A DNA stretch of 32,866 nucleotides, from positions 1 through 32,866 of the forward strand of contig CAMDDA010000011.1 of assembly GCA_945890755.1 (NCBI GenBank), in the 5' to 3' direction. Within the stretch, counting starts at the first letter, position 1; each line of letters starts with the position of its first letter. Positions 1 through 32,866 of this stretch are shown here, piece by piece. The translations under genes and the position numbers were made by a program. Below the pieces are notes generated by a model. The model worked only from the letters and a program-made list of their open reading frames with translations, had not been told where the DNA came from and did not search any database. The DNA is from Candidatus Kuenenia stuttgartensis (GTDB lineage Bacteria; Planctomycetota; Planctomycetia; Pirellulales; UBA1268).

Positions 1-375
1 CGAGAGCGACCGCAGCGTGGCGTGTGCCGTGTCGAAGAGTTCCGGCTGGGGGTCGGCATCGGCGGTGAGGGCCTCGAGCAGTTCGGCAACGTGCATGCCG
101 CCGGCGAGCGCCGCGAGGCTCGTGCCCACGCGGAATCTGTGTTCGAGACACGCCTCGGTCACGAGATCGAGGCCGCCGGAAGATTTCCGCAGGAGCAGTA
201 CCTGACAGATCGAAAGCAGGTCAAGGCCGCCATCAAAGCTGCTCTTCGGACGCCACGCACCCTTGGCCAGAGCCCGCACCTTGCCGAATTCGCGGCAATA
301 CAGGCTGACGACGCTGCTTGTCTCGCCGAACGGCACGGTCCGGATCACGATCGCCCGGGACTTCTCAGCGGCCAT
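1..375 (-). CDS. recO: DNA repair protein RecO, N-terminal part (partial)
   Basis: RecO helps load RecA in the RecFOR recombinational repair pathway. The ORF track omits this frame because it has no stop inside the window. Reading minus from the ATG at 375 gives 125 open codons to the left edge. The N-terminus, MAAEKSRAIVIRTVPFGETS followed by VVSLYCREFGKVRALAKGAW, is the characteristic RecO OB-fold start: a switch to an 'R' strand, then the 'GK..ALAKGA.R' strand. The start overlaps the 3' end of the upstream CNNM/CBS gene by 11 bp, so translation is probably coupled. recO as the last gene of a phoH-ybeY cluster is a common bacterial arrangement. The zinc-finger and C-terminal helical domains lie outside the window. 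Confidence 0.85.
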   Translation of the reverse strand, partial: MAAEKSRAIVIRTVPFGETSSVVSLYCREFGKVRALAKGAWRPKSSFDGGLDLLSICQVLLLRKSSGGLDLVTEACLEHRFRVGTSLAALAGGMHVAELLEALTADADPQPELFDTAHATLRSLS

Positions 376-1672
376 CGCGCGGCCCACTCCCGGCCTGGTC
401 GTCGGCGCCGGCGAGCCGCTCCACCCGCACGAGGTCGATGCGACGGCGGGTGGCGGCCAGCACCTCGAGTCGCACGCCGTGCGACTCGAGCGTCTCCCCG
501 GCCTGCGGGATCCGGCCGAACTCGTGGAACACGAATCCGCCGATCGTCTCGAAATCCTCCTCCGCGGGCAGCGCCACGCCGAGCCGCTCGTTCACGATCC
601 CGATCCGCACGTGGGCCAGCGTTTCGCAGGCCGTGGCCGAGAGCATGCGGATGCCGTCGGCGAAAGCCTCGTCGTGCTCGTCGGCGATCTCGCCCACGAT
701 CTCTTCGAGGGCGTCTTCGATCGTGATGATGCCCGACACGCCGCCAAACTCGTCGGTGACGACCGCCATGTGGGTGTTGCCCCGCTGAAACTCACGGAGC
801 AGCGTCTGCACGCTCATAGCCTCCGGCACGAACCACGGCGGCCGCAGGAGCGGCCGGAGGGCGGGCGGCTCGCCGCCGGCCGTGTCGCCGGCGGCGATGC
901 GACGAAGCATATCCCGGGTGTGCAGGATGCCGACCACGTCGTCGGGCGTGCGTTCCCAGACGGGGAGCCGCGTGTGACCGCTGTCGGCTGCGAGCCGTAC
1001 GGCCTCGTCCCAGGGCATGGCGATCGAGAGCGAGATCATGGCCGTCCGCGGCGTCATGATGGTGGCCACCCGCACCTCGTCGAGGCCGATCACTCCCCGG
1101 ATCATGTCGCGGGCCGCATCCTCCAGCCGGCCCTCACGGTGCGCCTCGTCCACCACGAGCCGCAGTTCGTCGCCCGGCCGCGGCGGCTCGGTCCCCTTGC
1201 GGCCGACGAGCCCGCCGAACAACGCGGCCAGGCGTCCTAGCTGGCCGACGACGGGCCCGATCACGGCCACCACCGGCCGCCAGATTTCCCAGGTCGCCAC
1301 CACGATCCACGGTCCGGCGAATCGCACGAGCAGGATCGGCACGACCACGAGCATCAGCCACACGACCGCGACCCAGCCGGCGACCGCGGAGAGATCGATC
1401 GCGAGCGGCCGCTCCGCACCCAGCGGGCCGCGAAAGGCCAGAAGGGTGGCGGCCACCGACGTGCCCACCACGACCGAGGCCGCTATGAAGGCGATCGTCT
1501 CGCTGGCCGCGACGATCTGGTCGTATCGCTCGGGCTTCCGCCGCGCCTGACACAGTTCCTGGATGATCTGCCGCTGGGCACCGCGGACGGCCCGGGCCTG
1601 CACGGCGGCGAGACTCGCCACCACAAGGAGCATGAGCGCCGATTCGAAACCGACGGAGTCGAGGGGGCTCAT
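365..1672 (-). CDS. CNNM/CBS-domain membrane protein (hemolysin C / CorC family)
   Basis: This 435-aa protein has the usual CNNM-CBS-CBS-CorC_HlyC order. Hydrophobic segments lie near residues 10-27, 59-80 and 92-128 (CNNM transmembrane domain). The first CBS half reads VATIMTPRTAMISLS...LPVWERTPDDVVGILHTRDML and the second reads THMAVVTDEFGGVSGIITIEDALEEIVGEI. The C-terminal CorC_HlyC domain reads EDFETIGGFVFHEFGRIPQAGE. Family members are linked to Mg2+/Co2+ or Na+/Mg2+ transport or resistance; the substrate here cannot be read from sequence. Its ATG overlaps the ybeY stop as ATGA (1669-1672), and its own stop overlaps recO, so it sits inside a translationally coupled operon. Confidence 0.85.
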   Translation of the reverse strand: MSPLDSVGFESALMLLVVASLAAVQARAVRGAQRQIIQELCQARRKPERYDQIVAASETIAFIAASVVVGTSVAATLLAFRGPLGAERPLAIDLSAVAGWVAVVWLMLVVVPILLVRFAGPWIVVATWEIWRPVVAVIGPVVGQLGRLAALFGGLVGRKGTEPPRPGDELRLVVDEAHREGRLEDAARDMIRGVIGLDEVRVATIMTPRTAMISLSIAMPWDEAVRLAADSGHTRLPVWERTPDDVVGILHTRDMLRRIAAGDTAGGEPPALRPLLRPPWFVPEAMSVQTLLREFQRGNTHMAVVTDEFGGVSGIITIEDALEEIVGEIADEHDEAFADGIRMLSATACETLAHVRIGIVNERLGVALPAEEDFETIGGFVFHEFGRIPQAGETLESHGVRLEVLAATRRRIDLVRVERLAGADDQAGSGPRDGR

Positions 1673-2148
1673 CGGTCGGCCTGTCGGGGGCGTGCGCGGG
1701 GCGGGCGTGGCAGCCCCGCAGCCGCCATCACCACCCGCTCACGAGCCCGCATCGCCCGGCGGGCGTCAGGCACGAGATCATCGTACCCGGCCAGATGAAG
1801 GAGCCCGTGCACGACGTAATACGCCACCTCATGGCGAGGCGCCCAGCCGAGTTCCCGAGCCATCCGCCGGCCCGTCTCGGTGCTCACGGCGATATCACCG
1901 TGCAGGCCGTCCGCAGGCCCGCCCGCCGAAAGGTCGAACGTGATCACATCCGTCGGTCCCGGAATACCCAGCCACTCCTCGTGCAGTCGGGCCATCCGGC
2001 GGTCGCCCACGAGCAGGATCGAGATCTCGGCCCGCTCGACCCCCTCGCGGGCCAGCGCCCGCCGCACCACCCGCTCGAGCCACGCCGCGCCGATCCGCAC
2101 GGCCCGCTGCTTGTCGAGAATGTCGATCTGAATGCCGTCGGATTTCAT
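1669..2148 (-). CDS. ybeY: endoribonuclease YbeY (rRNA maturation factor)
   Basis: YbeY is a zinc-dependent endoribonuclease needed for 16S rRNA 3'-end maturation and ribosome quality control. The metal-binding signature is visible as HGLLHLAGYDD, and upstream are the family blocks ISILLVGDRRMARLHEEWLG and PTDVITFDLS. The ORF track extends to a GTG at 2232 (187 aa). I prefer the ATG at 2148 (159 aa), which matches the usual family length of about 150 and leaves the fragment of a dispersed repeat at 2232-2262 outside the gene. The last metal-ligand position is D rather than the more usual H (GYDD versus GYDH). The stop overlaps the next gene as ATGA. Confidence 0.85.
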   Translation of the reverse strand: MKSDGIQIDILDKQRAVRIGAAWLERVVRRALAREGVERAEISILLVGDRRMARLHEEWLGIPGPTDVITFDLSAGGPADGLHGDIAVSTETGRRMARELGWAPRHEVAYYVVHGLLHLAGYDDLVPDARRAMRARERVVMAAAGLPRPPRARPRQADR

Positions 2149-2231
2149 GGCCTGACTCACACCGAAGAGGATGGACTGCGACGATGCTGAGGGGAGCCGA
2201 CCGGCGGAAGCTGCGAGTTGAGGGTGATTCA

Positions 2232-2262
2232 CGTCCGGCGACAGGGCGCGGGCAACCCCGAC
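2232..2262. repeat. solo end of the dispersed 134-bp structured repeat
   Basis: This 31-bp stretch, CGTCCGGCGACAGGGCGCGG followed by GCAACCCCGAC, matches the 3' terminus of the full elements at 5943-6076 and 16225-16357 with about 3 mismatches against the second copy. No matching 5' arm is present nearby, so it looks like a truncated remnant. It lies between the stop of the 7TM-HD gene and the preferred ybeY start. Confidence 0.6.
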
Positions 2263-2278
2263 GCGCGCGACGAGGTCA

Positions 2279-4723
2279 TTATGCCGTCCGCTGATCGGGA
2301 TACTTCACGCGCCCGTGATAGACCGCCGTGAGGCTCTTCACCAGGCTCTGTTCGACGATGCCCAGCTCCTCGAGCGTGAGCCCGCATTCGTCGAACTGGC
2401 CGTCGAGAAGCCGCTTCATCGCGAGGTCGTGCACGAGGCTCGCGATCCGCGCGGGCGTCGGCTCGGTGAGCGTGCGGCTCGCGCTTTCGACGGCGTCGGA
2501 GAGCATGAGCACCGCCGACTCCCGCGTGCTCGGCTTCGGGCCGGGATAGCGGTAGGTCTGTTCATCGACCTCGCTGCCGTTGGGATCGGACTGCGATCGC
2601 TCGGTGGCCCGCCGATAGAAATACTCGACGAGCGTCGTGCCGTGGTGTTCGGCGATCAGATCGACGAGCGGGGCCGGGAGGTTGTACTGCCGGGCCAGTT
2701 CAACGCCCTCCTTCACGTGGGCGATGATGATCAGCGTGCTCATCGCCGGCACGAGGGCTTCGTGGCGATTCTCACGGCCCTGGTTCTCGACGAAGTAGGC
2801 GGGTTTGAGCATCTTGCCCACGTCGTGGAAGTAGGCCCCCACCCGCACGAGCAGCCCGCGGGCGCCGATCGCCTCGGCCGCCGCCTCCGCGAGGCTGGCG
2901 ACGTTGATCGAGTGGTTGTAGGTGCCCGGCGCCCGCCGCACGAGTTCCTGCAGGAGCGGATGGGCGGCGTCGCCCACTTCCAGCAGGCTCAGGTCGGTGA
3001 GCACGCCGAACGACCGTTCGATGAAGGGGAGCAGACCGGTCATCAGGAAGCCGGCGAGGAGCGTCCACACGCCCGTGCGGCCGGCCTCGTAGAGCAGCTG
3101 CGTGTCGAGTGGCCGCTCTTCGAGCAGGCTCGCGCCGAGCTGGGTGAGGGCGGCGACGGCGCCGGCCCAGAGGCCCACGTAGATCAGCTTGCTGCGGCTG
3201 CGAATGCGACCGGTCCAGAAGATCATCGCGGCCGCGGCTGCCGTGAGCGTCACGTAGGAGGCGAGGCCGTGGCCAAGGCCCACCACGACCACGAGCGCGG
3301 CCTGGGCCGTGAGCAGGAGCGCCACGTCTTGATCGAAGGCCAGGGCCACCGTCATCGCGAAGATCAGGAGCGGCACCACCTCCGCCTGCCAGGATTCGCC
3401 GGACGACAGCAGTGCGAGCACGATCGTGACGACCGCGAGCCCGAGCAGCGAGACGACATTGCCGATGTCGCCGAGCAGTTCGCGATGGTGGCGGTGGATG
3501 TAAAAGCCCGAGAGGGCGAACATCGCCACGAAGAGCCCGAGCAGGGCGAAGGTGCGGGCCACCCGCTGCCGCGTGTTCTGCTGCCGCACGAAGGCGTCGT
3601 GTTCCCGCCGCAGAAGTCCCACGGACTCGGACCCCATCGACACACCCGCCTCGGCGAGCACGTCGCCGGCCGCATACCGCACGAACTGCTGCGGCGTCTT
3701 GGCGATCGCCTCCTTCTTGGCGCGGTCGGTCGCCTCGCGATCGAGCTCCAGCGAGCCCGAGAGCCGCGATTCGATCCAGGCGAAGATCCGGTCGGCGAAG
3801 GGCCCCTCGCCGAGCTCCTCACGAATCCGCGACTTGAGCCGGGCCTTCGCCTCGCCGAGCAGCACGTGGGCCACCTGCACCCGCGTCACCTCGGCCGCAT
3901 TGCCGAGCGGATGCACGTCGACCTCGGTCTGGCTGCCCTCGTCGATGCCGTGCTGGATCTTCTCCAGCACACCCTGGTTCTCGACGTCGGCGAAGGCGTT
4001 GTCGATCGCCTTCTCAAACTCGATCAGCCGCTCCTTCGTGTCGATCTTGCCACGAAACCGCTGAAACGCCTGCTCGGCTTCGGCCACCGCCCGATCTGGC
4101 ACCGGCGGGGCGTCGGCCTTGACGGGTGCGGGCTTGTCGTCCTGCTTCTTGTCGTCCGTGCCGGCGGCCGCAGTCGGCTCGGCTTCCGGTTTCGCCTCGT
4201 CATCACCGGCGGGAGGCTCCGGTGCCACGGGCGGCTCCGCCTTGGACTTGGCCGCTTCGGCGGCGACGGCGAGATCGATCGCAGCGGCAGCGTCCGGGGC
4301 GAACTCGAGCCAGGCCTCCTTCGACACGCGGCCGAGGCTCTCGGCAGCGGCGATCTCCGCTACGCGGTTCTTGAGGCCGTCGCGAAGCCGCACGACGGGC
4401 GCCTTGTCCTGGGCGTAGACGACCCGCACGCGGGCGGCTGCCCGCTGCTGGGCCTCGCGGGTTCCTTCGGCATCAGGCCGCTCGAACGGCACCCGGGCCA
4501 CCACGCCCCGGGGCGGCACCGAGCCGATCTGAAACGGAAACGGTTCCTCCCAGCCATGCAGCATCACGAGCAACACGGCCGCCGCAGCCAGACACAGACC
4601 GAGCCGCAGGAGCACGTCGCCACGCGAGGCGGTTTCCAGGAGCGTGCCGAAGAAGCCGAGCGGCACATCGACGGCGCCCGCGCGGCGGCGGCGGCGAAAC
4701 GGCGCTGGAGACGCGGTTGGCAT
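2279..4723 (-). CDS. 7TM-HD family phosphohydrolase (PgpH-type, probable c-di-AMP phosphodiesterase)
   Basis: This 814-aa membrane protein has one N-terminal transmembrane helix (about 35-55), a large extracytoplasmic domain, a cluster of about seven helices (about 395-580) and a C-terminal cytoplasmic HD domain. Catalytic residues are visible in NHSINVASLAEAAAE...VGAYFHDVGKM and later in IAEHHGTTLVEYFY. The architecture is that of 7TMR-HDED/HD proteins such as PgpH, which hydrolyse cyclic di-AMP; the substrate is inferred from the family. An unusual Pro/Lys/Asp/Glu-rich insertion (about 160-210) interrupts the extracytoplasmic domain. The start overlaps the phoH stop by one base (TGATG). phoH > 7TM-HD > ybeY is a widely conserved order. 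Confidence 0.85.
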   Translation of the reverse strand: MPTASPAPFRRRRRAGAVDVPLGFFGTLLETASRGDVLLRLGLCLAAAAVLLVMLHGWEEPFPFQIGSVPPRGVVARVPFERPDAEGTREAQQRAAARVRVVYAQDKAPVVRLRDGLKNRVAEIAAAESLGRVSKEAWLEFAPDAAAAIDLAVAAEAAKSKAEPPVAPEPPAGDDEAKPEAEPTAAAGTDDKKQDDKPAPVKADAPPVPDRAVAEAEQAFQRFRGKIDTKERLIEFEKAIDNAFADVENQGVLEKIQHGIDEGSQTEVDVHPLGNAAEVTRVQVAHVLLGEAKARLKSRIREELGEGPFADRIFAWIESRLSGSLELDREATDRAKKEAIAKTPQQFVRYAAGDVLAEAGVSMGSESVGLLRREHDAFVRQQNTRQRVARTFALLGLFVAMFALSGFYIHRHHRELLGDIGNVVSLLGLAVVTIVLALLSSGESWQAEVVPLLIFAMTVALAFDQDVALLLTAQAALVVVVGLGHGLASYVTLTAAAAAMIFWTGRIRSRSKLIYVGLWAGAVAALTQLGASLLEERPLDTQLLYEAGRTGVWTLLAGFLMTGLLPFIERSFGVLTDLSLLEVGDAAHPLLQELVRRAPGTYNHSINVASLAEAAAEAIGARGLLVRVGAYFHDVGKMLKPAYFVENQGRENRHEALVPAMSTLIIIAHVKEGVELARQYNLPAPLVDLIAEHHGTTLVEYFYRRATERSQSDPNGSEVDEQTYRYPGPKPSTRESAVLMLSDAVESASRTLTEPTPARIASLVHDLAMKRLLDGQFDECGLTLEELGIVEQSLVKSLTAVYHGRVKYPDQRTA

Positions 4724-5661
4724 CAGGAGGCCCGTCCATCGTAGGCGTCGACGATCCGCTGCACGAGCGGATGCCGCACGATGTCGGCGCCGCCGAGTTG
4801 CACGCGCACGCAGCCCGTCACCCGCTCCAGGCGGCGGGCGGCATCGACGAGCCCGCTCGTGCGATCGGGTGGCAGATCGATCTGCGTGGTGTCGCCCGAG
4901 ATCACCATCTTCGAGCCGTGGCCGAGCCGCGTGAGAAACATCTTCATCTGCGACACGGTCGTGTTCTGGGCCTCGTCGAGAATGATGAAGGCGTCGTTGA
5001 GCGTGCGGCCGCGCATGTAGGCCAGCGGAATCATCTCCACGATGTCCTGCTCGGTGAGCCGCTTGAGTGCCTCGAAGTCCATCATCTCGCGGAGCGCATC
5101 CATCAGCGGCCGCAGGTAGGGATTGATCTTGGCCTGGAGGTCGCCGGGCAGGTAGCCGAGGCTCTCGCCCGCCTCGACCGCGGGCCGCACGAGCACGATC
5201 TTCCGCACCCGCCCCGCGCGGAGGTACGACACCGCCATCGCCACGGCGAGGAACGTCTTGCCACAGCCCGCAGGGCCTGTGCAGAGCACCACGTCGTGGT
5301 CGCGGATCGCCTGCACGTAGGCAGCCTGGCCGGCCGACCGCGGCACGAGCTGTCTGCCGGGCTGCTGAATTTCGATCGGTGCGTGCCGTTCCGCGGGCTT
5401 CTCGCCGGTGGCCACGGCCAACAGCCGGCCCAACTGATCGGGATCGACGGCCCCTTCGTCGCGGGCCATCCGGTCGAGGGCCTCGAAAATCTCGGCGGCC
5501 CGGGCGACGGCCGACTCCTCGCCCTCGATGTGGATGGAGTCGTCGCGGGCCGACACACCGACGTCGAGCGCGGCGCGGATGCGGCGGAGGTGTTGATCGC
5601 GCGGACCGAACACGGCCACGAGCCGTTTCGAGTCGACCACCGCAATTGTCGTACGCGTCAT
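4723..5661 (-). CDS. phoH: PhoH-family ATPase
   Basis: This is a predicted cytoplasmic ATPase of the PhoH/PhoL family, linked to RNA metabolism and to YbeY by gene neighbourhood. The Walker A motif is GPAGCGKT and Walker B is FIILDEAQNTT; TRLGHGSKMVISGDTTQIDLP is the typical PhoH C-terminal block. The first ~70 residues (SKRLVAVFGPRDQHLRRIRAAL) form the small N-terminal domain usual in this group. The ORF track begins at a GTG (5715), but the ATG at 5661 gives 312 aa and leaves room for a promoter at about 5722, so I chose 5661. It is the first gene of the phoH > 7TM-HD > ybeY > CNNM > recO operon. Confidence 0.9.
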   Translation of the reverse strand: MTRTTIAVVDSKRLVAVFGPRDQHLRRIRAALDVGVSARDDSIHIEGEESAVARAAEIFEALDRMARDEGAVDPDQLGRLLAVATGEKPAERHAPIEIQQPGRQLVPRSAGQAAYVQAIRDHDVVLCTGPAGCGKTFLAVAMAVSYLRAGRVRKIVLVRPAVEAGESLGYLPGDLQAKINPYLRPLMDALREMMDFEALKRLTEQDIVEMIPLAYMRGRTLNDAFIILDEAQNTTVSQMKMFLTRLGHGSKMVISGDTTQIDLPPDRTSGLVDAARRLERVTGCVRVQLGGADIVRHPLVQRIVDAYDGRAS

Positions 5662-5721
5662 CGATTCCCGGGGCGACTGGAGTCGCCGCCGGTCGTCAGG
5701 GGCGGGTGCAACCACGCTCCT

Positions 5722-5727
5722 ACTATA
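5722..5727 (-). promoter_or_regulatory. candidate -10 box for the phoH operon
   Basis: The minus strand reads TATAGT about 60 bp before the phoH ATG. No convincing -35 box lies 16-18 bp upstream, so this is a weak call based on the hexamer and its position before the first gene of the operon. Confidence 0.3.
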
Positions 5728-5741
5728 CCCCGCCGAACCAG

Positions 5742-5770
5742 CCCCGGTTTTCCGGGCGAAAACGCCGGGG
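5742..5770. other. imperfect hairpin upstream of phoH
   Basis: CCCCGGTTTTC pairs with GAAAACGCCGGGG around a five-base loop, leaving a 2-nt bulge. It lies upstream of the putative phoH -10 box. It could be an operator, or part of the 3' region of an upstream transcript. Confidence 0.35.
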
Positions 5771-5942
5771 TTCTTGGGGTTCGACCGCCTGTGGAGCCGG
5801 CTCGGGGGCGGTACAAGTCGCCGCTGCGCGGTCTTTCAGATCGTCGCGGGACCTCGAAGACTCGGTCCAAATGCTCCTTGAGCTTGCACCGACCCCCTCA
5901 CCTCCTTGTTCCGATTCTTCAGGACCATAGAACGGCTCGTGA

Positions 5943-6076
5943 GGGGTTGCCCAATGCCCTGAGAGCCGGCGTTGGCGGCAAGCGAAGGCAGGATGCCGAG
6001 AGCGCAGCCGCCATCGAGCGAGCGCCGGGCATGGAGGCCCGTAGCGAGCGTCCGGCGACGGGGCATGGGCAACCCC
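5943..6076. repeat. dispersed structured repeat, copy 1 (134 bp)
   Basis: The terminal arms GGGGTTGCCCAATGCCC (5943-5959) and GGGGCATGGGCAACCCC (6060-6076) pair along about 16 bp with one bulge. Internal arm I pairs TGGCGGC (5973-5979) with GCCGCCA (6007-6013) and is capped by GGCA-GGA-TGCC. Internal arm II is CGGGC-ATGGAG-GCCCG (6026-6041). The linkers CGAGCGAGCG and AGCGAGCGTCCGGCGACGGG are identical to copy 2 at 16225-16357. The arms differ in sequence between copies while pairing is kept, which suggests a folded RNA or a palindromic non-autonomous element. Confidence 0.75.
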
Positions 6077-6162
6077 GAACTTTCACCACAGGACGTCGAC
6101 CCGTTGCGGAATAGTGCGGGCCCGCGGTGTTCATGCCTCGGGCCCCACACGGAGTGTGCGGA

Positions 6163-7116
6163 CTACGGGGCGGATGATGCGACCCAGAGGAGCCAGGCGA
6201 CGGGGGCGGCGAAGGCGAGGGAGTCGATCAGGTCGAGCACGCCGCCGAGTCCACCGAGGATGCGGCCGGAGTCCTTCGCGCCGAGTTCCCGCTTCACGAG
6301 CGATTCGGCCAAGTCACCCACCATGCCCGCGATGCCGACCGCGAGGCCGAACACAGGCCAGCCGCCCCAGGGCCTGGCCTGCGCGACGAAGCCGGCCTGC
6401 TCGAACACGAGCCAGGCCGCGAGCAGCGAGCCGGCGAGCGAGCCGACGGCTCCTTCCCAGGTCTTCCCTGGGCTGAGCAGCGGGGCCATCTTCGTGCGGC
6501 CCACGAGCGAGCCGACGATGTAGGCGAGGATATCGCCCGCTTTGACGACCGCGATCAGGCTCACGAGCGGCAGGACGCCGAGATGCCCGGGGCCACGTTC
6601 TTCGGGCCCGAGGCTCTCCACGCAGAGCAGCCGCAGCGCCACCATGAAGGCCAGCGGCAATCCGAGGCCGAGCGCGATGAAGGTGCCTGCGGTCACGCGG
6701 TCGAGCGCACCGTCGCCCGGTCTGTAGCCGGGAATCTCGGCGGCGATCACGAGGCCGCAGGCAGCGGCACAGGCCAAGGCCGTCCAGCCGAGCGTGCCCA
6801 GGGGCGAGAGCGTGGACGCGGCGGCGAACGCCGCCCCGCCGGCAGCGGCCGAAAGCACGATCGCCACGGTCGCAGCCATCACGACGCCCCACCGCACATG
6901 CACGCCCCGCGCTGCAAAGAGCCCTGCGCTCTCGGCCGTGCCCCGCAGTGCCACAAGCACGGCCAGCGGCAGGAGCCACCACACGGGCCGGGCTCCGCCG
7001 ACACCGACCGCATCGGCCCAGGTGAGCGCCACGATCATCGTCACGGCGAATGCCGACACGACGGCGCGGGAGACGAGCGAACTGCGGGCCGCGGCCGATG
7101 AAGCGGGATTGGTCAC
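6163..7116 (-). CDS. cdsA: phosphatidate cytidylyltransferase
   Basis: CdsA makes CDP-diacylglycerol from phosphatidate and CTP, the branch point of phospholipid synthesis, in the inner membrane. The 317-aa protein has about eight hydrophobic segments. The C-terminal signature is visible as LVKRELGAKDSGRILGGLGGVLDLIDSLAF, and SPGKTWEGAVGSL is the other conserved block. The usual LPGHGGILDRIDS appears here as LGGLGGVLDLIDS, so H and R of the Prosite-style pattern are replaced while K, D and the final D are kept. The ATG overlaps the uppS stop as ATGA (7113-7116), the common uppS-cdsA pairing. Confidence 0.9.
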   Translation of the reverse strand: MTNPASSAAARSSLVSRAVVSAFAVTMIVALTWADAVGVGGARPVWWLLPLAVLVALRGTAESAGLFAARGVHVRWGVVMAATVAIVLSAAAGGAAFAAASTLSPLGTLGWTALACAAACGLVIAAEIPGYRPGDGALDRVTAGTFIALGLGLPLAFMVALRLLCVESLGPEERGPGHLGVLPLVSLIAVVKAGDILAYIVGSLVGRTKMAPLLSPGKTWEGAVGSLAGSLLAAWLVFEQAGFVAQARPWGGWPVFGLAVGIAGMVGDLAESLVKRELGAKDSGRILGGLGGVLDLIDSLAFAAPVAWLLWVASSAP

Positions 7117-7864
7117 GAGATCGAGAGCCCTCCGAACCGCCGCTCACGGCCGGCGAAGGCGTCGAGCGCCGCGTCGAGGTGGCTCTCCATGAAGTCGGGC
7201 CAGGCCACGTCGGTCACCCACAACTCCGAGTAGCTGATCTGCCAGAGCAGAAAATTGCTGATCCGCATCTCGCCTGCCGTGCGGATGAGCAGATCGGGGT
7301 CGGGCATGCCGGCCGTGTCGAGGCGGCTGGCGAAGAGTTCCTCGTCGATCGCCTCGGGCTCGAGCCGGCCCGCCTTCACCTCGATGGCCAGCTTTCGTGC
7401 CGCATCGGTGATCTCACCCCGCGAGCCGTAGTTGATCGCCAGGCAGAGTCGCATGCCCGTGTTGGCCGCGCACATCGTCACCGTCGTGTCGAGCGCCTCG
7501 AGCGTGGCCGGCGGCAGCCCGTCGCGACGGCCGATCATCTCCAGACGGATACCCTCGCGCATGAGCAGTTTCCGCTCCTCGATCATGTATTGTTCGAGCA
7601 GGTGCATGAGGAACGAAAGCTCGGCGGCGGGCCGCCGCCAGTTCTCGCTCGACAGGCAGTAGAGCGTCAGTTGCTCGATGCCGAGGCGGGCGCAGTGCTC
7701 GGTGATCCGCCGCACCGTGGCCACGCCCTGCCGATGCCCTTCGATCCGCGGCAGCCCGCGGGCCTGGGCCCAGCGGCCGTTGCCGTCCATGATGATCGCG
7801 ACATGCCGCGGGAGCCGGTCGGCGGCCGCGGGCCGGGGCGTGTCGCCGCAGGGTTCCTGCGCGG

Positions 7865-9217
<1,353 letters not shown>

Positions 9218-9280
9218 TGAAGAAGATCCTCACGGAGCCTGTGAAACCGCGGAGGCTGCAAACGTGAGACCTCCCCACAG

Positions 9281-9308
9281 AGTCTAAAACCGCCGGAAAC
9301 CCGGTCAA
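9281..9308 (-). promoter_or_regulatory. candidate sigma-70-type promoter for purA
   Basis: On the minus strand, TTGACC (9303-9308) is followed 16 bp later by TAGACT (9281-9286), about 64 bp before the purA GTG and just after the lnt stop. Match quality is good for the -35 box and moderate for the -10 box. Confidence 0.45.
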
Positions 9309-9313
9309 GGGAA

Positions 9314-10861
9314 TCAGCCGGCCGCGGCCCTGCGGTGCCGCCACGCGACCGCCACCACCCCCAGCCCGCAGCACGCGGGGAAGAGACCGCCCAGCCGGCT
9401 GGCGAGCGTGCGTCCCTCCATCAGCGGCGGCCGCGCGGCCAGCGCGCCGCGGACGTGCAGTGGCAGCGCTGCCGTGATCGTGCCCACCGGCGAGATCACA
9501 CACGTCTCGCCGGTGGCGGCGCACCGCAGCAGGCACCGCCGCGTCTCGACCGCCCGGAGCCGGCCCAGCATCCGATGCTGCTCTAGCGTGAGCGGTGCGG
9601 TGAACGCCGAGCCATTGATCAGCGACACGAGGACGTTCGCCCCGTTGGCCACCAGCGACCGGGCCGCCTCCGGGATCATGTCTTCGTAGCACATCATCAC
9701 GCCGAGTCGCGCCTGGCCAGAGGCCAGCACGTTCGCCTCGCTGCCGGCGGTGAGCTCCTCCTGCATCGGAAAATAGCGCTTGATGTCGGGATAGCGATCC
9801 TCACCCGGCACGTACTCGCCAAACGGCATCAAGTGCCGCTTGTGATACCGGCCAGTGATTGAGTGGTCGCGGTCGACGAGGATCGCCGACTGGTACAGCT
9901 GCCGCGGCTTCTCGGGATGGCCGTGGTAGCTCTTGCCGCCGAAGAGCAGCGGACTGACAGGATCGTCGAGCGGCCGCATGCCGGCCCGCGGCGGCCGGGA
10001 GTGTTCCAGCACGCACTCCGTATCGGCGAGTGAGGTGAGCGTGTCGGCGTAGCAGCCGCCGCTGCACTCGGGCCAGCAGACGAGGCCCGTCGCGCCGGAA
10101 GAGGCCGCGTGGGCCTGTCGCGTGAACTCGCGGAGTGCATCGATGCCCCCTTCCTCTTCCGGGTTGGCCTGCACGAGCACGACGTCGATCGTCGGGGCTG
10201 TCGCGGCGACCTGTGTCCAGTGAGCGATCGCCCAGCTTCCGTAGGCAAGGTTGGCTGCACACACCGCCGCAGCGCCTACGACGACGCGTGGGACCGATGT
10301 TCGCCAGCCCGCATGCACGAGCCACACGAGCAGGCCGGCGTGGGCATAGAGCACGAACGTGGAGACTTCCGGGCCGAGGAGATCGACCGCCTGCACGAGG
10401 ACCGGCCAGGCACCCTGGGCATACCCCAGCCGCCATGGAAACACGGCCGGCGCGACCGCCTCGATGGCGACGGCCAGCGCCCCGGCTGGCAGCCAGGCCC
10501 GGAGCGGATCGGGCTGCAACCGTGCGGCGAAGAGCAGCGGTGCCGCCAGTCGCAGAGCATCCCAAAATACGATCGGCGTTGCGATCGCAATGCCGGTGGT
10601 CGCATCGGCATCCATCGCGTAGGCGAGCGCTTCCGGCGTCCAGTGGAAGGCGATCGCGATCGCGGCCATCGCCCCGGCCAGCGTCCAGCCTTCGCCCCAC
10701 CAGCCGCGGATTCGGTGGACGAACGCCAGCGGGATCGCCACGCCGATCCATGCGGCCCAGACGAGCCGCTGGTCGAGCCACGGCGCCGCCATGAAGACGG
10801 CGGCCGTGGCCGCGACGAGCGGTGCCGCGAGCCCGCGTCGTACGGACCCGCGCTGAATCAT
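9314..10861 (-). CDS. lnt: apolipoprotein N-acyltransferase
   Basis: Lnt adds the third acyl chain to diacylated lipoproteins in the inner membrane. The 515-aa protein has an N-terminal block of hydrophobic segments (about 1-210) and a C-terminal nitrilase-fold domain. The catalytic triad is readable: Glu in VCWPECSGG, Lys in YHKRHLMPFGEYVPGE, and Cys in LGVMMCYEDMIPEAAR. LINGSAF and LRAVETRRCLLRCAATGET are further family blocks. The ATG overlaps the upstream small secreted protein's stop as ATGA (10858-10861), so the two are probably co-translated. Confidence 0.9.
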   Translation of the reverse strand: MIQRGSVRRGLAAPLVAATAAVFMAAPWLDQRLVWAAWIGVAIPLAFVHRIRGWWGEGWTLAGAMAAIAIAFHWTPEALAYAMDADATTGIAIATPIVFWDALRLAAPLLFAARLQPDPLRAWLPAGALAVAIEAVAPAVFPWRLGYAQGAWPVLVQAVDLLGPEVSTFVLYAHAGLLVWLVHAGWRTSVPRVVVGAAAVCAANLAYGSWAIAHWTQVAATAPTIDVVLVQANPEEEGGIDALREFTRQAHAASSGATGLVCWPECSGGCYADTLTSLADTECVLEHSRPPRAGMRPLDDPVSPLLFGGKSYHGHPEKPRQLYQSAILVDRDHSITGRYHKRHLMPFGEYVPGEDRYPDIKRYFPMQEELTAGSEANVLASGQARLGVMMCYEDMIPEAARSLVANGANVLVSLINGSAFTAPLTLEQHRMLGRLRAVETRRCLLRCAATGETCVISPVGTITAALPLHVRGALAARPPLMEGRTLASRLGGLFPACCGLGVVAVAWRHRRAAAG

Positions 10862-11304
10862 TTCAAATTCATCCGCGGAATGGAGATTCCCAGGCCGCCG
10901 TTGTCAGTGAACACGCCGGCGGTGGTCTTCGATCCCGGAGCCAGGTTGTAGAACGCCTCAGCCTCCGGCTCGGGCAGCAAGCCGCCTTTCTGGACGTCAC
11001 CGGCGAAGAACGCCACGAGCGCGCCCTTGCCGCCCGGCACCAGGATCGTCTTCGAATTTCCCGGAGCGATGTAAACACCACCGTTTTGGTTGGCAAGCTT
11101 CACCGGCACCGGCGGCTGGAATCCCTGCGCCTGCTTCTCCCCGACGCCCACCACATAGATGCCTTCACCCTCCGTGTCGTTGAACACCTTGATCGACACC
11201 GTCCGTTTGACACCTCTCACCCCCGAAGCGCCGGCCTGGGCCGGAGCCGCCATGAGCACGAGGGCTCCCATCGCCAGCAGACCCATTGCAACCCTACGAA
11301 TCAT
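10858..11304 (-). CDS. small secreted protein of unknown function
   Basis: A 148-aa protein with a clear Sec signal peptide (MIRRVAMGLLAMGALVLMAAPAQA), followed by a predicted beta-rich mature domain (KRTVSIKVFNDTEGEGIYVVGVGE...GNSKTILVPGGKGALVAFFAGD). I do not recognise a named family. The ATG at 11304 is preferred over the track start (11316) because GTGGAGG lies six bases upstream of it. It has no lipobox. Its stop overlaps the lnt start as ATGA, which ties its expression to lipoprotein maturation; a functional link is only inference. Confidence 0.7.
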   Translation of the reverse strand: MIRRVAMGLLAMGALVLMAAPAQAGASGVRGVKRTVSIKVFNDTEGEGIYVVGVGEKQAQGFQPPVPVKLANQNGGVYIAPGNSKTILVPGGKGALVAFFAGDVQKGGLLPEPEAEAFYNLAPGSKTTAGVFTDNGGLGISIPRMNLK

Positions 11305-11408
11305 CGGAACCTCCACAGAAAAACATGCTGTTCACACCCGACGCCATGCCTGAAGGCGACGAGCCTCCGGCGATTCGCGTTCCGGCGTTGCCGCTCGGGC
11401 CAGCCGCA

Positions 11409-12308
11409 TCACGGCACGCTCGCGGCCGAAGCCTGGGCTTCACCGCCGTTTCGCGTGCAGATCGCGGCCAACACGACCGGGTCCATGGACTCGCTGAGAA
11501 ACACCACGCGGGCATCCGCGAACGCCGCCAGGGCGCCCCCCGGATGCAGACTGCGAATGTCGCTTGTTTCGGTGTTGATGAAGCCCGACGACTGCGGGCC
11601 GCAGTTGTGTACGGCCCAGCGGCCAGTGGGATCCTCGGGATCCGCGTCCTCGCCGGGGGCCGGGCCGCGGTCGATGGACTCCGCGGCGAGCAGCGTCGCA
11701 CTGAGACCATCGCTGACGTGCGCGGCCCGCACATGCCCCGTGTCGCGATCCCGTGGCACGAGCACGCCGTTGGTCAGTCCGGCAGCGCCAAAAAATGGCA
11801 CGCGATCGACGCCCAGCATCCAGGCGCCGGAGATGCCCGTGTAATCGGCCTTGCCGACGTACGACAGCACGCCCGACGGGCAGACATAGGCAGAAATTTT
11901 TTGTTTCGACGCAACGCGGTTGCCGGCCGGATCGTTCCATTCACGCGCATAGTCGATCCGAGCGGCCAGCTCCGCTTCCTCGAGAAACGGGAGGATCGAC
12001 GACGTCCAGGCGTGGAGCGTGCCCGTCGGCAGTGCGGGGGGCGCCGGCAGTTGGTCGCACCCTGCGGGGAACCGCCGCCGGCCGGATTCATAGACCGAGG
12101 TGGCCAGCGCCGTCTGCCGCAGGTTGTTGCCACAGGCCGTCTTCCGACCAGACTCCCGCACCCTCTGCACGGCGGGCAGGAGCATGCCGATGAGCATGCC
12201 GACGATCCCGATGACCACGAGCAGTTCCACGAGACTGAACCCGCGGCCACCGACCACCGGACATGCTCGCCGTGCCGGTTTCCCGGGGGCAACGACACTG
12301 ATCTTCAT
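11409..12308 (-). CDS. DUF1559 pseudopilin-like protein (gene 1)
   Basis: A 299-aa planctomycete DUF1559 protein. The type-IV prepilin-like N-terminus reads GRGFSLVELLVVIGIVGMLIGMLLPAVQRVRESGR, with a G/F cleavage site and Glu at +5. It is followed by CGNNLRQTALA and the family's HVSDGLSATLLAAES block. The C-terminal H-X9-DG signature is degenerate: HPGGALAAFADA has Ala for the final Gly. The ORF track extends this frame to 13349, but that extension is antisense to the RluA gene. The start is set at the ATG 12308 (MKISVV), with GAGG five bases upstream. Members probably form surface or periplasmic pseudopilus-like structures; the exact role is unknown. Confidence 0.85.
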   Translation of the reverse strand: MKISVVAPGKPARRACPVVGGRGFSLVELLVVIGIVGMLIGMLLPAVQRVRESGRKTACGNNLRQTALATSVYESGRRRFPAGCDQLPAPPALPTGTLHAWTSSILPFLEEAELAARIDYAREWNDPAGNRVASKQKISAYVCPSGVLSYVGKADYTGISGAWMLGVDRVPFFGAAGLTNGVLVPRDRDTGHVRAAHVSDGLSATLLAAESIDRGPAPGEDADPEDPTGRWAVHNCGPQSSGFINTETSDIRSLHPGGALAAFADARVVFLSESMDPVVLAAICTRNGGEAQASAASVP

Positions 12309-12443
12309 CACGACCTCGACGAACTGGACGCGAGCCAGACACCGGCGGGTCGTGCATGCCCCTCTCACGCCCGCATTCGTGTGCATTTGCATCCGTGGGC
12401 GTTGCCGATCACTGTTCGGAGGCCGCCGGTGGCGGTCAACCGT

Positions 12444-12470
12444 CGGGCAAAAACCCCGCGGTTCTGCCCG
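12444..12470. other. hairpin in the divergent DUF1559/rluA promoter region
   Basis: CGGGCA pairs with TGCCCG, and inside it AACC-CCGC-GGTT pairs, with small internal loops. It lies between the two divergent starts (12308 and 12552). It may be an operator or part of a 5' leader. Confidence 0.35.
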
Positions 12471-12551
12471 CCCCCCTCTTGCAGACACCTCCCTGTCTGC
12501 GAGGCTGACGCGACCGCTCCCCCGCCCTGAGCACCGACGACCACGCCCCTC

Positions 12552-13550
12552 ATGAAGCAGCATCCCGGCACCGTGCACCACGTGACCGCCGCCGACCGCG
12601 GGCAGACGCTCGCGGCGTTCCTGCGGCCCCGTCTCGGCGACGCCAGTTGGTCGCGGGTGCAGAAGCTCGTGCGGTCGCGACACGTGCTCATCCACGGCAA
12701 CATCTGCACCGACATCGCCCGAAGGCTGAAGGAGGGGGAGGTGGTGAAGGTGCTCGACGTGGCCGCGGCCCCGCTGCCCAAGGCCGACGATGTGAGGGTC
12801 GTGCACGTCGACGCCGACGTCGTGGTCGTCGACAAGCCGACGGGGCTCACCACGACCAGGCACCACGAGGAGGCGTCGTGGCCGGCGAAGCGGCGCCAGC
12901 TCCAGCCCACGCTCGAGGAACTGGTGCCCGACGCGATCGGTCGATTCTTTCTCGCACGCGGATCCGAGGGCCAGCGGCCGGCCAAGCGCACCCGCATCCC
13001 GCCGGTGAAGGCGGTGCATCGGATCGACCGCGAGACGAGCGGCCTCGTCGTCTTCGCCCGCAACGTGCCGGCCAGCCGCATCCTCGCGGAGCAATTCCGC
13101 CTGCACACGACGCACCGCCGCTACCTCGCCCTCGTGGTGGGCCGGGTGGGGGCGGGCATGATCCGGTCGCACCTTCTCCGTGATCGCGGCGACGGCCGGC
13201 GCGGCTCGGCCGACTCCGACGACGGCAAGCTGGCGATCACCCACGTGGCGCCGGTGGAGCATTTCGGCGACGCCTACACGCTCGTCGAATGCCGGCTCGA
13301 GACGGGCCGCACGCACCAGATTCGCATCCACATGGCCGAGACCGGCCATCCGGTCTGCGGTGAGCGGGTGTATTCCGCGCCGCGGAAGCTCGAGGTGAAG
13401 GACGAGTCACGCGCCCCGCGCGTGATGCTCCACGCGGCCGAGCTCGGCTTCGTGCATCCGGTGAGCGGCGAGGAGTTGCGGTTCGAGAGCCCGCTGCCAT
13501 CCGACATCCGCAAGGTGCTCGCCGCATTGCGAAAGGCCTATCCCACGTAG
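12552..13550 (+). CDS. RluA-family pseudouridine synthase
   Basis: This 332-aa protein has an S4 RNA-binding domain (about 16-70: VQKLVRSRHVLIHGNICTDIARRLKEGEVV) and a pseudouridine synthase domain. The catalytic Asp is in VHRIDRETSGLVVFA, and GRTHQIRIHMAETGHPVCGE is the other diagnostic block. It converts uridine to pseudouridine in rRNA or tRNA; the target base cannot be assigned. A roughly 40-residue insertion rich in charged residues (GRFFLARGSEGQRPAKRTRI) precedes the catalytic motif. The gene ends in TAG just before a cluster of GTAGGCCCG palindromes and converges on DUF1559 gene 2. Confidence 0.87.
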   Translation: MKQHPGTVHHVTAADRGQTLAAFLRPRLGDASWSRVQKLVRSRHVLIHGNICTDIARRLKEGEVVKVLDVAAAPLPKADDVRVVHVDADVVVVDKPTGLTTTRHHEEASWPAKRRQLQPTLEELVPDAIGRFFLARGSEGQRPAKRTRIPPVKAVHRIDRETSGLVVFARNVPASRILAEQFRLHTTHRRYLALVVGRVGAGMIRSHLLRDRGDGRRGSADSDDGKLAITHVAPVEHFGDAYTLVECRLETGRTHQIRIHMAETGHPVCGERVYSAPRKLEVKDESRAPRVMLHAAELGFVHPVSGEELRFESPLPSDIRKVLAALRKAYPT

Positions 13551-13557
13551 CGGTCAT

Positions 13558-13670
13558 GTAGGCCCGTTGCGGAGCAACGGAGCTTATGTAGGCCCGTCCC
13601 TCCGTGCCGGGCAGCCCGTTGCGGAGCCACGGGCCTACGGGGGGCGGAGGGCGGAGCAACGGTGCTACGG
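13558..13670. repeat. GTAGGCCCGTTGC-type palindrome cluster between convergent genes
   Basis: Hairpin A pairs CCGTTGC (13564-13570) with GCAACGG (13574-13580) around a GGA loop. Hairpin B pairs GTAGGCCCGT (13588-13597) perfectly with ACGGGCCTAC (13629-13638), enclosing a further CCCGTTGCGGAGCC motif. A half unit, GGAGCAACGGTGCTACGG, runs to 13670 and contains the DUF1559 stop codon. A half copy of the same palindrome recurs at 16406-16421. The position between two gene 3' ends would suit a bidirectional terminator or a REP-like element. Confidence 0.65.
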
Positions 13671-14678
13671 CAGCGTGAGCGACTCACCGCCGGCCCGCGT
13701 CGCCGCGGCCCTCCACACGGCCGGATCGACGTCGTCGGCCACGAACCGCAGCGAGCCATCGGCCATGGCCACGTTCACGCCCCCCGGGTGCCGGCTCCGC
13801 GCCGCCCGCCAGCCGTAGCCCGCGTACATCTTGGCGAGATCGGTCGTGCTCATCAGCGCGGAGAGGCAGTCGAGCGTCGGATCATTCGGCTGGCGGGCAT
13901 GGTTGTAGAGGGTGGTCCGATACTCGCCGTTGGCCCAGGAGAATCCGCGGAGGTCGGTGAAGTTGTAGTAGAAGGGGCGGCTGCATGCGGCGTCGGTGAG
14001 CGGTGCGACGAACACGAATCCGTAGCCGGTCGCCGCCGTGATGCCTGCCGCAGTGCGGCCCGCCGTCGGCCCGTCACCGAGCAGGCTTTCGGAAAAGGCC
14101 ACGGTCTTCGAGAGTCCATCGGCCACGTCCTTGAGCCGCGTGCGGGAGTTGATGCCGAACAGCCCGGTGGTGTCGAACGGCGTGCCGCCGCCGGCGCCGC
14201 TGCCGGTGCACCCGGCATAGTTGGTCGGGCCGAACAGGCTCGATACGGCCGTCATCCGGTCGGCCGGGCAGAGAAAGAGCGGCACCGTCAGCTTCACGAT
14301 CGGTTTGTTCTGCGGTGCGATCGAGTCGGGGGTCAGGCCGATGTAGAGCGGCACCGTGAGGTCGAGCCCTTTGAGCAGCTGCTCCTCCTCGTAGTAGGGC
14401 GAGAGATGCGCGAGCAGCGACCAGCGGAAGAACTGATGCGGAAAGTCGGGCCGGGCCGCCCACTCGCGGGATTCGGCACCGATCGGCAGTCGGCCGCGGG
14501 CTGCCTCATGACTGGCGGAGGCCAGGGCGATCTGCCGCAGGTTGTTGGTGCAACTCGTCCGCCGCGCCGCCTCGCGAGCCGACTGCACCGCCGGCAGCAG
14601 GACGGCGACGAGCGTGCCGATGATCGCGACGACGACGAGCAGCTCGACCAGCGTGACGCCGCGGCGTCTGATGTTCAT
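13665..14678 (-). CDS. DUF1559 pseudopilin-like protein (gene 2)
   Basis: A 337-aa DUF1559 protein with the prepilin-like N-terminus [37 protein letters not shown], then [11 protein letters not shown]. The intact H-X9-DG signature, [17 protein letters not shown], is near the C-terminus. Such proteins occur in large paralogous families in planctomycetes and are processed like type-II secretion pseudopilins. The start overlaps the upstream PEP-CTERM gene's stop as ATGA (14675-14678). The stop TAG lies in a palindromic repeat. Gene 1 at 11409 is the same family, but the two differ strongly outside the N-terminus. Confidence 0.9.
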
Positions 14679-15673
14679 CGGCGCGCCACCCGTCGCCGAA
14701 CCATTGCCGCCGCGGCGGCGATGCCGATCCCGGCCGTGACGATCGTCGAGGGCTCCGGCACCGGCGCGACGACGAGGCCGCCGATCGTGCCGAGCCCGGA
14801 GTTGAACGTGCTGGTGAGGCTGCCGCCGGCGTCGAACTGATAGATCGCGCCGCCGCCGCCCGCGCTGCCCACGATCAGGCCGCCGTCCGAGAGCAGGGCC
14901 AGGGGCGATGCCCCGAACAGCACGTTGGTCGTGCCGAACGGCGAAGTCGTGTCGTTCAGTAGGTTCGTCTGCAGGATGCTGCCGTCCATGATGCTCGACG
15001 TGTAGAGCGTGGTGCCTCGGATCCCGATGCCCGTGGGGCCATAGAGCCCGGTCGCCGTGCCGCCGGCGACAACTTCGCCGACGAACACGCCCGCGGCGTC
15101 GAACTTCACGACCGGTCCCGAGGCATTTTGCGTTCCAAAGTCGTACGTTTGATTGCTGACGTACAACGATCCATCTTGGCCAAACGCGAGCCCCGGACTG
15201 CTGGCGAGCGAGCCGCCCGACGTGTAATCGCTGACGGCGATCGTGCCGCCAGTCGCATTGCCGACTTTGACGATCGTCCCCGTGTCTTCGAAAAACGGAT
15301 TGCGACCGACGAGCAGATCGTTCCCCTTGAATACCAGGCTCCCGGGAAACACCTCGGACGCCGCGAACGTGTAGACCGTGGAGAGTGAGTTATTCGTCAG
15401 GTTGAGCCGCCGGATCGAGGGTACGACCGTCGAAATATTCCCGGACTCACCGATATAGAGATTCCCGTCTGGCCCCAAGGCTAGGCCTGCTGCTCCGACA
15501 ATGGCCCCCGAGCCCGAAAGCGTCACCGCCGTTCCGGCTGGATCGGCAGAGTCGTAGCGAATAATCCTGCCGTCGGTATTGCTCACGGCATACACCGTAT
15601 CTCCCCGCGCGGTGGCAACGAGGGCGGCACAGGCGAGGATAATGACGACAAGGCGGGTGAAGGCGTGGTGCAT
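14675..15673 (-). CDS. PEP-CTERM protein with SMP/NHL-like beta-propeller
   Basis: A 332-aa exported protein with a signal peptide ([17 protein letters not shown]) and repeated propeller-like blades ([48 protein letters not shown]). The C-terminal sorting tail is [20 protein letters not shown] followed by RRR: the PEP motif, a hydrophobic helix and a basic end, recognised by an exosortase. It is translationally coupled to a DUF1559 gene. No exosortase gene lies in the window. The start region shares a 19-bp string, AGGCGTGGTGCATGGCGGG, with the small ORF at 26475. Confidence 0.85.
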
Positions 15674-15952
15674 GGCGGGCTCCGGAAGGCGGCAGTCGGG
15701 TCGCGGACAGCGACGACTGGTGACGGGCTGGTGAACTTAGGATGCGACAGAGGGCGCACTATCTGCCGCACATGCGGCGGATCGCGGCGGCATCGGGCAA
15801 CCGTCGGCGAAACACGCGACGGTCAGCAGTTCACGAGCAGTTCCTTGCGAAGAGCGAAGAATGGCAGAACGTGTCGTTCAAGCCGCCGGATTGTAGGCCG
15901 CTGGAGAGCCGGTCACAAGCGAATTCAAGACACCAGATAATCCAGGCCAAAT

Positions 15953-16022
15953 TGCCCGACTAGGATTCGAACCTAGACAAAGGGAACCAAAATCCCTTGT
16001 GCTACCGTTACACCATCGGGCA
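15953..16022 (-). tRNA. tRNA-Gln (anticodon TTG)
   Basis: The minus strand folds into a 70-nt cloverleaf: acceptor TGCCCGA/TCGGGCA, D arm GTGTAACGGTAGCAC, anticodon stem AGGGA/TCCCT with loop TTTTGGT (anticodon TTG at 15990-15988), and T arm CTAGG-TTCGAAT-CCTAG. U at position 1 fits tRNA-Gln. CCA is not encoded. Confidence 0.92.
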
Positions 16023-16119
16023 GAGTAGGACGAGACTATCGTAACGCGGGCCGGCGTCCGCAACGACGGGGTGCGGCTTCCCACCATGGAGCGAGGAGGG
16101 GAGGGGGTGCGCGACCCGT

Positions 16120-16221
16120 CCGCGGCTGCCGCCGCGGGATCCCCTCGCTTGCGCTCAGGGCTTGTATGCCACCTGGCGTGGCAGACGGTGTGGGTAGACG
16201 CCGGGTCGGCGTGGCGACCCG
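16120..16221. other. chain of three short hairpins next to repeat copy 2
   Basis: Three consecutive stems are readable: CCGCGG-CTGCCG-CCGCGG (16120-16137), TGCCAC-CTGGC-GTGGCA (16167-16183) and CGGGTC-GGCGTGGC-GACCCG (16202-16221). They lead directly into the structured repeat at 16225. No equivalent chain accompanies copy 1. Confidence 0.45.
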
Positions 16222-16224
16222 TGA

Positions 16225-16357
16225 GGGGCTGCCCATGCCCCGAGAGCCGGCGTATGCCGCCGAGCGCAGCCAGGATGGCGGAGCGAAGGCGGTATTCGAG
16301 CGAGCGAAGGACAGGATGTCCGAAGCGAGCGTCCGGCGACGGGGCGTGGGCAGCCCC
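16225..16357. repeat. dispersed structured repeat, copy 2 (133 bp)
   Basis: The terminal arms GGGGCTGCCCATGCCCC (16225-16241) and GGGGCGTGGGCAGCCCC (16341-16357) pair along 17 bp with one G-T. Internal arm I pairs ATGCCGCC (16254-16261) with GGCGGTAT (16288-16295) and is capped by GCCA-GGA-TGGC. Internal arm II is GGACA-GGA-TGTCC (16309-16321). Relative to copy 1, the fifth pair of the outer stem changes from T-A to C-G, and both internal arms differ while still pairing. The element lies 79 bp past the rex stop, in the same relative orientation as copy 1 to cdsA. Confidence 0.75.
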
Positions 16358-16405
16358 GACTGGCAGCGCTGATCAAACGTGCCCGTCACTTCGTGATGAG
16401 CTACC

Positions 16406-16421
16406 GGAGCAACGGGCCTAC
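16406..16421. repeat. half copy of the GTAGGCCCGTTGC palindrome
   Basis: GGAGCAACGGGCCTAC matches the right half of the palindrome seen at 13558-13638. It lies 16 bp from the rex stop, between the stop and structured repeat copy 2. Confidence 0.55.
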
Positions 16422-16436
16422 GAGGGAGCAAGCGGA

Positions 16437-17138
16437 CTACGGGGCCGGCGGCTCGGCCGTCGGCTTGGCCAGCTTGGTGGTGACGGCGAACGACAGCTGC
16501 TCGAGTTCGATCGCGAGGTCCACCCCCACGTTCTGCACGTGTGCCGGCAGCGTGAGCGTGACCGGCGCGAAGTTGACGATCCCCTCGACCCCCGCCGCCA
16601 CCAGCCGATCGGCAGCCTCCTGAGCGCGGTCGGCCGGCACGACGAGCATGCCGAGGCGAATGCCCTTGCTCTTCACCGTCGGGGCCAACTCCTCGAGCGG
16701 CTGGATGCGGAGGCCCTGCACCACCTGCCCCACCTTCGCCGGGTCGGCGTCGAAGGCGGCGGCAATCGAGAAGTTCTGCCGACCGAAGCCGCGGTAGCCG
16801 AGCAGGGCCTGGCCGAGGTTGCCAACGCCCACCATGGCCACGCTCCAGGAATGATTCGTGCCGAGGATGTCGCGCATCGCGCGGATCAGTTCGTCACAGC
16901 GGTAGCCCACGCCCGGATAGCCGAACTGGCCGAAGAAGCCGAGGTCCTTCCGCACCTGGGCGTCGCTGAACCCGAGCAGATGCCCGAGCTGGCCCGACGA
17001 GATCGTGTGCTGGCCCGCTGCCTCGAGCCGCTGGAGTTCGCGGAGATAGAGGCTCAGGCGGCTGACGACCACCTTCGGCACCGTCGAGTCCGACGGCAGT
17101 TCGCCGGGTGAAATCGAGTGGGGCTGAGGGTCAGCCAT
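16437..17138 (-). CDS. rex: redox-sensing transcriptional repressor Rex
   Basis: Rex senses the NADH/NAD+ ratio and represses fermentative and respiratory genes when NAD+ is high. The 233-aa protein has an N-terminal winged-helix domain (SRLSLYLRELQRLEAAGQHTISSGQLGHLLGFSDAQVRKDLGFFGQFG) and a Rossmann domain with GVGNLGQALLGY. The family block YPGVGYRCDELIRAMRDILG links the two domains. A C-terminal block, ILNFAPVTLTLP-like (IVNFAPVTLTLPAHVQNVGVDLAIELE), matches the swapped dimer helix region. I found no obvious Rex operator near its own start. The gene stands alone between the tRNA gap and the YTV gene. Confidence 0.93.
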   Translation of the reverse strand: MADPQPHSISPGELPSDSTVPKVVVSRLSLYLRELQRLEAAGQHTISSGQLGHLLGFSDAQVRKDLGFFGQFGYPGVGYRCDELIRAMRDILGTNHSWSVAMVGVGNLGQALLGYRGFGRQNFSIAAAFDADPAKVGQVVQGLRIQPLEELAPTVKSKGIRLGMLVVPADRAQEAADRLVAAGVEGIVNFAPVTLTLPAHVQNVGVDLAIELEQLSFAVTTKLAKPTAEPPAP

Positions 17139-17279
17139 GGCAAAGCCTGTGGATCGATCCGGAGAAAACGCCGCCCGACTCTACCGACAGGGGAGGCGAT
17201 CACCAAGAAATCAGGTCATGACGTTCCGTCTGGGACGGTTGTAACGCGGCTGGGGCTCTGGAAAAACTCCGCGGACTGC

Positions 17280-17293
17280 GTTGAGTAGTCAAC
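17280..17293. promoter_or_regulatory. short inverted repeat in the rex/YTV intergenic region
   Basis: GTTGA-GTAG-TCAAC is a perfect 5-bp inverted repeat with a 4-bp spacer, located between the divergent rex and YTV starts. It could be an operator, but it is short enough to occur by chance. Confidence 0.25.
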
Positions 17294-17387
17294 CTGCGGG
17301 GGTTTTGTGGCCGATGTTTTCAGAGTGCGGGAATGGTCCGCCATCCCTGCGCGCTGCGTGTTCGTTTCCAGAAGTCGTTTCCATTCC

Positions 17388-17416
17388 AGGAGCCCGCCCC
17401 ACTCGGGGCGGCTGTC
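17388..17416 (+). promoter_or_regulatory. Shine-Dalgarno separated from the YTV start by a hairpin
   Basis: AGGAG (17388-17392) lies 24 bases before the ATG at 17417, too far for normal initiation. The hairpin CCGCCCC-ACTC-GGGGCGG (17394-17411, 7 bp) between them would leave an effective spacing of about six bases when folded. This supports the start at 17417 and suggests structure-assisted initiation. Confidence 0.45.
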
Positions 17417-19729
17417 ATGAAGAGTACGTGGTTGTGTTGCCTGCTGGCAGTGGCCAGTTTCGTGGCGCCGGTCCCTCGGGCCGACGCCTCGTTCTGCGCC
17501 CTCGCCGGCCACAAACACGGCGTGGTGAAGGTGACTCCGGTCAGCTTCACGCACGGCTGTGCGCGTGAACCGAGTTGTGAGGCGTCGATCGAACCAAGCT
17601 GCGCCGCCCCGCGGACGCGGATGGTCAAGGACGTCGTGTACGAGAAGCAGGAGGTCACCTGCTACAAGACGGTCTGCGAGAAGGTCGTCGAGCAGAAGGA
17701 GATCGACTGCGTCCGGTACGAGACGGACAAGTCGTTCAAAGAGGTCGAATACACCGTCTGCAAGCCGGTGTGGGAGACCCGTTCGCGGACGGTGAACTAC
17801 ACCGTCTGCAAGCCGGTGTGGGAGACCTGCACGAAGGAGATTCCCTACACGGTGTGCAAACCGGTCTACGAGACCCGCGAGGAGACCTACACGGTCTGCA
17901 AGCCGGTCTACGAGACGCGGACACGTGAGATCCGCCACACGGTCTGCAAGCCCGTGTACGAGACCATCACGAAGGAGATCCCCTACACGGTGTGCAAGCC
18001 CGTCTACGAGACCCGTCAGCAGACCTACACCGTCTGCAAGCCGGTCTACGAGACCATGAGCCGTGAGATCCCCTACACCGTGTGCAAGCCGGTCTACGAG
18101 ACGCGCGAGCGGACCTACACGGTCTGCAAGCCGGTCTACGAGACGATGACGAAGGAGATCCCCTACACGGTGTGCAAGCCGGTGTACGAGACCCGCGAGC
18201 AGACCTACACCGTCTGCAAGCCGGTGTACGAGACCCGCACCAAGGAGATCCCCTACACGGTGTGCAAGCCGGTGTATGAGACCCGCGAGCAGACCTACAC
18301 GGTCTGCAAGCCGGTCTACGAGACCTGCACCAAGGAGATTCCCTACACGGTCTGCAAGCCCGTGTACGAGACCCGCCAGGAGACCTACACGGTCTGCAAG
18401 CCGGTGCAGGAAGTCTGCACGAAGGAGATCCCCTACACCGTGTGCAAGCCGGTGTGGGAGACCCGTGAGCGGGACGTCTGCAAGACGGTCTGCAAGCCGG
18501 TGCACTACACGAAGACCGTGAAGGTGTGCAGCGGCCACTGGGAGACGGAGGAGTGCGAGGTTCCCGGTCCGGTGATCACGCGGTGCATCCGCGAGCCCGG
18601 CCACTGGGAGTGCGACTGCTCCGGCAAGCGGTGCTACGTGCCGGGCAAGGTCTGCAAGGTGCAGGAGCAGTGCCCGCCGCGGAAGATCTGCAAGAAGGTG
18701 TGGGTGCCCACGGTCTGCGAGAAGCAGGTGAACTGCGTCCGCTACGAGCGTGAGACCCTCGTCGAGAAGCAGTGCTACAAGGTCTGCACGATGGTTCGCG
18801 AGCAGCGGGTGAAGACCTGCAGCTACACCGTGTGCCGGATGGTGCCGGAAGAGCGGGTTCGCACCTACCAGGTCTGCAAGATGGTGCCCGAGCAGCGGGT
18901 CCGGACGTGCAGCTACCAGGTGTGCAAGATGGTGCCCGAGCAGCGGGTCCGCACCTACCAGGTGTGCCGCATGGTGCCCGAGCAGCGGGTTCGCACCTGC
19001 TCCTACCAGGTGTGCCGCATGGTCCCCGAGCAGCGGGTCCGCACCTACCAGGTGTGCAAGATGGTGCCGGAGCAGCGGGTTCGCACCTGCTCCTACCAGG
19101 TCTGCCGCATGGTGCCGGAGCAGCGGGTCTGCACCTATCAGGTGTGCCGCATGGTGCCGGAGCAGCGGGTTCGGACGTGCACCTACCAGGTGTGCCGCAT
19201 GGTGCCGGAGCAGCGGGTTCGCACCTATCAGGTGTGCCGCATGGTGCCGGAACAGCGGGTTCGGACGTGCACCTACCAGGTGTGCAAGATGGTGCCGGAG
19301 CAGCGGGTTCGCACCTACCAGGTGTGCCGCATGGTGCCGGAGCAGCGGGTTCGCACCTGCTCCTACCAGGTGTGCCGCATGGTGCCCGAGGTTCAGGTGA
19401 AGACCTGCTCCTACCAGGTGTGCACGATGGTGCCCGAGCAGCGGGTGCGGACCTACCAGGTCTGCAAGATGGTGCCCGAGCAGCGTGTCCGCACGTGCAC
19501 CTACAAGGTGTGCCGCATGGTCCGCGAGGAGCGGAGCCGTGAGGAGTGCTACAAGGTCTGCACGATGGTGAAGGAGACGTGCGTGAAGCAGGTGCCGGTG
19601 TGTATCACCCGGCCCGTTCACTACACGAAGACCGTCGAGGTCTGCCGGATGGTGCCGAAGCAGGTCGCCTACACGGTGACCCGCTGCGTGCCGAAGGTGG
19701 TCTACCGCGAGGTCCCCTGCTGCGAGTGA
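17417..19729 (+). CDS. YTV-type cysteine-rich repeat protein (probable cell-wall protein)
   Basis: A 770-aa exported protein with signal peptide MKSTWLCCLLAVASFVAPVPRADA, then about 75 Cys, roughly one residue in ten. Block 1 (from residue 112, DNA 17750) holds 16 units of YTVCKPVYET... in 14- and 16-residue forms. A Cys-rich spacer (HWETEECEVPGPVITRCIRE...) follows. Block 2 (from residue 470, DNA 18824) has 15 units of YQVCRMVPEQRVRT, again in 14- and 16-residue forms, then two looser units. YTV-type Cys-rich repeats are known from cell-wall proteins of Rhodopirellula baltica; disulfide cross-linking of the envelope is the likely role, by inference. The track start (17333) is upstream of the signal peptide, so 17417 is used. 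Confidence 0.85.
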   Translation: MKSTWLCCLLAVASFVAPVPRADASFCALAGHKHGVVKVTPVSFTHGCAREPSCEASIEPSCAAPRTRMVKDVVYEKQEVTCYKTVCEKVVEQKEIDCVRYETDKSFKEVEYTVCKPVWETRSRTVNYTVCKPVWETCTKEIPYTVCKPVYETREETYTVCKPVYETRTREIRHTVCKPVYETITKEIPYTVCKPVYETRQQTYTVCKPVYETMSREIPYTVCKPVYETRERTYTVCKPVYETMTKEIPYTVCKPVYETREQTYTVCKPVYETRTKEIPYTVCKPVYETREQTYTVCKPVYETCTKEIPYTVCKPVYETRQETYTVCKPVQEVCTKEIPYTVCKPVWETRERDVCKTVCKPVHYTKTVKVCSGHWETEECEVPGPVITRCIREPGHWECDCSGKRCYVPGKVCKVQEQCPPRKICKKVWVPTVCEKQVNCVRYERETLVEKQCYKVCTMVREQRVKTCSYTVCRMVPEERVRTYQVCKMVPEQRVRTCSYQVCKMVPEQRVRTYQVCRMVPEQRVRTCSYQVCRMVPEQRVRTYQVCKMVPEQRVRTCSYQVCRMVPEQRVCTYQVCRMVPEQRVRTCTYQVCRMVPEQRVRTYQVCRMVPEQRVRTCTYQVCKMVPEQRVRTYQVCRMVPEQRVRTCSYQVCRMVPEVQVKTCSYQVCTMVPEQRVRTYQVCKMVPEQRVRTCTYKVCRMVREERSREECYKVCTMVKETCVKQVPVCITRPVHYTKTVEVCRMVPKQVAYTVTRCVPKVVYREVPCCE
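17750..18478 (+). repeat. in-gene tandem repeat, YTVCKPVYET block (16 units)
   Basis: Units alternate between 42 and 48 bp, giving a 90-bp super-period over most of the block. Units 1-2 and 4-5 are consecutive long forms. Fifteen units span exactly 684 bp (nine of 16 aa, six of 14 aa). Confidence 0.85.
18824..19501 (+). repeat. in-gene tandem repeat, YQVCRMVPEQRVRT block (15 units)
   Basis: Fifteen units span exactly 678 bp: seven of 14 aa and eight of 16 aa. The long forms carry an extra CS or CT before the next YQV. The 90-bp super-period is the same as in block 1, although the sequence is different. Confidence 0.85.
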
Positions 19730-19802
19730 TCGCGGCGAGCCGGCTCCTGTGAGCCCCCGCCCCTACGCAAGGCGGGTGACGAGTGAAACGACTGGGAACG
19801 AG

Positions 19803-19841
19803 GATGGCCCGGGCCGAAAGGCCCGGGCCATCTGTTTTTTT
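19803..19841 (+). terminator. strong intrinsic terminator after the YTV gene
   Basis: GATGGCCCGGGCC-GAAA-GGCCCGGGCCATC is a perfect 13-bp stem with a GAAA tetraloop, followed by TGTTTTTTT. It separates the YTV gene from the glycan operon and rules out the track's 19749 start for the sulfotransferase. Confidence 0.93.
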
Positions 19842-19856
19842 GCGGCGGGATTGGGG

Positions 19857-19886
19857 TTGTCTCGGGGCCGACGGGTTTGGGATAAG
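19857..19886 (+). promoter_or_regulatory. candidate promoter for the glycan operon
   Basis: TTGTCT (19857-19862), an 18-bp spacer and GATAAG (19881-19886) lie between the terminator and the sulfotransferase start. Each box matches consensus at four of six positions. The presence of a terminator immediately upstream makes some promoter here necessary. Confidence 0.35.
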
Positions 19887-19922
19887 CCCCTTGCCCACAT
19901 TGCCCCGTCGCGTGCCCCCTCC

Positions 19923-20798
19923 ATGACTGCCTGGCAACCCCATCTGGCGTTTCCCAACGGTCTCGGGACCACATGCCCGCTCGTGGAACGCGACTTTCCG
20001 ATCGCCGTCTGCTGGGCTCACAAGTCGGCCAATACCACGATGCTCAAGTGGTTTCTCTTTCAGACGGGCCTGCTCGAGCAGGCGGAGAGGGAATACCCCG
20101 ACCAGATGCATCTCTTCTGGTATGCCCACACCTCCGCTCAATCAGACTTTGCCGACCGAGTGTTCCGGGCACTTGCCGGACCGGTGCGGAAACTGACGGT
20201 GAAGGTCATCCGCGACCCTGCCCATCGCGCAGTCAGTAGCTTCCTGCACTTCGTTCGCGACCCGGAGAAGGGCTTTCGAGAAACCTGGAATCAGTTCGTC
20301 GAATGGAAGCGAGTGACGGGCCGCGGTGTGGCGGCCACGGCCACGTTCGTCGAGTTCTTGTCCTTCATCCGCGACACCACGGCGGCAGGAACACTCCACG
20401 ATCCGCACCTGCAGTGCCAATGGAACGCAGCCCAGGATCCGTGTGTGATGCAGCACATCCCGCTCGAGGAACTCGGGCCACGCCTCCGTGCACTGGAACA
20501 GCTCTGCGGCCTGCGGGAATCACCGCTCGACGCGTTGTCACGGAGCCCGCATCACAGCCCACCGGCGGGCCGGCGTCCGTGGCCGGCGAACGCGGCAGGG
20601 ATGCCGCTCGATCGCAGATCGCTCAAAAGCCTCGGCGGTCCTCCGGCGGGAGCTCTGCTCGACGCCACGACACGGGCGCTCGTCAGCAAGGCGTTTGCCG
20701 AGGACTACGCGGCGTACGACCGCTTCTACGCAGACATCGCTGTCCGACGTCTCGGACACGGTGCCGCCGCCCCTGAACCGCGCCGGAGAGCCGCATGA
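19923..20798 (+). CDS. sulfotransferase family protein
   Basis: A 291-aa PAPS-dependent sulfotransferase-like protein. The 5'-phosphosulfate-binding loop is AHKSANTTMLKWFLFQTGL, and the 3'-phosphate motif is KVIRDPAHRAVSSFLHF. Later residues (EWKRVTGRGVAATATFVEFLSFI, PHLQCQW) resemble carbohydrate sulfotransferases. It heads an operon with two glycosyltransferases and a methyltransferase, so a polysaccharide or glycoprotein glycan acceptor is likely. The start is the ATG at 19923, after the terminator. The stop TGA is embedded in an ATGA that starts a 17-codon mini-ORF leading to the next gene. Confidence 0.75.
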   Translation: MTAWQPHLAFPNGLGTTCPLVERDFPIAVCWAHKSANTTMLKWFLFQTGLLEQAEREYPDQMHLFWYAHTSAQSDFADRVFRALAGPVRKLTVKVIRDPAHRAVSSFLHFVRDPEKGFRETWNQFVEWKRVTGRGVAATATFVEFLSFIRDTTAAGTLHDPHLQCQWNAAQDPCVMQHIPLEELGPRLRALEQLCGLRESPLDALSRSPHHSPPAGRRPWPANAAGMPLDRRSLKSLGGPPAGALLDATTRALVSKAFAEDYAAYDRFYADIAVRRLGHGAAAPEPRRRAA

Positions 20799-20848
20799 GC
20801 CGCCACCCGCATTCACACACGACCCCTGCCATGAAGGCCTGCCCATGA
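20795..20848 (+). other. 17-codon bridging mini-ORF
   Basis: The ORF MSRHPHSHTTPAMKACP begins with ATGA overlapping the sulfotransferase stop (20795-20798) and ends with ATGA overlapping the glycosyltransferase start (20845-20848). Its size and double overlap suggest translational coupling across the gap rather than a functional peptide. Confidence 0.4.
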
Positions 20849-22281
20849 AGATCGGCACGATCGTCGGCAATCGCATCGCCCGTGTTCCCGTCGTCGGACG
20901 ATTCACGGAGGCGTATCGCATCGGCGCCCGGCAGCAGCGGATGCTGCGAAACACACCCCCACCCGCGAGCATCCCGCCCGAGCAGGCCTCCGCACCTCCG
21001 GCGCCCGAACCGACTCCCGCGCCCGAACCGACTCCCGCGCCTGAACCGCCCGCCGCGCCGACACCACCGCCCCCCACCGTTGCGGCCTGGCTCGATGCCC
21101 GCTGGCCGGCCATCCGGCCCATCGACTGCTTTCCAGCGCCATCAGGCGGCCCGCGGATTTCCCTTGTGACCGACGCGATCGATCCGGCACATCTGTTCGG
21201 TGGCGTCGGCACCGCGCTGGTGCTCGGCGCGCTCGTCGCCAACCACTCCAAGGCCGTGCTCCGGCTGGTCACGCGGAACGTGCCGCCGGATGCGGCTGCC
21301 GTCGGCCGCGTGCTGGAAGCCAATGGCGTGCGACTGGAAGGCCGCATGGAAGTGGTCTACGCCCCGCATCGGGGCGGCCGGGAGCTGCCTGTTTCCGACG
21401 ACGACTTCTTCATCTCCACGTCGTGGTGGACGACCCGGAGCCTGCTCTCGACCGTGCACCGTGAGCGGATCGCCTATCTGCTGCAGGAAGACGAGCGGAT
21501 GTTCTATCCGTATGGCGACGAACGGCTGCGGTGCGAGCAGACGCTCCACGAGCCCGACGTGCTCACGGTCGTCAATTCGCGACTGCTGTTCGACCACCTG
21601 GTCGATGGCCCCGACCCGATCCCCGACCTGGCCGAGAGGGCGATCTGGTTCGAGCCGGCTTTTCCTGCCGCCGCCTCGCCGGCCCCGCGAAAGCCCGGCA
21701 AGCGCCGACTTTTCTTCTACGCCCGGCCCAACAACCTCCGGAACCTGTTCGAACTCGGGATCCAGTCCCTCGCCGACGCGGTCGCCGACGGCACTTTCCA
21801 CCCTGACCAGTGGGACGTCTTCCTGGTCGGGAAGGACGTTCCCGAGCTGCTCTTCCCCCGGGGGCTGCAGCCACACCGCGTCGCCGGGTTGGGCTGGGCC
21901 GACTACCAGGCTCTCGTGAGGACGATGGATGCCGGCTTCGTGCTGATGGACACGCCACACCCCTCGTATCCGCCGCTCGACCTGGCGGCATCGGGGGCCG
22001 CCGTGCTGACCAACGCCCGCGGCCTGAAGCAGGATCTCGCGAGTTACTCCGACAACATTGCCGTCGTGCCGCCGACCCTGCCGCACCTGCGCCAGGGACT
22101 CGCCGCCTTGGCCCGGGCTGCCGGCGACGACGAGGCCCGCACGTCCGCCGTCGAGAACGATCGCATCTGCCGCGATTGGCATCAGGCCCTCGATACGTCG
22201 GTCGCCCGGATCATCCGTCACTTCGGCTGCGAGCAGCGGCCCATCCGACTCTCCGACACCCCTTTGCGTCAGGCCGGCTGA
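20845..22281 (+). CDS. WsaF-like glycosyltransferase
   Basis: A 478-aa predicted cytoplasmic glycosyltransferase resembling the WsaF rhamnosyltransferase group (GT4, GT-B fold). It has ISLVTDAIDPAHLFGGVGTALVLGALVANH, RIAYLLQEDERMFYPYGDERL, and the C-terminal donor-site region FFYARPNNLRNLFELGIQSL...LGWADYQALVRTMDAGFVLMDTPHPSYPPLDLAASGAAVLTN. A Pro/Ala/Glu-rich linker with PEPTPA repeats (an 18-bp tandem repeat at about 21001-21050) separates an N-terminal segment from the catalytic part. The ATG at 20845 is used; the track's 20488 start lies inside the sulfotransferase gene. Donor and acceptor sugars are unknown. Confidence 0.75.
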   Translation: MKIGTIVGNRIARVPVVGRFTEAYRIGARQQRMLRNTPPPASIPPEQASAPPAPEPTPAPEPTPAPEPPAAPTPPPPTVAAWLDARWPAIRPIDCFPAPSGGPRISLVTDAIDPAHLFGGVGTALVLGALVANHSKAVLRLVTRNVPPDAAAVGRVLEANGVRLEGRMEVVYAPHRGGRELPVSDDDFFISTSWWTTRSLLSTVHRERIAYLLQEDERMFYPYGDERLRCEQTLHEPDVLTVVNSRLLFDHLVDGPDPIPDLAERAIWFEPAFPAAASPAPRKPGKRRLFFYARPNNLRNLFELGIQSLADAVADGTFHPDQWDVFLVGKDVPELLFPRGLQPHRVAGLGWADYQALVRTMDAGFVLMDTPHPSYPPLDLAASGAAVLTNARGLKQDLASYSDNIAVVPPTLPHLRQGLAALARAAGDDEARTSAVENDRICRDWHQALDTSVARIIRHFGCEQRPIRLSDTPLRQAG

Positions 22282-22297
22282 ACCCCTCGGCGTCGCC

Positions 22298-23482
22298 ATG
22301 TATCAACGACTCGTCTGCGACAGCTTCCACTACGTGCCCCCGTGGGACGCCCAGTCGCTCGAAGACCGGCTCGCCGCACTCGACGCCGACCTCCCCCGTG
22401 TGGCCTGGCTCTATGAACGGCCCGATACGAGCACCTTTCGGTACCGGGTGTTCAACATGGTGGAGTGCCTCCAGCAGGAGACTCCGCGGCGGGTGGCGGC
22501 TTCGTGGTTCAGCGGTTCCGAGATCGAGGCCCTGATCAACCGCCTCCCGGAACTCGACGTGCTCGTGCTGTCCCGTGTCCGGTACGACGCCTCGGTCGCC
22601 CGGCTGATCGCGCTGGCCCGCGCCCACAGGGTGACCGTGCTCTTCGACTGCGACGACCTCGTGTTCGACACCCGGTTCGTCCACCTCGTGCTCGACACCC
22701 TCGACCAAGACACGCATTCCGCGGCGAATTTTGACGGCTGGTTCGCCTACGTCGGTCGCCTGGAGGCGGTGGCCCGCATGTGCGACGGGGGAATCACCAC
22801 GAACGACTTTCTGGCCGCACGTATGACCGAAGTGATCCGCGGCCCGGCTGCCGTGGTGCCCAACTTCCTCAACCGCTATCAGCAGCAGACATCCGATCTG
22901 CTGCTCGCCGAGAAGGCCGCCCGCGGCTATCGCGGCGACGGTACGATCGGCATCGGCTACTTCAGCGGCTCGCCCACGCATAACCGCGACTTCGCCATCG
23001 CCGCCCCTGCACTCGTGCGGCTGCTCGAAGCCGATCCCGACGTCCGCGTCCGCATCGTGGGCTTCATGGACTCGACCGGACCGCTGGCCGCCTACGCCGA
23101 TCGCGTGGAGCAGTTTCCGCTGCATGACTGGATCAATCTTCAAAAGCTGATCGCCGAAGTGGAGATCAACATCGCCCCCCTGCAGGACAACGTCTTCACG
23201 AATTGCAAGAGTGAACTGAAGTTCTTCGAGGCGGCCGCCGTGGGCACATGGACGATCGCCACGCCAACGACGACGTTCCAGGCGGCCATCAGCTCGCCCG
23301 AGATCGGCCAGCTGGCCCGGGCCGACGAGTGGGACGACGCCCTCGCCGGGGCCGTGGCGCTCGTCCGGTCACAGTCGCGTCATGCCATCGTGGCCGAGGC
23401 GAACGCGGCGCTCGTCCGCGAACGCTACGGCTGGGATCGTTTTGGCGACACGATCTGCGAGGCGGTGCTCCGTCATGTCTGA
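22298..23482 (+). CDS. glycosyltransferase (GT4-like)
   Basis: A 394-aa glycosyltransferase. An acidic stretch, TVLFDCDDLVFDTRFV, follows an N-terminal half typical of GT-B enzymes. The C-terminal half has TIGIGYFSGSPTHNRDFAIAAPALVRLLEADPDVRVRIVGF and the NIAPLQDNVFTNCKSELKFFEAAAVGTWTIAT block that binds the nucleotide-sugar phosphate. The start is the ATG at 22298, 16 bp after the previous stop; the track start at 22058 overlaps the previous gene. It ends 8 bp inside the methyltransferase gene (ATGTCTGA), so the operon is coupled. Substrates are unknown. Confidence 0.78.
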   Translation: MYQRLVCDSFHYVPPWDAQSLEDRLAALDADLPRVAWLYERPDTSTFRYRVFNMVECLQQETPRRVAASWFSGSEIEALINRLPELDVLVLSRVRYDASVARLIALARAHRVTVLFDCDDLVFDTRFVHLVLDTLDQDTHSAANFDGWFAYVGRLEAVARMCDGGITTNDFLAARMTEVIRGPAAVVPNFLNRYQQQTSDLLLAEKAARGYRGDGTIGIGYFSGSPTHNRDFAIAAPALVRLLEADPDVRVRIVGFMDSTGPLAAYADRVEQFPLHDWINLQKLIAEVEINIAPLQDNVFTNCKSELKFFEAAAVGTWTIATPTTTFQAAISSPEIGQLARADEWDDALAGAVALVRSQSRHAIVAEANAALVRERYGWDRFGDTICEAVLRHV

Positions 23483-24401
23483 TCCCACTTCATCGCTGCC
23501 GCCCGATCCCCGGCGGGATCTGCTCCTGGAAGGCATCCCGCGGACCGCGCGGCTCGTCGAGATCGGCGCCTCGTTCCGCCCGCTCGTGCCGAAGCGCGAT
23601 GGCTGGAACACCTGCGTCGTGGACCACGACACGCGGGAGGGGCTGCTGGCAAAGTATGCCCGGGCGGCCATCGACCCCGACTCGATCGAGGTTGTCGACG
23701 TGCTCTGGACGGGCGGCCGTCTCCACGACGCATTTCCCCGCGAGCAGCTCGGCACGTTCGATGCGTTGATCGCCTCGCACGTGCTCGAGCACATGCCCGA
23801 CCTGATCGCCTTCCTCGACAGCGCACGGCAGCTGGTGCGGGACGACGGTCATCTCGTCTTCGCCCTTCCCGACAAGCGGTGGTCGTTCGACTTCTTTCGC
23901 CCGCCCACGCTGGCGGGCCGCGTGCTGCTCGCCCACCACGACCGTCGCGAACGGCACTGCCCCGCCACGCTCTTCGACGAGGTCGCCTATTCGGTGACGC
24001 TCCGCGGCCAGCCGGGCTGGGGGGCCGGGGCGGCAGCCGACGAGCTCGCCTTCGCCCATCCTCCCGGCCGCGCGAAGACTCTGTTCGACGCGGTCTGTCG
24101 GCCGGACGACGACTACCGCGATGCTCACGCCTGGCAGTTCACGCCGGCGTCATTCACGCTCTTGATCCTCGATCTCGCCCTGGCCGGCGTCTGCGACTGG
24201 CGGGTCGAGTGGGTTCGTCCGACGCCCGCCGTCGAGTTCCTCGGTCGGCTGAGGCCGGGCCGGGCCCGCTTCGCCGACGACGAGTCGCTCCAGCGCGAGC
24301 GGCTCCGGCTTCTCAGGGAGATGGCCCGCGAGTCGATCGCCCACTGGCGAACGCTCGTGGGCGACGAGCAGCCGGCCACGAATCCAGCTGTAGCACCGTG
24401 A
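23475..24401 (+). CDS. SAM-dependent methyltransferase of the glycan operon
   Basis: A 308-aa class-I methyltransferase-like protein. Motif I is RLVEIGASFRPLVPKRDGW, without the classical GxGxG. VVDHDTREGLLAKY gives the acidic ribose-binding residue, and FDALIASHVLEHMPDLIAFL is the Methyltransf_11/23-type post-I block. Downstream are FALPDKRWSFDFFRPPT and HAWQFTPASFTLLILDLALAGVCDWRVEWV. It is paralogous to the convergent gene at 24408-25274 over nearly the full length. Its place at the end of the operon suggests methylation of a sugar or capping of a glycan chain. Confidence 0.72.
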   Translation: MSDPTSSLPPDPRRDLLLEGIPRTARLVEIGASFRPLVPKRDGWNTCVVDHDTREGLLAKYARAAIDPDSIEVVDVLWTGGRLHDAFPREQLGTFDALIASHVLEHMPDLIAFLDSARQLVRDDGHLVFALPDKRWSFDFFRPPTLAGRVLLAHHDRRERHCPATLFDEVAYSVTLRGQPGWGAGAAADELAFAHPPGRAKTLFDAVCRPDDDYRDAHAWQFTPASFTLLILDLALAGVCDWRVEWVRPTPAVEFLGRLRPGRARFADDESLQRERLRLLREMARESIAHWRTLVGDEQPATNPAVAP

Positions 24402-24407
24402 CCGTCG

Positions 24408-25274
24408 TCATGTGACGGCGAGCCGATCGGCACAATCTCGCATCTCGAAGATCATCCGCTTGAGCAGTTCACCGCGGCGTTGCTGTAGGTCTCCCGGAGC
24501 GATGGGCAACCGGGGCCGTGACAGCGACACGAGAAACTCGGTGTAGGGCTGGGGCTCGATCCAGTCGATGCGCCAGTCGATCACTCCGAGCGTTGCGAGT
24601 TCCAGCACGATCAATTCGAAGCTCGCCGGCGTGAACTGCCAGGCATGGCAATCGACGTATCTGGCGGAAGGAGCCGTTGCCTGCTCGGCGTGGCGGTACG
24701 CCTGTTCCAGCGTGTGGTCGAGCGCGAGTCCTGTGAGCGGCTCGGCTCCCCAGGCGGCCCGGCCGTCGAGGCGGGCGAGATAGGCCACGTGGTCGAAGAG
24801 TTCGGCGTAGCCGTGCCGTGTCGCGCCGGCCCGGTGGGCGGCCAGCACCCGGCCGGTGGTGGACATGGGCCGAAACACGTCGAAGCAGAGCCGGCGATCG
24901 GGAAGCGCGAGCCGCAGCAGGCCGGAGCGGGAATCGACGAGCGCCTCGGCCGCCTTGAAGAAGCCGATCGGGTCGGGCACGTGCTCGAGCACATGGCTGG
25001 CGATGACCGCGGCATAGCTGCCGCGGTCGTGGGCCGGAAAGGCATCCGCGAGCGGCCCGCCCGCCCAGATGACGTCGACCTCCTCGATCCGCGACGTGTC
25101 GACGGATGGATCGCGTTCGTACTTGGCCACCAACGCGGCACGATCGCCGTGGTCGACGACGGTGGTTCGCCAGCCGGCGGCCTTGGCCGCCACGGGCCCG
25201 TAGCTGGGGCCGATCTCGATCACGCGGCTGTCGTGCGTCAATCCGGAGAGCAGGAGCGATGTGCGGTCGAGCAT
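24408..25274 (-). CDS. SAM-dependent methyltransferase, inverted paralogue
   Basis: A 288-aa protein closely related to the gene at 23475: shared blocks include VIEIGPSYGPVAAKAAGW, TTVVDHGDRAALVAKY, IASHVLEHVPDPIGF, LALPDRRLCFDVFRP and CHAWQFTPASFELIVLELATLGVIDWRIDWI. Motif I here retains more of the canonical glycines than in its paralogue. The two genes are tail to tail with six bases between the stops, which suggests an inverted duplication. The catalytic target is not known. The start is the ATG at 25274. Confidence 0.72.
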   Translation of the reverse strand: MLDRTSLLLSGLTHDSRVIEIGPSYGPVAAKAAGWRTTVVDHGDRAALVAKYERDPSVDTSRIEEVDVIWAGGPLADAFPAHDRGSYAAVIASHVLEHVPDPIGFFKAAEALVDSRSGLLRLALPDRRLCFDVFRPMSTTGRVLAAHRAGATRHGYAELFDHVAYLARLDGRAAWGAEPLTGLALDHTLEQAYRHAEQATAPSARYVDCHAWQFTPASFELIVLELATLGVIDWRIDWIEPQPYTEFLVSLSRPRLPIAPGDLQQRRGELLKRMIFEMRDCADRLAVT

Positions 25275-25354
25275 GGGCCGACGAATAGCCCGAGACTCCA
25301 GGCGGCCACAACCCCGGCCTCAAAAATCTCGCCCGAGGCAGGCTGCACTCGGGT

Positions 25355-25372
25355 TTGGCACGGACCTTGCAT
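25355..25372 (+). promoter_or_regulatory. sigma-54 (RpoN) promoter
   Basis: TTGGCACGGACCTTGCAT contains TGGCACG-N4-TTGCA, essentially the consensus -24/-12 element with the correct GG and GC spacing. It lies about 150 bp upstream of the PEP-CTERM gene on the same strand. Transcription would begin near 25380 and need an enhancer-binding activator. Confidence 0.85.
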
Positions 25373-25436
25373 TACAGGACTCGTAGTCTGCGAGACGGAG
25401 GTTTTACAGGCCTTGTCATGCAGAAAACCACCGTGG

Positions 25437-25478
25437 CCTCACCATTGTGGTGAGGGCCGAATCACCATTTTTGTGAGC
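25437..25478 (+). other. 5'-leader hairpins of the PEP-CTERM gene
   Basis: CCTCACC-ATTGT-GGTGAGG (25437-25455) is a perfect 7-bp stem. It is followed by a weaker sister, TCAC-CATTTTT-GTGA, about 8 bp later. Both lie in the transcript between the sigma-54 promoter and the start codon. No T-run follows, so neither is an intrinsic terminator. Confidence 0.45.
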
Positions 25479-25524
25479 CCGCACGGGCACCCCAGCCATT
25501 TTCTCGCACGCAAGGAGCACGCTC

Positions 25525-26316
25525 ATGAGATTCCGCACGGTCGCGACCGCCGTGGCAGTCGCCGCCCTCACTCTCCCCTTTGCCCAGACGGCCCGGGCCG
25601 CCGCCATCCAGGGCCTGTTCAACACTGGCGTCAGCGGGTCGGGCACGGCCCTGGCTCAGAATGAAATCGACCCCCACTGGACCATCTCGGCCAGCCCCTT
25701 CGAGGCGACCCGAAGCGGCACGACGACGATCACGGGCACGGTGCCCAACTTCTACAACGGCGAAGCGCGGGCCGACTGGGTCAATGCATGGACGTCAGAG
25801 ACGGCCAACTCGGGGACGTCAACGTGGATCACGCCGAATCTGGCGTCGCTCCTGCCTGGTCAATTCGAAGACCAGGACGTGAACGGCAACATGGGTCTCT
25901 ACACGTTCCGCACCACCTTCACGATCCCCGAGGCCTTCGCGTCAGCCCAGATCACCGGCCTGTGGGCGGCCGACAATTACGGCGGCGAGGTGCCCGATTT
26001 TGAAGACAATACTCCCGACGTAAGCCAGATCACGAACTACATCCGCCTCAACGGCACCGAAATCACGCCGGGCCTGCTCCAATACGACTTCACCGCCCGC
26101 GCGTTCACGATTTCGACCGGATTCATTCAGGGCGAAAACATCCTTGAATTCAACGTTTCAAACACGATCGGGGATTTCGCGCCAAATCCGATCGGCACGC
26201 AGATCGTGTTCACATCGGCGACCTACGCCGTCCCCGAACCCTCGGTGTCGATTCTCGCCGCGAGCGGCCTCGGAATCGCCGGCTTCCGCCACGTGCGTCG
26301 CCGCAGAAAGGCATGA
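25525..26316 (+). CDS. PEP-CTERM sorting-domain protein
   Basis: A 263-aa exported protein with signal peptide MRFRTVATAVAVAALTLPFAQTARA and a beta-rich domain of no family I recognise (GLYTFRTTFTIPEAFASAQITGLWAADNYGGEVPDFEDN). The C-terminal sorting signal is VPEPSVSILAASGLGIAGFR followed by a basic end. AAGGAG (25512-25517) lies seven bases before the ATG. The gene is monocistronic and preceded by a sigma-54 promoter, an arrangement known for PEP-CTERM/exosortase regulons in some bacteria. A position next to the glycan operon fits the known association of PEP-CTERM proteins with exopolysaccharide loci. Confidence 0.85.
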   Translation: MRFRTVATAVAVAALTLPFAQTARAAAIQGLFNTGVSGSGTALAQNEIDPHWTISASPFEATRSGTTTITGTVPNFYNGEARADWVNAWTSETANSGTSTWITPNLASLLPGQFEDQDVNGNMGLYTFRTTFTIPEAFASAQITGLWAADNYGGEVPDFEDNTPDVSQITNYIRLNGTEITPGLLQYDFTARAFTISTGFIQGENILEFNVSNTIGDFAPNPIGTQIVFTSATYAVPEPSVSILAASGLGIAGFRHVRRRRKA

Positions 26317-26358
26317 TGCAAGCGGCCTGCGCGGCGTGGGATGGCGATCGTTGAGACG

Positions 26359-26475
26359 TCACTCCGCCGCGCGGCCGAACGTGATCAAGACGCCGAACTC
26401 CTCCTCGTCCTCGAACGGATCGAAGTCGCCGTCGAACGGTCCGAACACGGCAGGTGGGCGGGAGGCGTGGTGCAT
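26359..26475 (-). CDS. possible 38-aa acidic small protein
   Basis: The ORF MHHASRPPAVFGPFDGDFDP, then FEDEEEFGVLITFGRAAE, starts at an ATG with AAAGGAA about nine bases upstream. It is strongly acidic in the centre with a hydrophobic VLITF near the end. The ORF track gives a longer 73-aa form, but its first 35 residues look random. The start context is identical over 19 bp to that of the PEP-CTERM propeller gene at 15673. No family is recognised; real expression is uncertain. Confidence 0.4.
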   Translation of the reverse strand: MHHASRPPAVFGPFDGDFDPFEDEEEFGVLITFGRAAE

Positions 26476-26529
26476 GGCGGGGTTCCTTTCAGGGAAACTC
26501 CACCCTCGGCCCCGGCCGGAAGCAAATGG

Positions 26530-26559
26530 TTGAATTCCGCCGCAGAAAACCGCTAGTCT
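26530..26559 (+). promoter_or_regulatory. candidate promoter for the aminotransferase gene
   Basis: TTGAAT (26530-26535), an 18-bp spacer and TAGTCT (26554-26559) lie about 95 bp before the ATG. The match to sigma-70 consensus is moderate. Confidence 0.3.
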
Positions 26560-26653
26560 GACCGCGGACACCGTGTTCAATCCGTCCGCCGCATCACCCC
26601 TCTTTCGGGCGGTGCTTCTGGGCGATCCGCCCCCTCCTTACGCGCATCCATTC

Positions 26654-27919
26654 ATGGCCACCTCCTCCGCCCCCGCGACCGCCCCGCACCACCAAGACCC
26701 CTGGTTCCAGGATCTCTTCGCCGATCGCATCGGCGGGGCCGGCTACGGCAAGGGCAATGAGATCTACAAGTTCGAACTGATCAAGCGGGCGAAGCGTCAG
26801 GCGCTCGCCGACCATCCCGAGCGGCGAATGCTCGACTTCGGGATCGGAGAAAACGACGAGATGGCCCCCGAGAGCGTGCGGGCCGTGATGCGGCGGGAGA
26901 TCGACCGTCCCGAAAACCGGGGCTACGCCGACAACGGCATCGCCGCCTACAAGCAGGCGGTGGCCGCCTTCATGCAGCGGGAGTTCGGCGTCGTGCTCGA
27001 CGCCGAAAAGGAGGTCAATCACTGCATCGGGTCGAAGACCGCCTACGCGATGCTGCCCGCCGCCTTTGTCAATCCCGGCGACGTCACGCTCATGACAGTG
27101 CCCGGCTATCCGGTCGCGGGCACGGCCACGCGGTGGTTCGGCGGCACGGTCCACCGCCTGCCGCTCGTGCCGGAGCACGACTTCTTCCCCGACCTCGACG
27201 GCATCCCCGCCGACGTGCTCGAGCGGACGAAGATGCTCGTGCTCTGCTACCCCAACAGCCCCACCGGCAAGACGGCCACCCGCGGTTTCTACGAGCGGGT
27301 CGTCGAGTTCGCCCACAAGCACCGCATCATCGTGGTGCAGGACGCAGCCCACATCATGCTCTCCTACGACGATGAGCCGCTGTCGTTCCTCTCGGTCGAC
27401 GGTGCCAAGGAGGTCGGCGTCGAGGTCCACTCGATGTCGAAAGGCTTCCACATGATCGGCTGGCGGCTCGGCTGGGTGTGTGGCCACGAGAAGATCGTGC
27501 GGGCCTTCGCCGACGTGAAGGACAACTGCGACTCCGGCCAGTTCATGGCGATCCAGAAGGCCGGGGCGGCGGCACTCGCCGATCCGGAGATTCCGCGGCA
27601 GGTTCGGGAAAAGTATCGCCGCCGGCTGGAGAAGCTCGTGGGCGTGTTGCGGGCCGTCGGCTTCGACTGCGAGATGCCGGGCGGCACCTACTTCCTCTAC
27701 ACGCGGTCACCCAAGGCCGCCGGGGATCGCAGCTTCGCGACCGCCCAGGATGCCAGCCAGTTCCTCATTCACGAGCTGTCGATCTCCACCGTGCCGTGGG
27801 ACGACTGCGGCGGCTACCTGCGGTTCTCGGCCACGTACGAGGCCGAGGACGAGGCGGCGAAAGACGACCTGATGGCCGAGGCTCATGCCCGTCTGCTGCG
27901 GGCGCGGCTCAAGTTCTGA
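26654..27919 (+). CDS. class I/II PLP aminotransferase, probable LL-diaminopimelate aminotransferase
   Basis: A 421-aa fold-type I aminotransferase. The PLP lysine is in VHSMSKGFHMIGWRLGWVCG; CYPNSPTGKTAT holds the PLP-ring Asn block, and VVQDAAHIMLSYDD holds the Asp that contacts the pyridine nitrogen. GNEIYKFELIKRAKRQALADHPERRMLDFGIGENDE and YADNGIAAYKQAVAAFM resemble the DapL N-terminal region, and the length is close to DapL. DapL makes LL-diaminopimelate directly from tetrahydrodipicolinate for lysine and cell-wall synthesis. A related aminotransferase with another substrate cannot be excluded. The start is the ATG at 26654; the track start at 26573 adds an unconserved leader. Confidence 0.7.
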   Translation: MATSSAPATAPHHQDPWFQDLFADRIGGAGYGKGNEIYKFELIKRAKRQALADHPERRMLDFGIGENDEMAPESVRAVMRREIDRPENRGYADNGIAAYKQAVAAFMQREFGVVLDAEKEVNHCIGSKTAYAMLPAAFVNPGDVTLMTVPGYPVAGTATRWFGGTVHRLPLVPEHDFFPDLDGIPADVLERTKMLVLCYPNSPTGKTATRGFYERVVEFAHKHRIIVVQDAAHIMLSYDDEPLSFLSVDGAKEVGVEVHSMSKGFHMIGWRLGWVCGHEKIVRAFADVKDNCDSGQFMAIQKAGAAALADPEIPRQVREKYRRRLEKLVGVLRAVGFDCEMPGGTYFLYTRSPKAAGDRSFATAQDASQFLIHELSISTVPWDDCGGYLRFSATYEAEDEAAKDDLMAEAHARLLRARLKF

Positions 27920-27941
27920 CCGTCCCGAGGACATCCACATC

Positions 27942-29078
27942 ATGCGGTTTCGTTCACCAACCACCGTGGCCGTGTCGCTGCTCGCGGTATTCGTGTCGCT
28001 CGCGCCGACAGCGGGCTGCGGCTCGAAGAAACGCAATCCGCCCACGATCGCCGAACTGCTCGACCGGGCGCGAACGGCCGGGTCTGACGAGGCCCAGGCC
28101 AAGGAGCTCACCCGCGTGGCGCGGCTGCAGCTCCGCTCGGGCAACAAGTCGGGCGCCTCGAAGACGCTCTCGGAGGCCCGCAGCAAGATCTCGCCGCCGA
28201 AAGAGCGTAAGCCCAAACCGGCGCCGGCCGCCGACGCAGCGCCGCCCGCCGCCGACGCAGCGGCTCCGGCTGACGGTGAACAGAAGCCCGAGGGTGAGCC
28301 GGCGGCCGACGCTGCAGCGCCTGCGGTAGGCGCCGCCCCAGCGGCAGAGCCGGGGGTCGAGGAGGCCGTTGCCGATGAGCCGCAGCGGGTGATCAATCCG
28401 GTGGTTGTGGCCCCACTCCTCGTCGAGATCGCCGCCGTCTACTCCGAAATCGGCGAGAAGGGAGCCGCCCGCGACGTGATCAAGCAGGCGATCAAGCTCG
28501 CGGCCGAGATTCCCGACGACATCAGCCGCTCGGCCCTGTTTGCCACGGCCGGCGGGATCTACGGCGTGCGGCAGGGGGGCATCGGCGATGCAGCCGCGGC
28601 TCGCCGGGAGCTCAAGAAGGCGACGGATCTCGCCGGGGGCGTCGAGGAGCGGTTCCGCGCCCAGGCGCTCGCGGCCGCAGCGATGGGCTACGTCACGGCC
28701 GGGCTGGCCAAGGAGGCGAGCGACATGGTCGCCATCCTCGAGGAAAGCGCCCGGAGCGTGGAGAGCCCCCGGGCCCGGGCCGAGGCCCTCGCGGCTGCCG
28801 GCAACGTGCGGGCTCAGAGCGGCGACAAGGAAAAGGCCACGGAGCTGCTCGGCGAGGCCGCGTCGACCGCCAAGGGGATCGAGGGGGCGGAGAATCGCAC
28901 CTACGCGCTCGTCGCAGTCGCCGACGCGACGAGCGTCAACGGGGATCGCAAGGCGGCCCTCAAACTGATCGCCGAGGCGGAGAAGTCGGCCAACAAGGTC
29001 GGCGACCCCGACGCCCAGGAGAACGCGAAGGCCAAGGTTCGCGCCGCCAAGGGCGACATCGAACGCCGGAAGTCGTAG
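27942..29078 (+). CDS. putative lipoprotein with TPR-like helical repeats
   Basis: A 378-aa exported protein. The signal peptide ends LAPTAGC-GS, a non-canonical lipobox (Thr at -3), so lipid attachment is probable but not certain. After a short helical region comes an Ala/Pro/Asp-rich linker (AADAAPPAADAAAPADGEQK...), then about 230 residues of alpha-helical repeats of roughly 35-40 residues (LLVEIAAVYSEIGEKGAARDVIKQAIKLA, ALAAAAMGYVTAGLAKEASDMVAILEE, ALAAAGNVRAQSGDKEKATELLGEA, ALVAVADATSVNGDRKAALKLIAEA). These resemble TPR-like scaffolds. It follows the aminotransferase gene by 22 bp. The ATG at 27942 matches the signal peptide. The function is unknown. Confidence 0.65.
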   Translation: MRFRSPTTVAVSLLAVFVSLAPTAGCGSKKRNPPTIAELLDRARTAGSDEAQAKELTRVARLQLRSGNKSGASKTLSEARSKISPPKERKPKPAPAADAAPPAADAAAPADGEQKPEGEPAADAAAPAVGAAPAAEPGVEEAVADEPQRVINPVVVAPLLVEIAAVYSEIGEKGAARDVIKQAIKLAAEIPDDISRSALFATAGGIYGVRQGGIGDAAAARRELKKATDLAGGVEERFRAQALAAAAMGYVTAGLAKEASDMVAILEESARSVESPRARAEALAAAGNVRAQSGDKEKATELLGEAASTAKGIEGAENRTYALVAVADATSVNGDRKAALKLIAEAEKSANKVGDPDAQENAKAKVRAAKGDIERRKS

Positions 29079-29125
29079 TCACCGTCACGCCACGCGGGCC
29101 TGTCACGTCCTGACCCGACTGCCAC

Positions 29126-30493
29126 TCATCGCGGCTTGCTGACGGCCTTGAGCGCCTCGAGGGCCCGCAGGCGGGCCTGAGCGTGGTCCACGATCGGCTC
29201 CGGGTAGTCGGCGGCGGTGACATCGACCCAGGCGCGGACATACGCGGCATCCGGATCGAACTTCGCGGCCTGGCTTGTCGGATTGAAGATCCGGAAGTAC
29301 GGCGCCGCATCTGCGCCGCAGCCTGCGGCCCACTGCCAGCCGAGCGTGTTCGCGGCGAGGTCGGCATCGACGAGCGTGTCCCAAAACCACTTCGCACCGT
29401 CGAGCCACGAGACCCGCAGATCCTTCACGAGGAAGCTGGCCACGATCATCCGCACCCGGTTGTGCATCCAGCCGGTCGCCCACAGCTGTCGCATGCCGGC
29501 GTCCACGATCGGAAACCCGGTGCGGCCCCGCTGCCAGGCCCGCAGGCCCACGGGATCGTCTGCCCACGGAAACCGCGCGTAATCGGCCCGCAGCGGCGTG
29601 TCGGTCGTGTGCGGAAAGTGGTAGAGCAGATGGTTGGCGAATTCCCGCCAGCCGAGCTCGCGGAGATAGACCTCCGGGCTCCCTGTGATCTTCGCGGCGG
29701 GCGCTCCTCCCGTCGCCTCGCGGACCGCGTGCCACACACGCCGCGGCGACACCTCGCCGAAGTGGAGGTGTGCCGAGAGGCTGCTCGTGCCGTCGTGGTC
29801 GGGCCGATCCCGTTCGGTGCCGTAGCCCCCCAGCCGGTCGGTGAGAAACGACGCGAGCCGCTTCGCTGCTCCCGCCTCGCCGGGGGTCCATGTGGTCCGC
29901 ATCGTGCCCGCCCAGTCGATCGTCGGCCGCAGGCCCAGATCGGTGACGGTGAGGCTCTTCGGCCGGGCCGCCGCGGCGGTGAGTTTCTTGGGCCCTGCAA
30001 CCGGCGGCGCCGGCTCGTCCCGGCCGAGCAGTGCTCGCCAGAAGGGCGTGAACACCTGATAGGGCTTGCCCTCCTTCGTGGCCACGTGCATCGGCTCGAA
30101 GAGCAGGCTGCCATTGAAGCTCTCCACGTCGAGCCCCGCGGAGGAGAGCTTCTTTTTGATCACCGTGTCGCGGGCGATGACGGCCGGCTCATACCGCCGG
30201 TTCCAGGCCACGTGGGTCGCCGCCGTCTCCGTCACGAGCGACTCGAGCGCCGCCTGTGTCGGCCCGTGGCGGATGACGAGGGGCGCCCCGAGGTTCTCGA
30301 GGGCCGCGGCGAGCTTGTCGAGCGACTGGTGCAGCCACCACCGTGAGGCTGCCCCCGGCGGCCATGGCTGCTCCTCGTCGGGCGCCCAGATGAACACCGG
30401 CACCACGGCCCCCCGCGCAGCCGCGGCGATGAGCGCCGGGTTGTCGTCGATCCGCAGGTCGTGGCGAAACCAGACGAGCGTGGTGGCGGGCAT
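29126..30493 (-). CDS. phr: deoxyribodipyrimidine photolyase (cryptochrome/photolyase family)
   Basis: A 455-aa light-dependent DNA repair flavoprotein. The N-terminal antenna-binding domain begins TTLVWFRHDLRIDDNPALIAAA. The FAD-binding helical domain shows SSLSAHLHFGEVSPRRVW, LGWREFANHLLYHFP, TGFPIVDAGMRQLWATGWMHNRVRMIVASFLVKDL, WFWDTLVDADLAANTLGWQWAAGCGADAAPYFRIFNP and a Trp-rich electron-transfer chain. These are class I CPD photolyase features. It is transcribed alone and divergently from the cupin gene. Confidence 0.92.
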   Translation of the reverse strand: MPATTLVWFRHDLRIDDNPALIAAAARGAVVPVFIWAPDEEQPWPPGAASRWWLHQSLDKLAAALENLGAPLVIRHGPTQAALESLVTETAATHVAWNRRYEPAVIARDTVIKKKLSSAGLDVESFNGSLLFEPMHVATKEGKPYQVFTPFWRALLGRDEPAPPVAGPKKLTAAAARPKSLTVTDLGLRPTIDWAGTMRTTWTPGEAGAAKRLASFLTDRLGGYGTERDRPDHDGTSSLSAHLHFGEVSPRRVWHAVREATGGAPAAKITGSPEVYLRELGWREFANHLLYHFPHTTDTPLRADYARFPWADDPVGLRAWQRGRTGFPIVDAGMRQLWATGWMHNRVRMIVASFLVKDLRVSWLDGAKWFWDTLVDADLAANTLGWQWAAGCGADAAPYFRIFNPTSQAAKFDPDAAYVRAWVDVTAADYPEPIVDHAQARLRALEALKAVSKPR

Positions 30494-30673
30494 GAGTCGA
30501 ACGTTCGGTTGAGCGGATGGCAGGGCGTCGACGGCGATAGTGTATGCGGGACAGGCGGGCTGCCCGCTGGCCGTCGTGGGAGCGACGGATTCCCGTCACT
30601 TCTTGCGGGTATTTCCGGGGATTCGTACAACTCAGGGCTCGCATTCCGCATCTCACGCCCAGGGGTTTCCTTC

Positions 30674-31939
30674 ATGGCCACGGCCACCGCATCGAAGACG
30701 TCCGCTACGCTGCCCGAGGCCAAGAATGTCGGCACCGCCCTCGACAAGGCGATGAACGCCGGCAAGGGCATCCTCCGGCTTTCGCCCACGTGGGTGCCAC
30801 GGAGCTTCCTCCACCCAGGCAAGCGGGTCCGCCTCCACCCTGACGACTACTACGCCTACGGCCTCGACCGTGGCGGCATCGACGAGCGGTGGTTTGCCAG
30901 CACGACCGAAGCGGCGAACGAAGGCCGCGTGCCCGACGAGGGCCTGTCGTGGTGCGTGTTCGACGGCGAGCGGTTCCTGCTCCGCGACGCCGTGAGCGAA
31001 GGGGCCGCGAAGCTCGTCGGCAAGTCGATCTGGGACACCTACAAGAAGTGGCCGGTCTATTCCAAGTTCTTCGACAACATGGGGCCGATCCCCCATCACA
31101 TGCACCAGTCGTTCGACGACGCGAAGCTCGTCGGCCAGGAAGGCAAGCCGGAGAGCTACTACTTCCCGCCGCAGTACAACAACTGCGACAACAACTTCCC
31201 CTACACGTTCATGGGCCTGGAGCCAGGCACGACGAAAGCCGACCTCCGCCGCTGCCTGGAGAATTGGAACAAGGGGGACAACGGCATCCTCTATCACTCC
31301 AAGGCCTACCGGCTCGAGCGGGGCACCGGCTGGCTGATCCCGCCGGGCGTGCTCCATGCCCCGGGCTCACTCCTCACCTACGAGCCGCAGTGGGGCAGCG
31401 ACGTGTTCGCGATGTTTCAGTCGCTGGTCGAAGGGCGGGCGGTGCCGTGGAGCCTGCTCGTCAAGGACATGCCGCAGGAGAAGCACCACGACCTCGACTT
31501 CATCATCGGCCAGCTCGATTGGGAGAAGAACGTCGATACGCACTACAAGGAGAGCAACTTCCTGCGTCCGATGGTGGACGAAAAGCGGAGCGTGCCCGGC
31601 GCTACCGACCGCTGGATCGTCTATGGCCACGTGGACGGCCGGCAGCTCTTCAGCGCGAAGGAGCTGACGCTCGAGCCGGGCGCGAAGATCACCATTCAGG
31701 ACGCGGGCGCGAGCGGCTGGATCACGGTGCAGGGCGAGGGCAGGGTGGGCGTTCACGACGTCGCCACGCCGACGCTGATCCGGTTCGGCCAGATGACGGC
31801 CGACGAGCTGTTCATCACGGCCGATGCCGCGGCCGCAGGCTACACCGTGGAAAACACCGGCCCCGGGCCGCTGGTGTCCTTGCGGTACTTCGGTCCCGAC
31901 GTTCACCCCGACCTCCCCGCGCACGGAAAGGCGCTCTAA
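30674..31939 (+). CDS. cupin / phosphomannose isomerase-like protein
   Basis: A 421-aa protein with features of type-I mannose-6-phosphate isomerase-like cupins: possible metal ligands in [11 protein letters not shown] (His), [12 protein letters not shown] (Glu) and [16 protein letters not shown] (His). The C-terminal part ([34 protein letters not shown]) looks like a second beta-barrel. It is probably a cytosolic sugar isomerase or sugar-binding cupin. The start is the ATG at 30674; the track's 30461 start overlaps phr. The stop overlaps the next gene's start as TAATG, so the pair is translated together. Confidence 0.65.
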
Positions 31940-32866
31940 TGCCGCACACCGCCCCCAAGCTTCACAACGCGATGTGGCCCGGCCTCGTCGGCAAGGGCAC
32001 TGATCCCGGCCAGGAGCCGCCGATCTCCCTCGAGCGGATGCTCGAGTTGACCGCGGCGGCGAACGTCAACGGCCAGAAGTTCGATGGCATCGACTACTTC
32101 CTCTTCTTTCCACACACCGACCCCGATGCCTCGGAAAGCGACATCCGGCGGATCGCCGACACCATCGCGGCCCACGGGTTCACCGTCGGCTCACTCGTGG
32201 CCCCGATCTGGCCGGGCACGGTGGGCGACTCCGCGATGGGCACGCCCATGCAGCGGGCCAAGTTCATCACGGCGGTGAAGAAGGCCTGCCGGATCGCCCG
32301 GATCTTCAACGAGCACGGCGTGCGGCAGTACGGTGTGATCCGCATCGACTCGGCCGAGTTCGGCGTCAACAAGTGGCGGGAAAACGCGGCGGCCAACACG
32401 AAGACGATCGCGGCGACGTTCCGCGAGGCGGCGATCGTGGCGGCGACCCACGGCGAGCGGCTGGCGGCGGAGGGCGAGATTTGCTGGGCGGGCATGCACT
32501 CCTGGAAGGACGTGCTCGATCTCCTGGAGGCGGTGGACATGCCGGGCTCGCTCGGCTTCCAGTGCGACCTCGCCCACACCTACCTCTACCTGCTCGGCTA
32601 CAACGCCCCGGAGCACGCCCTCGTGAAGCCGGGCTACACCGACGCCGAGTTCTGGCCCGCCTACGAGGCGATGGTCGAGAAACTCCGGCCGTGGACGTAC
32701 GATTTCCACGTGGCCCAGAACGACGGGCAGGTGCACGGTGCCGGCGCGCACGACAAGACGGGCAAGCACTGCCCGGCCGACGATCCCACCGGCAAACTCG
32801 ACATCGTGCGGTGCTCGGGCTACTGGCTCAGGGGGGCCGCCGACCGCGGCATCCACCACATCTGCT
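31939..32866 (+). CDS. sugar phosphate isomerase/epimerase, TIM barrel (partial)
   Basis: This open frame runs off the right edge and is not in the ORF track. Its 309 codons read [20 protein letters not shown]...[21 protein letters not shown], consistent with the xylose-isomerase-like TIM-barrel (AP_endonuc_2) family. Candidate metal ligands are Glu in [14 protein letters not shown], Asp/His in [15 protein letters not shown] and His in [24 protein letters not shown]. The upstream cupin gene overlaps by one base. Such TIM-barrel proteins in planctomycetes often occur with sugar oxidoreductases, but the next gene is outside the window. The substrate is unknown. Confidence 0.75.

Follow-up and report, generated by a model that had tools for sequence, protein, structure and literature searches.

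Within the window, i.e. the whole stretch of 32,866 nucleotides that was analyzed, two related intergenic sequences are located at 5943–6076 and 16225–16357 on the plus strand. An earlier note on this DNA had described them as a two-copy element whose stems co-vary, representing either a candidate structured RNA or a palindromic mobile repeat, and the locus raises the question which of these two readings applies. The two copies, their coordinates, the shared linkers and the arm sequences all matched the sequence as claimed. Likewise, sequence checks agreed with the replacement of T5947-A6072 by C16229-G16353 in the outer stem and with the descriptions of arm I, its GGA tip and arm II. The pairing of the arms held overall and needed small corrections only: arm I of copy 2 contains one G.T pair, and the arm II tip of copy 1 (GGGCA/GGCCC) lacks the last pair.

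Fold of the copies adjacent to cdsA and rex

Copy 1 (134 nt), located between a phoH-like gene and cdsA, was matched by blastn and by a covariance model (122.8 bits), and copy 2 (133 nt), which adjoins rex, scored 142.7 bits with the covariance model. The neighboring genes encode CTP_transf_1 (cdsA), PhoH and a Rex-type protein. As single strands, both copies fold into a three-way structure in which an outer stem of approximately 17 bp leads via the junction helix GCCGG/CCGGC to two arms. In copy 1, the 5' side of the outer stem (5943–5960, plus strand, with one bulged A) pairs with its 3' side (6060–6076, plus strand), as deduced from covariation and folding; among the copies of this genome, covariation was seen at seven pairs of the outer stem. 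The near-invariant junction helix GCCGG (helix 2; 5965–5969, plus strand) has its partner at 6052–6056. Arm I (5973–6013, plus strand) reads TGGCGGC ... AGCG ... GGCA-GGA-TGCC ... AGCG ... GCCGCCA and represents one of three arm-I haplotypes, and arm II (6015–6050, plus strand) consists of CGAGCGAGCG, the GGGC tip and AGCGAGCG, forming helices 6–7. The outer stem of copy 2 is formed by 16225–16241 and 16341–16357 (both plus strand), again based on covariation and folding.

Folding energies of the plus-strand RNA amounted to −87.8 and −91.3 kcal/mol for copies 1 and 2 (z = −7.2 and −9.7, respectively), whereas the minus strand reached −78.4 and −75.6 kcal/mol, which is 9–16 kcal/mol worse. DNA folding parameters gave results in agreement with those obtained with RNA parameters. 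Both hairpin arms carry an AGCG/AGCG internal loop and usually end in a GGA loop. AGCG faces AGCG in arm I, and AGCGAGCG faces AGCGAGCG in arm II. Within these loops canonical pairing is confined to the inner G-C/C-G pairs; the A and G on either side can only oppose each other as A.G mismatches, possibly representing sheared pairs. The element, measuring approximately 131–134 bp, is devoid of coding capacity and is bounded by perfect or near-perfect terminal inverted repeats of 10–17 bp (GGGGYTGCCC...GGGCARCCCC) that close the three-way junction.

Family size, distribution and covariation

Describing the element as present in two copies understated its abundance. By means of blastn, about 40 strong copies were found in the genome of origin (G000), and 36 copies served to build the covariance model R1, which retrieved 72 matches at E ≤ 0.01 in this 3.44 Mb draft, a lower bound because several copies sit at contig ends. 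Contigs of planctomycete MAGs repeatedly terminate inside the element. All genomes of the genus that were examined contain it, many of them with at least 56 matches; copy numbers of at least 50–70 per genome are characteristic of a single planctomycete family. When the order was sampled evenly, matches came from 20 of the 22 other genomes belonging to this family and from no other family, and in the phylum sample they were restricted to the genome of origin. Within the family, G022, G023 and G034 gave no matches. Named matches belong to Planctomycetota, Planctomycetaceae and Pirellulales MAGs, and the assignment of the family to Pirellulales follows these record titles.

Covariation, a test of which the earlier note had proposed, exceeded that of shuffled alignments. 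Among the 36 copies from the genome of origin, 97.0% of cells pair, and 15 pairs show two-sided changes versus 9.5 ± 1.2 in shuffles; the covariation score of 0.198 (versus 0.088) was attained by none of 500 shuffles. In a second set of 35 copies, most of them the sole representative of their genome, 98.1% of cells pair and two-sided changes occur in 26 pairs; this set was fitted to the covariance model, which somewhat favors pairing. As a control, shifting the 3' partner by 1–3 columns reduced pairing to 31–44% of cells. Moreover, RNAalifold recovered nearly the same fold unaided.

Two very diverged relatives (L164:440–569 and L172:117–245) share the outer stem and the fold but have other linkers (AGTGAACG, GGAAGG tips), which may point to a wider superfamily.

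Occupancy and orientation of sites among relatives

Nearly all genomes of the genus that were examined retain the phoH-cdsA synteny; the element is present there only in G000 and in its closest relative, G008. Beside rex, a strong copy was found only in G000 among these genomes. Genomes of the genus that are empty at the cdsA and rex loci carry from 5 to at least 56 copies elsewhere. The cleanest pair of filled and empty sites is G008 L215 versus G000 L175, showing a length difference close to the element length. Further absences were recorded for L028|L201, L182|L170 and L226|L178, and the vacant sites hold other palindromes. No target-site duplication was demonstrated in these filled/empty pairs, which are diverged; GA...GA flanks are common but are conserved between copies.

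Most sites are common to G000 and G008 at approximately 89% nucleotide identity, and movement is therefore considered slow or old; as G008 regions were mostly selected for holding a copy, the proportion of conserved sites comes out too high. At three of about 21 common sites, namely the cdsA copy, L024/L212 and L017/L182, the element is inverted in situ. At cdsA, the inverted block in G008 comprises the element, the HP2 hairpin described below and the spacer. The notion of a palindromic mobile repeat is thus backed by the many copies, their scatter over intergenic regions, the differences in presence between relatives and the in-situ inversions. One copy (L018:3037–3167 and L230:212–342), for which G000 and G008 show 100% identity along 130 nt, lies within an open frame or immediately in front of it, ahead of a signal-peptide-like sequence. 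Its identity suggests local constraint, and by analogy with the Rickettsia palindromic elements (RPEs) it possibly represents an in-frame insertion.

Gene context

Genes were predicted with a simple purpose-made codon-score gene finder. Outside predicted genes lie 114 of the 115 good copies, and one overlaps a gene. Considering the 94 copies with both neighbors, 30 (32%) are located between convergent genes compared to 113 of 674 gaps (17%) in the background, and 12 (13%) between divergent genes compared to a background of 23%. This pattern suggests promoter avoidance more than a role in 3' UTRs. Among the same copies no sense preference was observed, the 3'-facing neighbor being antisense in 59 and sense in 53 cases. 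The arrangement 3' of a minus-strand gene in the same relative orientation, noted for cdsA and rex, therefore does not hold as a rule, and the common side is attributed to chance, since copies show no orientation bias toward neighboring genes. A structured RNA in the 3' UTRs of cdsA and rex, as had been envisaged, finds no support, given this lack of bias, the inversion of the cdsA copy in G008 and the emptiness of both loci in most genomes of the genus.

Arm exchange and strand asymmetry

Since covariation is commonly regarded as proving a functional RNA, the way in which the stems change deserves attention. For the arm survey, the 115 good copies originated from G000 and G008, and the arm-I stem was readable in 97 of them. 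Three exact stems, TGCCGCC/GGCGGCA (38), TGCTGAC/GTCAGCA (25) and TGGCGGC/GCCGCCA (21), account for 84 of these 97; the other 13 comprise three other perfect stems, seven with one G.T pair and three with one A.G mismatch. Chimeric stems, in which the two sides would belong to different main types, were absent from the 97. Arm types are linked only loosely to one another. Among 20 orthologous G000/G008 pairs, differences affect arm II in 13 cases, the tip of arm I in seven and arm I itself in 11, eight of the latter involving the whole stem. The orthologue of copy 1 illustrates such changes, since in G008 its arm I is TGCCGCC and its arm II tip GGACA. The outermost ten pairs seldom differ across the 20 sites, with the figure for one pair inflated by an indel. 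In summary, arms are replaced as units, with complete hairpins taken from a limited set. Hairpin-tip inversion as the origin of G-C/C-G flips was ruled out, since the GGA loop keeps its sequence.

When polymerases switch templates in inverted repeats, arms become homogenized and spacers inverted (PMC8604942), and the process can mimic compensatory mutation via multi-base changes (PMC8794818). Template switching or conversion can rewrite arms without selection at the RNA level. Since whole-unit replacement is expected from these processes, it represents weaker evidence for RNA selection than had been assumed. The G.T/A.C asymmetry and the persisting AGCG mismatches still speak for constraint on one strand: G.T exceeds A.C in the outer ten pairs (20 versus five) and in arm I (seven versus zero in 97 stems). 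This bias, together with the conserved AGCG loops, points to the displayed strand as the folding strand. Accordingly, the earlier statement that conserved unpaired segments with changing stems indicate selection on structure was weakened by the whole-unit changes in situ, and it retains its force with respect to the AGCG loops and the strand asymmetry.

Proposed nature of the element

The element is probably a MITE/REP-like mobile palindrome that is non-autonomous and acts as single-stranded DNA, with its arms kept paired. The displayed strand would be the active one, folding when the DNA is single-stranded during replication or as a transposition intermediate. A host- or element-encoded enzyme would recognize the folded strand and copy the element to intergenic sites. 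Both sides of an arm would be rewritten together, either by template switching inside the palindrome or by conversion with other copies as donors, so that perfect pairing would be maintained, and copies whose arms are broken or whose AGCG loops are lost would fail to propagate. A further-reaching version is put forward tentatively: the element may be a single-stranded DNA (or RNA) mobile element of a new kind, featuring constant ends and linkers, exchangeable hairpin cassettes and a lineage-specific enzyme that recognizes the junction and the AGCG/AGCG loops on one strand, so that its ‘covariation’ would mainly reflect whole-arm replacement and not point compensation.

Strong covariation, the better fold of the plus strand, which would also fit a functional RNA, the G.T over A.C bias, the invariant AGCG loops and the enrichment between convergent genes would all be compatible with a multi-copy structured non-coding RNA or a 3' UTR element serving termination, mRNA stability or protein binding, with stems under RNA selection. 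Such a role is regarded as unlikely, however, given the missing orientation bias, the in-situ inversions, the poor conservation of the cdsA and rex loci within the genus, the lack of an Rfam match and the rarity of G.T intermediates in arms despite frequent arm switches. A passive repeat, multiplied by slippage or recombination, palindromic by template switching alone and functionless, would fit the arm data, as template switching accounts for homogenized arms, inverted spacers (PMC8604942) and multi-base compensatory changes (PMC8794818). Moreover, no associated transposase was found among the Y1, RT and IS110 families searched, and the intergenic regions in question are densely populated with other palindromic repeats. 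We nevertheless consider this quite improbable: homogenization should erase the A.G mismatches of the AGCG loops, which are kept in essentially all copies, the strands are asymmetric, and consistent ends in more than 50 dispersed copies require some copying process. A GTAG/CGTC-type REP mobilized by a RAYT (Y1/HUH) transposase would likewise be palindromic, intergenic, high-copy and strand-specific in its fold, and GTAG-like repeats (GTAGGCCCGT...) occur nearby. The element's length of 134 instead of 20–40 bp, ends (GGGG...CCCC, flanked mostly by GTGA and GAAC) devoid of a GTAG or CGTC tag, the absence of Y1 transposases from G000, G011, G012 and G013, all with at least 49 copies, and the lack of flanking elements at the Y1 loci examined make this origin very hard to credit.

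As a mobile palindrome, the element extends the planctomycete repertoire by a family-wide mobile element. A high-copy DNA palindrome with strong covariation, the arms of which are rewritten whole, inverted and lost, provides a natural test case for distinguishing RNA selection from template switching or conversion. It also poses the question which enzyme moves it, RAYT, RT and IS110 genes being absent from copy-rich genomes.

Comparison with known systems

At the gathering threshold, Rfam (4227 families) yielded only the tRNA for the whole window, and 5850–6180 gave no match even at E ≤ 1. The GTAG/CGTC REP definition does not apply either; the earlier note knew of no matching named family. 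A published description was not found in the open-access literature. The phages, plasmids and viral contigs searched contained no match and thus gave no indication that the element spreads on phages or plasmids. Screening for Y1 transposases (PF01797) was negative in G000, G011, G012 and G013, and element-like ends were absent beside Y1 genes at the loci examined. RAYT/Y1, reverse transcriptase and IS110 were rejected as required mobilizers, since G011, G012 and G013 (93–97% complete) lack all three yet hold at least 49 copies. An autonomous parent between the half-elements of L034 (1439 and 4839) was also dismissed, as these looked like separately truncated copies. Integron attC sites, with RYYYAAC ... 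GTTRRRY cores in cassette arrays, were excluded by the GGGGYTGCCC/GGGCARCCCC ends and the dispersal of copies over many contigs.

The element is short, non-coding and bounded by terminal inverted repeats (~134 bp, repeats of 10–17 bp) and is therefore classed as MITE-like. It belongs to no named family and is a new family of a known kind. Bacterial MITEs such as Correia/NEMIS, ERIC and RUP are shorter than 200 bp, non-coding and intergenic, possess terminal inverted repeats and give stably folding transcripts (PMC2229807). The present element shares its size below 200 bp, non-coding nature, terminal repeats and intergenic location with them but differs in having no visible TA ends, demonstrated target duplication or detected parent insertion sequence, and in harboring variable arms inside constant ends. 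RPEs measure 105–146 bp and are dispersed within a single lineage, featuring terminal inverted repeats and a long stem-loop fold (PMC2229807). Size, terminal repeats, fold, dispersal, restriction to one lineage and the copy in or before an open frame resemble RPEs, whereas these are often fused in frame within genes, which 114 of 115 copies avoid here. The lineage differs as well, as do apparently the sequence and, in addition, the three-way junction, the AGCG loops and arm exchange. Membership was rejected on the confinement to one planctomycete family in the order and phylum samples.

GTAG/CGTC REPs, 20–40 bp long and carrying the respective tag, are known from Planctomycetes (PMC3733652). 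Those associated with RAYTs are likewise high-copy extragenic palindromes with a strand-specific fold, but size and tag do not fit and Y1 genes are missing from several copy-rich genomes. Volvox palindromes and the double-hairpin elements of Allomyces mtDNA are selfish-looking intergenic hairpin repeats with nested insertion (PMC2670323), reminiscent of the palindrome-in-palindrome copies observed here. In contrast, they reside in organelle genomes, are shorter (14–79 nt in Volvox plastid DNA) and bear no sequence relation to the element.

Companion repeats and flanking sequences

To the right of copy 1, a module of 90 nt (6077–6169, plus strand; GAAC..CCACAGG..GTCGACCC..hairpin..GGACTACGG) is conserved 3' of many copies in both genomes. 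Its consensus, GAAC..CCACAGGAGGTCGACCCGC..GGAATAG..GGGCCTGCGGT..ACCGTGGGCC..CCGCATGC-GGA-GCATGCGGACTACGG, includes a covarying GGA-loop hairpin of its own. The module overlaps the cdsA stop codon, which is supplied by its final bases, and recurs right of many G008 copies, e.g., L184, L200 and L183. In an alternative flank class, GGGAGGnnn | element | n'n'n'CCGGCGCC (L024, L212, L217, L205, L184, L198, L209), at least three flanking bases pair and vary together, lengthening the outer stem.

A second palindromic repeat of approximately 107 bp, HP2 (GGGGGCGGTRCAAG...CTTGCACCGACCCCC), is separate from the element and often located directly left of it. In the window it occupies 5800–5906 (GCTCGGGGGCGGTACAAG...GCACCGACCCCC); further occurrences were recorded at L024, L032, L033, L174, L175, L177 and L204. 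HP2 is also inserted inside arm I of the element, forming a recurring chimeric subfamily of approximately 197 bp. Some copies thus hold HP2 or a CGGGCACCGATCCGCKTTAGCGGATTGGTCG hairpin at the arm tip and represent palindromes within palindromes. GTAG-tagged palindromes (GTAGGCCCGTCACTCCGTGACGGG.../...CCCGTTGCGGAGCAACGGGCCTACG), resembling the GTAG REPs reported from Planctomycetes (PMC3733652), are common intergenically, e.g., at 16380–16425 in the window and in the flanks of L038, L033, L026, L030 and L012. Furthermore, the minus-strand gene at 14675–15673 encodes a protein with a C-terminal PEP-CTERM motif and adjoins the tRNA gene at 15952–16022.

Follow-up and report, generated by a model that had tools for sequence, protein, structure and literature searches.

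Sigma-54 control of PEP-CTERM genes through a separate activator box is a known idea (Haft 2006, PMC1569441). The PrsR box described there has 17 nt ending in TTTACA and precedes the sigma-54 site by about 63 nt; the motif was found in Proteobacteria only and was missing from PEP-CTERM genes elsewhere (PMC1569441). Experimental support exists for Aquincola tertiaricarbonis, in which pepA is RpoN-dependent (PMC9850573). Sigma-54 control of PEP-CTERM surface proteins had been described for Proteobacteria only; PEP-CTERM goes unmentioned in a 2025 survey of sigma-54 regulons across phyla, Planctomycetia among them (PMC12316311). Activator sites can also lie downstream of sigma-54 promoters, as indicated for FleQ and FlbD by titles cited in PMC10723142 and PMC3096577.

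Here we analyse a 32,866-nt stretch of planctomycete DNA (the window), contig C11 of a 3.44-Mb assembly in 309 contigs that is 88% complete; the close relatives are lake MAGs named Pirellulales or Planctomycetia. We consider it probable, at roughly 0.7, that the -24/-12 element at 25355-25372 is a real sigma-54 promoter of the PEP-CTERM gene 25525-26316 and belongs to a Pirellulales regulon whose AAA+ activator binds TCACCA-N3-TGGTGA. Judged against the open-access literature, the box-marked sigma-54 gene group of lake planctomycetes looks like a previously undescribed one.

The -24/-12 element and its gene

The window features considered are as follows.
14675-15673, minus strand: the other PEP-CTERM gene of the window; neither a sigma-54 site nor a box upstream
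24408-25274, minus strand: divergent methyltransferase-like gene; no sigma-54 site nearby on its own strand
25355-25372, plus strand: predicted sigma-54 -24/-12 promoter, TTGGCACGGACCTTGCAT; exact consensus match, one of four in the genome
25418-25453, plus strand: short leader ORF, MQKTTVASPLW; no match to the 18-aa ORF conserved in leaders of relatives
25439-25453, unstranded: activator-type box 1, TCACCATTGTGGTGA; perfect 6-3-6 palindrome, sole exact copy in the genome
25462-25476, unstranded: activator-type box 2, TCACCATTTTTGTGA; palindrome with one mismatch, the centres of the two boxes 23 bp apart
25525-26316, plus strand: PEP-CTERM gene, 263 aa; PF07589 above cut-off, homolog family alignment A1

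Compared with the established sigma-54 -24/-12 consensus, TTTGGCACGGACCTTGCATTA at 25354-25374 is a full match with correct GG/GC spacing, and the letters at 25355-25372 are exactly those quoted in the original prediction. This is the sole 0-mismatch match to TGGCACNNNNNTTGCW within the window. At up to two mismatches the window holds 9 matches, as against 10.9 in shuffled sequences; since relaxed matches are no commoner than in shuffles, only the exact match is informative. The site lies 153 bp from the ATG of 25525-26316, and transcription would be expected to start at about 25381. Between 24900 and 26700, a search for sigma-70-like promoters found none. A search for a further sigma-54 site 3' of the boxes gave just one 2-mismatch match, at 25641 within the gene, and this was ruled out as a second promoter because the signal peptide and the homolog alignment set the start at 25525. 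On the other side of the element, an inverted repeat, CCCGAG-N10-CTCGGG (25332-25353), ends 2 bp before the -24 element and is possibly the site of another regulator.

The product of 25525-26316 has a signal-peptide-like N-terminus and a C-terminal PEP-transmembrane-Arg motif (PF07589, 23.0 against a cut-off of 20.7). The gene that follows, an LL-diaminopimelate aminotransferase, starts only at 26573 or 26663, so 25525-26316 is probably transcribed alone as a single-gene unit, in keeping with its earlier description as a lone PEP-CTERM gene. Homologs are sparse. The closest one with an intact locus, from the same genus, is 43% identical over the alignment and is likewise preceded by an exact site, TGGCACATCGTTTGCA, at a distance of 83 bp from its start. 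Among ten homologs, nine have an upstream sigma-54-like site with at most two mismatches, and in seven the site has none or one. Elsewhere in the window, 17333-19729 encodes a large Cys-rich protein of about 800 aa with YTVCKPVYET and RMVPEQRVRT repeats, a type known from planctomycetes.

In the 3.4-Mb genome, the exact pattern TGGCAC-N5-TTGCW occurs four times and the reversed control pattern twice, a difference in raw count that is not significant by itself. The placement of the four sites is non-random: all of them precede correctly oriented genes, at about 70-220 bp, namely the window PEP-CTERM gene, a PEP-CTERM gene on contig C62, glnB (C216) and dnaK (C234). The last site, at C234:1112-1127, is about 95 bp before dnaK and agrees with a report that the DnaK cluster is enriched among the genes predicted to be under sigma-54 in Planctomycetia (PMC12316311).

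A profile search of the genome found rpoN, on whose presence the original prediction depended (TIGR02395, 376 bits at C63, cut-off 277), together with 8 strong enhancer-binding activator genes. PEP-CTERM genes above or near the cut-off number 32. A site with no or one mismatch within 500 bp upstream was found for two of these, the window gene and that on C62, the latter with an exact site that emerged from the genome scan that had been proposed; a third, on C154, is reached by a sigma-54 site via an upstream gene. About 29 of the 32 are without a site. Since a good site stands directly upstream of just two, sigma-54 is not the general PEP-CTERM control in this genome. The gene at 15673 is among those without one, even at three mismatches with GG/GC kept, which supports the expectation that the two PEP-CTERM genes of the window are under different control.

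At the C62 locus (7866-10550), a receiver-less activator gene is divergent to the PEP-CTERM gene. The intergenic region shared by the two carries TTGCGAA repeats, including TTCGCAA-N3-TTGCGAA, which is probably the divergent activator's own box. The PEP-CTERM gene is directly followed by one with a MEKHLA domain (PF08670, 6e-52).

A palindromic box linked to sigma-54 sites

The box TCACCA-N3-TGGTGA was first exposed, post hoc, by homolog comparison. The sole exact TCACCANNNTGGTGA box of the genome is 83 bp from the -24/-12 site, and by our own rough arithmetic the chance of an exact box and an exact site co-locating is about 2e-4. Counted from the -24 element, the two window boxes follow at 83 and 106 bp, which puts them about 65 and 88 bp past the expected transcription start, between promoter and ATG. 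In the four other box-bearing homologs, unlike in the window, the boxes lie upstream of the promoter. Tandem second boxes recur in relatives, and four relatives (L141, L166, L167, L170) have a box downstream only. A role of the boxes for the divergent methyltransferase was rejected, as the search of the minus strand gave no sigma-54 site.

The short ORF in the window leader is probably incidental. At five relative loci (L163, L164, L166, L167, L170), an ORF of 18-24 aa, such as MMVVAHGITSEEVVWTRR-stop, stands between the sigma-54 site and the double box. It resembles the N-terminal end of the receiver-like protein described below, and is perhaps a duplicated, truncated promoter-plus-start.

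Among family genomes, 38 of 60 have the box, often clustered at distances of 18-40 or about 83 bp, and the reversed control is far rarer. Counts of sigma-54-like sites were 37 in the 33 kb within 300 bp of boxes and 4 in the remaining 126 kb of these loci, a 35-fold difference in density measured against a background that is largely coding sequence. Usually the box precedes the sigma-54 site by 105-217 bp, and behind these loci stand many PEP-CTERM genes and a conserved receiver-fold protein of about 160-170 aa. Where the box stands upstream of a promoter, its flanking bases show no covariation, in line with DNA that is bound by a protein and not with a hairpin in RNA; in leader boxes the covariation is weak. 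Outside the family, at the order level, many boxes are in coding sequence and nearby sigma-54 enrichment is about twofold overall; these boxes were rejected as a general signal, only families f2, f7, f11, f18 and f19 looking real.

The conserved linkage of box and sigma-54 site, over a background near zero, makes an enhancer-bound activator at box-linked sigma-54 promoters a well-supported prediction. The need for such an activator, claimed originally from the promoter type, is supported by rpoN, the 8 activator genes and the conserved boxes. At seven loci (L214, L222, L223, L226, L182, L185, L180) we also observed a tandem of sigma-54 site, box and sigma-54 site in the same direction, the two sites being about 370-740 bp apart, and this arrangement is conserved across families of the order.

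Candidate activator and receiver-like protein

Phyletic profiling covered two of the 8 activators, the C6 type and C218 as a control. The C6 activator (C6:18202-19401) has no receiver domain. By our own tabulation, its orthologs are found in 19 of 23 genomes with box plus sigma-54 site and in 2 of 8 without (Fisher p 0.006); counted by genus, the figures are 6/6 and 0/4 (p 0.005). Two genomes, G009 and G015, have box plus sigma-54 site and no clear C6-type ortholog. C218, the best PrsR scorer, occurs throughout the genera of the family, also in those free of box plus sigma-54 site, and is absent from the box-bearing families f7, f11 and f18; it was therefore dismissed as the cognate activator. 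In one genome, G078, a double box stands directly 3' of the C6-type gene. Within the family, no adjoining box and no box/sigma-54 autoregulation of the C6-type gene was seen, and box-type autoregulation of this activator was rejected. From the phyletic profile only, C6:18202-19401 appears to be the most likely activator of the box, an assignment we hold at slightly below even odds.

The receiver-like protein provided an independent test, in which 53 loci were chosen by protein search with this protein alone in named genomes. A distant homolog was found in Lacipirellula limnantheis. For the 27 close loci with upstream sequence, sigma-54 sites are present in 25 and boxes likewise in 25, in a fixed order; 107 kb of downstream background at the receiver-like loci contain no sigma-54 site and about one box. 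A Pfam search with the box-linked 160-aa protein matched no family. Its structural model (pLDDT 82) has the (beta-alpha)5 receiver topology, and the best PDB matches of the model are receivers, including that of NtrC1. In the family alignment the phospho-acceptor Asp, D81, is invariant, and the conserved beta5 Lys of receivers is missing, being replaced in a YLPG segment (alignments A2/A3). As modelled, the protein is a stand-alone receiver-fold protein. The genome has its own copy:
C154:954-1436: receiver-like protein; box (one mismatch) at 635, sigma-54 site at 843, then a PEP-CTERM gene

It is plausible that this copy acts as an activator partner or feedback element. At four relative loci (L197, L198, L199, L191) a conserved gene order follows the box, consisting of the receiver-like protein, a PEP-CTERM protein that appears by eye to be formylglycine-enzyme-like, a Ser/Thr-kinase-like protein and a small CNVCH-motif protein.

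Possible modes of control and relation to known systems

In the mechanism that we propose, an AAA+ enhancer-binding activator would bind the TCACCA-N3-TGGTGA boxes and oligomerise; it would then reach the closed sigma-54 polymerase at 25356 through a DNA loop and, using ATP, open the promoter. The likeliest activator would be the receiver-less C6 protein, with the receiver-fold protein of C154 as partner or feedback element. In the window the activator would work from boxes that follow the transcription start by about 65 and 88 bp. We regard activation from downstream boxes as the best reading for the window, with even chances of being correct.

The main rival accepts the -24/-12 site as real and takes the downstream boxes as the place where a repressor or road-block, be it the same protein or another, would silence the promoter. 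The position of the boxes 3' of the transcription start, between promoter and ATG, suits it, and by analogy Caulobacter FlbD might be invoked, an activator that is also a repressor at ftr elements, as the title of Benson 1994 cited in PMC3096577 indicates. However, most relatives have the same box at enhancer distance upstream of their sigma-54 sites, and downstream enhancers are known from FleQ and FlbD, as far as titles in PMC10723142 and PMC3096577 indicate; we consider repression unlikely. That the boxes act in RNA, the two palindromes forming alternative hairpins that attenuate the transcript, seems improbable. The leader palindromes could pair within or between boxes, and a terminator-like stem (25447-25468) is followed by TTTTTG, but the leader fold has a z-score of only -1.5, flank covariation is not above composition in upstream boxes and weak in leader boxes, and boxes upstream of a promoter would not be part of the RNA made from it.

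Improbable, too, is a chance match, with the gene transcribed from another promoter. The low genomic count, 4 exact sites against 2 for the reversed control, favours it; against it stand the position of all four sites before genes, the exact site retained by the ortholog and the unique box at 83 bp, and no sigma-70-like site was seen. Very improbable, finally, is an exosortase regulon of the proteobacterial PrsK/PrsR type, which the original prediction had offered as a model. The logic is the same, combining a PEP-CTERM gene, a sigma-54 promoter and NtrC-family activators, and pepA of Aquincola is RpoN-dependent (PMC9850573). The search for a PrsR-like activator, also suggested at the outset, scanned all 8 activators of the 88%-complete genome with TIGR02915 and returned a best score of 350 bits against a cut-off of 502.6, so a PrsR assignment was rejected. 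The box sequence differs from the PrsR motif, which Haft 2006 found limited to Proteobacteria (PMC1569441). By eye, PrsR motif 1 is represented by no more than a single TTTACA, which lies in the leader and 3' of the sigma-54 site.

Extending the proposed activation further, we tentatively picture a Pirellulales circuit, which is rather doubtful as a whole, in which a receiver-less activator on the box would be governed in trans by a receiver-like protein made from the same type of promoter, the enhancer having moved into some leaders, including that of the window. If true, this would be a split response regulator with feedback for exported PEP-CTERM proteins. The analysis provides Planctomycetes with a specific, searchable enhancer sequence and a target gene list, and a shortlist of two candidate proteins for switching on exported surface proteins, the C6-type activator and the receiver-like protein.

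The locus resembles the proteobacterial PrsK-PrsR regulon in its single-gene PEP-CTERM units, long leader, -24/-12 promoter and separate repeated box. It differs in that the box is TCACCA-N3-TGGTGA and not a 17-nt motif ending in TTTACA, that the typical box distance is 105-217 bp and not about 63, that no PrsR lies above cut-off, that the phylum is another, and that only a minority of the PEP-CTERM genes of this genome is concerned; moreover, the window box is downstream of the promoter. Since sequence, distance, activator and phylum all differ, we set the system apart from PrsR/PrsK.

The enterobacterial NtrC box is TGCACCA-N3-TGGTGCA. The boxes reported here share with it the CACCA/TGGTG half-sites, the 3-bp spacer and clustering upstream of sigma-54 promoters, but have TCACCA for GCACCA, a likeliest activator that is receiver-less, and PEP-CTERM genes as targets. 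As in Aquincola pepA, a PEP-CTERM gene has a promoter with TGGCAC and a -12 GC, mapped in Aquincola and predicted from sequence here, although A. tertiaricarbonis is a Proteobacterium with PrsK/PrsR/PrsT. The window boxes resemble the FleQ and FlbD downstream enhancers in lying 3' of a sigma-54 promoter, whereas those enhancers serve flagellar genes and have other binding sequences.
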